Translations under genes and position numbers: made by a program
Part shown: piece by piece, positions 1-64,000 of the stretch
Numbering within the stretch: the first letter of the stretch is position 1
Layout of the letters: every line of letters begins with the position of its first letter
Source of the DNA: Bacteroidota bacterium
GTDB lineage: Bacteria; Bacteroidota; Bacteroidia; Flavobacteriales; Flavobacteriaceae
Direction of reading: 5' to 3'
Assembly: GCA_027621175.1 (NCBI GenBank)
Contig: JAQCCM010000005.1
Coordinates: 1 to 64,000, forward strand
DNA: 64,000 nt
Notes under the pieces: generated by a model
The model's database searches: none
Told to the model about the DNA's origin: nothing
What the model saw: the letters and a program-made list of their open reading frames with translations, nothing else

Positions 1-66
1 AGCTCAGCCGGTTAGAGCGTCGGATTCATAACCCGGAGGTCGGGAGTTCAAGTCTCCCTCTCGCTA
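1..66 (+). tRNA. tRNA-Met (CAT), 5' end outside the window
   Basis: The T arm is clear: a five-pair GGGAG/CTCCC stem (42-46 with 54-58) around the loop TTCAAGT. It is followed by a 3' acceptor strand (59-65) and discriminator A66. The anticodon loop TTCATAA (25-31) gives anticodon CAT. The 5' acceptor strand lies before the window. CCA is not encoded in full. The top anticodon-stem pair A24-C32 is a mismatch. CAT could also belong to a lysidine-modified tRNA-Ile, so the Met assignment is probable rather than certain. Confidence 0.9.
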
Positions 67-69
67 CAA

Positions 70-113
70 AAACCCTTCTTCACAGATATCTATCGTGATT
101 GAAGGGTTTTTTT
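70..113 (+). terminator. Rho-independent terminator after the tRNA
   Basis: A stem of AAACCCTTC (70-78) and GAAGGGTTT (101-109) is followed by a T run to 113. An inner TCAC/GTGA pairing (80-83 with 95-98) extends the hairpin. It sits a few bases after the tRNA 3' end. Confidence 0.85.
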
Positions 114-180
114 AAACGCATATATTTTTTTTACTAAATTTGTTTATAGTTAAACCCAAATTTTATCAAATTATACTCCA

Positions 181-1431
181 ATGAGAACACCTACTATTTT
201 AATAATACTCGTTTCATTATTCTTTAATCTTTCTTTTTCACAATCTGTTCATTGGGAAATAGAACTGGGAAGCAATATTATTGATCATGAAATAACTGCT
301 GAGAACCTTATTGTGGTCCATGGAGAATCTAATGGAGATAAGGTTGTAAATAGTGAGCGTATTTACCCTGATGTTAGTGCTATTGATAATATTACAGGAG
401 AAATAGCATGGGAAATCAAGAGTCCGTTTGCAATGATGGCGATGTACTATAGAAACAATCCAAGAGAAGAGGTTGAAAAATTGGGGCATAAAGACTATAT
501 CCGCATTGGACATTTGCTGATTGTAGACCCAAAAGACGGCACGATATTGTTTAACCCAGCTTCTAAGGGAATTTCCGCGGTACAATATTCAAAAGTCTTT
601 CCTGTTGGCATCCTTGCCACTGGATTAATCCACGGTGAAAGAAAACAATTTTTCATCCCGTTTTCTACATTCGAAATAGCATGGGAAAAAGAGGACGAAT
701 TGGACACCAATACAAATAAAAAAGATTTATCACTCTATCAAATGATGAGTAGTAATCCTAATTTTAGGGATTCTTTCCCCGCAAAAGATGAAGGTAATCC
801 ATACAATGGTTACTACATAAATGGTGCTTATATTGTTCAATATTTTAGTGAATTTATTAGTTACGATTTGCTTACTGGTAATGAAAACTGGAGATTCAGA
901 ACAAAAAAGTTTATTAGTAAATTTACCTATTCAACAGAAAACGAAACAGAAAAAACCATTCTTTACTGCTCTACATTTAAAGGAGCTAGCTCTGGAAAAA
1001 ACATCTTATATGCCATAGATTTACAAACTGGAAACCTGCTTTGGGAAAAAGAAATACTTAATTCCATTGCTGATCTTGTTCCCGTTGAAAATCTCGGAGG
1101 TGTGTTAATTAATCCCACCAGATCGCTTAAAAAAGGATACGTCCAAATTTTCTCTCCAGCTGGAGAAAAACTCGTAAATGATACTAGCCTTAGAAGGTTT
1201 GGTAATGGAATAGAGTTTGTGTTTAATTCATCAAAAGGTATCGTCATTGTTGCAGATAGTGGTGTAAAATCTTCTAATGGCATTTTCCCCTCAAGAAAAG
1301 GGAGGATGTTTACTACAAAGTCTTTGGCGCTCATCAATATTGTTGATCTTACAACCAAACAATATGTTTTCGAGAAAAACATAAAAACAGGAGATAGAGT
1401 CAATTATTTAGAAACCTTAGTGCTGGATTAA
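181..1431 (+). pseudogene. PQQ-like beta-propeller protein, N-terminal part of a frameshifted gene
   Basis: The 416-residue frame starts with a signal peptide (hydrophobic residues 5-18, ending SFSQS). It carries several PQQ/quinoprotein-type blades of the form TGxxxW, for example ITGEIAWE, LTGNENWRF and LQTGNLLWEKE, so a secreted or periplasmic beta-propeller is expected. The frame stops at TAA 1429-1431, in the middle of the fold. One missing base near 1416-1419 would join it in frame to the next segment, reading ETLSAGLMVVENN across the junction. The ATG at 181 is chosen because the signal peptide follows it directly. No substrate or enzymatic role can be assigned from sequence. The gene is either decayed or carries an assembly error. 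Confidence 0.75.
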
Positions 1432-2130
1432 TGGTTGTTGAAAACAACCAAGCCTATGTTGTTGATTATAAAACAGGAAAGGAAATTAACGACCCTATTT
1501 TAGCCAAAGATCATGTCTTATTTTTAGATAACAACAAAGGCGCTTATTACTTAACAGCTGCAGCTTCTGATAAATTATATAAACTGGATAAAGCAATAGG
1601 ATTGACAACAGAATTATTTAACATCAGAAAAGCAAACGTTTTTTTAAAATTTGTTCATGAAATTATTGAAAGTGAAGATGCCATCATATTATCTGGCACC
1701 AATTTAAATGAAGATTTATCTTTTGTAAAACTCAATGTAAATGGCGAACTCATATATGACAAAAACATCTCTTCAAATTCAATTCTAGATTCTTGGTATT
1801 TACCTATTATTGGAAATAAAATATATAAAATAACAGACCACATCAGAAAACAATCTAATGCTTTAAGCATTATTAATTTAGATACTGGAGAGGTGATCAA
1901 CACAATGTCTTACGATATAACAACAGACAAGGGTTGGAAAAATAATATTGGACAATTTAGTGTGGATGAGGCAACAGAAACCATATTCCATTTCCCTTTG
2001 GCTGAATTGAAAACTCCGTTTGATAAAAAAGCAAAAGCCTTTAACGCCAGAGGAGTAATTACTGCGAAACGTTTTTAAATCTCGATCCAAATGGAATGGC
2101 GTCATTGCTCCATACAATCCTGATGGATGA
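1431..2130 (+). pseudogene. PQQ-like beta-propeller protein, C-terminal part of the same broken gene
   Basis: An open frame from the ATG at 1431 to TAA 2076-2078 (215 codons) continues the propeller with a blade containing YKTGKEIND and another near LDTGEVIN. It has no signal peptide of its own, and its first codon overlaps the upstream stop (TAATG). Reading back from the ATG in the same frame gives L-S-A-G-L, which continues the upstream protein. Further lesions may lie at its end: one T added to the run at 2072-2076, and one copy removed from the tandem pair AATGG-AATGG (2090-2099), would extend the product by RFLNLDPNGVIAPYNPDG to a TGA at 2128-2130. The frame junction at 1416-1431 is well supported. 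The end repair is a hypothesis. Confidence 0.65.
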
Positions 2131-2157
2131 ATTTAAAGCAAAAGAGAAGCCTCTCAT

Positions 2158-2177
2158 CTTTGGCTTTGCAGCCAAAG
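2158..2177 (+). other. Perfect 8-bp hairpin after the PQQ-like gene
   Basis: CTTTGGCT (2158-2165), loop TTGC, then AGCCAAAG (2170-2177). A short T-rich stretch follows (GTTATTTT), so it may be a weak terminator for the PQQ-like gene. The rest of 2131-2251 shows no convincing gene. Confidence 0.4.
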
Positions 2178-2251
2178 GTTATTTTCTGCGTATGAGGAAA
2201 TACGTCATCTGGATAGATTTTAATTTGACGAAGTCATGTAGAGTACTCCAC

Positions 2252-2296
2252 AAAAAAAAGCCCTTCATCAATAAATCAATAGTGAATGAAGGGCTT
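2252..2296 (-). terminator. Terminator of the minus-strand gene at 2325-2714
   Basis: AAGCCCTTCAT (2258-2268) pairs with ATGAAGGGCTT (2286-2296). On the minus strand the hairpin is followed by a run of eight T (complement of A 2252-2259), as expected for the leftward gene ending at 2325. Confidence 0.8.
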
Positions 2297-2324
2297 ATTG
2301 TTACCTAAAACAACCCCTATGCTT

Positions 2325-2714
2325 CTACGCGATTGCTTTGGTGGTTGATAACATACGGGATGTTTTTTCCAATTGGGTAAGTATATCTTTTGCGCGACCT
2401 TTAAAATCTTTATCCCCTAATCTTTGGGATGCATTAGTAAAAATTACATTATACATTATATCCTTATGGTTTTCATCTTCGACCTTACACAATAAAAAAA
2501 GGGCTTCGACAGGATTATAATGTTCTTCTAAAGACCAAAAATCAACTTTTTCTTTATTAGCAACATTTATTAGCTCATTCATAAAGTGAAATGTGTCAAA
2601 AACCTGTAAAAAGGCCACTACAATAGACATGCATATTTTATGGTTTTCTTTTAATGATTTTTCGGTAATGTTTGCTCTTCTCCTACTATCATCACTTGAA
2701 TATTCCATTAACAT
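2325..2714 (-). CDS. Uncharacterised 129-residue protein
   Basis: I do not recognise this protein. It has no signal peptide or membrane span and is predicted to be mostly helical and cytoplasmic. It is rich in charged residues, with a stretch FHFMNELINVANKEKVDFW near the middle and a C-terminal amphipathic region (KDILTQLEKTSRMLSTTKA). Two start codons are possible, two codons apart (2714 and 2708). Upstream of both on the minus strand is an A-rich stretch without Shine-Dalgarno, as is usual in this phylum. It is a single gene with its own terminator (2252-2296), next to a small XRE-type regulator on the same strand 256 bases away. That gap shows no gene. Confidence 0.7.
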   Translation of the reverse strand: MLMEYSSDDSRRRANITEKSLKENHKICMSIVVAFLQVFDTFHFMNELINVANKEKVDFWSLEEHYNPVEALFLLCKVEDENHKDIMYNVIFTNASQRLGDKDFKGRAKDILTQLEKTSRMLSTTKAIA

Positions 2715-2970
2715 TTTTTTTTATTATGGGGGAAAATACAAGCAAATGAAATAAATATAAAGTTTAAACGACAACTATTTTTACAACTTAGTAGATATAA
2801 AATTGACTTCGTAATATTTTCATTAAAAATGCAACCCGCTATAAATGTGAAACTAATAGCAAACATTTAAGCACTCAAACCTTAAAATTTACATTGGATT
2901 TATTTATGAATAATTGAGAACAGAGAAAAATATTTATATTTTGACCGAGATGGCTGTAAAAAATAAAAAT

Positions 2971-3234
2971 CTAATTCTTTTTAAATCCTTCTAACTCTTT
3001 CAATATATGATTAAAAGCTTGCTCCTTAGGCGATTCATCCATGCCCAACACCAACCAAGAGATGGAGTATTTGGGAAACTTTAAGGCCAAAGATTGTATG
3101 ACTGTATGTGATACCGAAGCGCGCCTTCTTAGCGTAGTAGATAAAGAGTTAGCGCCAACGCCTATTTCTCGTTCAAGTTTTGAAATAGATAGGCCCTCCT
3201 TCTCCGCGATAAATTTAATACGATCGTGAATCAA
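2971..3234 (-). CDS. Small XRE-type helix-turn-helix regulator
   Basis: An 87-residue protein that is almost entirely one DNA-binding domain. ISKLEREIGVGANSLSTTLRR (about residues 17-37) is a helix-turn-helix of the phage-repressor/XRE kind. It is followed by the ending typical of flavobacterial XRE proteins (LALKFPKYSISWLVLG), where W-L precedes the end of the domain. No dimerisation or sensor domain follows, only a short charged tail. It is transcribed away from the ECF sigma factor gene; the 133 bases between them hold a 15-base direct repeat that could be an operator. Its target is unknown. Confidence 0.8.
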   Translation of the reverse strand: MIHDRIKFIAEKEGLSISKLEREIGVGANSLSTTLRRRASVSHTVIQSLALKFPKYSISWLVLGMDESPKEQAFNHILKELEGFKKN

Positions 3235-3250
3235 TGTTAAAACTTATTTA

Positions 3251-3319
3251 AATTAAAGAAATAAAAACGTAAATTTAATAAAATGTTTAAACCCAAAGCT
3301 ATTGAATTAAAGAAATAAA
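3251..3319. repeat. 15-bp direct repeat in a divergent promoter region
   Basis: The 15-mer AATTAAAGAAATAAA occurs at 3251-3265 and again at 3305-3319, identical in both copies and 54 bases apart start to start. It lies between the XRE regulator gene and the sigma factor gene. Base composition is AT-rich, so chance is possible. Confidence 0.5.
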
Positions 3320-3325
3320 TTATTC

Positions 3326-3352
3326 AAACTTTTTTACCTTTCCGGGGTCTAA
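3326..3352 (+). promoter_or_regulatory. Candidate ECF-type promoter of the sigma factor operon
   Basis: AAACTTTTTTACC (3326-3338) and GGGTCTAA (3345-3352) resemble an AAC-containing -35 and a GTCTAA-type -10 of ECF sigma factors, lying 15 bases before the TTG start codon at 3368. Autoregulation by the encoded sigma factor is an inference from this likeness. Confidence 0.4.
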
Positions 3353-3367
3353 TATTAAAAATTCCGT

Positions 3368-3910
3368 TTGGAAACCGAAGAGCATATTGTACAACACATC
3401 AAAAACAAGCAGTTAGAACTGGCGGTAACCGCTATTTCAAATACCTATCACGAGATGTTGTATTGGCATATTCGAAAATTGGTGAAGCATCACGATGCTG
3501 CCAACGACGCACTTCAAAATACCTATGTGCGGATTTTTAATGGTTTATCAACTTTTAAATTTAAAAGCAGCGTCAAAACTTGGTGCTACCGAATTGCCTA
3601 TAATGAGGCTATTCGGTTGATAGCGCAAAATCAAAAACTACGCTATAACGATTGTACTAATGAGGAAACCGATTATTTTGCGCACCTAACTGCCGATCCG
3701 TATTTTGATTTGGATTCTGTAAGCCATGCGCTGCATGAATCCTTATCAAAACTTTCTGAAAAACAACAACGTGTATTTCAAATGAAATATTTTGATGAGC
3801 TTACCTTTGAAGAAATTGCCAAAATTACCTCATGGAATACCAACTCAATAAAAACAGCATTTTATGCTGCTAAAGAAAAAGTAACTGTTCACGTAATGGA
3901 AACCGTATGA
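3368..3910 (+). CDS. RNA polymerase sigma factor, ECF (sigma-70) family
   Basis: A 180-residue two-domain ECF sigma factor that redirects RNA polymerase to a dedicated promoter set. Region 2 covers about residues 25-90, with HHDAANDALQNTYVRIF (2.1/2.2) and FKSSVKTWCYRIAYNEAIR (2.3/2.4). Region 4 covers about 125-175, with LSEKQQRVFQMKYFDELTFEEIA and a recognition helix around WNTNSIKTAFYAAKEKV. The chosen start is TTG: the next in-frame ATG (codon 29) would remove the first helix of region 2, and a stop lies just upstream at 3356-3358. It overlaps the next gene by ATGA, so sigma factor and partner are translationally coupled. Confidence 0.9.
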   Translation: METEEHIVQHIKNKQLELAVTAISNTYHEMLYWHIRKLVKHHDAANDALQNTYVRIFNGLSTFKFKSSVKTWCYRIAYNEAIRLIAQNQKLRYNDCTNEETDYFAHLTADPYFDLDSVSHALHESLSKLSEKQQRVFQMKYFDELTFEEIAKITSWNTNSIKTAFYAAKEKVTVHVMETV

Positions 3911-4218
3911 AAAAGAAACATTTACATCACGAGCAACTGGGATACCAAATACCCGAAGGCTATTTTGAGCATTCAAAAAAAGAAATGCTGGCTTTTTTGG
4001 AACATCCAGTAAAAAAGGAAAAACCCGCTGAATATGGTTGGAAAAAAAACGTGCTGGCGATTGCTGCTGTTGCGGTCATAGCCGTTGGTATATTTTCGCT
4101 AAACTCTTACAGCACACAAGACGAGTCTTTTGAGCAACTAACCATTGAATCATTAGAAGTCTCTGAGGAAGATTTTGATCAGTGGTTTGATGAAAATTTT
4201 GTCTTAAATGGTGTCTAA
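3907..4218 (+). CDS. Single-span membrane protein, putative anti-sigma partner
   Basis: A 103-residue protein coupled by ATGA to the sigma factor gene. About 45 polar residues are followed by one strongly hydrophobic segment (VLAIAAVAVIAVGIFSL, about residues 50-66) and a very acidic C-terminal part (ESLEVSEEDFDQWFDENF). The arrangement of cytoplasmic N-terminus, single span and outer tail, placed directly after an ECF gene, is that of a membrane-bound anti-sigma factor. No recognisable anti-sigma domain such as ZAS with its zinc ligands is seen, although three histidines lie near the N-terminus. The role is inferred from context only. Confidence 0.7.
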   Translation: MKKKHLHHEQLGYQIPEGYFEHSKKEMLAFLEHPVKKEKPAEYGWKKNVLAIAAVAVIAVGIFSLNSYSTQDESFEQLTIESLEVSEEDFDQWFDENFVLNGV

Positions 4219-4272
4219 ATAAAACTATTTACAAAAACATAGGTCTAAACATCAAACACAAATATTTAGTAT

Positions 4273-4740
4273 ATGAAAATCATCAAAATCACCACGTTAA
4301 TCGTAGCCATCTTAATTGGGCAAGTTGCCTTAGCACAGGATGAAGCACCAAAAGGGAAGCAAAAAATATACACCCCTGAGCAATTGGAAATGCTTAAAGC
4401 ACAAAAAGAAGCGGTAAAAAAAAACCGTGAAGAATTTAAGGCAAGTCTTTCCGATGAGCAACGTGCTATTTTAGAAAATAAAGACCTTAACAGAAAAGAG
4501 CGTCAAGAGGCACTAAGAGCAACATTCACCGATGCGCAAAAAGATTTACTCGCTTCAAATAAAAGTGAAATCAAAGCGCTAAAAGATCAGTTCCGTGCAA
4601 CCATAACAGACGAGCAAAAGCAAGCCTTAAAGCAACGCCGTAAGCGCATGAAAAACCGCGTACGAAACATGAAAGAAAAAAAGGAACAGTTTAATGAGCG
4701 TAGAGAAAACTGGAAAGAACGCAAAAAGAAAAATGGATAA
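4273..4740 (+). CDS. Secreted, highly charged Spy/CpxP-like protein
   Basis: A 155-residue protein with a signal peptide (residues 1-21, ending ALAQ). The mature part is almost wholly helical and rich in Lys, Arg and Glu, with repeats of the type LSDEQRAIL, FTDAQKDLL and ITDEQKQALK. These look like the LTxxQ repeats of periplasmic Spy/CpxP/CnrX-type stress proteins. Lying in the sigma factor operon, it is a plausible envelope-stress chaperone or regulator of the upstream pair. It lacks a clear match to one named family. A strong terminator follows. Confidence 0.65.
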   Translation: MKIIKITTLIVAILIGQVALAQDEAPKGKQKIYTPEQLEMLKAQKEAVKKNREEFKASLSDEQRAILENKDLNRKERQEALRATFTDAQKDLLASNKSEIKALKDQFRATITDEQKQALKQRRKRMKNRVRNMKEKKEQFNERRENWKERKKKNG

Positions 4741-4742
4741 AT

Positions 4743-4768
4743 AAAAGGGGGCAAAGCCCCCTTTTTAT
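4743..4768 (+). terminator. Terminator of the ECF sigma factor operon
   Basis: GGGGGC (4747-4752), loop AAA, GCCCCC (4756-4761) followed by TTTTT. Flanking A residues pair with the T run. It lies just after the stop codon at 4740. Confidence 0.9.
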
Positions 4769-4781
4769 TTAAATTTAGCAA

Positions 4782-5633
4782 ATGCGTAAACTCATACTCC
4801 TTTTTATTTGCATTACTGCTTTGGTTAGCGCTCAACAAACTGAGCTATCCGAAGCAGATGCTATTTTAAATGATCTTTTTGTTGCAGACAGCCTTGATGT
4901 TTTGGATTTGTTCGATGACCTCAAAAAGCAAGATTACTTATATCTTACGGTACTTTACAACAACAAAACCCTTTTCTCCGGGCGTGACTTTGGAGTAGAA
5001 CAGTACAGTGCTTTCCCAAGTATTAGCTACATTAATGGAAATAATTTCTTTGCTAATCTTAGTTCAGGGTATTACAGTGGCATAACCCCAAACTGGGATT
5101 TTGTTACAATAAGCGGTGGGTATTCAAACTACATCGACACCAAAAAAACACTTTTGGCAACTGGAGTATATTCATATTCCTCTTACACCCAAGACGTAGC
5201 TGACTTAAATAACCATCGTATTTCAATAGGATTGAGCTATCGCAAAAAATGGTTTAGAAATTCGCTCACGGCAGGCTATTTGTTTGGTGGTGCTAGTTCG
5301 TCTTTTGTTTCTAATAACACTTATGTTTCCATAGATCTATTGGATACCAAAACACTAGATATTTCCATACAGCCACGACTGGGTTTATTTTGGGGAAGCC
5401 AAACCGATAGGCAAGAATTTGTACGATATAGACCGTATCGAATAGAGGTCATAGACAACGATTATTTTCAACTACTTAATACTGAGTTAAGCATCCCAGT
5501 TGAGTTTGACTTTGGAAATTGGGATATTGAAATCGACTATACATTTTCAGCGCCCAATCCGCTACCAAGTGAAGAAAACCTAGAAAATACTGGGTTTATT
5601 TCGTTTTCCGTAGGTTATCTAATCGGGTTATAA
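4782..5633 (+). CDS. Secreted outer-membrane beta-barrel-like protein
   Basis: A 283-residue protein with a signal peptide (residues 1-17, ending VSAQ) and a short acidic linker. The rest consists of alternating hydrophobic/polar strands separated by turns, for example GVEQYSAFPSISYING, NLSSGYYSGITPNW, RISIGLSYRKKW, NSLTAGYLFGG and a final strand ending SFSVGYLIGL. That pattern fits an outer-membrane barrel of roughly ten to twelve strands. No family can be named. It starts 14 bases after the ECF operon terminator, so it may be separately transcribed. Its last 6 bases overlap the converging DinB-like gene. Confidence 0.65.
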   Translation: MRKLILLFICITALVSAQQTELSEADAILNDLFVADSLDVLDLFDDLKKQDYLYLTVLYNNKTLFSGRDFGVEQYSAFPSISYINGNNFFANLSSGYYSGITPNWDFVTISGGYSNYIDTKKTLLATGVYSYSSYTQDVADLNNHRISIGLSYRKKWFRNSLTAGYLFGGASSSFVSNNTYVSIDLLDTKTLDISIQPRLGLFWGSQTDRQEFVRYRPYRIEVIDNDYFQLLNTELSIPVEFDFGNWDIEIDYTFSAPNPLPSEENLENTGFISFSVGYLIGL

Positions 5634-6122
5634 ACGACATATGCGCAAATGATGGCGCAAATGCAAACGTAAAAATTGTTGTGTCAACTTCTTATTAATT
5701 CTTCCAATAAATACATGCTTAAAAATTCCTTTTTTAGCATCATGCTCCGGAAAATCTAAAAAGAACGCGTCGGCTTGACTACGTGTTTTTTCCCATTTAG
5801 ACATCAAATCTGCGGTGCTCATTTCAAGTGGAAATTGTTGCACCACATCAGGGGCTTTGATTTTTAAAACCCCAACCCGTAGTGCTACAAAAAAGAAAGC
5901 AAATTTCAGTCGGGTTACTACAGAAACAGGTACCAAAGCAGACGGATCTTGAGTTTTAAGTTTAATGTATGCCAACACACCGCGCTCCACCATCCAACAA
6001 TGATACAGGTGCTGTAAAACACTCCATTTACCTTGTGGAGCTAGGTGTAACTCAGTTTCTGAAAGCCCAGCAAGTTTGTGCTGGATAAGGTGTAGTGGCG
6101 TAAAGGATTCGATAAACCGCAT
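5628..6122 (-). CDS. DinB-like four-helix-bundle protein
   Basis: A 164-residue protein of the DinB/DUF1569 type. The N-terminal helix SETELHLAPQGKWSVLQHLYHCWMVER carries the typical W-S-x-L-Q-H-L-x-H signature. The C-terminus (FLRLHLRHHL) supplies the second cluster of histidines. H37, H40 and the C-terminal HxxHH are candidate metal ligands. Family members include metal-dependent thiol transferases, but the reaction here is unknown. Start and upstream stop overlap by one base (TAATG), so it is translationally coupled to the cupin gene before it. Confidence 0.75.
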   Translation of the reverse strand: MRFIESFTPLHLIQHKLAGLSETELHLAPQGKWSVLQHLYHCWMVERGVLAYIKLKTQDPSALVPVSVVTRLKFAFFFVALRVGVLKIKAPDVVQQFPLEMSTADLMSKWEKTRSQADAFFLDFPEHDAKKGIFKHVFIGRINKKLTQQFLRLHLRHHLRICRL

Positions 6123-6604
6123 TACCTTCCAAAATCATCAGAGACACGAACAATATCGTCTTCATCTGATGGGTGATGCACGTCAGTATGCTGCCAAATT
6201 TCAGCAATAAGTGCGTGGTTTTGCAAGCCCACCAATCGGTGTCGTTCGCCTTGTTGCAAACGGACTTGATCTCCCTCATTGAGAACTTCAACCTCAGCTT
6301 GCTCATCAGTTGATGAACGAATTATCCCCGCTGTTCCTTTATAGACACGCCAAATTTCTGCACGGCGGTGATGATACTGCCACGACAAACGAACCTGAGG
6401 AGCAACAATCAAAATTTTTGGACTGAGTTTTCCGCCAATCCGAAGTGAATCTACATCTATTCCAGAAAAAAAATGATTGGCAAAATCTTGTGCCTGAGCC
6501 TCATCAATAACCAAAAAACCACCCCAGGGGCGCTCAAAATCGTGATTAACGACGGTAAAACCAAGCGCTTCAATTTGGACTTTTATTTCTTTATAAGTAT
6601 CCAT
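6122..6604 (-). CDS. Cupin-domain protein related to mannose-6-phosphate isomerase type II
   Basis: A 160-residue protein. It has RPWGGF near the N-terminus and a single cupin barrel: LSWQYHHRRAEIWRVYKGTAGI (about residues 73-95) supplies H-H and E ligands and G. The second motif is around GDQVRLQQGERHRLVGL, with the last His. The RPWG...YHHRRAEIW...GERH pattern is that of the C-terminal domain of GDP-mannose pyrophosphorylase/phosphomannose isomerases. Flavobacterial proteins of this size are often labelled phosphoheptose isomerase-like. A sugar-nucleotide or LPS-related role is possible but unproven. First gene of a two-gene operon with the DinB-like protein. Confidence 0.75.
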   Translation of the reverse strand: MDTYKEIKVQIEALGFTVVNHDFERPWGGFLVIDEAQAQDFANHFFSGIDVDSLRIGGKLSPKILIVAPQVRLSWQYHHRRAEIWRVYKGTAGIIRSSTDEQAEVEVLNEGDQVRLQQGERHRLVGLQNHALIAEIWQHTDVHHPSDEDDIVRVSDDFGR

Positions 6605-6701
6605 CGGTTTTTTTTCAAATATAGCTTACCTATTTACTGCAGCGCAAATAAATACAGTCAAATTTTGATAAAATCTTTATCTTTAAGAAAATTTTAACTA
6701 C

Positions 6702-7592
6702 ATGTTTGAGCTGCTATATGCCAAGCTTTTGGATGAAAAAACCAAAAAGCGAAGCGAACGAATTATCATTAATATTGCCATTGTCAGTTTTGTTCTTCAT
6801 TTGGCAATCATTACGCTAAACGATTTAAAGCTTTTAGGAAGCACTTTTTCGGGTGATTTATTCACCAACCCGATTTCTGCAATTTATACGCCGTTTTCGT
6901 TTATTCTTATCTACGAAGTGTATTTATTGATTTACTATTTACCAAAGTCCATGACCATTTATATTGGCAAACAATACGAGATTATCATGCTTATTGTTAT
7001 CAGGCGCTTATACAAAGACTTATCGAATATTTCATTAAAAGGAGATTGGTTTGAAAGCGCTGAAAACCTTCAATTTATATATGACATAATTGCTACTATT
7101 ATATTGTTTTTACTTATTCATTTGTTTTATAAAATGAACAAATTTCGTGTACGGAAATTGATGAAACTCACCGAAACCAAACCAGAATTAATTCGGTTTG
7201 TAAGGTTCAAAAGAGCTCTTGCAGTCCTATTGGTTCCTGCATTTATCGTGATCGCCCTCTTTAATATATTTGATTGGGCAATTCATGTAACAGAGTTACA
7301 GTCTGGTCTAACAAAAGGGTTGGATATTAATGCCGTTTTCTTCGACGATTTCTTTACGGTGCTTATTTTGGTAGATGTATTATTGGTGCTATTTTCGTTT
7401 GCTCACACAGATAGATTCAACAAGGTAATCCGAAATTCAGGCTTTGTGATTTCTACCATTTTAGTAAAATTATCGTTTAGTGTAACGGGGTTGCAAAACG
7501 TAGTACTGATTATTTCTGCGGTAGCATTTGGTGTAGTAATTTTATGGATTCACAAGCTTTTTGAGCAAAATAAGCTTCCTGCAAATTACTAA
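6702..7592 (+). CDS. Polytopic membrane protein of unknown function
   Basis: A 296-residue integral membrane protein with about six to seven hydrophobic segments, around residues 24-42, 60-80, 95-105, 128-145, 172-192, 213-233 and 250-285. A conserved-looking basic segment (MLIVIRRLYKDLSN) follows the third span, and FVRFKRAL precedes the fifth. It has no signal peptide of the cleavable type. I recognise the general type as a conserved flavobacterial hypothetical but know no function. It converges on the 6S RNA/zapA transcription unit, and its stop lies at the 3' end of that RNA. Confidence 0.75.
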   Translation: MFELLYAKLLDEKTKKRSERIIINIAIVSFVLHLAIITLNDLKLLGSTFSGDLFTNPISAIYTPFSFILIYEVYLLIYYLPKSMTIYIGKQYEIIMLIVIRRLYKDLSNISLKGDWFESAENLQFIYDIIATIILFLLIHLFYKMNKFRVRKLMKLTETKPELIRFVRFKRALAVLLVPAFIVIALFNIFDWAIHVTELQSGLTKGLDINAVFFDDFFTVLILVDVLLVLFSFAHTDRFNKVIRNSGFVISTILVKLSFSVTGLQNVVLIISAVAFGVVILWIHKLFEQNKLPANY

Positions 7593-7760
7593 AAAACCTA
7601 CACCAAGTAAGTTTTGCATAAACTCGAAAAAAAACAGGTTTGAGGCTACCTGAGTGTTCAAGGATCCGCACAAGCGGCTTGCTTTAGCACTCAAAACTCA
7701 CCTCTTCGAATTATATTAGCGTTGAGTTTATCAAAAAATGTACCTGATGTAGGTAGGGCA
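7591..7760 (-). ncRNA. ssrS: 6S RNA (6S-Flavo-like), immediately after zapA
   Basis: The region right after the zapA stop folds, on the minus strand, into a long nested rod. Closing stem: 7746-7753 with 7597-7604 (8 pairs, one G-U). Second stem: 7724-7731 with 7618-7625 (8 perfect pairs). Then come a large internal bubble, an upper stem (7688-7693 with 7651-7656) and a small CCGC/GCGG hairpin near the tip (7674-7677 with 7666-7669). The minus-strand 3' end is TTTTTT (7596-7591). This is the closing stem/central bubble/terminal stem design of 6S RNA, which binds the sigma-70 holoenzyme. Proteobacterial 6S RNA is also a neighbour of zapA. Confidence 0.8.
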
Positions 7761-8045
7761 TTACAAAGGCATTTGTGCCTCTAAATAATTTTTTAAAGAT
7801 AGTACTTTTTTCTGAATTTTAACCTGATTATTTGCTGTGGAATCCTTGTCTTTACTTGCCTGTACGGCAATTTGCAAAGCACACATGGCCAACACATCTT
7901 GTTTGTCTTTGACAGCGTAATTTTTTTCAAAATGCTCTATCATGGCATTTATACTTTTTGCGGCTTCTCTCAAAATCGCCTCCTCTCCCTCAGGAACGCT
8001 CAACGGATATACCCTATCGGCTATAGATAATTTAATTTTTTGCAT
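7761..8045 (-). CDS. zapA: Cell division protein ZapA
   Basis: A 94-residue ZapA, which binds FtsZ at the division ring and promotes bundling of its filaments. The N-terminal part (KIKLSIADRVYPLSVPEGEEAILREAAKSIN) is the characteristic beta/helix region, followed by the long dimerising helix. Length is normal. Its start overlaps the stop of the upstream coiled-coil gene (ATGA), so the two are co-translated. The 6S RNA begins right after its stop codon and may be processed from the same transcript. Confidence 0.92.
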   Translation of the reverse strand: MQKIKLSIADRVYPLSVPEGEEAILREAAKSINAMIEHFEKNYAVKDKQDVLAMCALQIAVQASKDKDSTANNQVKIQKKVLSLKNYLEAQMPL

Positions 8046-8347
8046 CAGTCTTCAATTTCTAGTTGTGCAATACACGCATCCACTTCGTTTATCAAGGCGT
8101 CAATATGATAAAGTGCACGTTTTTTTGATGCCGTATCACTCGTATTTATTCCCTGTGCAGATTTTAGTGCTTCGTATTTTTCCTGCCAGTTTCGCGAAAT
8201 TTCCTGTTTCTTTTCTAACTTACTTGTGGTGTCAATTAACGCTTCTTCAAGCTCTTGGTTTTTCTTTTCAAGTGCACGAAAGCTATCCACCAATACATGT
8301 AATTGATTTTCTAACTGTTCTAAATGCTGCAAGGTGGAATATTCCAT
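8045..8347 (-). CDS. Coiled-coil protein partner of ZapA (ZapB-like)
   Basis: About 100 residues, nearly all coiled coil: heptads run from LQHLEQLENQLHVLV through ALEKKNQELEEAL to KLEKKQEISRNWQEKYEALK. The C-terminus is acidic. This resembles the coiled-coil protein found before zapA in many Bacteroidota and may act like ZapB in the division apparatus; that role is inferred from position and shape. I place the start at the ATG at 8347 (MEYSTLQ), but an ATG five codons upstream (8362) is equally in frame. Confidence 0.75.
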   Translation of the reverse strand: MEYSTLQHLEQLENQLHVLVDSFRALEKKNQELEEALIDTTSKLEKKQEISRNWQEKYEALKSAQGINTSDTASKKRALYHIDALINEVDACIAQLEIED

Positions 8348-8428
8348 AAAAGTTAAATTCAACTCAAATGTACCTAAGCTAAGACGTTTTTACAAGTATT
8401 AAAGTATAAGGTTTGTGCATGAATCGTG

Positions 8429-8436
8429 TATTTTTG
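8429..8436 (+). promoter_or_regulatory. Candidate -7 element before the M23 peptidase gene
   Basis: TATTTTTG matches the Bacteroidota -7 consensus TAnnTTTG and ends 4 bases before the ATG at 8441. No TTG at the expected -33 distance is seen. Confidence 0.3.
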
Positions 8437-8440
8437 TTTG

Positions 8441-10096
8441 ATGAACCGAATAATCTTACTATTTATCCTCTTTTGCTATCAACATCTAGCAGCACAATAT
8501 TATCAACCTCCAGTCGATATTCCCATCCAATTATCTGGAACTTTTGCAGAACTCCGAGGTACTCATTTTCATGCAGGAGTAGATATTCGAACCCAAAGTA
8601 AAGAAGGTCTGCCCTTAAGGGCTGTTGCCGATGGCTACGTGTCTCGAATAAAAATTCAGCAAGGCGGATACGGAAAAGCACTCTATATCAATCATCCGAA
8701 TGGTACCACCAGCGTTTACGCACATCTACAACGCTACAGCGATAAGATTGTCCCATTCGTCCGAAAAAAACAATATACCAAGAAAAGCTATACCATCCAT
8801 TTTTACCCAGAACCTACCGACATAACAGTAAAAAAGGGAGAGATTATTGGGTATTCGGGAAATACCGGCTCATCGTTTGGAAATCATTTGCATTTTGAAT
8901 TACGTAGTAGTGCCAATCAAATTCCATTTAATCCATTACTTAATGGTATTGATGCGCCAGATGCTCGAAGACCTCACATCAGACAGGTTTTTGCTTATCC
9001 GTTCAATGGTATTGTGAATCAATCCAAAGAGAAAATACAGCTCAGCATCACCAAAAAAAACGACAGCCTTTATGTGGCTGATACGATAACGGCAATCGGA
9101 GAAATAGGTGTTGGTGTGGACCAATTTGATCGGCAGGATGGATCATACAACAAAAATGGAACCTTTGAAATTTCGGCAAGACTAGACGGTAATCACCGTT
9201 TTTTTGCACGATTTGACAGCCTATCATTTGATGACACCGCTCAAATGCACAAACTGCTAGATTACGAACATTACGTGGATACCAAAAAGAAAGTCATGCG
9301 TCTTTTTAATCCCTTTACAGATCCTGTAAACTTTGTGGAATTTTCTAAAAATGGATTGATACAAGTTGAAGAAGGTAAAAACTACACATATAAAGTCAGC
9401 CTTAGCGATGTGGCAGGGAACAGAACCCATTTAATTATTCCAATAACTGGAAAAAAAGAGGACGTTTGGGTGCCAAAAAAACCGCCTCAAAAAGGAAAGA
9501 CAATCGATCCAAAGAGAGATTATCTCATTGAGTTTGATGCTGCCTCATTGTATTTTGATGCCAATAGCTTTAGCAAAGCCACACCACTTGATATTTATAT
9601 GGATAGCGACACCCTAAAAATTGAAAATCAATATGCGTATTTTAATAAACCTTTTAAACTTACACTTAAAAAAAAGGATACGCTAAAAGGGGAATATCTT
9701 GCATTGAAACAGTCTAATCGCTGGGGATATGTAACCAAAAGAAATCGCAATGGTGATTTTACAGCAAAACTGAAAAGCACTGGGTCCATTGCGGTGCTCC
9801 AAGATACCATCCCGCCCACCATAACAGATCAAAAAAATATCCATAATAGATGGATTTCGCTTGAAAAAGACATTCGTTTTACAATTAAAGATATGGGTTC
9901 AGGCATTGATTATTATGAGGGATTCCTAAACGGTAAGTGGGTTTTGTTTGAATACGAACAAAAAAAGAATGAATTAAAATTTCGATTTAAAGATCCCTTA
10001 AAACTTACGCAAGTAAAACATAATTTAAAGCTAATTGTTTGGGATAAAGCAGGTAACAATACTACATTTGAAGCAACGTTTTACCGTAAAGAATGA
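8441..10096 (+). CDS. Secreted M23-family metallopeptidase
   Basis: A 551-residue protein. The signal peptide covers residues 1-19 (cut near LAAQ). An M23/LytM zinc peptidase domain follows at about 30-170, with the metal-binding motifs HFHAGVD and HLHFE and the intervening GYVSRIKIQQGGYGKALYI. Such enzymes cut peptidoglycan cross-bridges or peptides in the periplasm. The C-terminal ~380 residues are beta-rich and not recognised. I use the ATG at 8441 rather than the GTG 15 bases upstream, because the signal peptide starts there. It overlaps the TonB-dependent receptor gene by ATGA. Confidence 0.9.
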   Translation: MNRIILLFILFCYQHLAAQYYQPPVDIPIQLSGTFAELRGTHFHAGVDIRTQSKEGLPLRAVADGYVSRIKIQQGGYGKALYINHPNGTTSVYAHLQRYSDKIVPFVRKKQYTKKSYTIHFYPEPTDITVKKGEIIGYSGNTGSSFGNHLHFELRSSANQIPFNPLLNGIDAPDARRPHIRQVFAYPFNGIVNQSKEKIQLSITKKNDSLYVADTITAIGEIGVGVDQFDRQDGSYNKNGTFEISARLDGNHRFFARFDSLSFDDTAQMHKLLDYEHYVDTKKKVMRLFNPFTDPVNFVEFSKNGLIQVEEGKNYTYKVSLSDVAGNRTHLIIPITGKKEDVWVPKKPPQKGKTIDPKRDYLIEFDAASLYFDANSFSKATPLDIYMDSDTLKIENQYAYFNKPFKLTLKKKDTLKGEYLALKQSNRWGYVTKRNRNGDFTAKLKSTGSIAVLQDTIPPTITDQKNIHNRWISLEKDIRFTIKDMGSGIDYYEGFLNGKWVLFEYEQKKNELKFRFKDPLKLTQVKHNLKLIVWDKAGNNTTFEATFYRKE

Positions 10097-12534
10097 AAAA
10101 ACCTATCGTAGTAATGTTGTTCTTGCTGTATTCCCTAGGAATATTTGCACAAAACACTACAATTCAGGGGGTCGTTACAAACACGAATAAACAACCTATT
10201 CCATTTGTAACCATTACCACAAATGTGGGACTGGGAACCACCACAAACGAAAACGGATTTTATCAGCTTGCTATTCCTTCAAATGAGCAAGTAAAAGTCA
10301 AATTCTCTCATATTTCACATAAAAACGTTTCCGTATCTATCAATCTAAAACCTAACACATTCAACGAACTCCACCCTGTAATGAACACCAAAACGGAGCA
10401 AATTGGTGAAGTTATAGTGCAAGGAAACCGATCAGCAACTGTTCGTGGTGTAACAGTCCTTTCTCCCAAAACAATACGAAATATTGCGGGAGCTAATGCT
10501 GGGGTTGAAAACTTATTATTGAGCCTACCCGGAGTAAATTCTAACAATGAGCTAAGTACACAATATGCTGTTCGAGGTGGAAATTATGATGAAAATTTGG
10601 TGTACGTAAATGGCATTGAGGTATATCGCCCTACACTTATCAGGGCTGGTCAACAAGAAGGTTTAAGCTTTCTAAACCCAGACCTTATCCAAAATGTCGT
10701 TTTTAAGGCTGGTGGATTTGAAGCAAGTTATGGCGATAAGTTATCCTCGGTTTTAGATATCACTTATAAAACCCCAACGCAAACCGAAACGAGTATTGAT
10801 GTCAGTTTACTTGGAGGGAGTATTAGCTATGGCACAACAAAAAATAATTGGTCGGCAATTGTTGGCGCACGTTATCGCGATAACCAACTACTTGTAAACC
10901 AAAAAGAGACCAGTGCGCAGTATAGACCTTCTTTTGCAGATGTTCAAACCTTTATCACCTTCCAAAAAAAGCAGGCATGGAAGTTTCAATTTTTAGGTTC
11001 CATATCTAAGAATGATTATAATTATGCACCACAAACACGACAAACAAATTTTGGAACCATTGCTAAACCAAGAGCGCTTTTGGTGTATTACAACGGTGAA
11101 GAAAAAGACGTATATCAAACCTCTTTGGGTGCATTGAAAACTACTTTTCAACCCAATGAAGAAACAAAATACACCCTTATAACATCCGTTTATCACACCA
11201 AAGAACAAGAGTATTTTGACATTCTAGCGCAGTATTTATTAGGCTCACCGAGTACCGAAATTGGATCTGAAGACTTAGGCAACATTTCATTTGCCGAAGG
11301 CGTTGGAAGTCAACACACCCACGGCAGAAACGACTATGACGCATTAATCACGTCTATAGACATTGCAGGAACGCATCAAGGGGAAAAACACGAATTGCGC
11401 TGGGGAATTCAGCTAAAATCCGAAGATATTCATGACCGCATTGTAGAATGGGAAAAGGTTGATTCAGCCGGATTCTCTATTCGTCCGCCTGCGCTTATGG
11501 CAAAAAACAATCAACCATATGAACCTTTTGAAGGGCCTCTAGTGTTGTTCAATAATATTAGAGCAACCCAGCAAAGTACGCTTAACAGAATCTCTGGATA
11601 TTTGCAGTGGAACAATCGTTTTTTATTCGGGAATAATGTGGCATGGCTGTCGGCTGGAGTGCGTTTACATCATTGGAAATTGACAAATTTCAGCAACTCA
11701 GGAAGTACATTTTTTAGCCCTCGTTTTCAATTGAGTTTGCAACCCACAAAAAATCCAAATGTGGTGTCACGCTTATCGCTTGGAAGCTATACACAAGCTC
11801 CATTTTACAGAGAGTTAAGGGATCGAAATGGGAACATCAATCCAGATGTAAAGCCTCAAAAATCTGTTCATTTCGTTTCAAGTCACGATCGGAAATTCTC
11901 GCTATGGAATAGGCCTTTCGTTTTTCAAGCAGCTGCTTACTACAAATATTTATGGGACGTAAATCCTTATACGCTTGAAAATGTTCGGATTCGATATTTA
12001 GCTAATAACAATGCTGAAGCGTGGGTGTATGGATTGGATATGCGTCTCAACGGAGAGTTTGTACCTGGTACAGAATCTTGGATAAGCTTAGGCCTTTTAA
12101 ACGCACAAGAAAACCAAAATGGAAGAGGGAAAATAGCACGTCCAACAGATCAGCGTATAAAGTTTGCTATGCTATTTCAGGATTATGTGCCACGGATGCC
12201 CTTTTTAAAAATGAATTTAAATTTAGTCTATAATACGGGTTTGCCAGGTGGGTCACCCAGCTACGCTGACCCATATGATTACCAAAATAGACTTCGCGAC
12301 TATAAACGGGCTGATATTGGTTTTTTATACGTTATTAAAGATGATAAACGCTTTAAAAACACCTTCAAAAGTTTTAATGAAATTCAAGTTGGTGTTGAAA
12401 TCATTAATGTGTTTGATGTGCAAAACGCCATCACCAATACTTGGGTACGAGATGTTTATACCCAACGTCAATTTGGTATCCCAAACTACATGACACCGCG
12501 AGTATTTAACATTAAGCTAAGCGCAAGATTTTAA
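10093..12534 (+). CDS. TonB-dependent receptor with carboxypeptidase-like N-terminal domain
   Basis: An 813-residue outer-membrane receptor. Signal peptide 1-19 (IFAQ). A carboxypeptidase-D regulatory-like beta domain covers about 22-105 (IQGVVTNTNKQPIPFVTI, GTTTNENGFYQL), and a plug domain about 115-225 (LLLSLPGVNSNNE, YAVRGGNYDENLVYVNGIEV). A long beta-barrel ends in an aromatic terminal strand, NIKLSARF. It imports an unknown ligand using TonB energy. It is not preceded by a SusC/SusD pair and lacks the SusC length, so glycan import is not indicated. It is coupled by a 4-base overlap to the M23 peptidase. Its 3' end overlaps the converging cysteine desulfurase gene by 4 bases. Confidence 0.92.
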   Translation: MKKPIVVMLFLLYSLGIFAQNTTIQGVVTNTNKQPIPFVTITTNVGLGTTTNENGFYQLAIPSNEQVKVKFSHISHKNVSVSINLKPNTFNELHPVMNTKTEQIGEVIVQGNRSATVRGVTVLSPKTIRNIAGANAGVENLLLSLPGVNSNNELSTQYAVRGGNYDENLVYVNGIEVYRPTLIRAGQQEGLSFLNPDLIQNVVFKAGGFEASYGDKLSSVLDITYKTPTQTETSIDVSLLGGSISYGTTKNNWSAIVGARYRDNQLLVNQKETSAQYRPSFADVQTFITFQKKQAWKFQFLGSISKNDYNYAPQTRQTNFGTIAKPRALLVYYNGEEKDVYQTSLGALKTTFQPNEETKYTLITSVYHTKEQEYFDILAQYLLGSPSTEIGSEDLGNISFAEGVGSQHTHGRNDYDALITSIDIAGTHQGEKHELRWGIQLKSEDIHDRIVEWEKVDSAGFSIRPPALMAKNNQPYEPFEGPLVLFNNIRATQQSTLNRISGYLQWNNRFLFGNNVAWLSAGVRLHHWKLTNFSNSGSTFFSPRFQLSLQPTKNPNVVSRLSLGSYTQAPFYRELRDRNGNINPDVKPQKSVHFVSSHDRKFSLWNRPFVFQAAAYYKYLWDVNPYTLENVRIRYLANNNAEAWVYGLDMRLNGEFVPGTESWISLGLLNAQENQNGRGKIARPTDQRIKFAMLFQDYVPRMPFLKMNLNLVYNTGLPGGSPSYADPYDYQNRLRDYKRADIGFLYVIKDDKRFKNTFKSFNEIQVGVEIINVFDVQNAITNTWVRDVYTQRQFGIPNYMTPRVFNIKLSARF

Positions 12535-13679
12535 CTGTTGGCGTATGCAGCCAGTATATCTGCCAATCTATCTATTTCTCCCTTTGTGTTGTGTGCTGAA
12601 AATGAAAATCGGAGTGAAGGAGATTTATTCTCCAAGGGAGTAAGTAATGTATGCAACACATGTGACCCTGATTCACTACCCGACTGGCAAGCACTCCCTT
12701 TGGAACAACAAATGCCCTGCAAGTCAAGATGAAAAGCCAACAGCTGTGCTTTTTTCTCATCTATGGCGAAACGTGCATTAACTATGGTGTGGGTGCTATG
12801 CGTCATATCAGCACAAGCACCATTGAAAACAGTTTCCGGCAATACCTCTTGTAACTTATGCATACAGTATGTCTTGAGTGCCTTCAGAGTAGCAGTGTCT
12901 GCTTCCATTGTTTCATATGACAAACGCAGTGCCATTTCCATTCCAACAATATTGTGTACAGATTCTGTTCCGGCGCGCATACCACGTTCTTGAGAACCAC
13001 CCAAAAACAAAGCACCCAAACCTGTTTGTTTACGTATATAGATAAAACCAATTCCCTTTGGACCATGAAACTTATGTGCCGATGCAACTGCAAAGTCAAT
13101 TGGTAATTCGCCCAAACGAAGTGGGAAATGCCCAATAGACTGTACGGTATCAGAGTGAAAAAGCGCATTGTGTTTCCGACAAAGACTTCCAACTGCCTCT
13201 ATATCCAAAATGGAACCAACTTCATTGTTTATGTGCATCAAACTCACCAGTTTCTGATCCGGTATTTCAGAAAGTAAACGTTCTAAATCGTTTAAATCAG
13301 GGAGTCCATTTGGTAAAATTTTTACCATATGAAGTGTAATCATGCCTTGTGCTGCTAAATATTCTAATGGATGTAGAACCGCATGATGCTCAATCGGAGA
13401 ACTTATAATATGCGTAATCCCCAAGTGCTGCACAGCACACTGCAATACCGTATTGTCCCCCTCTGTACCCCCAGAAGTGAAAATAATTTCTTGCGGCAAT
13501 ACACCCAGTATTTTCGCTATGTATTTCCGCGCAGATTCAACTTTGGCTTTTGCTGCACGACCTGCAGCATGAATAGACGAAGGGTTGCCAAAATGCAAGT
13601 TCATCGTTTCATGCATGGCATCCACTACTTCTGGAAAAATAGGTGTAGTTGCTGCGTTATCTAGATAGATTAAATCCAT
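12531..13679 (-). CDS. Cysteine desulfurase, NifS/IscS family
   Basis: A 382-residue PLP enzyme of fold type I. It releases sulfur from cysteine as a persulfide for Fe-S clusters and thio-modifications. Visible features are the N-terminal YLDNAATTP, the PLP Lys203 in SAHKFHGPKG, the ligand region SGGTEGDN, and the catalytic Cys331 in CSKGSACQSG. The extra pair C324-C325 is close by. Length is normal for the IscS/NifS group. It is followed on the same strand by nothing and preceded by ornithine aminotransferase with 5 bases between, so both are probably one operon. There is no iscU next to it in the window. Confidence 0.92.
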   Translation of the reverse strand: MDLIYLDNAATTPIFPEVVDAMHETMNLHFGNPSSIHAAGRAAKAKVESARKYIAKILGVLPQEIIFTSGGTEGDNTVLQCAVQHLGITHIISSPIEHHAVLHPLEYLAAQGMITLHMVKILPNGLPDLNDLERLLSEIPDQKLVSLMHINNEVGSILDIEAVGSLCRKHNALFHSDTVQSIGHFPLRLGELPIDFAVASAHKFHGPKGIGFIYIRKQTGLGALFLGGSQERGMRAGTESVHNIVGMEMALRLSYETMEADTATLKALKTYCMHKLQEVLPETVFNGACADMTHSTHTIVNARFAIDEKKAQLLAFHLDLQGICCSKGSACQSGSESGSHVLHTLLTPLENKSPSLRFSFSAHNTKGEIDRLADILAAYANS

Positions 13680-13684
13680 CGCAT

Positions 13685-14968
13685 TTAGTTTGGCTCAAAA
13701 GTGCTCAATGTTTTGATAATAATATCAACACAGGAAAAAAGTTCGTCTTCAGACATGACTAACGGAGGTGCAAAGCGAATGATATTTCCGTGAGTGGGCT
13801 TTGCCAGTAAGCCGTTTTCTTTAAGAGCCATACAGATATTCCATGCGGTACCGCTATCAGGGGAATCATTAATAACAATGGCGTTTAAAAGACCTTTACC
13901 ACGAACAAGAGTAACGATATCACTGTTTTTGATGTATTCGTTCATGGCATTTCGAAAAAGCTGTCCGAGTTTACGCGCGTTTTGAGCAAGACTTTCGTCT
14001 TTTACTACATTCAATGCGGCAGTAGCAACTGCCGCCGCGATAGGATTTCCACCAAACGTGCTCCCGTGTTCACCCGGCTGGATAACATCCATAACGTCAT
14101 GGTTGGCCAAAACTGCCGAAACGGGATAAACACCTCCACTAAGCGCCTTGCCCAAAATCAAAATATCAGGTGCCGCAAATGTGTCCGGCTGACGCAAGCA
14201 AGAGGACTCACAACTACAGTTTCCACAAACTGCTAATAATGAACCTGTTCTGGCAATACCTGTTTGAATTTCATCGGCAATAAAAAGCACTTCATGATCA
14301 TTACATAGCTGCTGCACATTTCGTAAATAATCTTCATCGGGAGTGAAAATTCCTGCTTCACCTTGGATGGGCTCTACAAGAAAGCCAACAATATTTTTGT
14401 TTGTAGAAAACACCGATTCAAGTGCTTTTATATCGTTATGCGGTATGGAAATAAAACCTGGTGTGTAAGGACCAAAATCCTTTCTAGCAACTTGATCGTC
14501 AGAAAAGGAAATGATAGTTGTAGTTCTTCCGTGAAAATTACCATGACAAACAACAATCTGAGCTTGTTCTTGTGGAATTCCCTTTTTTTTCACCCCCCAT
14601 TTTCGAGCAATTTTGATAGCCGTTTCAACGGCTTCTGCACCCGAATTCATGGGTAGGACTTTATCAAAACCAAAATAAGTTGTGATAAAAGCAGCAAATG
14701 GACCAAATGCGCTGTTGTGAAAAGCGCGCGATGTTAAGCATAACTGCTGCGCTTGGTCTTGTAATGCTTGTACAATTTTAGGGTGGCAATGCCCTTGATT
14801 AACAGCAGAATAGGCCGATAGAAAATCAAAGTATTTCTTTCCTTCCACATCCCACAAATAAACACCTTCGCCCTTATCCAGAACAACGGGCAACGGATGA
14901 TAATTGTGCGCCCCGCGTTCGTGTTCCAAATCGATAAATTGGTCTGTAAGTGTAATTTCTGTAGCCAT
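13685..14968 (-). CDS. rocD: Ornithine aminotransferase (ornithine-oxo-acid transaminase)
   Basis: A 427-residue class III PLP aminotransferase converting ornithine and 2-oxoglutarate to glutamate semialdehyde and glutamate. Seen: [19 protein letters not shown] (substrate-entry region typical of OAT), [40 protein letters not shown] and the PLP lysine K274 in ILGKALSGG. Between ARTGSLLAV and DILILGKA there is an insertion with four cysteines (C248, C251, C253, C257; pattern CxxCxCxxxC) not present in the usual human or Bacillus enzyme. The ATG at 14968 gives a standard N-terminus. Confidence 0.93.
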
Positions 14969-14975
14969 AATATCA

Positions 14976-14983
14976 CAAAAATA
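14976..14983 (-). promoter_or_regulatory. Candidate -7 element for rocD
   Basis: On the minus strand TATTTTTG (14983 to 14976) matches TAnnTTTG and ends 7 bases before the rocD ATG. The same spacing occurs before the SpoU and uvrB genes. No TTG lies at the standard -33 spacing. Confidence 0.45.
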
Positions 14984-15007
14984 CTAAAGCCTGTGTCAAT
15001 AAAAAAG

Positions 15008-15796
15008 CTAAACCTTGGTTTCGAAAGTTTTTTCAATAAAATCAACTAATTCTCGGTACCCTTTTCTAGAAATAAAAATTTTCTTTCCGTTTGACAATAC
15101 AACGGTGTATTGTACATTCCTCAAAATAGATTTTATAGCAGTAACACAAACCAAAGTGCTCCGGCTTACACGAAAGAAAGTTTTGGTAGATTGTAGTTTT
15201 TTCTCCGCTTCTTGAATGGAAACATTTGCAATTAAAAACTCATTTTTATCGTGGCTTTTAAGTACTACTTCCGTTTTTTCCTTGCCCTTGTGCGTTTCTA
15301 CGCATATGATATCATCAACAGAAATTAAATCAATTGAAAATCTGTCTGACATGGCAAAACGTTGCGAAATACTTCTCGAACCGACATTGAACTGTGAGAG
15401 TACTTCAGCATCAAACACTTGTTTGCCTTTTGTGCTTTTGAGTTTCTTATCAATTTTATCCACTGTTGCAATAAGGTCTTGAATTTCAATAGGCTTAAGT
15501 AGGTAATCAACTACTTGATATCGAATAGCTCTGAGAGCAAATTCATCATGAGCAGTACACATAACCACCTGCATATCAGCACAACCTACGGCATCTAAAA
15601 TATCAAATCCACTACCTTGATCAAGAACAATATCTAAAAACAAAACATCTGGCTTTTTAGACAATAGGTAATCAATGGCTTTGGCCTTTTTTGTAAAAGA
15701 TGCTTCAAGCTTAATATTTGGGCAATACTTTTCTAAGTAATAAGAGAAAAGTGCGATATTGCGTGCCTCATCGTCGACAATTACTGCAGTTAACAA
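15008..15796 (-). CDS. LytTR-family response regulator
   Basis: A 262-residue two-domain regulator. The receiver domain (1-120) has acidic residues D8/D9, phospho-acceptor D55 in VLFLDIVLDQG, T81 in VVMCTAHDE and K106 in DYLLKPIE. A LytTR DNA-binding domain follows (about 150-260), with DIICVETHKGKEKTEVVL and the SRSTLVCVTAI segment. Such proteins are usually paired with a 7TMR or LytS-type histidine kinase, but no kinase gene is in the window, so it is an orphan here. It is transcribed divergently from the SpoU methyltransferase gene across a 106-base AT-rich gap. Confidence 0.92.
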   Translation of the reverse strand: MLTAVIVDDEARNIALFSYYLEKYCPNIKLEASFTKKAKAIDYLLSKKPDVLFLDIVLDQGSGFDILDAVGCADMQVVMCTAHDEFALRAIRYQVVDYLLKPIEIQDLIATVDKIDKKLKSTKGKQVFDAEVLSQFNVGSRSISQRFAMSDRFSIDLISVDDIICVETHKGKEKTEVVLKSHDKNEFLIANVSIQEAEKKLQSTKTFFRVSRSTLVCVTAIKSILRNVQYTVVLSNGKKIFISRKGYRELVDFIEKTFETKV

Positions 15797-15887
15797 GCCG
15801 TATTAAGTTTTAAGATTTGGACGTAAATATAAAACAATTTTTTGCATCTCTCTAAAATTTGTTACATAATGTTAATATTTAAATAAA

Positions 15888-15895
15888 TATTTTTG
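15888..15895 (+). promoter_or_regulatory. Candidate -7 element for the SpoU methyltransferase gene
   Basis: TATTTTTG ends 7 bases before the ATG at 15903. A TTG lies 26 bases upstream (15859-15861), longer than the preferred spacing. Confidence 0.45.
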
Positions 15896-15902
15896 TACCA
15901 CA

Positions 15903-16703
15903 ATGAAACATATTTCAAGTACACAAAATGCTGCCATTAAAGCATATATTTTATTGCAATCGAAAGCTAAGGTTCGAACTGAAAAAAAACAGTTTGTGGT
16001 TGAAGGAAGACGTGAATTACAGCTGTCGCAATTGGCGGACTACACTGTTTCATCCATTTTTTGGTGTCCTGAAATTTTTGAAAAAGCAGAATTCGAAGAC
16101 TGGATTGCACCATTTCAAAACAACATAGATGTAACCTCGGTTTCATTAAATGTATATCAAAAAATGGTAGTTCGGGACAGCACAGAGGGAGTTGTAGGGA
16201 TTGCAGCGCAAAAAAACAAGTTGTTGGAATCTTGGAAACCGAACAGCAAGAACCCATTAATTCTTGTTTTAGAATCAATAGAAAAACCTGGCAATCTTGG
16301 TGCTATTTTAAGAACAGCAGACGCCTCAGGTGTAGATGCGGTAATTATTACAGAAGAACATACGGATATTCATAATCCAAATGTGATACGCTCAAGTGTT
16401 GGGGGATTTTTTTCATCGCGTATTTTTTTGTGTAGCAATGAAGAAGCAAAGCGTTTTCTTGTTAAAAATAACGTGATTCCTTATGCTGCATCACTTCAAA
16501 AAAATAATGTTTATACGCAAGCAGATTACACAAAACCAACAGCATTTGTAATGGGCAGTGAAGCAAAAGGCCTAAGTGAATTTTGGCGCAAACAAGATAT
16601 AATTGCAGTAAAAATTCCTATGCTAGGGAATGTAGATTCGCTTAACGTTTCTGTTGCAACTGCAATTTTAGCCTATGAAGCAATTCGTCAACGCAATTGC
16701 TAA
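15903..16703 (+). CDS. RNA 2'-O-methyltransferase, TrmH/SpoU family
   Basis: A 266-residue SPOUT enzyme that transfers a methyl group from SAM to ribose 2'-O of rRNA or tRNA. An N-terminal substrate-binding domain (about 1-105; KKQFVVEGRREL) precedes the knotted catalytic domain. The three motifs are visible: motif 1 LESIEKPGNLGAILRTADASG with the catalytic Asn/Arg, motif 2 FVMGSEAKGLS and motif 3 IPMLGNVDSLNVSVATAI. Which nucleotide is methylated cannot be told. The gene is the first of a rightward run and lies 18 bases before the Rel/SpoT gene. Confidence 0.92.
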   Translation: MKHISSTQNAAIKAYILLQSKAKVRTEKKQFVVEGRRELQLSQLADYTVSSIFWCPEIFEKAEFEDWIAPFQNNIDVTSVSLNVYQKMVVRDSTEGVVGIAAQKNKLLESWKPNSKNPLILVLESIEKPGNLGAILRTADASGVDAVIITEEHTDIHNPNVIRSSVGGFFSSRIFLCSNEEAKRFLVKNNVIPYAASLQKNNVYTQADYTKPTAFVMGSEAKGLSEFWRKQDIIAVKIPMLGNVDSLNVSVATAILAYEAIRQRNC

Positions 16704-16721
16704 TTTTTGTATCTTTAACTT

Positions 16722-18923
16722 ATGACAACGAAAGAGATTAATGAAAATGCACAGATTGCGCAAGAGTATAAAAACTTGCTTCGCAACACGTATTTGTCGT
16801 TGTCAGCAGCAGATAAAAAATTAATCCGATTGGCTTTTGAAACAGCCGTTGATGCCCACAAAGACCAACGAAGAAAAAGCGGCGAACCCTATATTTTACA
16901 TCCAATTGCGGTAGCGCAAATAGTTGCTGACCAAATAGGTTTAGGAGCAACTTCTATTGCAGCAGCACTATTACACGATGTGGTTGAAGACACCTCTTTG
17001 ACTTTAGCGGACATTGAACTAATGTTTGGTAAAAGCGTTGCCAAAATTGTAGATGGTCTCACTAAAATATCAAAATTAAGCAAAGACAAACGCGTATCAG
17101 TACAAGCTGAAAACTTCAAAAAGATGCTGTTAACCATGAACGACGATGTTCGGGTGATACTCATTAAAATTGGAGATCGACTGCACAACATGATGACGCT
17201 GGAGTTTATGCCAGAAGAAAAACAAGTGCGTATTGCTTCTGAAACCCTTTATATCTATGCGCCATTGGCGCATCGAATTGGGATGTACAACATAAAGACA
17301 CAGCTGGAGGATTTGGCGCTTAAATACACCGAACCCGATGTTTTTACTGCCATTGAACAAAAAATTAAAGAAAGTGAAGATGAGCAAATTGATTACATCG
17401 ATAACTTCACAGAGCAATTGCAAAGTCATTTGACAAAAGAGCGCATAAGGTTTAAAACGGAAGGGAGGTTTAAAAGCATTTTTTCTATACGCAGGAAAAT
17501 GCAACTCAAAAACAAAAACTTTGATGAGGTCTTTGATCGATTTGCGGTACGTATCATATATAAATCCACACCCAAACAAGAGAAATTTTTGGCTTGGAAA
17601 ATATATTCCATAGTAACCGATCATTTTCAACCCAATCCGACGCGTCTTCGAGACTGGATATCTTCACCAAAATCTACAGGTTACGAAGCGTTGCACATCA
17701 CTGTTGTTGGTCCAGAGGGCAAGTGGATTGAAGTCCAAATTCGATCGGAGCGTATGCACGAAATTGCCGAAAAAGGATATGCAGCACATTTTAAATATAA
17801 GCACGGAAACCAGAACGAGGGAGGAATGGAGCTTTGGCTTAACAGGCTTCGAGAAGTTTTAGAGTCGCAAGAAGCAGATGCTGTTGATTTTGTCAAAGAA
17901 TTTAAACTCAATCTTTATGCCAGCGAAATTTTTGTCTTCACACCACAAGGAGATTTAAAATCCCTTCCTAAAGGAGCTACGCCCGTTGATTTTGCTTATG
18001 CTATTCATAGCGAGGTAGGCGAAAAAACAAGAGGTGCTCGGATTAACGGAAAAATTGTTCCCTTAAATTCAGTGCTTAGCAGTGGCGACCAAGTTGAAAT
18101 CATTACTTCCGAAACGGCTAAACCCAATTCCAGTTGGCTGGACTTTGTGATTACTTCAAAAGCACGTTCCGCAATTAGAACTGCGCTAAGATCTGAAGAG
18201 CGAGAAATCTCTGAAGAAGGAAAAGAACTCTTAAGGCGAAAGTTGCGGCAAATGAAATTTAAATTTAGCGACCGCATCATTAATGCAATGGTATCCTATT
18301 TCAAGCTCAAAACCAGTTTGGATTTGTATTACCGCATAGGGATTGGAACGATTGACAATAAAATGCTGAAAAAATTTGCTGCTGAGGAAAATAGCCGATT
18401 TTGGCAATTCCTTAAGCGTCGCCCGTCGGATAAATCAAAACAAAAAGAGATAAATATTGGTCAAATCTCCTCTTTTTATGACATGTTGGTTTTTGGTAAA
18501 AATCAAGAGACTCTTGACTACACACTAAGCCCATGTTGCAACCCCATTGCTGGAGACGAAGTTTTTGGTTTTGTTTCAATCAATGACGGAATCAAAGTGC
18601 ACAAAAACGAGTGCCCAAATGCTATTAGCTTACACTCCAACTACGGGTATAGAGTGGTTAGCGCCAAATGGTTAGATTCATCAAAAGGCTATTTCAAGGC
18701 GAGTATTTGTCTTTCGGGTATAGACCGGATGGGACTTGTTAATGAAGTTACTAATTTAATTTCCAATGCGCATAATGTGGACATCACACAAATTCATTTT
18801 GATACAGAAAATGGCACATTTAAAGGGGATATCAAACTAGAAATACGTCATGCTGCAACCCTTTATGTACTCATTAATAAGCTAGAAAAAGTAACTGGAA
18901 TTGACAAAGTTGTACGGGATTAA
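16722..18923 (+). CDS. Bifunctional (p)ppGpp synthetase/hydrolase, Rel/SpoT family
   Basis: A 733-residue long RelA-SpoT homologue that makes and degrades the alarmone (p)ppGpp. Hydrolase domain: about 25-200, with H85-D86 in ALLHDVVEDTSLT and the SGEPYILHPIAVA entry, so the metal site is intact. Synthetase: about 230-360 (RFKSIFSIRRKMQ, FDEVFDRFAVRIIY, SSPKSTGYEALHITV, VEVQIRSxxMHEIAE type). TGS at about 405-465 (FVFTPQGDLKSLPKGATPVDFAYAIH), a zinc-finger/conserved-Cys region (LSPCCNPIAGDEVFGF) and a C-terminal ACT domain follow. It is the only RSH gene in this window. Short spacing suggests co-transcription with the methyltransferase. Confidence 0.95.
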   Translation: MTTKEINENAQIAQEYKNLLRNTYLSLSAADKKLIRLAFETAVDAHKDQRRKSGEPYILHPIAVAQIVADQIGLGATSIAAALLHDVVEDTSLTLADIELMFGKSVAKIVDGLTKISKLSKDKRVSVQAENFKKMLLTMNDDVRVILIKIGDRLHNMMTLEFMPEEKQVRIASETLYIYAPLAHRIGMYNIKTQLEDLALKYTEPDVFTAIEQKIKESEDEQIDYIDNFTEQLQSHLTKERIRFKTEGRFKSIFSIRRKMQLKNKNFDEVFDRFAVRIIYKSTPKQEKFLAWKIYSIVTDHFQPNPTRLRDWISSPKSTGYEALHITVVGPEGKWIEVQIRSERMHEIAEKGYAAHFKYKHGNQNEGGMELWLNRLREVLESQEADAVDFVKEFKLNLYASEIFVFTPQGDLKSLPKGATPVDFAYAIHSEVGEKTRGARINGKIVPLNSVLSSGDQVEIITSETAKPNSSWLDFVITSKARSAIRTALRSEEREISEEGKELLRRKLRQMKFKFSDRIINAMVSYFKLKTSLDLYYRIGIGTIDNKMLKKFAAEENSRFWQFLKRRPSDKSKQKEINIGQISSFYDMLVFGKNQETLDYTLSPCCNPIAGDEVFGFVSINDGIKVHKNECPNAISLHSNYGYRVVSAKWLDSSKGYFKASICLSGIDRMGLVNEVTNLISNAHNVDITQIHFDTENGTFKGDIKLEIRHAATLYVLINKLEKVTGIDKVVRD

Positions 18924-18942
18924 AATCGGTTACGTATCTTTG
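18910..18942 (+). promoter_or_regulatory. Promoter of the fur-like/purA operon
   Basis: TTG (18910-18912) and TATCTTTG (18935-18942) match the Bacteroidota -33 and -7 elements with 22 bases between. The -7 element ends 17 bases before the ATG at 18960. This is the best-formed promoter I see in the window; it begins inside the end of the Rel/SpoT gene. Confidence 0.65.
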
Positions 18943-18959
18943 TATTTGGTCTTATCTAT

Positions 18960-19400
18960 ATGAAAAACGAATTTGAAATAGTCAAGCGTGTTTTTGTTCA
19001 GTTTTTAGACAGCAACGGGCATCGAAAAACACCCGAACGCTTTGCTATTCTGGAAGAAATATATTTGAGTGATGAGCACTTTGATATCGAATCGCTTTAC
19101 ATAAAGATGAAGAACAAAAATTATCGTGTAAGTCGTGCTACGCTTTACAATACCATCGAGCTTTTATTGGCTTGTGGCTTGGTGCGCAAGCATCAATTTG
19201 GGTTGCAACATGCACAATATGAAAAATCATATTTTGACAAACAACACGATCATGTAATTCTAACCGATACCGGTGACGTAAAAGAGTTTTGCGACCCTCG
19301 TATTCAAGCAATAAAACAAACCATTGAAGAAGTTTTTGATATTGATATACACGCACACTCCTTGTATTTTTACGGCACTAAAAAAAAATCAACTAAATAA
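18960..19400 (+). CDS. Fur-family transcriptional regulator
   Basis: A 146-residue ferric-uptake-regulator homologue: winged helix (about 5-90, with [19 protein letters not shown] as recognition helix) and a dimerisation/metal domain with [17 protein letters not shown]. The usual structural zinc CxxC after the His cluster is absent: the two Cys positions are L101 and T104, although the sequence around them (DxG, EFCDP) is family-like. H96, H98, E109 and H131/H133 remain as candidate regulatory-metal ligands, and C72 and C111 are the only cysteines. It could be a Fur, Zur or PerR-type sensor. It begins the unit that continues with purA after 9 bases. Confidence 0.9.
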
Positions 19401-19409
19401 AAACCATTC

Positions 19410-20693
19410 ATGGCCATTGACTTACTCTTAGGCTTGCAGTGGGGCGACGAAGGAAAGGGCAAAATAGTAGATGTACTTACAAAAAAGTATGACATTATTG
19501 CTCGTTTTCAAGGCGGACCAAATGCAGGACACACACTAGAATTTGAAGGAATTAAGCACGTTTTACACACGATTCCCTCAGGCATTTTCCACCCAAAAGC
19601 TATCAATTTAGTTGGGAATGGTGTCGTGATTGACCCCGTTATTTTCAAACAAGAATTAGAAAACCTGGCACCTTTCAATATCAATATTCGTGAATCCTTG
19701 CTGGTATCTAGAAAGGCGCATCTAATTTTACCTACACATCGCTTATTGGATGCCGCCTCAGAAATGGCAAAGGGAAAAGCTAAAATTGGATCAACCCTAA
19801 AGGGAATTGGCCCAACTTACATGGACAAAACAGGCAGAAACGGTATCCGAATTGGAGATATTGAGCTTCCTAACTGGAAAGATAAATATGCTGCATTGCG
19901 AGATAAGCACCTAGCCATGATTGAAGACATGAAGGTTTCTTTGGAATTCTCTATCGAAGACTTAGAAACGGCTTTCTTTGAAGCAGTAGCGTATTTAAAA
20001 TCAGCTATTTCTTTTGTAGATAGCGAAGAATACCTTCGAATTGCACAACAAAACAAACAGCCAATTTTAGCTGAGGGTGCGCAAGGTTCACTACTGGATA
20101 TTGATTTTGGTACCTACCCTTTTGTAACCTCTTCTAATACCACTGCCGCTGGAGCATGCACAGGGTTAGGCATAGCACCAAATAGAATTGGTGAGGTTTT
20201 TGGGATTTTCAAAGCATACACCACTCGCGTGGGAAGCGGTCCTTTTCCAACAGAACTTTTTGACGAAACGGGCGAAACTATGGGTCGTGTTGGGCATGAA
20301 TTTGGCGCAACAACAGGAAGAGCAAGGCGCTGTGGTTGGCTCGATTTGGTGGCTTTAAAATATGCTGTTGAAATAAATGGAGTTACCCAACTGATGATGA
20401 TGAAAGGCGATGTGCTTTCTGGATTTGATGCACTTAAGGTATGTACGGCTTACACATACAGAGGAGAAACGATTCAACACCTCCCCTATTCGTTACATGC
20501 TGATGAACTAACGCCACAATACACTACATTGAAGGGTTGGAAAGAAGATCTGACAGCTATGCGAAGTGAAAACGAATTGCCAGAAACTTTCAACGAATAC
20601 GTCGCTTTCATCGAAGATTTTGTGCAAACACCTATACGTATCGTTTCTGTTGGTCCAGACCGAACTCAAACCATTTTTCGTTCCTCTGAATAA
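19410..20693 (+). CDS. purA: Adenylosuccinate synthetase
   Basis: A 427-residue PurA, which joins aspartate to IMP with GTP in the first committed step to AMP. The N-terminal P-loop GLQWGDEGKGKIVD, the IMP/aspartate motifs GGPNAGHT and HTIPSGIF, GSTLKGIGPTYMDK, the GTP-binding AEGAQGSLLDIDFGTYPFVT and the C-terminal VSVGPDRTQTI are all present. Length is normal. It is cytoplasmic. It lies 9 bases after the Fur-family gene and abuts the OstA-like gene with no spacer, so the three are likely one transcript. Confidence 0.97.
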   Translation: MAIDLLLGLQWGDEGKGKIVDVLTKKYDIIARFQGGPNAGHTLEFEGIKHVLHTIPSGIFHPKAINLVGNGVVIDPVIFKQELENLAPFNINIRESLLVSRKAHLILPTHRLLDAASEMAKGKAKIGSTLKGIGPTYMDKTGRNGIRIGDIELPNWKDKYAALRDKHLAMIEDMKVSLEFSIEDLETAFFEAVAYLKSAISFVDSEEYLRIAQQNKQPILAEGAQGSLLDIDFGTYPFVTSSNTTAAGACTGLGIAPNRIGEVFGIFKAYTTRVGSGPFPTELFDETGETMGRVGHEFGATTGRARRCGWLDLVALKYAVEINGVTQLMMMKGDVLSGFDALKVCTAYTYRGETIQHLPYSLHADELTPQYTTLKGWKEDLTAMRSENELPETFNEYVAFIEDFVQTPIRIVSVGPDRTQTIFRSSE

Positions 20694-22343
20694 ATGTTCA
20701 TGAAAGCTGTGTTCCACTCTTGCTTGTTGTTGCTTTTATCTTTTGGTTTAGGTGCGCAAGAACAAGAAATTGAAATACGAAAAGCGGGGTCTTTCAAGCT
20801 TGACCAAGAGAACTTTCCAGGTGCAAATATTTTAACAAAAAGTGAAACCCAACAGGTACATTTGGTGCACCAAGGCATGGACGTATGGTCTGACAAGGCT
20901 TTTTTTTACAAAACCGAGAATAGGTTTGATGCGATTGGAAACGTACGTATTGAACAAGGGGATAGTTTAGTACTGACAAGTAAACGGGTCAACTATGATG
21001 GAAAAAGCAAATTGGCCGTTGCAAAAGAAAATGTAGTCCTTGACAACAAAGAGATGCTGCTCAAAACAGATACACTCTATTTTGATCGCATTGCTGATAA
21101 GGCATACTACCCATCAAGCGGAACGCTATACGATAGCCTAACCACCATCACAAGCAAACAAGGGACCTATATCTCAGAAAGTAAGAAGTATCAATTTGAA
21201 AATCAAGTTGTTATTACAAATCCAGACTTTACGCTGACTTCTGCCCGTATGGATTTCTACACAGACATCAAACACGCTTTTTTCTACGGAAAAACAACAA
21301 TTATTGGACAAGATTATGTGATACGCTGCAAAAACGGGTTTTACGATACGCAACGCAAATTAGGATACTTTAAAAAAGAGGCATCTGTAGATTATGATAA
21401 TCGAAATATCATTGGAGACAGTATTTACTTTGACGATACGAAAAAGTATGCGGCTGCCACACAAAACATCCGAATAACAGATACCATAAACAACACTTTT
21501 CTCACTGGAAATTACGGCCAAATTTTTAAAGCGAAAGACTCCGCGATGGTTACGCATAGAGCAGTAGCTATTAATTTAGTAGAACAAGACTCGCTATTTA
21601 TTCATGCAGACACCCTCATAGCTACAGGACCACCAGAAGAACGAATTCTGCGAGGATTCCACGATGTACGCATTTTTAAAGAAGACCTGAGTGGAAAAAC
21701 AGACTCCATTCATTTCAATCAAAAAAATGGGCGTGCCAGACTCATCAGACGCCCCATGAGCGAAAAAGAATTACAGTTTTTGACTCCGCAAGAAATCGCT
21801 GAAAGAAATCCTATCTTATGGTCGGGGGAAAGTCAAATGACAGGCGATGAGATTCATTTGACTATTGATATGAAAAAGGAAGTTTTGGATTCATTATTAA
21901 TTTACAACAATGCATTTGTTGTTGAACAAGACACCCTTGACACCGCAAATTTCAATCAAATCAAAGGATTGCAACTGAAAGGAAAGTTTAATGGACGTAG
22001 TTTAGAAACCGTAGATGTTATTCAAAATACAGAGATGGTTTACTATTTATATGACGACGAAACCTTAGATCTTGTTGGAATTGACAAGGCCTTTTGTAGT
22101 GCCTTAAGACTTACTTTTGAAGAAAGCGCTATAGATAAAGTAACGTTTTTTACAGATCCAGATGGTATCGTTTACCCTCCAGATGAACTTCCTGCGAACA
22201 CACGTCAATTACTAGGTTTTTCTTGGCGAGAAGATGAACGCATCTACAAAAAAGAAGATCTTTTTGATGGAATTGATTTAGAGCCCTATTCGATGCAGAT
22301 CATGCCTATGCTGGTAAAAGCACCCTTAAAGCTAAAACAATAA
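20694..22343 (+). CDS. OstA/LptA-like LPS-transport organic solvent tolerance protein
   Basis: A 549-residue secreted protein. Signal peptide: about 1-22 (LSFGLGAQ). The rest is a long series of OstA-type beta-jellyroll repeats, with recurrent D-x-L-x-F/Y-D and A-x-G-N-V motifs such as RFDAIGNVRIEQGDSLVLTS and DKEMLLKTDTLYFDRI. OstA domains form the periplasmic bridge that carries lipopolysaccharide to the outer membrane (LptA, and the N-terminal domain of LptD). At this length and without a C-terminal barrel it is the extended OstA-like protein of Bacteroidota rather than LptD. The gene abuts purA; an ATG two codons on (20700) is also a possible start. Confidence 0.88.
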   Translation: MFMKAVFHSCLLLLLSFGLGAQEQEIEIRKAGSFKLDQENFPGANILTKSETQQVHLVHQGMDVWSDKAFFYKTENRFDAIGNVRIEQGDSLVLTSKRVNYDGKSKLAVAKENVVLDNKEMLLKTDTLYFDRIADKAYYPSSGTLYDSLTTITSKQGTYISESKKYQFENQVVITNPDFTLTSARMDFYTDIKHAFFYGKTTIIGQDYVIRCKNGFYDTQRKLGYFKKEASVDYDNRNIIGDSIYFDDTKKYAAATQNIRITDTINNTFLTGNYGQIFKAKDSAMVTHRAVAINLVEQDSLFIHADTLIATGPPEERILRGFHDVRIFKEDLSGKTDSIHFNQKNGRARLIRRPMSEKELQFLTPQEIAERNPILWSGESQMTGDEIHLTIDMKKEVLDSLLIYNNAFVVEQDTLDTANFNQIKGLQLKGKFNGRSLETVDVIQNTEMVYYLYDDETLDLVGIDKAFCSALRLTFEESAIDKVTFFTDPDGIVYPPDELPANTRQLLGFSWREDERIYKKEDLFDGIDLEPYSMQIMPMLVKAPLKLKQ

Positions 22344-22348
22344 TCGCC

Positions 22349-23539
22349 ATGCAAAAATTAGGGGTATTATTTGAAAAGCATCAAGCGCAAACTACAACCT
22401 ATCCAATGGGCATAGAAATTATCCGTGCTAAAGGCTGTTATTTATATGACCAAAACAACAAACGGTATTTGGATTTGATTGCAGGGGTATCAGCATGTAG
22501 TTTGGGGCATAGGCATCCAAAGGTAGTGCGCGCCATAAAAAAGCAACTTCGAAAGTATCTACACGTCATGGTTTATGGCGAATTTGTGCAAAAGGAGCCT
22601 GTACTGCTAACAAAATTATTAGCGGACAACTTACCAAATCCCTTAGATACCACATATCTAACCAATTCAGGAACAGAAGCAATAGAGGGTGCGCTAAAAT
22701 TAGCCAAACGCGTAACGGGACGTGCGGAAATCATTGCTGCGAATAACGCTTATCACGGCAATACGATGGGCGCCATGAGTGTTATGGGGTACGAAGAAAG
22801 AAAAAGTGCATACCGCCCATTAATACCAGGCACACTATTCATTGATTTTAATGATTTTGATGCCGTTGATCAAATTACAACAAAAACCGCTGCGATCATT
22901 CTAGAAACCATTCAAGGGGGTGCAGGATTTATTCAGCCGGAAAAAGAGTATTTAAAACGCGTCAAAAAACGCTGTGAAGAAGTTGGTGCCTTACTGATCT
23001 TAGATGAAATTCAACCAGGAATGGGCAGAACAGGAAAATTATTTGCCTTCATGGATCATGGGATTGTACCTGATATTTTAGTCACCGGAAAAGGGCTAGG
23101 TGGCGGACTTCCAGTGGGTGCATTTATTGCGGCGCAGCATCATATGGCTCAGCTAAAAGAAGCCCCTTCGCTAGGTCACATTACTACTTTTGGTGGAAAT
23201 CCAGTCATTGCAGCTGCATGCAGAGCAACACTTTCTACCATTTTAAGCCGTAATTTGATGGCAGAAACACTAAAAAAAGAACAGCTTTTTCGCGAATTAC
23301 TCCTACACAAAAAAATTAAAGAAATTAGAGGGAAAGGGTTGATGTTAGCCTTGATTATGGATTCCCCTGAGACTGCACAACAACTTGTAAAACAATCTAT
23401 TAAGAATGGATTATTGCTATTCTTTCTATTATTTGAACCCAAAGCAGTACGTATTTCGCCTCCGCTTACTATCAGTAAAAAACAAATAAAACACGCCTGT
23501 CAAAAAATCTTACAGGTCTTAGATGGTTTAAACTGTTGA
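22349..23539 (+). CDS. Class III PLP-dependent aminotransferase
   Basis: A 396-residue fold-type-I aminotransferase. Seen: YLDLIAGVSACSLGHRHPKV, YLTNSGTEAIEGALKLAK, NNAYHGNTMGAMSVMG, LDEIQPGMGRTGKLFAF and the PLP lysine in ILVTGKGLGGGLPVGAF. The substrate is not clear. The family includes acetylornithine, 4-aminobutyrate and ornithine aminotransferases, and automated names such as aspartate aminotransferase family protein are not informative. It lacks the Cys-rich insertion seen in the neighbouring RocD. It starts 5 bases after the OstA-like gene, so it is probably co-transcribed with it. Confidence 0.9.
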   Translation: MQKLGVLFEKHQAQTTTYPMGIEIIRAKGCYLYDQNNKRYLDLIAGVSACSLGHRHPKVVRAIKKQLRKYLHVMVYGEFVQKEPVLLTKLLADNLPNPLDTTYLTNSGTEAIEGALKLAKRVTGRAEIIAANNAYHGNTMGAMSVMGYEERKSAYRPLIPGTLFIDFNDFDAVDQITTKTAAIILETIQGGAGFIQPEKEYLKRVKKRCEEVGALLILDEIQPGMGRTGKLFAFMDHGIVPDILVTGKGLGGGLPVGAFIAAQHHMAQLKEAPSLGHITTFGGNPVIAAACRATLSTILSRNLMAETLKKEQLFRELLLHKKIKEIRGKGLMLALIMDSPETAQQLVKQSIKNGLLLFFLLFEPKAVRISPPLTISKKQIKHACQKILQVLDGLNC

Positions 23540-23579
23540 TTACTTTGTTGAAAATTGTACGTTTGACATAACGTAAAAA

Positions 23580-23601
23580 ATAAATCTATATGTAGATTTA
23601 T
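23580..23601. repeat. 9-bp inverted repeat before the TPR gene
   Basis: ATAAATCTA (23580-23588), spacer TATG, TAGATTTAT (23593-23601), a perfect dyad. It sits 16 bases before the ATG at 23617 and after the aminotransferase stop. No T run follows on the plus strand, so an operator or promoter-overlapping site is as likely as a terminator. Confidence 0.45.
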
Positions 23602-23616
23602 AACATATATCTGATT

Positions 23617-25002
23617 ATGGATTTTCAATTTGGTGATTTTTTTGAACAAGCCGTTTCTCGTTTCGAGCTAATGCTCAAAACAAATGAAATCCAGTTTTTT
23701 GATGCGACAGAATTTGAAGAGATTGGCCAGTATTACATTGATACCGCTAATTTGAGTATGGCAAAAAAAGCCATTGAGGTTGGACTGAGTCAACATCCAG
23801 AATCCACCGAGCTTACCCTATTGCTTGTGGAATATTATATTCTGACCAATGCTTTCGACGAAGCACGATTATTATTGGACAACCTATTGTCATTCGAGCC
23901 ATTTAACGAATATGCTTATCAGCATATGGCCGTCATTCAATCCAAATCAAATCAACACCAAGAAGCTATTGAAAGCCTAAAAAAAGGATTGTCATTTAGC
24001 AGTTTTAAATACGAATTTCATTCTCTTTTGGCAATGGAATATTTGCATCTCGACGAGTATTTTATGGCAAAAGAGTATTTCATCAAGTGTTTAGAGGCGG
24101 AAGTAACTGACAACCACTCGTTATACAATATCATTTATTGCTTTGAGTCATTAGAAGACATAGATGGAGCCATCACTTACATGAACGAATTCTTAAACAA
24201 AGACCCGTATAACGAAGTTGCATGGCATCAATTAGGGAGACAATATTTGGCAAAGAAGATGTATGAACAGGCCATTACGGCTTTTGATTTTGCTATTATT
24301 TGTGACGATAGTTTTATTGGTGCATACCTCGAATTGGGGAAAGCCCTAGAACATTTAGGAAGATTCAATGAAGCCATTAACCAATATGAAATTACGCTAA
24401 CCATTGACGATCCAACTGCATTTGCCTTGTTGCGCATTGGGGAGTGTCATCTTAAATTAGGTAACGACGCTTTAGGAGTTAAGTTTATCAAAAAAGCCAT
24501 CCACGAAGACCCGTTATTGGATAAAGGCTGGCTCTCTTTGTGTGAGTTTTACATGCAAAAAAATGCTTACGCAAAAGTGTTGCATTACGTAAAAAAAGCT
24601 GTGGAAATTGATAATACCCATACACACTATTGGCGGTTTTATGCACAAGCAAACAAAGCTTTAGGCCTTTTGGAAGAAGCAAATTTAGCATATAAACGTT
24701 TAACACATTTGGGCAACTATGAGGTGAAAACTTGGTTAGACTGGTCGCATGTGCTCTTGCAACTTCAAGAATATGATAGTGGCATTAAGGCATTGCGTCA
24801 AGGGATTGAATTTCACCCCGAAAATAGCCAATTGCACTATATGCTAGCAGGGTTTTATATGATGCAAGCTAAAGCTAGTGAAGCATCTTTCTTCTTGAAA
24901 AATGCATACTCCATAAACCCTAATGATCTTGAAGTATTTTACGAGACTTTCCCTACTTCAAAAACTTCACCCTTAGTAAAAGATACCTTAGCCCAATCGT
25001 AG
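23617..25002 (+). CDS. Tetratricopeptide repeat protein
   Basis: A 461-residue protein built of about 11-12 helix-turn-helix TPR units, e.g. AMEYLHLDEYFMAKEYFIKCLE, LGRQYLAKKMYEQAITAFDFAI, LGKALEHLGRFNEAINQYEI and WRFYAQANKALGLLEEANLAYKRL. There is no signal peptide and no extra domain, so it is a cytoplasmic protein-protein interaction scaffold. Its partner is not evident. The gene stands between the aminotransferase (77-base gap with an inverted repeat) and the DUF368 pair (50-base gap). Similar TPR proteins before DUF368 genes occur in other flavobacteria to my knowledge, but I cannot verify it here. Confidence 0.9.
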   Translation: MDFQFGDFFEQAVSRFELMLKTNEIQFFDATEFEEIGQYYIDTANLSMAKKAIEVGLSQHPESTELTLLLVEYYILTNAFDEARLLLDNLLSFEPFNEYAYQHMAVIQSKSNQHQEAIESLKKGLSFSSFKYEFHSLLAMEYLHLDEYFMAKEYFIKCLEAEVTDNHSLYNIIYCFESLEDIDGAITYMNEFLNKDPYNEVAWHQLGRQYLAKKMYEQAITAFDFAIICDDSFIGAYLELGKALEHLGRFNEAINQYEITLTIDDPTAFALLRIGECHLKLGNDALGVKFIKKAIHEDPLLDKGWLSLCEFYMQKNAYAKVLHYVKKAVEIDNTHTHYWRFYAQANKALGLLEEANLAYKRLTHLGNYEVKTWLDWSHVLLQLQEYDSGIKALRQGIEFHPENSQLHYMLAGFYMMQAKASEASFFLKNAYSINPNDLEVFYETFPTSKTSPLVKDTLAQS

Positions 25003-25052
25003 TTAGTTTGTATCGATTATGTAGTTTTACCAATCAATAACTCCCTTGTGGC

Positions 25053-25997
25053 ATGAAAGAGGCGCAAAAACAACACCTAATTACGTATATAAAAGGGATA
25101 GCCATGGGTGCAGCAGATGTAGTGCCTGGTGTTTCAGGTGGCACCATTGCGCTAATTACCCATATTTACGAGCGCCTTATCAGTGCTATTGATACCATCT
25201 CCCTGTCACTTGTCCTGCAACTCTTCACTTCTAATCGCAAAGTGGCTTGGGCTAAATTAGACGGAAGTTTCTTGCTTGCACTTAGCCTTGGGATTGGCAC
25301 GAGTATTTTACTTGTTACGGGTGGTGTTTCGTGGCTTCTTGAATATTTTCCTATTCCCCTTTGGGCATTCTTTTTTGGACTTATTTTAAGTAGTGCTTTT
25401 GTATTAAAAAGCTCGGTTTCTAATTGGAATTTAGGTTCCATATTGATGTTAATATTGGGCGGGGTGATTGCTTTTGGTATTGGGTTAGTTGCTCCGAGTC
25501 AAGGCTCTGAAAGTTTAATTTACCTGTTTTTCTGCGGAATGCTTGTCGTTATTGCTATGATACTTCCGGGTATTTCAGGAGCATTTATTCTCATTTTATT
25601 GGGGGCTTATGGAACCGCCTTAGATACAGTCGAACAACTAAAATCATTCGTTATTGATGGATTTATTGTGTTTGCCGTTATGGCAAGTGGTGGTTTGGTA
25701 GGATTAAAAGTTTTTGCGAAAATTCTTCGTTGGCTTTATACCACGTATAAAAATATGGTCCTGGCAACTATGATTGGATTTTTGTTGGGGTCATTGTATA
25801 AAGCGTGGCCATGGAAAGAAATAACCCAATACTATACCAACAGTAGTGGAGAACGTATGCCGCTCACTTCAGTTTCCGTTTTTCCAGATGTATTAAACGC
25901 AGATAACCACGTTATCCTTGCAGTATGTACTTTTTTTCTTGGGTTGATTTTATTGTTTTTGTTGGAGCGTTTAAGTAAAAGCAAACCGAATGAATAA
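25053..25997 (+). CDS. DUF368 membrane protein, putative undecaprenyl-phosphate translocase (copy 1)
   Basis: A 314-residue polytopic membrane protein of the DUF368 family. The hallmark GIAMGAADVVPGVSGGTIALI lies at about 15-35, and the repeated internal motif MILPGISGAFILILLGAY at about 172-190. About nine or ten spans are visible. In other bacteria DUF368 members (PopT) were shown to flip undecaprenyl phosphate back to the inner leaflet, recycling the carrier lipid of wall and LPS synthesis. That role is applied here by family only. It overlaps the second DUF368 gene by 8 bases. Confidence 0.88.
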   Translation: MKEAQKQHLITYIKGIAMGAADVVPGVSGGTIALITHIYERLISAIDTISLSLVLQLFTSNRKVAWAKLDGSFLLALSLGIGTSILLVTGGVSWLLEYFPIPLWAFFFGLILSSAFVLKSSVSNWNLGSILMLILGGVIAFGIGLVAPSQGSESLIYLFFCGMLVVIAMILPGISGAFILILLGAYGTALDTVEQLKSFVIDGFIVFAVMASGGLVGLKVFAKILRWLYTTYKNMVLATMIGFLLGSLYKAWPWKEITQYYTNSSGERMPLTSVSVFPDVLNADNHVILAVCTFFLGLILLFLLERLSKSKPNE

Positions 25998-26916
25998 CCG
26001 ATCTTTATCAGATTACGGGTTACTAATACTCAAGGGAATTGCCATGGGAATTGCCAACAAGATTCCTGGAGTTTCGGGAGGTATTGTTGCAGTGGTTACA
26101 GGTTTTTACAAAGAACTTATTTTTTCATTTCAACGGCTTAATTTTCAGGCGGTATATTTACTATTTCGAGGGCGTTTTAGTGCATTTTGGCAATACATTA
26201 ATGGTTCTTTTTTATTTGTATTACTACTGGGAATCATACTAAGTTACTTTAGCCTTTCCCTTTTATTAGACGTTGTACTGGGCATTTTTCCGCATCACGT
26301 TTGGGCTTTTTTCTTCGGATTGGTATTGGCCTCAGCAATATTATTATTCCGAAACTACAACACATGGCATACCAAAACCATGGTGTTTGCGCTTATCGGT
26401 CTTACCGTTGGTGTTGGTCTTAGTGTTTTATCACCCTCGGAGCAAAATGCATCTTTGGGTTATGTGTTTTTGTGTGGGGTTGTCAGTGTTGTTGGCATGA
26501 CGTTACCTGGGCTTTCTGGCTCGTTTTTACTTATCCTAATGGGAAATTATACTTTCCTCTTAGTAGATGCCGTAAATGGTTTTGGCAGGTGGATTGTTTC
26601 TCCTTTTATAGGATCGGAATTGGCTTCAACAGATGCGCACTACGCACTTGTTTTTGGTGTGTTTTTAGCTGGGTCATTTGTTGGTATAAGTGGTTTATCT
26701 TCGCTTATACATCGAATTCAACAAAAAGCCAATAACGAGTTACAAGCCATAATTATAGGATTTGTATTTGGTTCATTATTCATACTTTGGCCAACAAAGC
26801 GAGTAGAAAATTTGGACGTATCTCTTTCTGGAAATTCCATTTTTTGGACTATTTTTTGGGGAATTATTGGTTTATTCATTGTTTTTGTTTTGGATTATTA
26901 TGAGCGAAAAAAATAG
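25990..26916 (+). CDS. DUF368 membrane protein, putative undecaprenyl-phosphate translocase (copy 2)
   Basis: A 308-residue paralogue of the preceding gene with the same two signatures, GIAMGIANKIPGVSGGIVAVV (about 15-35) and MTLPGLSGSFLLILMGNY (about 170-187). The polar residues differ: N-K replaces A-D-V in the first motif. The pair may form a heteromer or have separate partners. Start 25990 overlaps the stop of copy 1 by 8 bases. Its own last 17 bases overlap the start of the shikimate dehydrogenase gene, so all three are one transcription unit. Confidence 0.87.
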   Translation: MNNRSLSDYGLLILKGIAMGIANKIPGVSGGIVAVVTGFYKELIFSFQRLNFQAVYLLFRGRFSAFWQYINGSFLFVLLLGIILSYFSLSLLLDVVLGIFPHHVWAFFFGLVLASAILLFRNYNTWHTKTMVFALIGLTVGVGLSVLSPSEQNASLGYVFLCGVVSVVGMTLPGLSGSFLLILMGNYTFLLVDAVNGFGRWIVSPFIGSELASTDAHYALVFGVFLAGSFVGISGLSSLIHRIQQKANNELQAIIIGFVFGSLFILWPTKRVENLDVSLSGNSIFWTIFWGIIGLFIVFVLDYYERKK

Positions 26917-27646
26917 AGCGCGTTTTGGACTTCTTGGGCGAGATATAGATTACTCCTTTTCAAGAGCCTATTTTACCGAAAAATTTCAACTAGAAACGTT
27001 ATCGCATTGCAGTTACGAAAATTTTGATTTACCCCATCTAGACAACTTTCGAGAAACACTAAACACACCACATTTACGCGGCATGAACGTAACCATTCCA
27101 TACAAACAAGAGGTTATGCCATATTTAGATGATTTGGATGAAGTATCAAAAATAATTGGTGCTGTGAATACCATTGTTTTTCAGGCAGATGGCACCACCA
27201 AAGGCTACAACACTGACTATATCGGTTTTAGGGAGAGCATTACGCCGTTACTACATAAAAACATCACAGATGCACTAATTCTGGGAACTGGAGGTGCATC
27301 AAAAGCTGTTTTGTATGCCCTTCAAAAATTAGGCATCAGAACACAATATGTTTCAAGAAAAAATACAGCGAATTCCATAGCATATCATGAAGTAAATGCG
27401 GATATCATAAACACACACAAACTTATTGTTAACTGTACCCCTTTGGGTACTTTTCCAAACGTCGCCGAAAAGCCAGATTTAGATTACAGTATGCTCACGT
27501 CAAAACATGTATTGTTCGATTTGATATACAATCCTGCAGAAACAGCTTTTATGAAAGCCGGCGCAACATTCGGCGCTACCGTTTCCAATGGACAGCACAT
27601 GCTTGTGGGGCAAGCAGAGGCTTCTTGGGAATTATGGAACCGTTAA
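26900..27646 (+). CDS. aroE: Shikimate dehydrogenase
   Basis: A 248-residue AroE, which reduces 3-dehydroshikimate with NADPH on the way to chorismate. The substrate-binding half has SFSRAYF, the strictly conserved N-V-T-I-P-Y-K (GMNVTIPYKQEV) with the catalytic lysine, and AVNTIV...GYNTDYIGF with the catalytic Asp. The NADP domain has ILGTGGASKAVLYAL. C-terminal NGQHMLVGQA is also typical. I start at the ATG at 26900 (MSEKN) because a longer frame would extend into the DUF368 hydrophobic end. The protein is slightly short for the family (usually about 270), as is common in Bacteroidota. Confidence 0.93.
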   Translation: MSEKNRARFGLLGRDIDYSFSRAYFTEKFQLETLSHCSYENFDLPHLDNFRETLNTPHLRGMNVTIPYKQEVMPYLDDLDEVSKIIGAVNTIVFQADGTTKGYNTDYIGFRESITPLLHKNITDALILGTGGASKAVLYALQKLGIRTQYVSRKNTANSIAYHEVNADIINTHKLIVNCTPLGTFPNVAEKPDLDYSMLTSKHVLFDLIYNPAETAFMKAGATFGATVSNGQHMLVGQAEASWELWNR

Positions 27647-27682
27647 TTTTTTTGACCCGTTTACTATATATTGTATATTAGA

Positions 27683-27700
27683 CATGATTTTAAAATCATG
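27683..27700. promoter_or_regulatory. 18-bp perfect palindrome overlapping the start of the DUF349 gene
   Basis: CATGATTTTAAAATCATG is perfectly self-complementary. Its right arm contains the ATG start codon (27698-27700). It could be an operator for a dimeric regulator or a hairpin masking the start codon. Confidence 0.4.
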
Positions 27701-29653
27701 ACTATGTTGGAACATACCGACAACGATTCGCTACAAGCGGACGATGAAAACGTAAGTAAACAAACTTCTAAACTTGCTCCAGAAAAAGAAACAGTAGCTT
27801 CTGAACCTGTTGAGGACACCCCTAATTTGGTGGATAAAACAATTAATCAAAAAGAAGAAAGCACTGTTGACACAAGCGAAAAAAAAGAAAGCGTAGTTTC
27901 TGATACGGAACTTGCAAACTCCAATAAGGAATCCCAAGAAGCGAAAGACCTAGAAACGTTTGCTGCAATGGAACCAAAAGAATTGGTCGGCTTTTTTGCA
28001 GATAAAATAAAAACGGAGTCTATTCAACATTTAAAATCAACTATTGATTCGTTGGTAAAAGTTTTTAATCAAAAATTTGCTGCAGAAGCTGCAAAACAAA
28101 AAGAAATTTTTTTGGCAGAGGGTGGAAATCCAGATGCATTTTACTTCAACCCCGATGTAAAAAAAGAATTCAACGAACTTTATAAACGCTACAAATCTGA
28201 TAGAGGCACATACTACCGTAGCTTAGAAGAAAAACAAAAGAGAAATTTAGACTACAGATTGGAGTTGATTGAAGAATTAAAAGGACTTATTAACGTAGAT
28301 CAAAACATCAACACCACTTACAGCCAGTTTAAAGATTTACAAAAACGGTGGAAAGAATCTGGACAAGTTCCGAGAGCAGATGCCAACGATATTTGGAAAA
28401 CATACCACCATCATGTCGGACATTTTTACGACTTCTTACACCTCAACAGGGAGCTTAGAGAATTAGATTTTAAATTCAACTTAAAAGAAAAACTTAAGAT
28501 CTGTGAGCAAGCAGAAGCACTAACGACAACAGAAGATATTTCTAAAGCATTTCGCCATTTACAAACCCTACACAAAAAATGGAAGGATGAGCTTGGCCCT
28601 GTAGACAAAGAACACAGCGAAGAAGTTTGGGAACGCTTTAGCGCAGCCACCAAAATTATTCACGATAAACGAAGATATTTTCTTAAAAACCAAGAAGATA
28701 TATTTGAGGAAAATTTGATAAAGAAGCAAGCCATAATCACACAGATACAGGATTTATTGGCCACAGAAATGTCATCAAAAACCAATATCAATCAATTTAC
28801 AAAAACCTATGAAGGGCTCCGTGAATCGTTCCTTGCATTGGGGAAAGTTCCAGCAAAAAAAAGTGATGATATTTGGGATGAATTTAAAAAAACAACTAAA
28901 GTATTTCGAAAAAAACGGTCGCAGTATTACAAGCAACTAAAGCGCATTTTTGCAGAAAACACAGAAAAGCGAAAGGCACTTATTGAACAAGTTGAAGTTC
29001 TAAAGTCTGAAACAAATTTCAAAGAAAATACACCAAAAATTATTGCGTTACAAAAAGAATGGAAAAACACATTCCCTGTAAGTAGAAATGATGGCGAAAA
29101 GCTTTGGAAAATTTTCAGTACTGCCTGCAATGAATACTTTGAAAAACTTGACTCAAATCGAAATAAATCGAGTACGGAAGAACAAGAACATTTTGAGCAA
29201 AAATCTGAATTACTAAACACACTAAAAACAGCTGTCGAAACCAACGACAAAAACCTAAAGCTCGACACCATTTTAGACAGTTGGAACAGTATCGGGCGTG
29301 TGCCAAAAAACAAATCTAAGATTGAGCATGAGTTTAACCGAATGGTAGAAAAGGCTTATAAACTCGCAGGATTATCGAAGTCTGAAATCACACAAAAAAG
29401 CTACCAAAACAAGCTGGATGGAATGCGTGGAAATGACGAAGTAATACGCAAAGAAATATATACGCTAAACCGAAGAATTGAAGAAGTTAAACAGGAAATG
29501 ATTCAGCTTCAAACCAATCTTCAATTTTTTGGCAAAAATCAAGAGAAAAATCCGATTGTAATCAAGGTTAGAACGGATATAGCCAAGCATCAAGAGCGAC
29601 TCGACGAATTTGTTGAAAAGAAACGCTTGTTAAAGCAACTACAAAAAGGCTAA
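27698..29653 (+). CDS. DUF349-repeat protein
   Basis: A protein of about 651 residues. The first ~90 residues are low-complexity, rich in Glu, Lys, Ser and Thr (disordered). The rest is highly charged, helical, and made of several DUF349 repeats: YSQFKDLQKRWKESGQVP, TLHKKWKDELGPV, YEGLRESFLALGKVP, LQKEWKNTFPV and LDSWNSIGRVP all carry the W-K-x-x-G-x-V/P core. It ends in a coiled coil (ELNRRIEEVKQEMIQLQTNL-type). The family has no settled biochemical function that I know. I place the start at one of the two close ATGs (27698 or 27704), because the frame upstream begins only at a TTG. Confidence 0.85.
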   Translation: MTMLEHTDNDSLQADDENVSKQTSKLAPEKETVASEPVEDTPNLVDKTINQKEESTVDTSEKKESVVSDTELANSNKESQEAKDLETFAAMEPKELVGFFADKIKTESIQHLKSTIDSLVKVFNQKFAAEAAKQKEIFLAEGGNPDAFYFNPDVKKEFNELYKRYKSDRGTYYRSLEEKQKRNLDYRLELIEELKGLINVDQNINTTYSQFKDLQKRWKESGQVPRADANDIWKTYHHHVGHFYDFLHLNRELRELDFKFNLKEKLKICEQAEALTTTEDISKAFRHLQTLHKKWKDELGPVDKEHSEEVWERFSAATKIIHDKRRYFLKNQEDIFEENLIKKQAIITQIQDLLATEMSSKTNINQFTKTYEGLRESFLALGKVPAKKSDDIWDEFKKTTKVFRKKRSQYYKQLKRIFAENTEKRKALIEQVEVLKSETNFKENTPKIIALQKEWKNTFPVSRNDGEKLWKIFSTACNEYFEKLDSNRNKSSTEEQEHFEQKSELLNTLKTAVETNDKNLKLDTILDSWNSIGRVPKNKSKIEHEFNRMVEKAYKLAGLSKSEITQKSYQNKLDGMRGNDEVIRKEIYTLNRRIEEVKQEMIQLQTNLQFFGKNQEKNPIVIKVRTDIAKHQERLDEFVEKKRLLKQLQKG

Positions 29654-29655
29654 AT

Positions 29656-30438
29656 CTAACTCAACCCTTTTTTAGCGTCTTGCCACAGCACTTCCCATTG
29701 GGCTTTGCTCAAGGAATCCAATGCGATATTCTGCTTGGCCGCAGCTGCTTCCATAGCCGAAAACCGTGCTCTAAATCGCTTGTTTGTGGAGGAAAGTGCG
29801 TCATCTGGATTGACACCTAAAAAACGTGCATAATTCACAAGAGAAAAGAACACATCGCCAAGCTCTGCTTCAATTTTTTCTTTATTGTCTTGTTTGATTT
29901 CATGCTCTAATTCAAGAAGTTCCTCTTTGATTTTTTCTTTTACCCCATCAATAGCGTCCCAATCAAAGCCAATGCCGGCGGCTTTGTCTTGCATACGGCT
30001 TGCCATAACCAAACTAGGTAAACTTTTAGGCACTCCCGAAAGGACCCCTTTGTTGCCTTCTTTCAGCTTTAGCTGTTCCCAATTTCTTTTAACTTCTTCT
30101 TCATCAGCAACCGTAACGTCTCCGTAAATATGCGGATGGCGCTGAATAAGCTTATCGGAAATAGCATTTGCCACATCGGCGATATCAAAAGCGTTTTTTT
30201 CACTACCAATTTTGGCATAGAAAACAATGTGCAACAACACGTCGCCTAATTCTTTTTTAACACCGTCTAAATCATCCTCTAACAATGCTTCGCTGAGCTC
30301 ATAGGTTTCCTCAATTGTCAAGTGGCGTAGCGACTGAAATGTTTGCTTTTTGTCCCATGGACAACCCTCACGGAGTTCATCCATAATGGTTAATAAACGG
30401 TCAAAAGCTTTAAGCTGTTTTGTGCGTTTACGATCCAT
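29656..30438 (-). CDS. mazG: Nucleoside triphosphate pyrophosphohydrolase MazG
   Basis: A 260-residue two-domain MazG that hydrolyses (d)NTPs to NMP and pyrophosphate, acting as a housecleaning enzyme. The N-terminal domain has LREGCPWDKKQTFQSLRHL, EETYELSEAL and ELGDVLLHIVFYAK, with E-E and E-x-x-D metal ligands. The C-terminal copy has KEELLELEHEI and EAELGDVFFSLVNYARFLG. Length is normal. It is the third gene of the ruvX-def-mazG operon; its start overlaps the def stop by one base. It ends 2 bases from the converging DUF349 gene. Confidence 0.95.
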   Translation of the reverse strand: MDRKRTKQLKAFDRLLTIMDELREGCPWDKKQTFQSLRHLTIEETYELSEALLEDDLDGVKKELGDVLLHIVFYAKIGSEKNAFDIADVANAISDKLIQRHPHIYGDVTVADEEEVKRNWEQLKLKEGNKGVLSGVPKSLPSLVMASRMQDKAAGIGFDWDAIDGVKEKIKEELLELEHEIKQDNKEKIEAELGDVFFSLVNYARFLGVNPDDALSSTNKRFRARFSAMEAAAAKQNIALDSLSKAQWEVLWQDAKKGLS

Positions 30439-31028
30439 TAACGCACACTGTTTTTACTTGGAAAACGCATGGGATAATCGGGATTAATTTTCCCCTTAGA
30501 AATTTGTGCGAGTTTCGTTTTGAGTAATTTCTTTTTTAATGGACCCAACTTATCGGTAAACAAAACACCTTCAATGTGGTCGTATTCGTGTTGAATAATT
30601 CTAGACGAAATTCCACTATATTCCTCCCTTACTTGTTCAAATTTTTCGTTGTAATATTCAATCTCTATCGTAGTCAATCGAGTTACATCTTCTCTAACAT
30701 CTGGAATACTCAAACACCCTTCATTAAAAGCTTCTTGAAGTCCGCTATATGCTGTAATTTCAGGATTTATAAATACTTTCTTAAAGTTTTTTAATTCACG
30801 TTGCTCAATATTGTCTATGGATTTATCATTTGCAAACGGACTGCCATCAACAATAAACAAACGAATAGACTCGCCAATTTGAGGCGCAGCCAAGCCAACG
30901 CCTTGTGCAGCATACATGGTTTCCCACATATCATCAATTAATTTTTTCAAGTTGGGATGGGCTTTTTCTATGGGTGATGCCTTCTTTTTTAAAACAGGAT
31001 CGCCATAGGCTACAATGGGTAATATCAT
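30438..31028 (-). CDS. def: Peptide deformylase
   Basis: A 196-residue deformylase that removes the formyl group from the initiator methionine of new proteins. All three signatures are present: GVGLAAPQIG (about 44-53), EGCLSIP with the metal-binding Cys (about 107-113) and QHEYDHIEG with the HExxH-type ligands (about 148-156). Metal is normally Fe2+. The C-terminus is basic. It overlaps the upstream ruvX/yqgF gene by 4 bases and the downstream mazG by one base. Confidence 0.97.
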   Translation of the reverse strand: MILPIVAYGDPVLKKKASPIEKAHPNLKKLIDDMWETMYAAQGVGLAAPQIGESIRLFIVDGSPFANDKSIDNIEQRELKNFKKVFINPEITAYSGLQEAFNEGCLSIPDVREDVTRLTTIEIEYYNEKFEQVREEYSGISSRIIQHEYDHIEGVLFTDKLGPLKKKLLKTKLAQISKGKINPDYPMRFPSKNSVR

Positions 31029-31444
31029 ATGCGTTGGTGTTGGTCTAAATATCCCTGCAAGATAAGCGTTGCGCTTAATTTGTCAATAACCTCTTTTTTT
31101 TGGCGTACTTTTTTGGGTGCACCGCTTTGAATAAGTGCTTGCTGCACCATCTTGGACGTAAATCTTTCGTCATGACGAACGATGTCGAGCAAAGGGAATT
31201 CGTGTTTTAATTTTATCAAAAATGCCGCGATTTTGGTTTCTACTTCAGAAGGTGTATTGTCACGTTGTTTGGGTTCGCCTACTACTAAAGTCGATACTTT
31301 TTCTACTGTGGTATAGGATTTTATAAAGGATATTAATTTATCTGGCGGAACCGTATCCAATCCAAAAGCACAGGTTTGCAGCGGGTCTGTGACCGCTACA
31401 CCACAACGTTTTGTTCCATAATCTATTGCCATAATGCACGCCAT
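31025..31444 (-). CDS. ruvX: YqgF/RuvX RNase H-like protein (putative Holliday junction resolvase)
   Basis: A 139-residue RNase H-fold protein. The first beta strand MAIDYGTKRCGVAVTDPLQ holds the first acidic residue of the active site. LVVGEPKQRDNTPSEVE carries the second, and HDERFTSKMVQQALIQSG follows. Proteins of this group act in resolution of Holliday junctions or in 16S rRNA 5' processing, and the exact role is debated. The ATG at 31444 gives MACIMAIDYG, aligning with the usual MARILAIDYG start. First gene of the operon with def and mazG. Confidence 0.92.
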   Translation of the reverse strand: MACIMAIDYGTKRCGVAVTDPLQTCAFGLDTVPPDKLISFIKSYTTVEKVSTLVVGEPKQRDNTPSEVETKIAAFLIKLKHEFPLLDIVRHDERFTSKMVQQALIQSGAPKKVRQKKEVIDKLSATLILQGYLDQHQRI

Positions 31445-31503
31445 ACCGCAAAGGTAATCAATGAATTTTTATGAATCTTCTAATGGGTTTGCCATCAAGA
31501 ATG

Positions 31504-31511
31504 TATCTTTG
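31504..31511 (+). promoter_or_regulatory. Candidate -7 element for dapD
   Basis: TATCTTTG ends 12 bases before the ATG at 31524. TTTG at 31488-31491 is closer than the normal -33 distance. Its position supports the ATG at 31524 over the ATG at 31461. Confidence 0.45.
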
Positions 31512-31523
31512 AAAAAAAAATAC

Positions 31524-32333
31524 ATGAGCAGAGCACTAATCGAAGCCGCTTGGGACAACCGAGCACTATTGCAAGAAGAAGAAACACAAAACGCCATCCG
31601 ATCCATCATTGACCAATTAGATGAAGGAACACTTAGAGTAGCCACGCCAACTGCTAACGGCTGGGAAGTTAACGAATGGGTTAAAAAAGCGGTAGTGCTG
31701 TATTTTCCTATCCAACAAATGGAGACGATTGAAGTAGGTCCTTTGGAGTTTCACGATAAAATTCCGCTCAAAACAGGCTATAAAGAAAAGGGGATTCGTG
31801 TGGTACCTCATGCTGTAGCTCGAAAAGGAGCATATATTTCTGCTGGTACCATTTTGATGCCTTCTTATGTAAACATTGGTGCTTATGTTGATGAAGGAAC
31901 CATGGTTGACACGTGGGCAACAGTAGGAAGCTGTGCTCAAATTGGAAAAAATGTACACCTAAGCGGTGGTGTGGGTATTGGTGGGGTTTTAGAACCCTTG
32001 CAAGCTGCACCCGTAATTATTGAGGACAACGCCTTTATTGGCTCGCGCTGTATTGTGGTTGAGGGCGTACGTGTAGAAACGGAAGCTGTTCTTGGTGCAA
32101 ATGTGGTACTTACCGCATCTACCAAAATTATTGATGTTACTGGAGATGAACCCGTTGAACTAAAAGGACGTGTTCCAGCTCGCTCGGTAGTCATTCCGGG
32201 TAGTTATACCAAGACCTTTGCCGCAGGCGATTATCAAGTGCCTTGCGCCCTGATTATTGGCAAACGCAAAGAAAGTACCAACAAAAAAACATCCCTTAAC
32301 GACGCGTTAAGAGAACATAACGTAGCGGTGTAA
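31524..32333 (+). CDS. dapD: 2,3,4,5-tetrahydropyridine-2,6-dicarboxylate N-succinyltransferase
   Basis: A 269-residue DapD, the succinyltransferase in the lysine/diaminopimelate pathway. A central left-handed beta-helix is visible as hexapeptide repeats (AYISAGTILMPSYVNIGAYVDEG, IGKNVHLSGGVGIGGVLEP, AFIGSRCIVVEGVRV). The motif KGIRVVPHAVARKGAYI lies before it. The start at 31524 (MSRALIEAAW) matches the family. An upstream ATG at 31461 would add an unrelated hydrophobic tail. Together with LysA at 48.3 kb the window covers two steps of the diaminopimelate route, which also feeds peptidoglycan. Confidence 0.95.
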   Translation: MSRALIEAAWDNRALLQEEETQNAIRSIIDQLDEGTLRVATPTANGWEVNEWVKKAVVLYFPIQQMETIEVGPLEFHDKIPLKTGYKEKGIRVVPHAVARKGAYISAGTILMPSYVNIGAYVDEGTMVDTWATVGSCAQIGKNVHLSGGVGIGGVLEPLQAAPVIIEDNAFIGSRCIVVEGVRVETEAVLGANVVLTASTKIIDVTGDEPVELKGRVPARSVVIPGSYTKTFAAGDYQVPCALIIGKRKESTNKKTSLNDALREHNVAV

Positions 32334-32341
32334 TTTTACTT

Positions 32342-33334
32342 ATGAAAATCCTCCTGGTAAATAACGGCACACTGCCTGTTTATTCCTACGGTGGGACAGA
32401 GCGTGTAGTATGGTATCTGGGAAAAACACTTGCCAAATTCGGACATGATGTAAGTTTTTTGGTCGATAAAAGTCTGGGGTGTGAATTTGCAACAATCATA
32501 GAACGAAACCCTGAAGTAGGTTTAATTGACCAAATTTCAGATGAATTTGATGTCGTTCATTTTCAATATCAGCCTAAAAATGTTGAAAAGCTTCGCGTAC
32601 CCTACATAATTACGCAACACGGGAACAGCAGCGGTGATACTTCTCTAGATAAAAACACTGTTTTTGTGTCAAAAAATCATGCGAAAAGACACAATGCAGA
32701 AGCATTCGTTTATAACGGATTGGACTGGACAGATTATGGAAATCCGCAACTGGAAAACAAACGTTCGTATTTTCACTTTTTAGGAAAAGCTGCATGGCGC
32801 GTGAAAAATGTAAAAGGAGCTATTGATACCATTACAAAATTAAAAGGTGAGAAAATTCATATTTTGGGAGGGTCACGTTTAAATTTTAATATGGGATTCC
32901 GATTCACATGGCAGCCAAAAGTAAAATTTTTTGGAATGGTGGGTGGAAAAGAGAAGCTAACGCAATTGCAACATTCTAAGGGATTGGTGTTCCCTGTACG
33001 ATGGCATGAGCCCTTTGGATTGGCCATCATTGAAAGCCTGTATTTTGGCGCCCCTGTTTTTGGCACCCCTTATGGATCTTTGCCTGAGCTTGTGAATGAA
33101 GACCTTGGATTTCTCAGTAATTCGAGTACAAAACTCAGTAAAGCTATGGAGCGTTATCAAGACTATAACCCAAAAACTTGTCACGATTACGCCGCTACTC
33201 ATTTTAGTGCTGAAATAATGACGAAGGCCTATCTAGAATTGTATGAAAAAGCAATTCAAAGGACTTCTTTAAACTCGAATACTCCTCAAAAAATCTTAAA
33301 AAATGAGCCTAAATTTCTGGAATGGACTTCTTGA
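32342..33334 (+). CDS. Glycosyltransferase family 4 protein
   Basis: A 330-residue GT-B glycosyltransferase. The N-terminal acceptor side has NNGTLPVYSYGGTERVVWYLGKTLAKFGHDV. The C-terminal donor domain has HEPFGLAIIESLYFGAPVFGTPYGSLPEL, the retaining GT4 EX7E motif. Donor and acceptor are unknown. It starts 8 bases after dapD, so it may share that transcript, and it is the first of five sugar-transfer genes up to 38.1 kb. The 67 bases to the next, converging gene show no terminator I trust. Confidence 0.9.
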   Translation: MKILLVNNGTLPVYSYGGTERVVWYLGKTLAKFGHDVSFLVDKSLGCEFATIIERNPEVGLIDQISDEFDVVHFQYQPKNVEKLRVPYIITQHGNSSGDTSLDKNTVFVSKNHAKRHNAEAFVYNGLDWTDYGNPQLENKRSYFHFLGKAAWRVKNVKGAIDTITKLKGEKIHILGGSRLNFNMGFRFTWQPKVKFFGMVGGKEKLTQLQHSKGLVFPVRWHEPFGLAIIESLYFGAPVFGTPYGSLPELVNEDLGFLSNSSTKLSKAMERYQDYNPKTCHDYAATHFSAEIMTKAYLELYEKAIQRTSLNSNTPQKILKNEPKFLEWTS

Positions 33335-33401
33335 TTTTCTATTCAAATAAGGATGCATAAAATTTAAAAAAGAAGGCTTTTCCAAGCACCTATCCATCTA
33401 A

Positions 33402-34277
33402 CTATTTTATGATTAGTTTATAATTTTTGTATCCTAAGTCAATTCCTAAATACTTACGCAAGAAATGCTTAAATCGCTTTTTTAGTGAAGGGTTGTTCAT
33501 GGAAATATCGTAGTCAAATTCCCAATTAAGCCGATCAATTCGTTCCTGAATTAATTTAGGATGGCTTGTTTCAAAGCGTTTTAGCTCACTAACATGTTCC
33601 AAGAAATCAAAGGTGTCTCCTGGAAAGGTCTGCTCAATCCAAGCATCATCGTGATAGAATTTACTGGAATTTTTAAACTTTTCCTGCAATATTTTTGGGG
33701 GTTTTACATATCCGTAATGATATACCGTAGCATCAATTTGTGCCACCTGTAACTTTTCATTATTCCCTTTTCTAAACCCTTGTGCATCTTTATACGAAAA
33801 GATAGCGGGATTATACTTGATAATTCTAATTTCGTTGGGGTACCACACATTTGAATCAGCAACATAGCTGTATGAACCATAGAAATGAAGGTAATGAAAC
33901 AAAAGTCCTTCAATTTTAGGGTTGTTTTTATGAGTTTCCATGGCAGTACGAATAGCAGGATAATCCTTTTCATGAAACAACTCATCCCCTTGGATATAAA
34001 TGGCCCAATCCGTGTCTGCAGGCAGTGCCTGCATGGCTTTGTTTGTTTCTGCTGCCAAAACATGACCGCCTTCTCTGAGAGTTTCGTCCCATACTGTCTC
34101 AATAATGATGATTTTATCTTTATCAATAGAACGAATCAATTCAAGTGTATCGTCTTCGGATTTACCTACAGCAATATAAAACTTATCACACAAGGGCAGT
34201 ACTGACTTAATAGACTCCACCACAGGGAAATCATATTTAACAGCATTTTTAATAAACGAAAATCCTACAACTTTCAT
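33402..34277 (-). CDS. Glycosyltransferase family 2-like protein
   Basis: A 291-residue protein with a GT-A-like N-terminal part: KVVGFSFIKNAVKYDFPVVESIKSVLP..CDKFYIAVGKSEDDTLELI, then DWAIYIQGDELFHE, where QGDE takes the place of the DxD metal site. The C-terminal half (WIEQTFPGDTFDFLEHV) is not recognised. It probably transfers a sugar in LPS or capsule synthesis. The ATG at 34277 overlaps the upstream GT2 stop by 4 bases, so the two minus-strand transferases are coupled. Confidence 0.85.
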   Translation of the reverse strand: MKVVGFSFIKNAVKYDFPVVESIKSVLPLCDKFYIAVGKSEDDTLELIRSIDKDKIIIIETVWDETLREGGHVLAAETNKAMQALPADTDWAIYIQGDELFHEKDYPAIRTAMETHKNNPKIEGLLFHYLHFYGSYSYVADSNVWYPNEIRIIKYNPAIFSYKDAQGFRKGNNEKLQVAQIDATVYHYGYVKPPKILQEKFKNSSKFYHDDAWIEQTFPGDTFDFLEHVSELKRFETSHPKLIQERIDRLNWEFDYDISMNNPSLKKRFKHFLRKYLGIDLGYKNYKLIIK

Positions 34278-35041
34278 GCTTCTTTTTTAGGTTTGGATTG
34301 TAAATGACGAAGTTTAGCATATTTCAACAAAGTGTAATATGAGGACATCAAAGCAAGTAAGAACCCGTGATATCCATCTAAAAATCCAAGTTGAAATACA
34401 TATTTTTTTATGAAATTAAATTTCATTGAGAGTATCATTTTAAGCCAACTTACTCGTTTGTTTCTCGAAAACATACGTTCTGAGGCGATATCTGTAAAAT
34501 GATTCAATTTAGTAATATGCCACTGCAAGGATGGGTATGAATAATGAAGTAAATCACCCCTTAGATGTTGAACCTTTTGTGGCTCAGGATGTAAAACTTC
34601 GTGAACAGCGCCATGCCAACGCGCGTTTTCTTTTTGCCACAATCTAATTTTGGTGTCTGGATACCAACCTGAATAACGAATCCACTTTCCCAAATAATTT
34701 GTCTTTCTATTCATGGAATAAAACATCATTGTGGGATGAGCCTTAATTGCCAAAATGGATTGTTTGAGTTTTTCCGATACTTCTTCATCGGCATCAATAG
34801 AAAAAACGAGTGGAAATCTAGCCTTGTCTAAAGCATGATTTTTTTGAGATGCAAAATCTTCAAATTTATTTTGGATAAAAACAACCTTGTGCCCCTTGCA
34901 AATATCAGGCGTTTGATCTGTTGAAAAATCATCTACTACTATAACCTCATCAGAAAAGTCCAGAACAGACAACAAACACCTTTCTATATTGGTTTCCTCG
35001 TTTTTAGTTATAATAACAGTGCTAATCTTATTACTTAACAT
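34274..35041 (-). CDS. WaaE/KdtX-like family 2 glycosyltransferase
   Basis: A protein of about 255 residues with a GT-A core: STVIITKNEETNIERCLLSV, then VIVVDDFSTDQTPDIC, and SIDADEEVS containing the DxD-like Mg/Mn site. The region WYPDTKIRLWQKENARWHGAVHE is characteristic of WaaE/KdtX (LPS core beta-1,4-glucosyltransferase) and related proteins. The C-terminal segment carries hydrophobic, membrane-associated helices. I start at the ATG at 35041 (MLSNKIST); an ATG 27 bases further upstream would put a non-homologous leader in front. The C-terminal half of the fusion protein at 36.2 kb is a paralogue. Confidence 0.88.
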   Translation of the reverse strand: MLSNKISTVIITKNEETNIERCLLSVLDFSDEVIVVDDFSTDQTPDICKGHKVVFIQNKFEDFASQKNHALDKARFPLVFSIDADEEVSEKLKQSILAIKAHPTMMFYSMNRKTNYLGKWIRYSGWYPDTKIRLWQKENARWHGAVHEVLHPEPQKVQHLRGDLLHYSYPSLQWHITKLNHFTDIASERMFSRNKRVSWLKMILSMKFNFIKKYVFQLGFLDGYHGFLLALMSSYYTLLKYAKLRHLQSKPKKEA

Positions 35042-35102
35042 CTCAAAATAGTTATCGCTAATATACACTATTAGCTATAATGAAAATCTAAACAAATTGA
35101 AG

Positions 35103-35110
35103 TAGTTTTG
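35103..35110 (+). promoter_or_regulatory. Candidate -7 element for the GT4 gene at 35115
   Basis: TAGTTTTG ends 4 bases before the ATG. It lies in the divergent gap between the minus-strand transferases and the plus-strand ones. No TTG at the -33 position is seen. Confidence 0.3.
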
Positions 35111-35114
35111 TCCT

Positions 35115-36221
35115 ATGCGTATTGGCTACGATGCAAAGCGAATTTTTCACAATGCCAGTGGCTTGGGAAACTATAGCCGTGATTTGGTGCGCATTTTGGC
35201 AACCTATTATCCAAAAAACCATTACCACCTTTACAATCCAAAGAAGCAAAAACTGAATCGGTGGAAACCATTACCCAACACCATAGAAAAACAACCAAAA
35301 GGCATTTGGCGGTGTTTTCATTCTCTTTGGCGACAAGGCCCAATTGTACGCCAATTGAAAAATGATGGTATTGATATTTTCCACGGACTAAGTGGAGAAT
35401 TACCTAAAGCACTTGACATGCCTTCAGTTGTAACGGTACACGATCTTATTTTTTATCGTTACCCTGAACTTTACACATCTATTGATGTTGAAATTCATAA
35501 ACGAAAAGTAAAACATGCCGTAAAAACGGCTTCAAAAATAGTGGCCATTAGTGAGCAAACAAAAGCAGATTTGATTGAATTCATGGGTGTTCCAGCTAAA
35601 AACATTGAAGTGATTTATCAAGGGTGCCACCCTATTTTTAAAACTAACTTTACGGAAAAAGCATTGAACGCTGTAGCAAAAAAACACCAACTCCCTGAAA
35701 AGTTTGTATTGTATGTGGGCACACTTGAAGCGAGAAAAAATGCGTTATCTATTGCAAAAGCACTAAAAGACACAAATTACTATATGGTTTTTGTTGGAAA
35801 GGTAAAAGCATACGGGGAGGCATTAAAAAAGTATGTCAATGAAAATAATATGAGCAGCCGAGCTTTGTTTATCGAAAATATTGACCTTGAGGACCTAGCA
35901 GGAATTTATCAAAACGCTACCGTTTTTTGTTATCCGTCTTTTTTTGAGGGATTTGGAATTCCCATCATAGAAGCTTTATACAGTGGTGTACCCTTAATTA
36001 CCACAAAGGGAGGTTGTTTTTCTGAAGCAGGTGGTCCATCTAGCATTTATATAGATCCGCAGAGCGAAACCGAGCTTCTAACAGCCGTTGAAAGCCTGTA
36101 TGCCGAATCTCATGAATCTCGAAAAAATCGTATTGAATCGGGACTTAATTATGCGCAAAAATTTAACGACGACGTTTTAGCTAAGCAATGGAATAAGCTT
36201 TATAAATCGCTATTAACATGA
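35115..36221 (+). CDS. Glycosyltransferase family 4 protein
   Basis: A 368-residue GT-B glycosyltransferase. The N-terminus has MRIGYDAKRIFHNASGLGNYSRDL with the Gly-rich first loop. VTVHDLIFYRYPELYT and KIVAISEQTKADLIEFM follow. The donor domain has FVLYVGTLEARKN and FFEGFGIPIIEALYSGVP, the EX7E element of retaining GT4 enzymes. It resembles mannosyl/rhamnosyl transferases such as MtfA-like proteins, but donor and acceptor cannot be stated. Its stop overlaps the next gene (GT4-GT2 fusion) by 4 bases. Confidence 0.9.
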   Translation: MRIGYDAKRIFHNASGLGNYSRDLVRILATYYPKNHYHLYNPKKQKLNRWKPLPNTIEKQPKGIWRCFHSLWRQGPIVRQLKNDGIDIFHGLSGELPKALDMPSVVTVHDLIFYRYPELYTSIDVEIHKRKVKHAVKTASKIVAISEQTKADLIEFMGVPAKNIEVIYQGCHPIFKTNFTEKALNAVAKKHQLPEKFVLYVGTLEARKNALSIAKALKDTNYYMVFVGKVKAYGEALKKYVNENNMSSRALFIENIDLEDLAGIYQNATVFCYPSFFEGFGIPIIEALYSGVPLITTKGGCFSEAGGPSSIYIDPQSETELLTAVESLYAESHESRKNRIESGLNYAQKFNDDVLAKQWNKLYKSLLT

Positions 36222-38059
36222 ACAACACCATTTGTTTTTTTAATACAGCAATTCCTTGGGGTGGCGGAGAGAAATGGCATTTTGAAACCGCCATGTTCAT
36301 GCACGACAAAGGACATAAAGTTGTCGTTGTTTGTAACAAAGGGAGTGCACTACATCGCAAACTTGAAAAGACCACGATTCCCACATTTACTATTAAAATT
36401 GGAAACCTAAGTTTTTTAAATCCCATAAAACTTTTACGATTAATATTTTTTTTTAAAAATTATAACGTCAAAATTGTTCTTCTAAACTTGTCAAGAGATG
36501 TTAAGGCTGGTGGACTTGCTGCTTTTTTATCAAAAGTGAGTAGGAAAATTTATTTCAAGGGAAGTGCGAATGCCGTACGAAATTCACGAACAAACAGATT
36601 AATCTATACGCATATAATTGATGAGATTTTGGTTAATTCATTGGCAACGAAAAACTGCATTTACCAAAACAATAAATCTATATTCAACAAAGATTATGTG
36701 AAAATAATTCCACATGGCGTTAATTTTGACTTGATTGAAAAAAGGGAATTCAAACCCATCTATAAAAAAAAGGAAAATGAACTTGTATTATTAAGTCTTG
36801 GTAGGTTAGAAACCGAGAAAAATCATTCCTTTTTAATAGACGTAGCCATACAATTAAAAAAAGATGGTGTTCGTTTCAAGTTATTGATTGGTGGAAGTGG
36901 CTCTCTTTATGAACACCTAAAAAGTCGCGTAGAAACAAATCAACTTGATGATGATGTTTACTTCGTTGGGTTTGTTAAAAACCCGAAAGATTTTTACAAA
37001 AGCGGCGATGTGCTTTTACTACCATCTTTGTATGAAGGGTTTGGTTTTGTCATCATAGAAGCAGCGGCGAATAAAATACCTATCGTAGCGTTTGATAATA
37101 GTAGTAAACCAGAAATCGTAAAACAAAATTCAACAGGAATATTGACCCCCGATAATGATGTGGAGGAATTCAGCAACGCTATCAAAAAACTTTATTTTGA
37201 CCGAGATCTTACTGCTAAAATGGGTGAAAACGCCTATTCTTTCACAAAGGACTTATTTTCTATTGATGAAATTAATCTCAAAATTGAAAAATACCTGATT
37301 CAAGGATTTGAAAGGCGTATTTCCGCAATCGTAACAACATATAATGAGGAAAAAAATATTAAAAACTGCTTAAATTCAATAAAGTGGGCAGATGAAATTT
37401 TAGTCGTTGATTCGTTTAGCACAGACAATACTGTTGCGCTGTGTGAGAAATTTGGTGCGCGGGTTTTACAACGCAAATACAACTATGCCGCAGACCAAAA
37501 GAATTGGGCTATTCCACAAGCGAAATATCCGTGGATTATCTTACTAGACGCAGATGAAATGGTGTCGGCAGATTTAGCTACAGAGATAAAAAACATCTTA
37601 TACACAAGACCAAAACACACCGCTTTTTGGATATGGAGAACAAATTATTTTTTAGGCAAAAAAGTGCGTTTTTGTGGCTGGCAAAACGATCGTGTGGTAC
37701 GTTTTTTTAATCGAGATCTTCACAGGTATGAAAACAAAATGGTGCACGAGGAAATTGAACGCAACATTTCCCTTGGACATTTAAGTAATCACATCATTCA
37801 CCACACCACAAATAATTTAGAGCACTACACCAAAAAAATTGAGCGCTATGCTCACCATGCAGCACAAACGTATATAAGAGAGAATAAAAAGATTGGATTT
37901 TTTAATCTCTACTTAAAACCAGCTTTTAAGTTTTTGAATAGTTACATTTTAAGAGGTGGGATTTTGGATGGAAAAACGGGGTGGATCATTTGCAAGTTAC
38001 GTACCCGAGAAACTTGGCTGAAGGCAAAAATTGCTTTAAACTATAAAAATGAAAATTGA
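36218..38059 (+). CDS. Two-domain glycosyltransferase: GT4 fused to GT2
   Basis: A 613-residue protein with two complete transferase modules. Residues 1-365 are GT-B/GT4 (PWGGGEKWHFETAMFM at the N-terminus; ELVLLSLGRLETEKNHSFLI; LYEGFGFVIIEAAANK as EX7E). Residues about 368-613 are GT-A/GT2 (ISAIVTTYNEEKNIKNCLNS, LVVDSFSTDNTVALC, LLDADEMV as DxD, then the WaaE-like CGWQNDRVVRFFNRD..HRYENKMVHEEI). The gene is continuous, without stop or frame change, so the fusion is real if the assembly is right. It could add two sugars in succession to one LPS-type acceptor. It overlaps the previous GT4 and the following tsaC-like gene. Confidence 0.92.
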   Translation: MNNTICFFNTAIPWGGGEKWHFETAMFMHDKGHKVVVVCNKGSALHRKLEKTTIPTFTIKIGNLSFLNPIKLLRLIFFFKNYNVKIVLLNLSRDVKAGGLAAFLSKVSRKIYFKGSANAVRNSRTNRLIYTHIIDEILVNSLATKNCIYQNNKSIFNKDYVKIIPHGVNFDLIEKREFKPIYKKKENELVLLSLGRLETEKNHSFLIDVAIQLKKDGVRFKLLIGGSGSLYEHLKSRVETNQLDDDVYFVGFVKNPKDFYKSGDVLLLPSLYEGFGFVIIEAAANKIPIVAFDNSSKPEIVKQNSTGILTPDNDVEEFSNAIKKLYFDRDLTAKMGENAYSFTKDLFSIDEINLKIEKYLIQGFERRISAIVTTYNEEKNIKNCLNSIKWADEILVVDSFSTDNTVALCEKFGARVLQRKYNYAADQKNWAIPQAKYPWIILLDADEMVSADLATEIKNILYTRPKHTAFWIWRTNYFLGKKVRFCGWQNDRVVRFFNRDLHRYENKMVHEEIERNISLGHLSNHIIHHTTNNLEHYTKKIERYAHHAAQTYIRENKKIGFFNLYLKPAFKFLNSYILRGGILDGKTGWIICKLRTRETWLKAKIALNYKNEN

Positions 38060-38603
38060 CATTAACCATTTCGTTTCTGTTTTAAAAGCAGGCAAAACTC
38101 TCCTCTACCCAGCCGACACCATTTGGGGATTGGGCTGTGATGCAACAAATCAAAAAGCGGTGGATGCTATTTTTAAACTGAAAAATCGTCCAAAAAATAA
38201 ACCCCTCATTGCACTTGTTGCTGATATTGATATGCTAAAGCTTTTCGTGGAAACGGTCCCTGAAAACATTGAAGAATTACTAAATAGCGAACACCCAACT
38301 ACACTTGTTTATCCAAAAGGGAAAGGACTTGCAAAAGGCGTCATCAGCGATAACGGAAGCGTTGCAATACGAATTCCAAAACCCTGTTTTGTGCTTGATT
38401 TAATCACAGCATTTGGAAAACCGATTGTGAGTACCTCTGCAAACATAAGCGGCGCACCCATCCCCGCAACCTATCACGAAATAGACGCACAAATTTTGGT
38501 GCAAGTGGACGAAGTAGTACCTTTGAATAAAGACAACGTAGCACAAATTCCATCTCGTGTTTTTGAAGTATTGCCCGATGGAAGCGTGAAGCAATTGCGA
38601 TGA
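38049..38603 (+). CDS. tsaC: Sua5/YciO/YrdC-family threonylcarbamoyl-AMP synthase
   Basis: A 184-residue YrdC-domain protein that makes threonylcarbamoyl-AMP for the t6A modification of tRNAs reading ANN codons. LLYPADTIWGLGCDATN, IFKLKNRPKNKPLIALV (conserved KxRxxxKPL type) and PIVSTSANISGAP are present. It is the short TsaC form without a Sua5 domain. The start overlaps the glycosyltransferase fusion by 11 bases, and the stop overlaps the CCA-adding enzyme gene by 4 bases; a tRNA-modification and tRNA-maturation pair side by side. Confidence 0.93.
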   Translation: MKIDINHFVSVLKAGKTLLYPADTIWGLGCDATNQKAVDAIFKLKNRPKNKPLIALVADIDMLKLFVETVPENIEELLNSEHPTTLVYPKGKGLAKGVISDNGSVAIRIPKPCFVLDLITAFGKPIVSTSANISGAPIPATYHEIDAQILVQVDEVVPLNKDNVAQIPSRVFEVLPDGSVKQLR

Positions 38604-40030
38604 AAATCAACATATCACATATCAACAAAGCACTTGAGCTGCCCGCCTTTGCTTATGTACAAAAAGCTGCTGATGCGCTACGTGTGGAAGCATATGTCAT
38701 TGGAGGATTTGTTAGAGACACTTTCTTGGGACGTGAAACAGGTTCGGATATAGATATAGTAGCTGTTGGTAGTGGTATTGCGTTAGCAAAAAAAGTAGCT
38801 GAATTGCTTCCTGGAAAAAATCAGATTCAAGTCTTTAAAAACTATGGCACAGCGATGATAAAGTTTGGCGATACACAGCTTGAGTTTGTCGGCGCACGAA
38901 AAGAAAGTTACACATCCGATAGCCGAAATCCAGTTGTGGAAAATGGCAGCTTGGAAGACGACCAAAACCGGCGAGATTTTACCATCAACGCCTTGGCGCT
39001 TTGCTTAAATGCCGATCAATTTGGTAAACTACTAGACCCATTTGATGGTGTTTCAGACTTGGAAAAAGGAATATTACGCACGCCTTTAGACCCTGATATC
39101 ACCTATTCTGATGACCCATTACGAATGCTACGTGCCATCCGATTTGCCAACCAACTAGACTTTGAGATTGAAAAAGCATCTTTTAAGAGTATTATTCAAA
39201 ACAATACACGCATTGACATATTATCCAAAGAACGTATTGTGGAGGAACTGCACAAAATATTGGCTTGTACAAAACCTTCAACAGGGTTCTTATTACTCGA
39301 AAAAACAGGACTTTTAGCACGTATTTTACCTGAGCTCATCGCCCTAAAAGGCATTGACGAAGTTGAAGGGCAACGTCATAAAGACAACTTTTATCACACA
39401 CTTGAAGTGGTGGATAATATCAGCGAATATGCTAACAATGTTTGGTTGCGCTGGGCGGCACTTTTACATGATATTGGCAAAGCACCCACAAAAAAATTCG
39501 ATAATAAAGTAGGCTGGACTTTTCATGCTCACGAGTTCGTTGGTGCAAAAATGGTATATAAGCTATTTAAACGGCTGCGCATGCCGCTAAATGAAAAAAT
39601 GAAATATGTGCAAAAACTCGTCTACATGAGTTCAAGGCCCATTGTTATTGCACAAGACGATGTTACCGATTCTGCCGTAAGACGGCTAATATTTGATGCT
39701 GGAGACGTACTCGATGATTTGCTGTTACTCTGTAAAGCAGACATTACAACTAAAAACCCAAAGCGTTTTGCCCGCTACCATCAAAACTTTGAAATTGTAA
39801 AAAACAAAGTGAAAGAAGTCGAAGCTAGAGATCATGTTCGAAACTTTCAACCCCCTGTTTCAGGAGAGGAAATCATGCGTATTTTTGCGCTAAAGCCGTG
39901 CCGTCACGTAGGGGAAATTAAAGAAGCCATCAAAGAAGCCATTTTAGAAGGTGAGATTCCAAACGAATACGAGGCTGCACATGCATTTATGTTAACCAAA
40001 GCGCAAGCAATGGGCTTATCGCCCGCCTAA
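38600..40030 (+). CDS. CCA tRNA nucleotidyltransferase/poly(A)-polymerase-type protein with HD domain
   Basis: A 476-residue class II nucleotidyltransferase. The NTase head is AYVIGGFVRDTFLGRETGSDIDIVA (about 32-56; D-x-D metal pair), with RRDFTINALAL and DPLRMLRAIRFA after it. A C-terminal HD phosphohydrolase domain (about 250-360) carries HTLEVVDNI, ALLHDIGKAPTKK. Such enzymes add or repair the CCA end of tRNAs, and HD-containing members also have phosphatase activity. Which polymerase role dominates is not decided by sequence. 4-base overlap with the tsaC-like gene and 2 bases before the heme A synthase gene. Confidence 0.92.
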   Translation: MKINISHINKALELPAFAYVQKAADALRVEAYVIGGFVRDTFLGRETGSDIDIVAVGSGIALAKKVAELLPGKNQIQVFKNYGTAMIKFGDTQLEFVGARKESYTSDSRNPVVENGSLEDDQNRRDFTINALALCLNADQFGKLLDPFDGVSDLEKGILRTPLDPDITYSDDPLRMLRAIRFANQLDFEIEKASFKSIIQNNTRIDILSKERIVEELHKILACTKPSTGFLLLEKTGLLARILPELIALKGIDEVEGQRHKDNFYHTLEVVDNISEYANNVWLRWAALLHDIGKAPTKKFDNKVGWTFHAHEFVGAKMVYKLFKRLRMPLNEKMKYVQKLVYMSSRPIVIAQDDVTDSAVRRLIFDAGDVLDDLLLLCKADITTKNPKRFARYHQNFEIVKNKVKEVEARDHVRNFQPPVSGEEIMRIFALKPCRHVGEIKEAIKEAILEGEIPNEYEAAHAFMLTKAQAMGLSPA

Positions 40031-40032
40031 TT

Positions 40033-41064
40033 ATGTATAAAAATCTACAACGCTGGACGCGTATTTCTCTTGTTATCGTATATCTTGTTATTGCAGCAGG
40101 AGCTACGGTACGTATGACAGGAAGCGGAATGGGTTGCCCAGACTGGCCCAAGTGTTTTGGTTATTATATTCCACCTACCCAAGCCGAGCAATTGGAATGG
40201 AAACCCAATACAACATATCAAAAAGGAAATGTCATAATTGACAATGAACGCCTTTTAATTGCTTCAGAAAAATTTACAAGTACTGATAGTTTTAATCCCG
40301 CCTTTTGGGTACCTTACACCAAACACGATTATGCAATCTTTGATGCCAAACACACGTGGATCGAATTCATAAACCGATTACTCGGAGCACTCTCTGGCTT
40401 AGCCATACTTATACTGTTTGGATACAGCCTAAAATGGTGGCGTAAAAAACCCATCATTTTTATTTTTTCACTATTGTCACTTTTAGGGATTTTGTTTCAA
40501 GCGTGGTTGGGAAAAACAGTTGTTGATTCCAATTTATTGCCCTTAAAAATATCGTTACATATGCTGATGGCATTGTTGCTTATAGGATTTATATTAATGG
40601 TTCGAGTTGCATCTAAATCTTTTGGATTAAGTAAATTACCATCTAGAAAAATTCGTGCCCTGCTTTACGTAACTTTTGCCCTTACCTTGATTCAAATTGT
40701 GCTTGGAATTCAGGTTAGACAATTTGTTGACATACAAGTTGATCGATGGGGATACGATTTACCACAGTTTTGGTTGGCTGCACCAGAGCTGAATTTTTAC
40801 ATACACAGAAGCCTATCTATACTTGTATTAGCCACCAATGCTTTGCTTTATTTCAGCGTAGTAAAAGCACAAATTGAACGTGTTTTTATTCAACGTATTT
40901 TAGGGCTTGTTGGAGCGGAAGTGCTTTTGGGTATTGCCATGTTTTATTTGGATTTTCCATTTGCCACACAACCACTACATTTGGTATTAGCAACGCTATT
41001 ATTTGGCGTGCAATTGTATTGGATTTTACGCATTAACTTACATCGTTATGATTTATCACTTTAG
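40033..41064 (+). CDS. ctaA: Heme A synthase, COX15/CtaA family
   Basis: A 343-residue membrane enzyme that converts heme O to heme A for cytochrome oxidase. Eight spans are visible. The N-terminal signature AGATVRMTGSGMGCPDWPKCFG follows the first span; HTWIEFINRLLGALSG holds a heme-binding His, as do the SLHMLMALLL, FYIHRSLSILVL and QPLHLVLATLL histidines. The segment between spans 1 and 2 is long, as in Bacteroidota. Its last 17 bases overlap the start of the following gene. Confidence 0.94.
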   Translation: MYKNLQRWTRISLVIVYLVIAAGATVRMTGSGMGCPDWPKCFGYYIPPTQAEQLEWKPNTTYQKGNVIIDNERLLIASEKFTSTDSFNPAFWVPYTKHDYAIFDAKHTWIEFINRLLGALSGLAILILFGYSLKWWRKKPIIFIFSLLSLLGILFQAWLGKTVVDSNLLPLKISLHMLMALLLIGFILMVRVASKSFGLSKLPSRKIRALLYVTFALTLIQIVLGIQVRQFVDIQVDRWGYDLPQFWLAAPELNFYIHRSLSILVLATNALLYFSVVKAQIERVFIQRILGLVGAEVLLGIAMFYLDFPFATQPLHLVLATLLFGVQLYWILRINLHRYDLSL

Positions 41065-41542
41065 ACTTATTTTAGACACCAAAGAGGATGTTTTCCGCGA
41101 CATCGCTCTAGAAGAAAATGCCACATTTGAAGATTTTCACAATGCCATAACGCAAGCGTTTGGTTTTGGTGGATCCGAAATGGCAGTTTTTTATGAAAGC
41201 GATGACGAATGGCAACAAGGTGATTCCATTTCATTGTTTGATATGGGAGAAGATGATGCGCGCCGCATGAGCGATACCATACTTCATGATATTTTCCCGC
41301 ATATCACCAAAATGCTCTATGTCTATGACTTTTTAAATCTGTGGACTTTCTTTGTTGAGCTTATCGAAACCGACGAACCCAAACCAGGAAACACATACCC
41401 ATTACTTCTTTTTTCACATGGTGATGTTCCAGAAGAAGCGCCTGAAAAAACATTTGAAGCCGAAAAAGACGAGTGGAGTGAAGATGACTTTGACGCAAAT
41501 GACATCGATGATTTTGACGACCCGTCAGACGATTGGTATTAG
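41048..41542 (+). CDS. Plasmid pRiA4b ORF-3-like family protein
   Basis: About 164 residues. The N-terminus (IYHFRLILDTKEDVFRDIALEENATFEDFHNAITQAFGF) and the region LYVYDFLNLWTFFVELIE match the pRiA4b ORF-3 fold, a small cytoplasmic beta-grasp-like protein of unknown function. The C-terminal 35 residues are a nearly pure Asp/Glu tail. I start at the ATG at 41048 (MIYHFRL), because an earlier ATG at 41003 would run inside ctaA with no homology. It ends 4 bases into the converging gene. Confidence 0.85.
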   Translation: MIYHFRLILDTKEDVFRDIALEENATFEDFHNAITQAFGFGGSEMAVFYESDDEWQQGDSISLFDMGEDDARRMSDTILHDIFPHITKMLYVYDFLNLWTFFVELIETDEPKPGNTYPLLLFSHGDVPEEAPEKTFEAEKDEWSEDDFDANDIDDFDDPSDDWY

Positions 41543-42603
41543 CGATTTACTCGCAGCATTTCGTGGTTTTTATAGTTCCGCTTAACAAAATGAAACGCCG
41601 CACGAACTATCTCACCCATAGAACGACTTTTTAAAAACGAAGACTGCTTCGTTAACTCATAAACCTCTTTGCGCAACTGCTCAATTTTATCAGGCGTTGA
41701 AATATGGTCATTCAACATACATTTCAACAACTGTGTCAAACGGGTTTCGTTACTCAAAATACGGCGGGCTATGGTTGCACGCTCTTCAATTTTATACTGA
41801 TCAATCGATGTTTTATCCAAATGGTCTTTAACCAACATGACCATAGGAAAGTTTTCTTTGAAAAATTGTGGGCGATATACCTTTAAGTCCCCCTCATACG
41901 ACTGTTGATCAAAATCAATGGCGCGGATTTTATAGATTACTTTATCAAAATCATGAATGGGAATAATAACATAATTATACGCACGCATATCGCCCAACAG
42001 GCGAATCATACATCGCTCATTAAACTTCACAAACGATTTTGCAATCTGGTTGCGCTCGGATTTGGTACATGTTGGTAAAAACTCTTCAATAAACTCATCC
42101 CCTGGGATACCCGCAATATGTTCTTCAATAAGGGTGTCTTGATATACTAAAAAATTTAAATGATGCGGCGAAAGCATATGCTCCAGTTCCAACCCATAGA
42201 TGCGTGAGGCATCAGCCTTTTTTACATAGAAATAAATAAAGTTATCATTGAGTGTATTTCGAATTTTAACACGAAAAGGTTTTGAGTTTCCAAACGTACA
42301 ATAGTCAATGCAATCCACATTGAGGTACGGAATTGTCATGGCGCTTCCGTCAGAGTGTAACAAAGCATAAACCTGTTTGAGCTGTTCATCTATTTCTATT
42401 CTGTCACTATCGGAATAAAACACCCGAACCCAAAGACTGTCTTGGTCGTGCTTATTCATTACAGCAACAGAGCCTGAAAAACGCAACAAGTCATCGTAAA
42501 AAATTGGGATTTTCAACGACCGAGAATACTCCTCCAAATAATCCGCTAAAAACGGACTAATAGGAAAGGTGGGTTTTTTTTTCGAAATTAACTTATCTCG
42601 CAT
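41539..42603 (-). CDS. Uncharacterised protein with kinase-like motifs
   Basis: A 354-residue cytoplasmic protein I cannot name. Four spaced motifs look like the core of a protein-kinase-like fold. A beta-strand with a Lys pair lies at 128-129 (YFYVKKADASRI). E138/E141 could serve as the alpha-C acidic residue. LLGDMRAYNYVIIP at 202-215 resembles the catalytic loop HGDxxxxN. AIDFDQQSY at 228-236 resembles DFD/DFG. The N-terminal 120 residues are beta-rich. This is my own reading, not a verified family. The gene stands alone, divergent from the ABC transporter and converging on the pRiA4b-like gene (4-base overlap). Confidence 0.7.
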   Translation of the reverse strand: MRDKLISKKKPTFPISPFLADYLEEYSRSLKIPIFYDDLLRFSGSVAVMNKHDQDSLWVRVFYSDSDRIEIDEQLKQVYALLHSDGSAMTIPYLNVDCIDYCTFGNSKPFRVKIRNTLNDNFIYFYVKKADASRIYGLELEHMLSPHHLNFLVYQDTLIEEHIAGIPGDEFIEEFLPTCTKSERNQIAKSFVKFNERCMIRLLGDMRAYNYVIIPIHDFDKVIYKIRAIDFDQQSYEGDLKVYRPQFFKENFPMVMLVKDHLDKTSIDQYKIEERATIARRILSNETRLTQLLKCMLNDHISTPDKIEQLRKEVYELTKQSSFLKSRSMGEIVRAAFHFVKRNYKNHEMLRVNR

Positions 42604-42658
42604 GCCTCAAAGTTAGGACTTTGTGTAACAAAACACAGCAACATGCGTTATTAGAACT

Positions 42659-43561
42659 ATGAGCACCATTTTAAACGTAACCAACCTAACAAAAAAATTT
42701 GGCCGCCTTACTGCCGTAAACGAACTTTCTTTTACGATTGAAAAAGGAAATGTCTATGGGATTCTTGGTCCCAATGGAAGTGGAAAATCAACCACTCTTG
42801 GTATGATCTTGAATGTCGTAAATCCAACTTCTGGAACATTTTCTTGGTTTGACGGAACACAAAACACACATCAGGCCTTAAAGCGTGTAGGCGCTATTAT
42901 TGAGAGACCCAATTTTTACCCCTATATGACCGCTGCGGAAAATCTGCGTTTGGTGTGTAGAATTAAGGAAGTACCGCAATCTAAAATTGAAGAAAAATTA
43001 GAACTGGTTGATCTTTTAGATCGCAAAAACGATACGTTTAAAACCTATTCGCTTGGAATGAAGCAGCGATTGGCCATCGCCTCTGCCCTGCTCAACGACC
43101 CAGAGATTTTAATTCTAGACGAGCCTACAAACGGCTTAGACCCGCAAGGTATTGCGCAAGTGCGTGGCATTATCAAAAAAATTGCAGCACAAGGCACAAC
43201 CATTTTATTGGCTTCCCACCTGTTAGACGAGGTAGAAAAAGTATGCTCACACGTTTTGGTTTTACAAAAAGGAAAGAGGATTTACTTTGGAAAAGTAACA
43301 GCACTAACTACCGACCACGGCTATTTTGAGCTAAATTCAACTGACGTAACAGCACTTCAAAACATCCTAGAAAAACACAATGACATTGATAAAATTGAAA
43401 TACTTGATTCGTATATTCTCGCATATCCAAATAAGACCATTTCAGCTGCAGAACTCAGTAAATCGTTAAGTGAGCAAGGGATTATTATTACACACTTTGC
43501 GCAAAAGCACAAAAGCTTGGAGGAACAATTTTTAAGTCTAACAAAAAACCAACAGCTATGA
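42659..43561 (+). CDS. ABC transporter ATP-binding protein
   Basis: A 300-residue ATPase subunit. Walker A GPNGSGKST (about 38-46), Q-loop region, ABC signature SLGMKQRLAIA, Walker B ILILDEPTNGLD and the H-loop ASHLLDE are all present. It belongs to the drug/antibiotic-exporter-like subfamily (bacitracin/Nod type). A C-terminal extension follows the NBD at about residue 220. The 4-base overlap with the permease gene shows the pair forms one exporter. Substrate unknown. Confidence 0.94.
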   Translation: MSTILNVTNLTKKFGRLTAVNELSFTIEKGNVYGILGPNGSGKSTTLGMILNVVNPTSGTFSWFDGTQNTHQALKRVGAIIERPNFYPYMTAAENLRLVCRIKEVPQSKIEEKLELVDLLDRKNDTFKTYSLGMKQRLAIASALLNDPEILILDEPTNGLDPQGIAQVRGIIKKIAAQGTTILLASHLLDEVEKVCSHVLVLQKGKRIYFGKVTALTTDHGYFELNSTDVTALQNILEKHNDIDKIEILDSYILAYPNKTISAAELSKSLSEQGIIITHFAQKHKSLEEQFLSLTKNQQL

Positions 43562-44391
43562 AACGATTATTTTGGATAGAGTTTGATAAATTGCGCGCCA
43601 ATAGATCCAGTCGTATTTTGGTAGGTGCTTATTTTATTTTACTGACCTCTATTGCGCTTATTGCTGCTATCAAATTTAATATTGGTTTCATTAAGTTTCA
43701 CTTGGCAGAGCAAGGCATTTTTAATTTTCCATACGTCTGGCATTTCAATGCGTTTATCGGGGCATTATTCAAAATCTTTTTGGCGGTGGTTATTGTTTCT
43801 ATGACCGCCAATGAATACAGCAACAAAACCATCAAACAAAATTTGATTGATGGACTTAGCAAACGTGAGTTTTTACATTCTAAATGGATAATGATTCTAA
43901 CGTTTGCAGGTATTTCCACCCTTTTTATTTTCGTGGTTTCCCTGATTTTAGGCAGTATGTATTCCAATTACACTGAAATTGGAATTATATTTAAAGACTT
44001 AGAATACTTGTTAGCTTATTTTTTAAAACTAGTCGCTTTTTTTGCGTTTTGTTTGTTTTTGGGAACTGCCATAAAGCGTTCTGCTTTTGCATTGGGTTTT
44101 TTGGGGGTTTGGCAAATGTTTGAGGGCATTTGTTTTGGTCTTCTCAAATGGAAATCGCCTTCGTGGATCGATGCAGATCAAGTGTTTAGGTTATTCCCAC
44201 TTAATGCCATGAGCAACTTGGTTCCCGAGCCTTTTACACGCCTTTCAGCGGTACGCAACCTAGCCGAACAAGTAGGCGAAGTGATGCAAAACAATACGGT
44301 TGTGCGTTTTTGGGACATTATAATTGTGCTTATTTGGTCCTATATTTTTTATTTACTAACCTATAGACTACTTATGCGTCGCGACCTCTAA
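43558..44391 (+). CDS. ABC transporter permease
   Basis: A 277-residue membrane subunit with about six spans (ILVGAYFILLTSIALIAAI, FKIFLAVVIVSMTANEYSN, ILTFAGISTLFIFVVSLILG, LVAFFAFCLFLGTA and two more). The sequence EYSNKTIKQNLIDGLSKREFL after the second span is the common element of ABC-2-type permeases and marks the coupling-helix region. It pairs with the ATPase encoded immediately upstream. What it transports cannot be inferred. Confidence 0.9.
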   Translation: MKRLFWIEFDKLRANRSSRILVGAYFILLTSIALIAAIKFNIGFIKFHLAEQGIFNFPYVWHFNAFIGALFKIFLAVVIVSMTANEYSNKTIKQNLIDGLSKREFLHSKWIMILTFAGISTLFIFVVSLILGSMYSNYTEIGIIFKDLEYLLAYFLKLVAFFAFCLFLGTAIKRSAFALGFLGVWQMFEGICFGLLKWKSPSWIDADQVFRLFPLNAMSNLVPEPFTRLSAVRNLAEQVGEVMQNNTVVRFWDIIIVLIWSYIFYLLTYRLLMRRDL

Positions 44392-44399
44392 GTTTTTGC

Positions 44400-44407
44400 T
44401 ATTTTTG
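44400..44407 (+). promoter_or_regulatory. Candidate -7 element for uvrB
   Basis: TATTTTTG ends 7 bases before the uvrB ATG at 44415, the same arrangement as for rocD and the SpoU gene. No TTG at -33 distance. Confidence 0.4.
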
Positions 44408-44414
44408 GCACGCT

Positions 44415-46400
44415 ATGGAGTTCGAGCTTATTTCCGATTTTAAACCCACTGGCGATCAGCCAAAAGCGATTCGTGAATTGGCGATAGGACTTGCCAAGCA
44501 AGATAAATTCCAAACACTTTTAGGAGTTACAGGTTCTGGTAAAACCTTTACGGTAGCAAACGTTATTGCAGAAACCAGACGTCCTACACTTGTTTTGGCC
44601 CATAACAAAACACTTGCTGCGCAACTGTATTCAGAATTTAAGCAGTTTTTTCCCAATAATGCCGTCGAGTATTTTGTGTCTTACTACGATTACTACCAAC
44701 CTGAGGCGTATATTCCTACTTCGGGAACTTACATAGAAAAAGATTTATCCATAAATGATGAAATTGAGAAGTTACGTCTAAGCACCACGTCTTCCTTGCT
44801 ATCGGGCCGACGCGACGTGATCGTAGTGGCTTCGGTTTCCTGCCTGTACGGAATTGGAAATCCTGTGGAATTTAAAAAGAGCGTGATTCACATCCGGGTG
44901 GATGAAGTGATTCCCAGAACAAAATTACTGCATCAATTGGTACAAAGCCTTTATGCACGTACTACTGCCGATTTTTTACATGGGAATTTTCGCGTAAATG
45001 GTGATGTCATTGATGTGTTTCCAAGTTATGCCGATCACGCCTTTAAAATTCATTTTTTTGGAGATGAAATCGAAGCCATTGAAGTCTTTGATCCGCTGAC
45101 GGGAAATATCAAAGAAAACTTTGAACAACTGACGATTTACCCTGCAAATATGTTTGCGACCTCCCCAGAAGTACTGCAAAACGCCATACATCAAATTCAA
45201 GATGACCTAACCGCACAAGTAGATTATTTTAAGGAAATAGGTAAACATTTAGAAGCCAAACGATTGGAAGAACGCACCAATTTTGATTTGGAAATGATTC
45301 GTGAATTGGGCTATTGTTCGGGAATAGAAAATTACTCTCGTTACATTGACGGACGTGCGCCAGGCACGAGGCCCTTCTGTTTGTTGGATTATTTCCCAGA
45401 AGATTTTTTAATGGTGGTGGACGAAAGCCATGTAACCTTATCGCAAGTGCACGCCATGTATGGAGGTGACCGTAGCCGAAAAGAGAATTTGGTAGAATAC
45501 GGATTCCGACTGCCGGCAGCGATGGACAATCGTCCATTGAAATATGAAGAATTTGAGCAATTGCAACGACAGGTTATTTACGTGAGTGCCACCCCCTCGG
45601 ACTATGAACTGGAGCAAACGCAAGGCGTTTATGTAGAGCAAATTATTCGTCCGACTGGACTCCTAGACCCGATTATAGAAGTGCGCCCAAGCTTAAATCA
45701 AATTGATGATTTAGTAGAAGAAATTCAGCTACGCACCGAAAAAGACGAACGTGTTTTAGTGACTACGCTTACCAAACGCATGGCGGAAGAGCTCACCAAA
45801 TACCTCTCGCGAATTGCCATTCGCTGTCGGTATATACACAGTGATATTGATACGCTTGAGCGGGTTGAAATCATGCACGATTTGCGCAAGGGATTATTTG
45901 ATGTGCTGATCGGCGTAAACCTGTTAAGAGAAGGGTTAGATCTTCCCGAAGTTTCGTTAGTCGCCATTTTAGATGCAGACAAAGAAGGTTTTTTACGTTC
46001 GGCACGTTCACTAACGCAAACTGTTGGACGGGCAGCACGAAACTTAAACGGTATGGCGATTATGTATGCAGACAATATGACCAAAAGCATGCAAAAAACG
46101 ATTGATGAAACGCTATACCGAAGGGCAAAGCAAATGGCGTATAATGAAAAACACAACATCACGCCACAAGCGTTAAATAAAGCGTTAGACGAAACTTTTG
46201 AGCGCATGAATGCTAGTCCCGAGACGGCAACTTTAGAAAAAGAAGATATAGCTTATTTGTCTAAAGATGCGCTTCAAACCAAAATACGTAAGGCACGAAA
46301 AGACATGGAAAAAGCCGCTATGGATATGGACTTTATCCAAGCGGCTCATTTTAGAGATGAAATTGAGCGCATACAAAACCAACTAAAAACATTGGCTTAA
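44415..46400 (+). CDS. uvrB: Excinuclease ABC subunit B
   Basis: A 661-residue UvrB, the DNA-damage-verifying helicase-like subunit of nucleotide excision repair. Walker A GVTGSGKTFTVAN (about 38-50), the beta-hairpin/damage-wedge YDYYQPEAYIPTSGTYIEKD, the DEAD-like box VVDESHVT, helicase motifs around HSDIDTLERVEI and QTVGRAARN, and a C-terminal UVR domain (MEKAAMDMDFIQAAHFRDEIE) that binds UvrC are all present. Length is normal. The gene follows the ABC transporter by 23 bases. Confidence 0.97.
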   Translation: MEFELISDFKPTGDQPKAIRELAIGLAKQDKFQTLLGVTGSGKTFTVANVIAETRRPTLVLAHNKTLAAQLYSEFKQFFPNNAVEYFVSYYDYYQPEAYIPTSGTYIEKDLSINDEIEKLRLSTTSSLLSGRRDVIVVASVSCLYGIGNPVEFKKSVIHIRVDEVIPRTKLLHQLVQSLYARTTADFLHGNFRVNGDVIDVFPSYADHAFKIHFFGDEIEAIEVFDPLTGNIKENFEQLTIYPANMFATSPEVLQNAIHQIQDDLTAQVDYFKEIGKHLEAKRLEERTNFDLEMIRELGYCSGIENYSRYIDGRAPGTRPFCLLDYFPEDFLMVVDESHVTLSQVHAMYGGDRSRKENLVEYGFRLPAAMDNRPLKYEEFEQLQRQVIYVSATPSDYELEQTQGVYVEQIIRPTGLLDPIIEVRPSLNQIDDLVEEIQLRTEKDERVLVTTLTKRMAEELTKYLSRIAIRCRYIHSDIDTLERVEIMHDLRKGLFDVLIGVNLLREGLDLPEVSLVAILDADKEGFLRSARSLTQTVGRAARNLNGMAIMYADNMTKSMQKTIDETLYRRAKQMAYNEKHNITPQALNKALDETFERMNASPETATLEKEDIAYLSKDALQTKIRKARKDMEKAAMDMDFIQAAHFRDEIERIQNQLKTLA

Positions 46401-46411
46401 CACGCGAACAC

Positions 46412-46840
46412 TTACTTAATTTCAATCTGCTTTTTAGGCTCAGGTATCGCTTCTTGTAGTTTTGGCAAGTCAATCGTCAAAATACCATTGTCATATTTTG
46501 CTTTGATTCCTGAAGTATCAATTGTTTCTGGTAATCTAAAACTACGCTGAAAACTATCGTAAGCAAACTCACGTCTCGTGAATTGTGCTGTTTTATTTTC
46601 ATCTTCATGTGAGGATTCACTGGAAACCGTCAATACGTGGTCGTCTAGCTCCACATTAAAGTCCTTGCGGGTTTTTCCTGGAGCAGCAACGGCTACCTCA
46701 AAAGCGGTATCCGTTTCTACAATATTTACGGAAGGCACATGAGAATGTGCCGATGTTGTGGTTAACGGAAACGATGTTCCGAAAAACTCATCTAATAAAG
46801 ATGGAAATAATGGATTTGTGTTTCTACGAACTAAATTCAT
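46412..46840 (-). CDS. Small heat-shock protein, Hsp20/alpha-crystallin family
   Basis: A 142-residue ATP-independent holdase. N-terminal arm (LFPSLLDEFFGTSF), alpha-crystallin domain about 35-125 (SVNIVETDTAFEVAVAAPGKTRKDFNVELDDHVLTVSS; ...FQRSFRLPETID, AKYDNGILTIDLPK) and a short C-terminal tail (PEPKKQIEIK) with an I-x-I motif. I start at the ATG at 46840 (MNLVRR), since the frame upstream has no homology. Its 109-base leader before sucC holds three consecutive inverted repeats, so RNA-level control is plausible. Confidence 0.93.
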   Translation of the reverse strand: MNLVRRNTNPLFPSLLDEFFGTSFPLTTTSAHSHVPSVNIVETDTAFEVAVAAPGKTRKDFNVELDDHVLTVSSESSHEDENKTAQFTRREFAYDSFQRSFRLPETIDTSGIKAKYDNGILTIDLPKLQEAIPEPKKQIEIK

Positions 46841-46917
46841 GATGTTAGGTTTTAATGTTATACACCTAACACATGGCAAGCATCATACCGATGCTACTTT
46901 AATGACTTTGTGTCATT
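46841..46917 (-). promoter_or_regulatory. hsp20 leader with three inverted repeats
   Basis: Three hairpin-forming repeats precede the hsp20 start on its strand: 46912-46917 with 46901-46906 (AATGAC/GTCATT, 5-base loop), 46890-46895 with 46879-46884 (AGCATC/GATGCT, 5-base loop), and 46864-46870 with 46844-46850 (GTTAGGT/ACCTAAC, 13-base loop). The last ends 3 bases before the ATG. No CIRCE match is seen. Candidate RNA thermometer or set of operators. Confidence 0.5.
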
Positions 46918-46949
46918 CTTTTTTGTAAAATTACTGACAATGTGTCTGT

Positions 46950-48143
46950 TTACTGAAGTACCGCCTGTACTTTATCAGCGGCTTCTTGAAACAAAATAGC
47001 ACTTTGCACTTCAAGACCCGAGGCGTCAATAAGTTCTTTTGCAATATCCGCATTGGTTCCTTGAAGGCGTACAATAATAGGAACATTAATCGCATCCCCC
47101 ATATTTTTATACGCATCTACAATACCTTGGGCAACTCGGTCGCAACGCACTATACCTCCAAAAATATTAATCAAAATTGCTTTGACCTTGGTATCTTGTA
47201 AAATGATACGGAACGCCGCTTCAACACGGGCTGCATCAGCTGTACCACCTACATCCAAAAAGTTAGCAGGATCTCCACCGGCTTGTTTAATCAAATCCAT
47301 TGTAGCCATAGCTAGTCCAGCTCCATTTACCATACAACCAACGTTTCCATCTAAGGCAACATAGTTAAGCCCCACTTCGCGTGCAGCCACATCTGTTGGG
47401 TTTTCTTCACGAATATCGCGCATTGCTTCAAAATCAGGATGACGAAATAAGGCATTTTCGTCTAGCGTTACTTTAGCATCAACAGCGATAATTTTATCGT
47501 CAGATGTTTTTAACACTGGATTAATTTCAAACAAGGCTGCATCTGCGCCTACATAGGCTTTATATAATGCCGTGACAAATTTGGTCATTCCCTTGAAAGC
47601 AGTACCTGATAAACCAAGATTGAACGCTACTTTTCGCGCTTGAAAAGGGATCAAACCAACGGTTGGGTCAATTTCTTCTGTAAAAATAAGTTCTGGTGTT
47701 TGTTCTGCAACAGTTTCGATATCCATGCCACCTTCTGTAGAATACATAATCATATTGCGCCCGGTTGCACGGTTAAGCAATACCGAAATATAAAACTCCT
47801 TGGGCTCGGAATCTCCAGGGTAATACACATCTTCAGCCACCAGTACTTGATGTACTTTTTTACCTTCGGCTGTGGTCTGTGGCGTTACCAATTGCATTCC
47901 AATGATATCATCCGAAATTTTCGCTACCTCCTCCAAAGATTTAGCCAGTTTTACACCACCGCCTTTTCCACGACCACCTGCATGAACTTGTGCTTTAATG
48001 ACGTGCCAACCTGTTCCTGTTTCTTCTGTAAGTTGTTTGGCTGCAGCAACTGCCTCATCTGGAGTAGTGGCAACTACACCACGCTGAATGCCTACTCCAA
48101 ATTGTGCTAAAATTTCTTTTCCTTGGTATTCGTGTACGTTCAT
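46950..48143 (-). CDS. sucC: Succinyl-CoA synthetase beta subunit (ADP-forming)
   Basis: A 397-residue ATP-grasp enzyme subunit of the TCA cycle that conserves the succinyl-CoA thioester energy as ATP or GTP. MNVHEYQGKEILAQFGV at the N-terminus, HAGGRGKGGGVKLAKS, NPVLKTSDDKIIAVDAKVT, AARE..YVALDGNVGCMVNGAGLAMATMD and NIFGGIVRCDRVAQGI are all signature segments. The alpha subunit (sucD) is not in the neighbourhood. Single gene on this strand; transcription continues towards hsp20. Confidence 0.97.
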   Translation of the reverse strand: MNVHEYQGKEILAQFGVGIQRGVVATTPDEAVAAAKQLTEETGTGWHVIKAQVHAGGRGKGGGVKLAKSLEEVAKISDDIIGMQLVTPQTTAEGKKVHQVLVAEDVYYPGDSEPKEFYISVLLNRATGRNMIMYSTEGGMDIETVAEQTPELIFTEEIDPTVGLIPFQARKVAFNLGLSGTAFKGMTKFVTALYKAYVGADAALFEINPVLKTSDDKIIAVDAKVTLDENALFRHPDFEAMRDIREENPTDVAAREVGLNYVALDGNVGCMVNGAGLAMATMDLIKQAGGDPANFLDVGGTADAARVEAAFRIILQDTKVKAILINIFGGIVRCDRVAQGIVDAYKNMGDAINVPIIVRLQGTNADIAKELIDASGLEVQSAILFQEAADKVQAVLQ

Positions 48144-48160
48144 TGGTCTTGTTTAAGGTA

Positions 48161-48168
48161 CAAAAATA
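48161..48168 (-). promoter_or_regulatory. Candidate -7 element for sucC
   Basis: On the minus strand TATTTTTG ends 17 bases before the sucC ATG at 48143. No TTG at the usual -33 distance. Confidence 0.45.
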
Positions 48169-48284
48169 GACAATCGAGAGAGCATCTGCATAGAAAAAGA
48201 CAAAGATGTTTGTTTTAAATATAACATTATGTTTTATTTTTAATATATTTTCACAATCAACACTTCTTTCATCTATCAAACACC

Positions 48285-48292
48285 TACATTTG
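48285..48292 (+). promoter_or_regulatory. Candidate -7 element for lysA
   Basis: TACATTTG fits TAnnTTTG and ends 16 bases before the lysA ATG at 48309. The upstream element is TTC/TTT rather than TTG. Confidence 0.5.
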
Positions 48293-48308
48293 CGCAAAAT
48301 ATTATGCC

Positions 48309-49529
48309 ATGCAGCATCAAGATTTAGTTCAAATAAGTGAAGATTTTGGTAGTCCTATATATGTGTATGATGCACATATAATGGAACAACAATACACACG
48401 TCTTACACGAGCGTTTAGTGCCGTGCCACAATTGCGCGTAAACTATGCTGTAAAGGCGCTTTCTAACCTTAGCGTTCTAAAATGGATGCATCAGTTGGGT
48501 GCAGGACTAGATACCGTTTCTATTCAAGAAGTGCAACTTGGGCTTGCAGCCGGGGTTGCGCCATCTGAAATTATTTATACACCAAATGGTGTTTCACTTT
48601 CTGAAATTGAGGAAGTAGCGCAAATAGGAGTTCAAATTAATATTGACAATCTAGATGTATTGGAACAATTTGGAACAGCGCACCCAACCGTTCCTGTGTG
48701 TATTCGTATCAATCCGCATATTATGGCAGGTGGAAATGCAAACATATCAGTAGGACATATTGATTCAAAATTTGGCATTAGCATTCATCAAATGCCACAC
48801 TTGCTGCGTATCGCAGAAAACACAGGGATGCGCATTAATGGCGTACACATGCATACAGGAAGTGATATTTTGGATATTGAGGTGTTTTTACATGCTGCGG
48901 AAATATTATTTGATACGGCTCGCCACTTTGCAGATTTGGAATTCTTAGACTTTGGCAGCGGCTTTAAAGTGCCCTACAAGCAAGGCGATAACGAAACCAA
49001 TATAGAGGAGTTAGGAGAAAAATTGAGCGTTCGCTTTAACGCCTTTTGTGCCGAATATGGTAAAGAATTGGTGTTGGCATTTGAGCCAGGCAAGTTTTTA
49101 GTAAGCCAAGCAGGTTATTTTTTAACGCAAGTAAATTCAGTTAAGCAAACCACTTCCACCGTATTTGCACAAGTTAACAGCGGCTTTAACCACCTTATAC
49201 GCCCTATGTTATACGGCGCACAACACAGTATTGAAAACATTTCTAACCCAGAAGGGCGTGAGCGTTTTTACTCTGTTGTTGGCTATATCTGTGAAACAGA
49301 CACCTTCGCAAATAACCGTAAAATTACCGAAATCAGCGATGGTGATGTATTGTGTTTTCACAATGCAGGAGCCTATTGCTTTAGTATGGCAAGCAACTAT
49401 AACTCACGCTACCGCCCTGCCGAAGTGCTTTGGTATAATGGCGAAGCGCAACTTATACGAAAAGCAGAAACGTTTGACAATCTAGTAGAAAACCAAGTGG
49501 TGCTGGATTTTGCTCCAATAGAAGTTTAG
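48309..49529 (+). CDS. lysA: Diaminopimelate decarboxylase
   Basis: A 406-residue PLP enzyme (alanine racemase fold) that makes lysine from meso-diaminopimelate. VYDAHIMEQQYTRL, NYAVKALSN with the PLP lysine, GLDTVSIQEVQLGLAAG, GFKVPYKQGD, FEPGKFLVSQAG and the second-domain DVLCFHNAGAYCFSMASNYNSR are typical. The substrate-pocket E-C-D segment (CETDTFANNR) is seen. Single gene; 18 bases before the converging M1 peptidase with a short palindrome between. Confidence 0.96.
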   Translation: MQHQDLVQISEDFGSPIYVYDAHIMEQQYTRLTRAFSAVPQLRVNYAVKALSNLSVLKWMHQLGAGLDTVSIQEVQLGLAAGVAPSEIIYTPNGVSLSEIEEVAQIGVQINIDNLDVLEQFGTAHPTVPVCIRINPHIMAGGNANISVGHIDSKFGISIHQMPHLLRIAENTGMRINGVHMHTGSDILDIEVFLHAAEILFDTARHFADLEFLDFGSGFKVPYKQGDNETNIEELGEKLSVRFNAFCAEYGKELVLAFEPGKFLVSQAGYFLTQVNSVKQTTSTVFAQVNSGFNHLIRPMLYGAQHSIENISNPEGRERFYSVVGYICETDTFANNRKITEISDGDVLCFHNAGAYCFSMASNYNSRYRPAEVLWYNGEAQLIRKAETFDNLVENQVVLDFAPIEV

Positions 49530-49539
49530 TAAAATCGTA

Positions 49540-49555
49540 AATAAGAGCTCTTATT
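49540..49555. repeat. 16-bp perfect palindrome between two converging genes
   Basis: AATAAGAGCTCTTATT between the ends of lysA and the M1 peptidase gene. It is a possible bidirectional terminator with a 4-base loop, although no T run follows on either side. Confidence 0.4.
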
Positions 49556-49557
49556 AA

Positions 49558-51738
49558 CTATTGCTCCTTTTTAAATTTCTCAAAGTCGTTTTCTTCAATT
49601 ACTTTGGGCCAATTGTTATTATCCTTATTGATGTCAGCCGTTGCGTTATCAGGGTCAACAACAACACCCACCAACTCTTTGTCTGTGGCAATATATTTAC
49701 TAATCGTTTTATCATTTTTACGCCATACTTGCGCAGGATACGTTTTACGCTCTGTAGTGCCGTCGGCATATTTATACTCCACAATCAACGGCATTACTAA
49801 GCCGCCTGGTTTTTCAAAAACTACTTCGTAAAACTTCTTGTTTTCCTTACGGTTTTTAAGCTCTTCAGGCGTTAAGTTTTCTAAACTTCTTTTGTAATAC
49901 AGAGAGAAGTAACGCTTATCATTACCTAGCTTTTTTATGTCTTTGACATCTGTAACACCCATATCAACAACATCTGTAGTAAAAAACCATCCACGCCAAA
50001 ACCAATCCAAGTCAAAAGCAGATGCGTCTTCCATGGTGCGGAAAAAGTCCTCGGGTGTTGGGTGTTTAAACATCCAGCGCTGTGAAAAAGTCTTAAATGC
50101 ATGGTCAAATAATTCGCGACCCATAACGGTTTCCCGTAATATGTTTAGAGCCGTTGCGGGCTTACTGTAGGCGTTTGGCCCCAGTTGATATACGTTTTCA
50201 GGGTTTGACATAATAGGCGCAATAAAATCTTGATCACCTGCCATATAACGCACAATATTTTGCGGATCCATATCATCAGAGGGATAGTGATCTAAACCTG
50301 GAATCGCATCGGGATGCGTTTTTCCAAAATCTTGCTCGGCAATGATTTGCACAAAACTGTTCAATCCTTCATCCATCCAACCCCATTGGCGTTCATCGGA
50401 ATTTACAATCATAGGAAAAAAGTTATGTCCAACTTCGTGGATAATAACCCCTATCATACCAAATTTGGTGCGATCGCTATAATAGCCGTTCTCATCAGGT
50501 CGTCCAAAATTGAAGCAAATCATCGGGTATTCCATACCTACATCATCGGCATGCACAGAAATGGCTTTGTGATATGGGTAATCAAAAGTCATGTTAGAAT
50601 AGGACTTTAATGCGCTCGCTACGGTTTTGGTGGACCATTGTTCCCAGAGTGGATTTCCTTCTTTCGGATAAACAGAAACTGCCATGACATCGTTTCCGTT
50701 GACATCCACATTCATCATATCGACGATAAACTTACGCGAAGAAGTAAACGCAAAATCACGAACGTTTTTAGCTGTAAAATGCCACGTTTTTGTTCCAGTG
50801 GGCACACTTTTTTCGTTCGCCTCAGCTTCTTCTTGCGTAACAATAAATATAGGCTTATCGTATGATTTTTTAGCCTCTCTAAAACGCTTCATCATCGTAG
50901 AAGAATACACCTCTTTTCTGTTTTCTAAAACGCCTGTTGCTTCCACAATATGATCGTTTGGCACTGTGATTTTTACGTCGTAATCTCCAAAGGGAAGTGC
51001 AAATTCACCATTGCCCCAGAACTGTTGGTTTTGCCAACCCTCAACATCGTTATAAACTGCCATACGAGGGAAAAACTGAGCAATAAAATAGGCGTAGTTA
51101 TCGTCTTTTTGGAAATATTCAAAACCCGAACGCGCATCCCAAAATTGACGATTTGGAATATTATAATGCCATTTTAAACGAAATGAAATCGCTGTACCAG
51201 CCGCTAAGGGAGTTGGGAGGTCTATTCGCATCATGGTTTGATGAATGGTATAGGGCAAGTCAACGCCTGCTGTGGTTTGCAGTGCATCAATTTTAAAACC
51301 ACCATCAAACTTTTCGTTGAGTAAAAATTCGTTTACAAAACCTGGGGCAACACTACGTTGCGTACCGTAATAATTACTCCCATTATTTAATCGGTCAAAA
51401 GATTGCCCATCACGCGCACGTACATTTTGATCCATTTGTACCCACAAATACGTTAGTGTTTCGGGAGAATTGTTTGTATAGGTAACAACTTGATCTCCAA
51501 ACAACTGCTGTGTTTCGTCATTGAGAACGAGTTCCATCACATAGTCTGCCTGTTGTTGATAGTATGCTGGACCTGGTGCACCCGAAGCAGTACGGTATAC
51601 ATTGGGCGTAGCAAGTTCATTATAGAGCTGTCTAAATTTATTTTGATTGGTGTGTCCTTGCGGCGTTTCTTGCGCAAAAGAGGTGAAAAAAGTAGCCAGT
51701 AAGATGGTGGTAACAATTTGTGCGTATTTCATTTGCAT
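49558..51738 (-). CDS. Secreted M1-family zinc aminopeptidase
   Basis: A 726-residue protein with a signal peptide (1-21, ending TSFAQ). The catalytic domain carries HEVGH at about residue 434 and the downstream glutamate in WMDEGLNSF, i.e. the HExxH-(18)-E zinc site of M1 peptidases. The exopeptidase motif GxMEN is not in its classic form: VGMEYPMICF stands at the position. The N-terminal beta domain (about 50-280) is M1-like. Probably a periplasmic or surface-attached peptidase. A start two codons downstream (51732) is equally possible. Confidence 0.93.
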   Translation of the reverse strand: MQMKYAQIVTTILLATFFTSFAQETPQGHTNQNKFRQLYNELATPNVYRTASGAPGPAYYQQQADYVMELVLNDETQQLFGDQVVTYTNNSPETLTYLWVQMDQNVRARDGQSFDRLNNGSNYYGTQRSVAPGFVNEFLLNEKFDGGFKIDALQTTAGVDLPYTIHQTMMRIDLPTPLAAGTAISFRLKWHYNIPNRQFWDARSGFEYFQKDDNYAYFIAQFFPRMAVYNDVEGWQNQQFWGNGEFALPFGDYDVKITVPNDHIVEATGVLENRKEVYSSTMMKRFREAKKSYDKPIFIVTQEEAEANEKSVPTGTKTWHFTAKNVRDFAFTSSRKFIVDMMNVDVNGNDVMAVSVYPKEGNPLWEQWSTKTVASALKSYSNMTFDYPYHKAISVHADDVGMEYPMICFNFGRPDENGYYSDRTKFGMIGVIIHEVGHNFFPMIVNSDERQWGWMDEGLNSFVQIIAEQDFGKTHPDAIPGLDHYPSDDMDPQNIVRYMAGDQDFIAPIMSNPENVYQLGPNAYSKPATALNILRETVMGRELFDHAFKTFSQRWMFKHPTPEDFFRTMEDASAFDLDWFWRGWFFTTDVVDMGVTDVKDIKKLGNDKRYFSLYYKRSLENLTPEELKNRKENKKFYEVVFEKPGGLVMPLIVEYKYADGTTERKTYPAQVWRKNDKTISKYIATDKELVGVVVDPDNATADINKDNNNWPKVIEENDFEKFKKEQ

Positions 51739-51773
51739 TAGATTTTTGTTAAAGATATTAGTTTGTTGGAAAA

Positions 51774-52259
51774 TTAGAAATCAAATTGTGCAAAATTAAC
51801 TTCCTTGGTATGTAAAAAACTTTTTTTAGCTGTTGATGTTGTGAGTGTTACAATATTTTTTTGTTCGGGAAAAGTGGCTATCAAAAAGGTGTTTGACCAT
51901 TCCAAAACATCCATTTCAGGCACGTGATCAAAAGATGCGTAGAGGTATGTTTGATCTTGTTTATATTCCCTACCAACAAAGGAAAAATACGAGTCAGTTG
52001 GAAGCCCGTAAACAACAAAGTGTTCTTTAAAGTAGTTGGAAATTAAGACTTCCATATCATCATCTGCTTTGTTATCAGGGTCTAAAGCAATGGAAGCACC
52101 AACATGCTTAGACAAAGCTTTTGAAAAATCATCGGTAAATACGCGAACCACAAGCTGTACTTGCTGCTTTTCGGGTTTGTAATACATGTCCGTTGTACTA
52201 ACATAATACTTATGGGGCACAAACGCCAAAAGCGGCATAAGTAGTAAAAACAAACGCAT
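51774..52259 (-). CDS. DUF6702 family secreted protein
   Basis: A 161-residue protein with a signal peptide (1-15, LLAFVP). The mature part, HKYYVSTTDMYYKPEKQQVQLVVRVFTDDFSKAL, matches the DUF6702 type of flavobacterial hypothetical protein, usually encoded beside an M1 peptidase as here. It is probably beta-rich and periplasmic, with no known function. Its start codon overlaps the stop of the preceding gene (TAATG), so the two are co-translated. Confidence 0.8.
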   Translation of the reverse strand: MRLFLLLMPLLAFVPHKYYVSTTDMYYKPEKQQVQLVVRVFTDDFSKALSKHVGASIALDPDNKADDDMEVLISNYFKEHFVVYGLPTDSYFSFVGREYKQDQTYLYASFDHVPEMDVLEWSNTFLIATFPEQKNIVTLTTSTAKKSFLHTKEVNFAQFDF

Positions 52260-52984
52260 TAGTTTTTCTTATTGAATTTTTTACTCGCCTTAACTAGAAA
52301 ATCCATGACTTCGAAATCGGATTTATCCTCTAACAATTCTTTGGTTTTGATTTCGCCATCGCAATAGACCAAAAACAATCCAATTTTGTCTTGATCAATA
52401 TTTAGTTCTTCTATAAAAAAGCGATCGTCATAGAGCTGACGAAGCACCTCACTGGGTTGGAGCGTATACACTTTTTCGTCGCTTTTTTCTTTATCAACCA
52501 AGCGATACAGTGCTTTAAAAACATTTACAAAGTTTACACCGTTATAGAGTTGGCCTTGTCGCATCAGCGTATTTTCCACTCTTGTAGATCGGTCACGTTC
52601 ATAATCAAACGCTTTGAATTCCTCAGAACGCAAATCCAAAAATTTCTGTCGCTGTTCGGGTGTTACTACTACCTCATCAAGTTCAGTAACTTTTTCATTT
52701 ACGTCAATGACAAGGCGTCCACGTTGTAGGATTTCTTTGGTGATTTTTACCACACGAATTTGATATTGTAAAGAGGTGAAAACCAATTCATCGTTCATCA
52801 TTACTTCAATGGCAAACTCGCCGTTGTCGTCGCTAATCGTAGCTTTTTGAGTGGTAGAATTTACGACGTTAGCAGCCACAACATTGGTGTTTTGATATAA
52901 AATTTTACCACGGAGCCAGGTGCGGTAATCGGACTGTGCCATAGCCAAAGGCGCAAATAAAAGGGCAAATAGGATATATCTCAT
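52259..52984 (-). CDS. Secreted protein with carboxypeptidase-like regulatory domain
   Basis: About 241 residues. Signal peptide 1-16 (ALLFAPLAMAQ), followed by a beta-sandwich of the carboxypeptidase-regulatory type (LRGKILYQNTNVVAANVV..TISDDNGEFAIEV, about 22-95). ELDEVVVTPEQRQKF then links to a helical C-terminal domain of unknown function. The domain plus ELDEVVV is typical of the N-terminus of TonB-dependent receptors, but here no barrel follows. I start at MRYILF (52984), since the 28 codons upstream in frame look non-coding. Coupled with the DUF6702 gene. Confidence 0.8.
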   Translation of the reverse strand: MRYILFALLFAPLAMAQSDYRTWLRGKILYQNTNVVAANVVNSTTQKATISDDNGEFAIEVMMNDELVFTSLQYQIRVVKITKEILQRGRLVIDVNEKVTELDEVVVTPEQRQKFLDLRSEEFKAFDYERDRSTRVENTLMRQGQLYNGVNFVNVFKALYRLVDKEKSDEKVYTLQPSEVLRQLYDDRFFIEELNIDQDKIGLFLVYCDGEIKTKELLEDKSDFEVMDFLVKASKKFNKKN

Positions 52985-53060
52985 AAAAACAAAAGTTGGG
53001 TTGACTCGAATCAAAAAACGGGCAGTTGTGCAACGGTTAATGAATATACACAAATATACA

Positions 53061-53492
53061 TTATTCACATAAACGCTTCACGAAGTGAAAGCCCAAATGA
53101 TCAAATCCTTCACGGGCATACAACCGATGCGAAGCAATATTTTCTTTATAAGCGTTGAGTTCCAACGCCTCGTAGCCTTCCGTTTTTAATTTATCCCCAA
53201 TCCATTGCATAAATTGTGTGCCCAGTCCTTTCCCTTGGTATTCGGGCATAATGTAAAAGTGATCTAACTCACAGCTTTTTCCCGAATAGTGTCGTGTTTG
53301 ATACCACAACCCACAAAGCCCTATCAGCTTGCTCCCATCATAAAACCCCACGCAATCATACTCATGTTGAAACATACCCATAAAACGCTTCTCATGAATC
53401 TGATCCGTATATTTATGCTGTGTAAAATCTTGCATTAACGGAATGATTTCAGGTATATTCGCTACTTTTAAAAAACGAAATTCAATTTCCAT
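53061..53492 (-). CDS. GNAT-family N-acetyltransferase
   Basis: A 143-residue acetyltransferase. Fold motifs: FRFLKVANIPEIIPLMQDF (first strand/helix), SCELDHFYIMPEYQGKGLGTQFM with the acetyl-CoA pyrophosphate loop Q/RxxGxG/A, and ELNAYKENIASHRLYAREGF near the C-terminus. Substrate unknown. Start at the ATG at 53492 (MEIEFRF) fits the fold; the upstream in-frame ATG adds 10 unrelated residues. The start lies only 6 bases from the divergent GNAT gene on the plus strand. Confidence 0.88.
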   Translation of the reverse strand: MEIEFRFLKVANIPEIIPLMQDFTQHKYTDQIHEKRFMGMFQHEYDCVGFYDGSKLIGLCGLWYQTRHYSGKSCELDHFYIMPEYQGKGLGTQFMQWIGDKLKTEGYEALELNAYKENIASHRLYAREGFDHLGFHFVKRLCE

Positions 53493-53498
53493 AACTTT

Positions 53499-53936
53499 TT
53501 GCAAAGAGCCACAAACATACAACTAAAACCAATCTGTACGAAAGACACTTACATGGTGCGACACCCTGTTTTGCGTAACGGCTTGCCTATTGAAACCTGC
53601 GCTTTTGACCGAGACGAGGACAATGACACCCTGCACCTAGGTGCGTATACAGATAAAAAACTCATTGGCGTACTTACGCTATTACCGAATGCTTCCGATG
53701 TACAACTGAGAGGCATGGCGGTATTGCCAGAAATGCAAAAACTGGGCATTGGGTATCAATTGATTTTGGAAGCAGAAAAGCGAGTAGTACATATGGGTAT
53801 TTCCCTGCTATGGATGAACGCCCGACTGATAGCCGTTCCATTTTATGAGCGTTGTGGCTACCAAAAACAGGGAGGGAAATTTAGATTACCTTATGGCGGA
53901 GACCACTATAAAATGATAAAACAACTATGCGCCTAA
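53499..53936 (+). CDS. GNAT-family N-acetyltransferase
   Basis: A 145-residue acetyltransferase. LKPICTKDTYMVRHPVLRNGLP and LHLGAYTDKKLIGVLTLLP form the first strands; VQLRGMAVLPEMQKLGIGYQLI is the CoA-binding loop; FYERCGYQKQG is the C-terminal part. Several starts are possible: the TTG at 53499, which I keep because it preserves the first strand (IQLKPI), or the ATG at 53553 that would cut it. It is divergent from the other GNAT gene by 6 bases and overlaps the M15 peptidase gene by 10 bases. Confidence 0.85.
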   Translation: MQRATNIQLKPICTKDTYMVRHPVLRNGLPIETCAFDRDEDNDTLHLGAYTDKKLIGVLTLLPNASDVQLRGMAVLPEMQKLGIGYQLILEAEKRVVHMGISLLWMNARLIAVPFYERCGYQKQGGKFRLPYGGDHYKMIKQLCA

Positions 53937-54634
53937 GCCTATTTTTTGTTTTGCTCTGTCAAATGGCAGTAGCGCAACCCACACTCATACAAACGCTAGG
54001 TTTAGACGATTCGCATTTGGTAGAATTGGAGGGAAACCTCCTCACAGCAAAAACAGCCACAGCCTTCTGCGCCATGCAAGAAGCGGCGCTACAAGACGGC
54101 ATTGATTTACAACTGGTTTCGGCATACCGTTCCTTTGAGCGCCAGCAATATATTTGGGAAGACAAATACAAACGTTACACTGCAGATGGGATGACACCCA
54201 AAGACGCTATAGACCGTATTCTACAATATTCCACCATTCCAGGTACCTCACGCCATCATTGGGGTACCGATATTGACATCACAGACAACAACGCGCCCAA
54301 ACAAAAACAGGTTTTGGTCCCTGAAAAATTTCACAACAACGGACCTTTTGCTCCTTTGCGAAAATGGATGGAGGAAAATGCCAATCGTTTTGGGTTTTAT
54401 TTGGTCTATACAAACGATAGTACTCGCACTGGTTTTTCATATGAACCCTGGCATTACAGTTATTTGCCCGAAGCCAAACACTACCAAAAACAATACGACT
54501 CCCGAACCGCTTTCGCCTATTTCAAATCGGTGGGGATTTATGGAAGTGCCTATATTGATATTGATTTTTGGCAAGCGTATTACTCCCTTTTTATAAAAGG
54601 AATTAACGTCGAATTAACACTTCCCTCTTTTTAG
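53927..54634 (+). CDS. M15-family D-alanyl-D-alanine carboxypeptidase
   Basis: A 235-residue secreted zinc peptidase of the VanY/M15B type, which trims D-Ala from peptidoglycan stem peptides. Signal peptide 1-16 (MAVAQ). SAYRSFERQQYIW is the substrate-side motif; the metal site is SRHHWGTDIDI (H111, D117) and the later EPWHYSY holds the third ligand and the catalytic Glu. Length fits. The start overlaps the GNAT gene by 10 bases. Confidence 0.92.
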   Translation: MRLSLFFVLLCQMAVAQPTLIQTLGLDDSHLVELEGNLLTAKTATAFCAMQEAALQDGIDLQLVSAYRSFERQQYIWEDKYKRYTADGMTPKDAIDRILQYSTIPGTSRHHWGTDIDITDNNAPKQKQVLVPEKFHNNGPFAPLRKWMEENANRFGFYLVYTNDSTRTGFSYEPWHYSYLPEAKHYQKQYDSRTAFAYFKSVGIYGSAYIDIDFWQAYYSLFIKGINVELTLPSF

Positions 54635-54662
54635 CTGGCAAAGCTTTTGAACATTCACAAAA

Positions 54663-55211
54663 ATGAAACAATTGCTTGTATGTTTATTCCTGACTTCTTT
54701 TTTCTCAAGCTGTATTCCGTTAAGTTTTGCGCCAAATATTGAAACGAATAAGGTCAAACTCGCCAAACGCTTTAAGCGTGATTTACCAAAGCAATACGGG
54801 TTTATTTTTGAAGACCCAAAAGAAGCCGATGAGTTCTTTACATTCATTAACACCAAATATCAGTTACCTGGAATTGATCGCAAAATTCCATTATGGGTGC
54901 ACAAGAAGCCACTTATCATGAACATATATGAGCGCAGACGCACCACAAGCACTTTGAACTTCATACCTATTCTTATAGATGCTGCACTTTCAGGTGAAAA
55001 CAGCGGAGTTCCAGGTTTTTTCAATAGTTTTTATACCACCCGAAATGAAAAATGGTTTATCATCATCACACTTACCGACTTAAACGGACAAGATGCCCTT
55101 GCCCCAGCATACGACAGGCATAATGCTAACCTCAGTTTTTTACGCAGCCTCCAAAAAGAGTATTTAAATACCGCCAATTATATGGAGGCTTATTTTAGAA
55201 ATAAAAAATAG
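54663..55211 (+). CDS. Putative lipoprotein, unknown function
   Basis: A 182-residue protein with a lipoprotein signal: hydrophobic stretch then SFFSSC, with C17 as the lipid-bearing cysteine. The rest is mixed alpha/beta without a motif I recognise (LAKRFKRDLPKQYGFIFED, KWFIIITLTDLNGQD). It is probably anchored in the inner or outer membrane facing the periplasm. Function unknown. It lies 28 bases after the M15 peptidase gene on the same strand. Confidence 0.7.
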   Translation: MKQLLVCLFLTSFFSSCIPLSFAPNIETNKVKLAKRFKRDLPKQYGFIFEDPKEADEFFTFINTKYQLPGIDRKIPLWVHKKPLIMNIYERRRTTSTLNFIPILIDAALSGENSGVPGFFNSFYTTRNEKWFIIITLTDLNGQDALAPAYDRHNANLSFLRSLQKEYLNTANYMEAYFRNKK

Positions 55212-55423
55212 ACTCTTTTTTACAGCGACTATCATACACATGCCTCATGCAGACAGACCTGTGACGCGTTACTTATCCTTATTTTAAATAGTAAATATCA
55301 CAAGCATGACGCAGGGTACAGCTTTGGTGATGAGGCAAATCACAGGATTTAGAGACTAAACCAAATTATTTTGAATGATATACAGCCAAAATTTGTAAAT
55401 TAGCAATACCTCAAACCTTCGTA
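55212..55423. other. Intergenic stretch with crossing complementary segments
   Basis: 212 bases without a gene. TGCCTCAT (55241-55248) is complementary to ATGAGGCA (55330-55337), and CCTGTGA (55258-55264) to TCACAGG (55340-55346). The order A-B-A'-B' is that of a pseudoknot. No promoter consensus is evident. May be a leader of the PagL-like gene or chance. Confidence 0.3.
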
Positions 55424-56512
55424 ATGTATCCCTTAATCCTATTATTTTTTTTATCAAACCTCGTTTGCCCAAACTAATCTATTTTCAAAACCATTTAGCA
55501 TAGATGTAAATTATATGGGAGGTGATATTCTCCTACATAAAAATAATCTGTTGCACTTAAAAACCGGACATCCATCGGGAGTATTTATTAGCTGGAATAA
55601 AAAAACGTTTGGAGAAAAAAGATGGCATGTTGAATACGGTTTTCCTGACTCGGGTTTTACATTGTTGTATCAAGATTTTAAAAATGAACATCTAGGGAAA
55701 AACACTGCTTTATTTGGACATTATAACTTTTATTTTTTTAAAAGGGCCCTCTTTTTTCGTATTGGACAAGGTGTAGCTTTTGCCTCTAATCCTTATCATT
55801 TCAAAAATAATTTTAAAAATCATGCATTTGGGTCTAAGTTTTTGGCTAGCACATTACTAGCCCTAAATTTTAAGAAGGATGCTGTTATTGGGGCACTGGG
55901 ATTCCAGTTTGGAGCGTCTGTGATTCACTACTCAAATGGAAATACAAAATCACCGAATACGAGTGTAAATGTATTTTCTGTTAATGCAGGCCTTACACAC
56001 ATTTTTGAAGAAGAACCTCCCAATTTCGAAATAGATTATACATTGACAAAATACACCGAACCCATCAAAATCAATGTTGTTCTTAGAGGCGGGGTTAATC
56101 AAAGTGATGTGATAAGAAGTGATCAACACCCATTTTATGTGATATCAGTTTACGCTGACAAACGTTTAAGTTATAAGAGTTCTATACAGTTTGGCAGCGA
56201 ATTTTTTTTTCTACTTATCTGAAAGAGTTTATCAAACATAAAGCAATCGCTTTTCCAGAAAATGGTATAAATGGTGATGAGGATTACAAACGCGGCAGTA
56301 TTTTTTTTGGACATGAACTGGTTTTTGGATCGCTTAGGTTTTTATCACATGCCGGATATTATGTGTACCAACCATTTAAAACTTCAGAAAAAGTATATGT
56401 CCGAACTGGGCTAAAAAAACATTTTGGAACAAAATGGTTTGGCGTTTTTTCGGTTAAGGCACATGGATTTTCGGCTGAAGCCATTGAGTTTGGAATAGGA
56501 ATGAGGTTTTAA
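55424..56512 (+). pseudogene. PagL-like lipid A 3-O-deacylase (acyloxyacyl hydrolase), frameshifted at two poly-T tracts
   Basis: An ATG at 55424 opens a signal peptide, but the frame is lost at T8 (55445-55452); with seven T it reads MYPLILLFFYQTSFAQTN and joins the open frame (intact from 55515 to 56222, 235 residues). A second break lies at T9 (56202-56210): with ten T it continues for about 100 residues to TAA 56510-56512, ending AEAIEFGIGMRF. The middle contains the PagL catalytic motif HYSNGNTKSPN (H138/S140 of the open frame). PagL enzymes remove a 3-acyl chain from lipid A in the outer membrane. The state is pseudogene, phase-off allele or sequencing error. Confidence 0.8.
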
Positions 56513-56529
56513 ATATGAAATAGTATAAA

Positions 56530-57300
56530 ATGATGAGGTCAACAAGAGCTAAAACAATTAAAAAAAATTGTTGTTTATTAATGGTCATTTCGGTTTTTTC
56601 TTGCGATAGTGTTGAAGATTGTTTTCAAAGATCGGATACTGTTGTGCAGCAAAATATAGAAGTGCCTTCGTTCAACAAAATACTAGTCAATAGAGATATT
56701 CAACTTATTTTATCTCAAGGAACTGAAAATAGCGTATTGGTTGAGACAAATCAAAATTTGATTCATGACATTGAAGTTAAAGTTATGGAAAATCAACTGC
56801 AACTGAAAAACAATAATGAATGTGCCTTTTTTCGAGATAATTTTATCACAAAAGTTTACATATCAACAACAACTAAGCTCAAAGAAATAAGGACATCTTC
56901 ACAGCATACTGTTATTTCAGAAGGAGTGATACATGCAGACTCACTTGAACTTATTTCAGAAAACTATTACGACAAAAACATGTTGGTTGTTGGAGATTTT
57001 AACCTAGAAATAAACACAAATCTTTTTAAAGTTCTTTCTAACGGAATCTCAACTTTTTATATTTCTGGTCACACTGAAAAACTTATCGTACAATTTTGGG
57101 CGGGTGACAGTAGGTTTGAAGGAGAAAAACTGTTAGCCAACGATGTTATCATTTATCACAGAGGAACAAACGATATGACTTTGTATCCCATACGTTCAAT
57201 AACCGGTAAAATTCTGAGTACAGGAAATGTTTATTGTTTGAATAAACCTCAAGATATTGACATCCAAGAGAGCTACAAAGGCAGGGTGATTTTATATTAA
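56530..57300 (+). CDS. Lipoprotein with DUF2807 (head GIN) beta-solenoid-like domain
   Basis: A 256-residue protein. The N-terminal region holds a hydrophobic segment then VFSC, a lipoprotein cysteine. The rest is regular beta strands of the DUF2807/head-GIN type: FNKILVNRDIQLILSQGTENSVLVETNQNLIHDIEVKVMENQLQLK, then repeated short strands (ISEGVIHADSLELIS, LVVGDFNLEIN, STFYISGHTEKLIV). Function unknown; surface or periplasmic. It follows the PagL-like pseudogene by 17 bases. Confidence 0.82.
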   Translation: MMRSTRAKTIKKNCCLLMVISVFSCDSVEDCFQRSDTVVQQNIEVPSFNKILVNRDIQLILSQGTENSVLVETNQNLIHDIEVKVMENQLQLKNNNECAFFRDNFITKVYISTTTKLKEIRTSSQHTVISEGVIHADSLELISENYYDKNMLVVGDFNLEINTNLFKVLSNGISTFYISGHTEKLIVQFWAGDSRFEGEKLLANDVIIYHRGTNDMTLYPIRSITGKILSTGNVYCLNKPQDIDIQESYKGRVILY

Positions 57301-57420
57301 TTTATTGATTAAAGTTTCCGCAATCAAATGGGTTTGTTTATCATACTCTGCTGTTGTGAAGGGGTGCAATTATAAACTATTCATTAAAATTCCTCAAAGA
57401 AGTCTTGTGGGATTTGTTAT

Positions 57421-57460
57421 TGGTGTGAACAAAGTGTTGTTAGAGGAATAGTTCACACTA
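57421..57460. repeat. Inverted repeat upstream of gpmI
   Basis: GTGTGAAC (57423-57430) and GTTCACAC (57451-57458) are perfectly complementary, extended to 57421 and 57460 by one G-T and one T-A pair, with a 20-base loop. It is not followed by a T run, and lies just upstream of a candidate -7 element; may be an operator. Confidence 0.45.
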
Positions 57461-57478
57461 ATTTAATCTTGTTTAGAT

Positions 57479-57486
57479 TATCTTTG
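57479..57486 (+). promoter_or_regulatory. Candidate -7 element for gpmI
   Basis: TATCTTTG, followed by CACC, ends 19 bases before the ATG at 57506. It fits TAnnTTTG, with no TTG at -33 in the AT-rich upstream part. Confidence 0.5.
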
Positions 57487-57505
57487 CACCACAACAAATA
57501 ACCTT

Positions 57506-59023
57506 ATGAACAAACGTGTTGTTTTAATGATTTTAGACGGTTGGGGTATTTCTCCTGACCCCGCAGTTTCGGCAGTAGCACAAGCCAAAACCCCTTTTGT
57601 AGATAGCCTTAGCCACGATGCCGTGCACAATGTACTTCACACAGACGGCATGCACGTTGGACTTCCCGAAGGACAAATGGGAAACAGTGAAGTAGGGCAC
57701 GTAAACCTAGGTGCAGGTAGGGTGGTGTATCAAGATTTGGCGAAAATCAATATGGCGGTGGAGCAAAACACACTCAAAGACGAAGTGGTACTCAAAGATG
57801 CCTTTGCATACGCCAAAGCAAACAACAAAGCTGTTCATTTTGTGGGCTTGGTTTCTGATGGTGGCGTACATGCGCACATCAATCATATTGAAGGTTTGTT
57901 AAACGCAGCGCACGAAGCGGAAGTACCCAAAAGCTATATACATGCCTTTACTGATGGCCGTGATGTAGATCCCAAATCGGGATTGGGGTTTTTGACGCGC
58001 GTACAAGAAATATGCACCACAACAAATGCGCATTTGGCAAGTGTGGTAGGACGTTATTTTGCCATGGACAGAGATCAACGTTGGGAACGCATCAAAAAAG
58101 CGTATGATGTACTCGTTCACGGTATCGGAACGCAAACAACCAACCTTACCGAAGTCATGCAAGCCAATTATGATGCAGGCACAACAGATGAATTTATTGA
58201 GCCGATTGCGCTTCCCGAAAATGGAGGTATCGAGGCGGGGCGCATTAAGACTGGTGATGTGGTTATCTTCTTTAATTTCCGCACCGATCGTGGACGCCAA
58301 CTCACACAAGCGTTAAGCCAAAAAGCCTTTCCAGAACATAATATGGAGCCACTTGCATTGCACTATGTTACGCTAACCAACTACGATGAATCGTTTCAGA
58401 ACGTGCATGTGGTATATGACAAAGAGAACATTCAAGAAACATTAGGCGAAGTGCTTGCCCATGCGGGTAAAACACAAATCCGCATTGCGGAAACAGAAAA
58501 ATATCCACACGTTACCTTTTTCTTTAATGGCGGTCGTGAAGAACCTTTTGAGGGTGAAGAACGCCTTTTATGCCCTTCGCCAAAAGTAGCCACCTACGAC
58601 TTGCAACCCGAAATGAGCGCATACGATATTCGAGATGCCATAGTTCCCAAACTAAAAGCGCAAGCTGCAGATTTTGTGTGCTTAAACTTTGCCAATCCAG
58701 ATATGGTAGGCCACACGGGAGATATGGCAGCTGCCATAAAAGCTTGTGAAACCGTAGATGCTTGTACGGCAGATGTGGTGGCCGCAGCCAAAGAGGGCGA
58801 TTACTCCGTGATTATCATTGCAGACCACGGTAATTGCGATACCATGATTAACCCAGACGGCAGTCCAAACACCGCACACACCACCAATTTGGTACCCGTA
58901 TATCTGATTGATAAGGATGCCAAAAGCATCCGTAAAGGGGCCCTTTGTGATATTGCTCCCACTGTATTGGAACTTATGGGTATTGAGCAACCAACTGCCA
59001 TGACAGCAAAATCATTACTTTAG
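57506..59023 (+). CDS. gpmI: 2,3-bisphosphoglycerate-independent phosphoglycerate mutase
   Basis: A 505-residue alkaline-phosphatase-superfamily enzyme of glycolysis that interconverts 3- and 2-phosphoglycerate using two Mn2+ ions. MILDGWGIS (first Asp), the phosphoserine motif MGNSEVGHVNLGAGR, FVGLVSDGGVHAH, HAFTDGRDVDP, RYFAMDRDQRWER, NFANPDMVGHTG and IADHGNCDTM, which supply metal ligands, are all there. Length is normal. Likely first gene of a unit that continues with the thioredoxin-like gene (17 bases) and map. Confidence 0.97.
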   Translation: MNKRVVLMILDGWGISPDPAVSAVAQAKTPFVDSLSHDAVHNVLHTDGMHVGLPEGQMGNSEVGHVNLGAGRVVYQDLAKINMAVEQNTLKDEVVLKDAFAYAKANNKAVHFVGLVSDGGVHAHINHIEGLLNAAHEAEVPKSYIHAFTDGRDVDPKSGLGFLTRVQEICTTTNAHLASVVGRYFAMDRDQRWERIKKAYDVLVHGIGTQTTNLTEVMQANYDAGTTDEFIEPIALPENGGIEAGRIKTGDVVIFFNFRTDRGRQLTQALSQKAFPEHNMEPLALHYVTLTNYDESFQNVHVVYDKENIQETLGEVLAHAGKTQIRIAETEKYPHVTFFFNGGREEPFEGEERLLCPSPKVATYDLQPEMSAYDIRDAIVPKLKAQAADFVCLNFANPDMVGHTGDMAAAIKACETVDACTADVVAAAKEGDYSVIIIADHGNCDTMINPDGSPNTAHTTNLVPVYLIDKDAKSIRKGALCDIAPTVLELMGIEQPTAMTAKSLL

Positions 59024-59040
59024 CTTTTAAAATACGCTCC

Positions 59041-59529
59041 ATGAGAACGCTGATTCTTTTTCTTTTTGTCATTGTTAGTGGATATGCTACATCGCAAGAC
59101 CTGTTAGGGCCTATTGAAATTCATCAATTAAAACAACAACCACATAGCGAATGGTTTACTGCCGAATACGACAATTACAATCCATTTGTCAAAACAACAG
59201 ATAAGCTAAAACCATTGTTAGAAAACATTGAAATCAAGGTATTTATGGGAACATGGTGTTCTGACAGTCAAATGCAAGTACCTGCCTTTTTTCGAATCTT
59301 AGATGCGGTTGATTTTAAAGGTAAAATATCCATTAGTGCCGTAGATAAGGACAAAAAGACACCCTCGGGTAGTGCCACTCAAAACGGAATCACCCATGTT
59401 CCGACGTTTATTTTTTATAAAAAGGGCAAAGAAATGAATCGGATTGTAGAATCGCCTGTTGATTTTTTAGAAGACGATATACTTGCCATTCTAAGTGGAG
59501 CAACATACAAACACACTTATCAAGATTAA
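59041..59529 (+). CDS. Thioredoxin-fold secreted protein with a single active-site cysteine
   Basis: A 162-residue protein with a signal peptide (1-18, YATSQ). The thioredoxin fold is recognisable by KVFMGTWCSDSQMQVPAFFRILD and the later cis-proline segment THVPTFIFYKKGK. The active-site motif is WCSDS instead of WCxxC, so the second cysteine is replaced by Ser. A redox role needing a CxxC pair is therefore unlikely; monothiol chemistry is possible. Its stop overlaps the map start (TAATG), so the two are coupled. Confidence 0.82.
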   Translation: MRTLILFLFVIVSGYATSQDLLGPIEIHQLKQQPHSEWFTAEYDNYNPFVKTTDKLKPLLENIEIKVFMGTWCSDSQMQVPAFFRILDAVDFKGKISISAVDKDKKTPSGSATQNGITHVPTFIFYKKGKEMNRIVESPVDFLEDDILAILSGATYKHTYQD

Positions 59530-60347
59530 TGTCGTTACAAAAAACAGCCGAAGAAATTGAGCTCATGCGAAGCAGTGCCTTGTTGGTATCCAAAACCCTT
59601 GGCATGCTGGCCTCGGAAATCAAACCCGGTGTTACCACGCTAGCACTCGATAAAAAAGCAGAAGCTTTTATTCGAGATCAAGGTGCTATCCCCGGATTTT
59701 TGGGTCTTTATGATTTTCCAAATACCTTGTGTATGAGTCCCAACGCACAAGTAGTACATGGCATTCCAAACAGCACACCACTACAAGAAGGCGATATTAT
59801 TTCAATTGACTGTGGCGTCCTCCAAAATGGTTTTTATGGCGATCATGCCTATACCTTTGAGGTAGGCGAAATTGATTCGGAAACCAAACTCCTTCTTGAC
59901 CGAACAAAAGCTTCACTCTACAAAGGGATAGAGGCATTCCGAATAGGAAATCGTGTTGGTGATGTGGGCTATGCTATTCAACAATACGTAGAGCAATTTG
60001 GCTATGGCGTGGTGCGTGAATTGGTCGGTCACGGACTGGGAACCAACATGCACGAAAAACCTGAAATGCCCAATTATGGGAAACGCGGTAGAGGAAAAAG
60101 CTTTTTGGAGGGGATGGTAGTCGCTATCGAACCCATGATAAACCAAGGCACACACCGCATCAAACAACTAAAAGACGGTTGGACCATACTCACCGCAGAC
60201 GGAGCACCGAGCGCACATTTTGAACACAACGTCGCCATTGTCAACGGAAAGCCAGAATTACTCTCTACTTTTAAATATATTTACGATGCACTGGGTATCA
60301 CTTCTGATGAAGAAGATGCTTTTAGGGTCGTTCCGTTACCCGTATGA
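59529..60347 (+). CDS. map: Type I methionine aminopeptidase
   Basis: A 272-residue dinuclear metallopeptidase that removes the initiator Met from new proteins. IISIDCGVLQNGFYGDHAYTF (two metal Asp ligands, D-G-D-type), ELVGHGLGTNMHEKPEMPNY (the H-G metal His) and MVVAIEPMINQG (Glu ligand) are present, as is VVHGIPN near the substrate entrance. The start at 59529 is fixed by the one-base overlap with the previous stop. The ATGA overlap with the next gene links it to a methyltransferase. Confidence 0.95.
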   Translation: MSLQKTAEEIELMRSSALLVSKTLGMLASEIKPGVTTLALDKKAEAFIRDQGAIPGFLGLYDFPNTLCMSPNAQVVHGIPNSTPLQEGDIISIDCGVLQNGFYGDHAYTFEVGEIDSETKLLLDRTKASLYKGIEAFRIGNRVGDVGYAIQQYVEQFGYGVVRELVGHGLGTNMHEKPEMPNYGKRGRGKSFLEGMVVAIEPMINQGTHRIKQLKDGWTILTADGAPSAHFEHNVAIVNGKPELLSTFKYIYDALGITSDEEDAFRVVPLPV

Positions 60348-61120
60348 AGGCTTTAGCTAAGCTTATCCTTGGACTTTTTCCTAGAACTGTTTTACAACGG
60401 TTCTCAAACTTGTTGTTGCCCGTTTTAGATTTATGGTATCGCGGCAATACATTTACGGACCCCATTAACGAAAAATCATATCGGAAATTTTTACCCTATG
60501 GATATGTTAAGATACGTCAAAACGTACTCAGTCCTGGAACACTTTCACTTGAACGCCACCGCCTAATTTGGCTGTACTTAAAAAACGAAACCGACTTTTT
60601 CCAATTCCCATCAAAAGTGCTACATATGGCACCTGAAAAAGCATTTATTTCTCGATTAAAAAAGCTGCCGCATTTGGACTATATAAGTTGTGATTTAGAA
60701 TCGCCACTTGCCGATGTCAAAGCGGATATATGTGCGTTGCCTTTTGATGACAATAGTTTTGATTGGGTTTTATGCAATCATGTACTCGAACATATTCCCA
60801 ATGACACCAAAGCAATGCAGGAATTGTATCGGGTTTTAAAGCCCGGCGGAAAAGCGCTGCTTCAAGTTCCTCTTGACCCTAAAAGAAGTACAACTTTTCA
60901 AGACAATAGCATTACCGACAAAGCCACTCGAACCAAAGTTTTTGGTCAGTATGACCACGTAAGAATTTACGGTATGGACTATTTCGAGAAGCTTCGCACT
61001 ATTGGATTTGAAGTAAATGAATTGCAATACGGAAAAACACTTTCTGAAAAAGAACGCACAAGGTATGCTGTAGTAAAAACGGAATATATTCCTGTGTGCA
61101 AACGTCCTACTGAGGCGTAA
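60344..61120 (+). CDS. SAM-dependent methyltransferase, class I
   Basis: A 258-residue class I methyltransferase. The helical N-terminal part (LILGLFPRTVLQRFSNLLLP) precedes the Rossmann fold: VLHMAPEKAFISRL (motif I position, with an altered GxGxG), DLESPLADVKADICALPFDDNSFDWVLCNHVLEHIPND (motifs II-IV) and ELYRVLKPGGKALLQVPLD (motif V/VI). The acceptor is unknown. The ATGA overlap with map suggests co-translation. The 3' end overlaps the converging apbE by 14 bases. Confidence 0.85.
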   Translation: MKALAKLILGLFPRTVLQRFSNLLLPVLDLWYRGNTFTDPINEKSYRKFLPYGYVKIRQNVLSPGTLSLERHRLIWLYLKNETDFFQFPSKVLHMAPEKAFISRLKKLPHLDYISCDLESPLADVKADICALPFDDNSFDWVLCNHVLEHIPNDTKAMQELYRVLKPGGKALLQVPLDPKRSTTFQDNSITDKATRTKVFGQYDHVRIYGMDYFEKLRTIGFEVNELQYGKTLSEKERTRYAVVKTEYIPVCKRPTEA

Positions 61121-62120
61121 AAGAAAAGCCCGCGCTAGAAACAACTTCAACCGAATCTTTCACTGCCAACACCCACATGGCTTCAACATCGTTCAAGGAA
61201 TCTATAAGGCTTCTTCCCTTTTCAAAGGGCATTGCCATAAGAGCCGTAGCATAGGCATCGGCAAGCATGGTAGAGGAAGCCAAGACGGATGCACTCAATA
61301 CATTACTTTGCACTGTTTTACCTGTTTTAGGATTAATGGTATGAACATATTTTTTGCCTTGCGCATCTGTTCTAAATTTCCGGTAATTACCAGAAGATGC
61401 TAAGCCTTGGTTTTGAAGTGGTAGTGTAGCGATAAACGCTCGTGTTCCTTGTTGTTTTGGGTGATCAATAGCAACACGCCACGGCACTTCTTTTTCAGGG
61501 TTTATACCCGCTGTAAACAACTCTCCTCCTACTTCAACAAGAAAATTCTCATAACCCAACGAACGAAGCATATTTGCAAGCGCATCAACAGCGTACCCCT
61601 TTCCAATGGCATTAAAATCAATATTTATGTTTTTATTTTGCTTGCGTACGGTGCCGTCATCAGCTAAGGAAACACGTTGAAAACCTGTGATATAAAGTAA
61701 ACTATCTATGGAATTATCATCCATTTCTATACTTGGATTTTCAGGTCCAAAACCATAAGCATTTACCAATGCACCAACCGTAGGGTCAAAATAACCGTTG
61801 GTTTGTTGCCACACCATTTTGGAAGTATTAAAAACGGTCTTAAAATCAGTATCTGCAACAACTACTTCCCCTCGGTTGATTTTGGAAATAATAGAATTTG
61901 GCCAATAGGTTGACATGGACTGATTCATACGCAAAAAAACGGCGTCAATTGAATCTAACACATTTTCATTTGCCTTTATATCGGCATACAAAATTGAATA
62001 GGTAGTACCAAGCGCATCTCCCTGTGCACGCTGAATTTTTATTTCATTTTGGCATGACACAAAAACAACAGCAAAAACTAGGATGCTAAATTTCTTGTAG
62101 CCCAGTATAATTAATCGCAT
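61107..62120 (-). CDS. apbE: FAD:protein FMN transferase (ApbE)
   Basis: About 337 residues. A lipoprotein signal (FAVVFVSCQ) places it on the periplasmic side. Core motifs: ALGTTYSILYAD, the flavin/metal region FNAIGKGYAVDAL, VEVGGELFTAGINP, GNYRKFRTDAQGKKYVHTINPKTGK and ASSTMLADAYATALMAM. ApbE covalently attaches FMN to Thr in NqrB and NqrC, which fits its place by the nqr genes. The start at 62120 (MRLIILG) follows the ATGs of an overlapping gene, whose end overlaps this start by 35 bases; 62129 is another candidate. Confidence 0.93.
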   Translation of the reverse strand: MRLIILGYKKFSILVFAVVFVSCQNEIKIQRAQGDALGTTYSILYADIKANENVLDSIDAVFLRMNQSMSTYWPNSIISKINRGEVVVADTDFKTVFNTSKMVWQQTNGYFDPTVGALVNAYGFGPENPSIEMDDNSIDSLLYITGFQRVSLADDGTVRKQNKNINIDFNAIGKGYAVDALANMLRSLGYENFLVEVGGELFTAGINPEKEVPWRVAIDHPKQQGTRAFIATLPLQNQGLASSGNYRKFRTDAQGKKYVHTINPKTGKTVQSNVLSASVLASSTMLADAYATALMAMPFEKGRSLIDSLNDVEAMWVLAVKDSVEVVSSAGFSFTPQ

Positions 62121-62442
62121 AGGGTTCATTTTTAAGTATTGGTTTGTCATAGTCGGAGGCATGTGCAAGGCCAACACCCGCAAAATAGGTTTTTGCCTTA
62201 AATTTTATAGCGTGTTCTTTTACCTCTTGCATTAATTTATTATCGTAAAACGTAGGGTTGTTAGGATACAGCACATGGCGCACCACCACAAAATGAAGGG
62301 TTTTATCTTTTGTACACACAAACTGCGGGTCTTTTTGGGCCTCGCTATTTACTGCCAAAAACTCAAACCCGTCGGCTTCTAGTGATTTTCCCACCGTAGT
62401 CATGGCGAGTTGGTGAAGTTCTTTATCTGTAAGCTTTTGCAT
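62086..62442 (-). CDS. Conserved small protein beside nqrF
   Basis: A 118-residue cytoplasmic protein: helix (KELHQLAMTTVGKSLEADGFEFLAV), then beta strands DPQFVCTKDKTLHFVVVRHVLY, and HAIKFKAKTYFAGVGLAHASDYDKPILKNEPYAINYTGL. In flavobacterial annotation similar proteins are sometimes named as an Nqr subunit F, but it has none of the iron-sulfur, FAD or NADH motifs of NqrF. I therefore treat that name as an error from position. It is separated from nqrF by a strong terminator, and its 3' end overlaps the apbE start, so it is coupled with apbE rather than with nqr. Confidence 0.8.
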   Translation of the reverse strand: MQKLTDKELHQLAMTTVGKSLEADGFEFLAVNSEAQKDPQFVCTKDKTLHFVVVRHVLYPNNPTFYDNKLMQEVKEHAIKFKAKTYFAGVGLAHASDYDKPILKNEPYAINYTGLQEI

Positions 62443-62454
62443 GATGCAAACCTA

Positions 62455-62479
62455 ATAAAAAAAGAGGCCGAAGCCTCTT
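62455..62479 (-). terminator. Terminator of the nqr operon
   Basis: On the minus strand AAGAGGC, the stable UUCG tetraloop (TTCG), GCCTCTT, and seven T (complement of A 62457-62463). It directly follows the nqrF stop. Confidence 0.92.
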
Positions 62480-62484
62480 GTTTG

Positions 62485-63780
62485 TTATCCGCCGAAATCG
62501 TCGAAACGTACATTTTCGTCTGGCACACCAAAGTCTTCTGCCATTTTTTCAACAGCTTGATTCATCAGTGGTGGTCCACAGAAATACACTTCAATGTCTT
62601 CAGGTGACTCGTGATCGTTTAGGTAATTGTCGATAACCACTTGATGCACAAATCCAATAAAGCCATCTCCCTCACCATCGAGTCCATCTTTTACTTTCCA
62701 ATTGTCTTCCTTCGAAGGCTCAGACAAGGCCACGTAAAACTTAAAGTTAGGGAAGTCACGCTCTAGCGCACGGAAGTGCTCCGTGTAGAACAACTCACGC
62801 TTAGAACGACCGCCATACCAAAACGTTACTTTACGACCTGTTTTAAGGGTACGGAATAAGTGATACAAATGCGAACGCATGGGTGCCATTCCTGCACCAC
62901 CACCCACGTAAAGCATTTCTGCTTCAGAGTGATTGATAAAGAACTCGCCATAAGGTCCAGAAATGGTAACAGGATCACCTTCTTTTAGTGAGAAAATATA
63001 AGATGATGCTACACCAGGATTTACATCTGCCCAACCGTTTTTAGCACGGTCAAAAGGAGGTGTTGCAATACGTACATTAAGCATAACTTCTTTACCCTCT
63101 GCAGGAAAGGAAGCCATGGAATAGGCACGCTCTACAAGTTCTGGGTTTTTCATTTTTAAATCCCATAACTTGAACTTATCCCATTCCAATTTAAATTTAT
63201 TCACATCTTCAGGGTGTTCCTCTGGGTGTGCAGAAATATCAATATCCTTGAAATCAACCTCACAGGCAGGTACTTCAATTTGAATATATCCACCCGCTTC
63301 GTAATGCATGTCTTCTGGAATCTCTACAACAAACTCTTTGATAAACGAAGCAACGTTCCAGTTACGTACGACTTTGGCTGCAAATTTCTTAATCCCAAAC
63401 ACTTCTTCTGGCACTTCAATGACCATGTCTTCTTTTACCTTGACTTGGCATCCCAAACGCCATCCTTCGGTAATTTCTTTTCTTGAAAAGTGCGGTGCTT
63501 CGGTAGGAAGAATTTCACCGCCTCCATCTTTTACAATACACTTACACTGAATACAAGTACCGCCACCACCACAAGCAGAAGGTAAAAATATTTTATTATC
63601 ACCAAGGGTAGAAAGTAACGTACTTCCCGATGAAACCTCCACGTCTTTTTCGCCATTGATAAAAAGCTTTACTGGTCCTGATGGCATTAAGCGAGCTTTT
63701 ACACCCAACAACATACCCACCAACAAAAATGTAATGGTTAAAAAAACAACAATACTTGCAATAATTACTGTAATATCCAT
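62485..63780 (-). CDS. nqrF: Na+-translocating NADH:quinone reductase subunit F
   Basis: A 431-residue subunit that takes electrons from NADH via FAD to a 2Fe-2S cluster. One transmembrane helix (about 5-27), 2Fe-2S domain with C70, C76, C79 and C111 ([11 protein letters not shown]), and a ferredoxin-reductase-like FAD domain ([22 protein letters not shown]) and NADH domain ([28 protein letters not shown]) follow. Length is normal for NqrF. It lies 7 bases after nqrE and is the last gene of the nqr operon, with a terminator right after it. Confidence 0.97.
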
Positions 63781-63787
63781 AGGGTTA

Positions 63788-64000
63788 TTATAATTTGATT
63801 CCCATAAAACTCATAAATCCGATGGCCATAAGGCCTGTAATAATAAAGGTAATCCCTAATCCACGTAGCGGAGCAGGAACGTTTGAATAGGCGATTTTTT
63901 CACGAATGGCAGCGATAGCTAAAATAGCCAACAGCCATCCAATTCCAGACCCAAAACCGTAAACGGCAGACTCGCCAATAGAGGCAAAACTCTTTTGTTG
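63788..64000 (-). CDS. nqrE: Na+-translocating NADH:quinone reductase subunit E (C-terminal part)
   Basis: The last 70 residues of NqrE, read on the minus strand and running out of the window at base 64000: [20 protein letters not shown], followed by the [13 protein letters not shown] loop and the last span ending in FMSFMGIKL, stop TAA at 63788-63790. The 5' part is missing. NqrE is an integral membrane subunit of the Na+ pump; the nqrA-D genes are expected further right. Confidence 0.93.

What the first reader, a model, noticed from the sequence alone, without database searches (positions are those of the whole stretch)
7591..7760. 6S RNA of the Flavobacteria type following zapA directly
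The 170 bases after the zapA stop fold into a fully nested rod with four stems and a U-run end (6S design). The zapA neighbourhood also holds 6S RNA in proteobacteria, so position and structure agree across phyla. There is nearly no spacer, suggesting processing from the zapA transcript.
Basis: partly seen in the sequence, partly recalled or inferred. Interest (0 to 1): 0.6.

Follow-up and report, generated by a model that had tools for sequence, protein, structure and literature searches.

The report
6S RNA of Flavobacteria, after zapA
This is the ordinary Flavobacteria-type 6S RNA, a small RNA thought to hold RNA polymerase in check when growth slows; it sits right behind the cell-division gene zapA as in nearly all its relatives, but in this genus the RNA-cutting enzyme gene (RNase Y) that normally follows it has been lost.

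Summary
On the minus strand, just after the zapA stop (7763-7761), about 165-170 nt (7760-7591) fold into a nested rod: 14 bp and 13 bp closing arms, a large central bubble, four inner helices and a U-run end (z -4.7). Rfam 6S-Flavo (RF01685) matches 7727-7620 at 107 bits (cut-off 85), the only copy in the genome. Across 59 relatives, 29 of 47 pairs show changes on both sides, including 10 of 14 in the closing arm outside Rfam's model. All 164 near-complete genomes sampled in the family have it, and zapA lies directly upstream in 155 of 156 loci. It is a new member of a known family; RNA polymerase binding is inferred, not tested.

New side results: the usual order is zapA-6S-rny (RNase Y). 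This genus and about ten others have lost rny. Most rny+ relatives carry a conserved leader (GTTCWTTA...TTACTGCC; 130/146 loci by a loose definition) that is usually gone in rny- lineages (3/31). No primary-sigma promoter box lies there. In this genus a hairpin instead spans the zapA stop.

The parts
7591..7760 (-). 6S-Flavo RNA gene, full rod; RNA body about 7754-7591, exact 5' end not known
   Evidence: RF01685 hit inside; fold z -4.72; covariation over the whole rod in 59 relatives
7620..7727 (-). part covered by Rfam RF01685 (model positions 1-108 of 108)
   Evidence: 107.1 bits, gathering 85
7741..7754 (-). closing helix P1, 5' arm (pairs with 7609-7596)
   Evidence: 10 of 14 pairs with changes on both sides; coordinates
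7596..7609 (-). closing helix P1, 3' arm, runs into the U-run
7591..7596 (-). U-run after P1, intrinsic-terminator-like 3' end; overlaps the last two bases of the stop codon of the convergent gene 6702-7592 (+)
   Evidence: sequence; a run of 5 or more T after P1 located automatically in 148 of 155 relatives
7705..7723 (-). central bubble, 5' strand (presumed template for product RNA; conserved AAC next to helix P2)
   Evidence: function inferred
7626..7641 (-). central bubble, 3' strand (presumed non-template strand)
   Evidence: function inferred
7761..8045 (-). zapA, FtsZ-ring associated protein, 94 aa
   Evidence: PF05164 E 1.4e-19
7755..7787 (-). hairpin across the zapA stop codon, immediately 5' of the 6S rod (own genus); approximate bounds
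   Evidence: lower energy than synonymous recodings, mean z -2.6 over 14 congeners against -0.14 in 141 other loci; for the window copy alone p 0.052

Best explanation
The region encodes the single 6S RNA of this flavobacterium, of the 6S-Flavo type (RF01685). Shown: model match, single copy, full-length rod with covarying arms on both sides of a central bubble, a U-run end, and fixed position behind zapA. Inferred from known 6S RNAs: the rod mimics an open promoter, binds RNA polymerase carrying the primary sigma factor, lowers transcription when nutrients run out, and is released when the polymerase copies a short product RNA from the 5' strand of the bubble (here probably starting at or next to the conserved AAC that abuts helix P2). 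Biogenesis is open: in this genus the most likely route is release from a zapA-6S transcript ending at the U-run, but a promoter inside the zapA tail is not excluded.
For: RF01685 107.1 bits, cut-off 85; one copy in the genome. Fold z -4.72. Structure on 59 aligned relatives: 93.2% of cells paired against 84.0% in shuffles, 29 pairs with changes on both sides against 20.3, covariation score 0.355 against 0.176, and 0.04-0.09 when the partner is slid; RNAalifold finds the same rod unaided, 25 of 39 pairs with compensatory changes. Frequent G-U pairs (for example 53 of 59 at columns 99/181) support the minus strand. Present in 164 of 164 near-complete genomes of the family sampled; zapA upstream in 155 of 156 loci. 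6S RNA was detected in Flavobacterium psychrophilum (PMC9723704), and 6S with product RNAs in Bacteroides thetaiotaomicron (PMC7366714).
Against: No expression or binding data for this organism. The generic 6S model RF00013 does not hit this window at its cut-off or this genome at E 0.001, so the link from 6S-Flavo to 6S rests on structure, shared locus and literature rather than on sequence homology.
Confidence: 0.94

Rival explanations
1. A long transcription terminator or 3' UTR structure of zapA, without a trans-acting role.
For: It starts at the zapA stop and ends in a U-run, and faces a convergent gene.
Against: Terminators do not conserve an unpaired 19/16-nt bubble, invariant loop letters and internal loops across nearly 200 genera; RF01685 score 107 bits.
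Confidence: 0.03
2. On biogenesis only: 6S RNA made from its own promoter located inside the zapA tail, not by processing.
For: E. coli ssrS has its own promoters (general knowledge). The window holds TGCCTTTG just upstream, one letter from the sigma-A -7 box TAnnTTTG.
Against: That box is not kept in the genus: no full TAnnTTTG within 80 nt upstream in any of 14 congeners, and one in 132 rny+ loci, not near the RNA start. An alternative-sigma promoter is not excluded.
Confidence: 0.4
3. On the leader of the relatives: the spacer element GTTCWTTA...TTACTGCC is the promoter of 6S (for a non-standard sigma factor), and its decay in rny-less lineages only reflects genome streamlining.
For: The element is upstream of the RNA at a fairly regular distance (19-24 nt from GTTC to TACTGCC in most loci); rny-less genomes are small.
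Against: Small genomes that kept rny keep both halves in 14 of 25 loci, against 1 of 11 genus representatives without rny (p 0.011, not corrected for relatedness; motif chosen after seeing the data).
Confidence: 0.45

Closest known systems
6S-Flavo RNA, Rfam RF01685 (Weinberg et al. 2010, PMC2864571)
   Same: Model match over all 108 positions, bubble and inner helices, Bacteroidota host
   Different: Full gene is longer than the model (closing arm P1 and outer P2); in this genus the downstream rny and the usual leader are missing
6S / SsrS RNA, Rfam RF00013 (E. coli, B. subtilis)
   Same: Rod with central bubble and closing arm; same place behind zapA in beta- and gamma-proteobacteria (PMC7641849)
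   Different: No RF00013 hit in this window or genome; U-run end directly on the rod
6S RNA of Bacteroides thetaiotaomicron (PMC7366714)
   Same: Same phylum; product RNAs reported there, so the mechanism exists in Bacteroidota
   Different: Sequence not compared here; RF00013-type hits in other Bacteroidota are about 210-240 nt
Ms1 RNA of mycobacteria
   Same: 6S-like rod (from literature abstracts)
   Different: Binds the polymerase core, other phylum, other locus

Membership tests
6S-Flavo RF01685 | Covariance-model score above the curated cut-off, full model length | tested here: met
   107.1 bits against 85, positions 1-108
6S-Flavo RF01685 | Occurs in Bacteroidota, single copy | tested here: met
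   one copy in G000; 164 of 164 near-complete family genomes, none in 14 control genomes
6S RNA (functional class) | Two helical arms around a large central bubble, with compensatory changes in both arms | tested here: met
6S RNA (functional class) | Binds RNA polymerase holoenzyme with the primary sigma factor | not testable with these tools
   needs biochemistry
6S RNA (functional class) | Serves as template for product RNA | not testable with these tools
   reported in B. thetaiotaomicron (PMC7366714), not for this organism
6S RNA (functional class) | Bubble carries a mimic of the host's -7 box | tested here: inconclusive
   [TC]A at the P3/bubble edge in 163 matched loci, TAAACTTG in 61 and TAAACCTG in 40, 5 and 4 of 6 letters of TAnnTTTG; the window's CAAACCTG has only 3 of 6; chance of such a match is not small
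6S / SsrS RF00013 | Model match | tested here: not met
   no hit at gathering score in the window; no hit in G000 at E 0.001
zapA-6S locus | zapA directly upstream, same strand | tested here: met

The most novel reading that the evidence does not exclude
In Bacteroidota the zapA-6S-rny locus is a self-contained biogenesis unit: RNase Y, encoded just downstream, cuts the zapA-6S transcript in the conserved A/U-rich leader (after the G in ...AAGTTACTGCC) to make the 6S 5' end. Lineages that lost rny lost the leader, and the window's genus replaced it by a hairpin over the zapA stop that another nuclease, such as RNase III, could cut.
Probability: 0.2. Interest if true: 0.55.

Novelty: new member of a known kind. 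Interest (0 to 1): 0.27.

Why it matters
As a 6S-Flavo RNA it is expected and ordinary. Its use is that the comparison fixes the full gene boundaries beyond the Rfam model, shows a deep zapA-6S-rny linkage in Bacteroidota beside the published zapA-6S linkage in proteobacteria, and points to a natural test of how 6S 5' ends are made: several lineages lost RNase Y, and their 6S leaders changed.

Tried and rejected
Sigma-70-type promoter scan: nothing useful, 9 hits against 5.4 expected. Search for the GTTCTTTAAAATA element elsewhere in six genomes: not clearly enriched over the backwards control, so not a general promoter. Strict dependence of the leader on RNase Y: rejected, because L232 and L234 (rny-less) keep it and L257/L258 (rny+) lack it. 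Two of the apparently rny-less genomes (G682, G316) turned out to have rny sequence behind the 6S gene, so the first tally overcounts losses; they were moved to rny+. Locus L173 was fetched with wrong coordinates and excluded. The plus strand folds nearly as well (z -4.56), so energy alone does not give the strand; the model and the G-U pairs do.

Full report
What is there. zapA lies on the minus strand at 7761-8045 (Pfam ZapA E 1.4e-19). Directly after its stop, 7760-7591 on the same strand folds into one nested rod, -52.4 kcal/mol, z -4.72 against 200 dinucleotide shuffles. The curated Rfam model for 6S-Flavo matches 7727-7620 from first to last position with 107.1 bits (cut-off 85); the only other Rfam hit in the 64 kb is a tRNA at the window edge. 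It is the only copy in the genome.

Anatomy. P1 is 14 bp (7754-7741 with 7609-7596) and runs into the U-run 7596-7591; P2 is 13 bp (7736-7724 with 7625-7612); the central bubble is 19 nt on the 5' side (7723-7705) and 16 nt on the 3' side (7641-7626); helices of 5, 8, 3 and 4 bp follow to the apical loop. This is the layout of 6S RNA.

Covariation. I aligned 59 loci, mostly one per genus, from the zapA stop to the U-run. The window's own structure scores 93.2% paired cells, 29 of 47 pairs with changes on both sides and a covariation score of 0.355, far above both the shuffles and every slid register. P1, which lies outside the Rfam model, has 10 of 14 pairs with changes on both sides. RNAalifold predicts the same rod without being told. 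Abundant G-U pairs, which would be A-C on the other strand, support the minus strand.

Distribution and place. In the window's family, 194 of 199 sampled genomes and 164 of 164 near-complete ones have the RNA. zapA is directly upstream on the same strand in 155 of 156 loci; the exception sits at a contig end. In other Bacteroidota families the RF01685 model fades, but RF00013 finds 6S RNAs in 24 of 198 genomes of the phylum, only one above its cut-off. The ZapA profile finds zapA ending 22-28 nt before the RNA match in 7 of these 24 loci, confirmed by Pfam for three, with RNase Y confirmed downstream of one. ZapB-ZapA-SsrS order in beta- and gamma-proteobacteria is published (PMC7641849).

Mechanism. 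No data here show polymerase binding. By structure and by experimental work on relatives (6S RNA detected in F. psychrophilum, PMC9723704; 6S and product RNAs in B. thetaiotaomicron, PMC7366714) the RNA most likely imitates an open promoter and sequesters the polymerase. The AACTCAAC stretch (columns 70-77) that would template the start of the product RNA is invariant in the alignment, and so is its partner GAGTT. At the inner edge of the bubble the strand that would act as non-template reads [TC]AAAC[CT]TG in most loci, which resembles the Bacteroidota -7 box TAnnTTTG in 4-5 of 6 letters for the common forms; in the window it is only 3 of 6, so this is a lead, not a test.

How the 5' end is made. 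In most relatives a short spacer separates the zapA stop from the rod, and it is conserved: GTTCWTTA within a few bases of the stop, and TTACT directly before the rod (T 92%; A, C, T 98% in 132 rny+ loci). No sigma-A box sits there: one full TAnnTTTG in the 80 nt upstream of 132 loci, not near the RNA start. In the window's genus (14 loci) both parts are gone and the zapA stop abuts the rod or lies within a few bases of it.

A link with RNase Y. The gene after 6S is rny in 134 of 155 loci. It is missing there in all 14 loci of the window's genus and in seven others, and the genomes tested have no RNase Y elsewhere; their best hits are 36-37-residue HD-domain stretches. In a wider sample 369 of 397 family genomes have rny; at least two of the 28 without a match have it behind 6S on inspection. 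An RpoB tree of 29 genomes needs 5 changes for the loss, with at least 3 forced by well-supported branches. With a loose definition (GTTC[AT]T and ACT[GA]CC), 130 of 146 rny+ loci have both leader parts against 3 of 31 rny- loci; among small genomes 14 of 25 rny+ loci against 1 of 11 rny- genus representatives (Fisher p 0.011; relatedness not corrected, motif defined after looking, small-genome list picked by hand). Within some rny-less genera one species keeps the element and another has lost it, as expected for decay after relaxed selection. RNase Y of Staphylococcus aureus prefers to cut after G in A/U-rich RNA (PMC4608709), which the leader AAAAG|UUACUGCC offers. That this leader is an RNase Y site in flavobacteria is my inference.

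The hairpin in this genus. In the 14 congeners the zapA tail and stop fold into a hairpin whose letters change but whose pairing remains (GGAGGCACAATTGCCTTC in L059, GGAGCGTCAGATGACGCT in L060). Its energy is lower than that of synonymous recodings (mean z -2.6, against -0.14 in 141 other loci); the window's own copy is borderline (p 0.052), and the 14 loci are closely related. RNase III is encoded in all eight congeners tested. A processing role is speculation.

Verdict. The finding is real and correctly named, and it is a new member of a known family in its usual place. The loss of rny and of the leader is the only part that a specialist may find worth following.

Noticed in passing
G000 and congeners; locus downstream of window 7591: The window's genus lacks RNase Y (rny), which directly follows the 6S gene in most Flavobacteriaceae-type genomes; the RpoB tree needs 5 changes (at least 3) for rny loss in the sample.
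   Followed up: yes
L002:1446-1480 and equivalents in about 130 loci: Conserved GTTCWTTA...TTACTGCC leader between the zapA stop and 6S, not a sigma-A promoter; mostly lost in rny-less lineages. A similar AGTTCTTTAAAATA follows zapA in another family of the phylum (L078:1473-1486).
   Followed up: partly
window 7755-7787 (-): Hairpin across the zapA stop codon, kept with compensating changes in 14 congeners.
   Followed up: partly
window 8045-8347 (-): Small gene overlapping the zapA start by one base, no Pfam match, charged and helix-like; it holds the place of zapB in the proteobacterial ZapB-ZapA-SsrS order.
   Followed up: no
window 6702-7592 (+): Convergent 296-aa protein without Pfam match, apparently membrane-bound; its stop codon overlaps the U-run of the 6S gene.
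   Followed up: no
L078, L095 and other RF00013 loci: In other Bacteroidota the order zapA-6S-rny is also seen, with RF00013-type 6S of about 210-240 nt mostly below Rfam's cut-off, so Rfam under-calls 6S in this phylum.
   Followed up: partly
window 1-66 (+): tRNA cut by the window edge.
   Followed up: no
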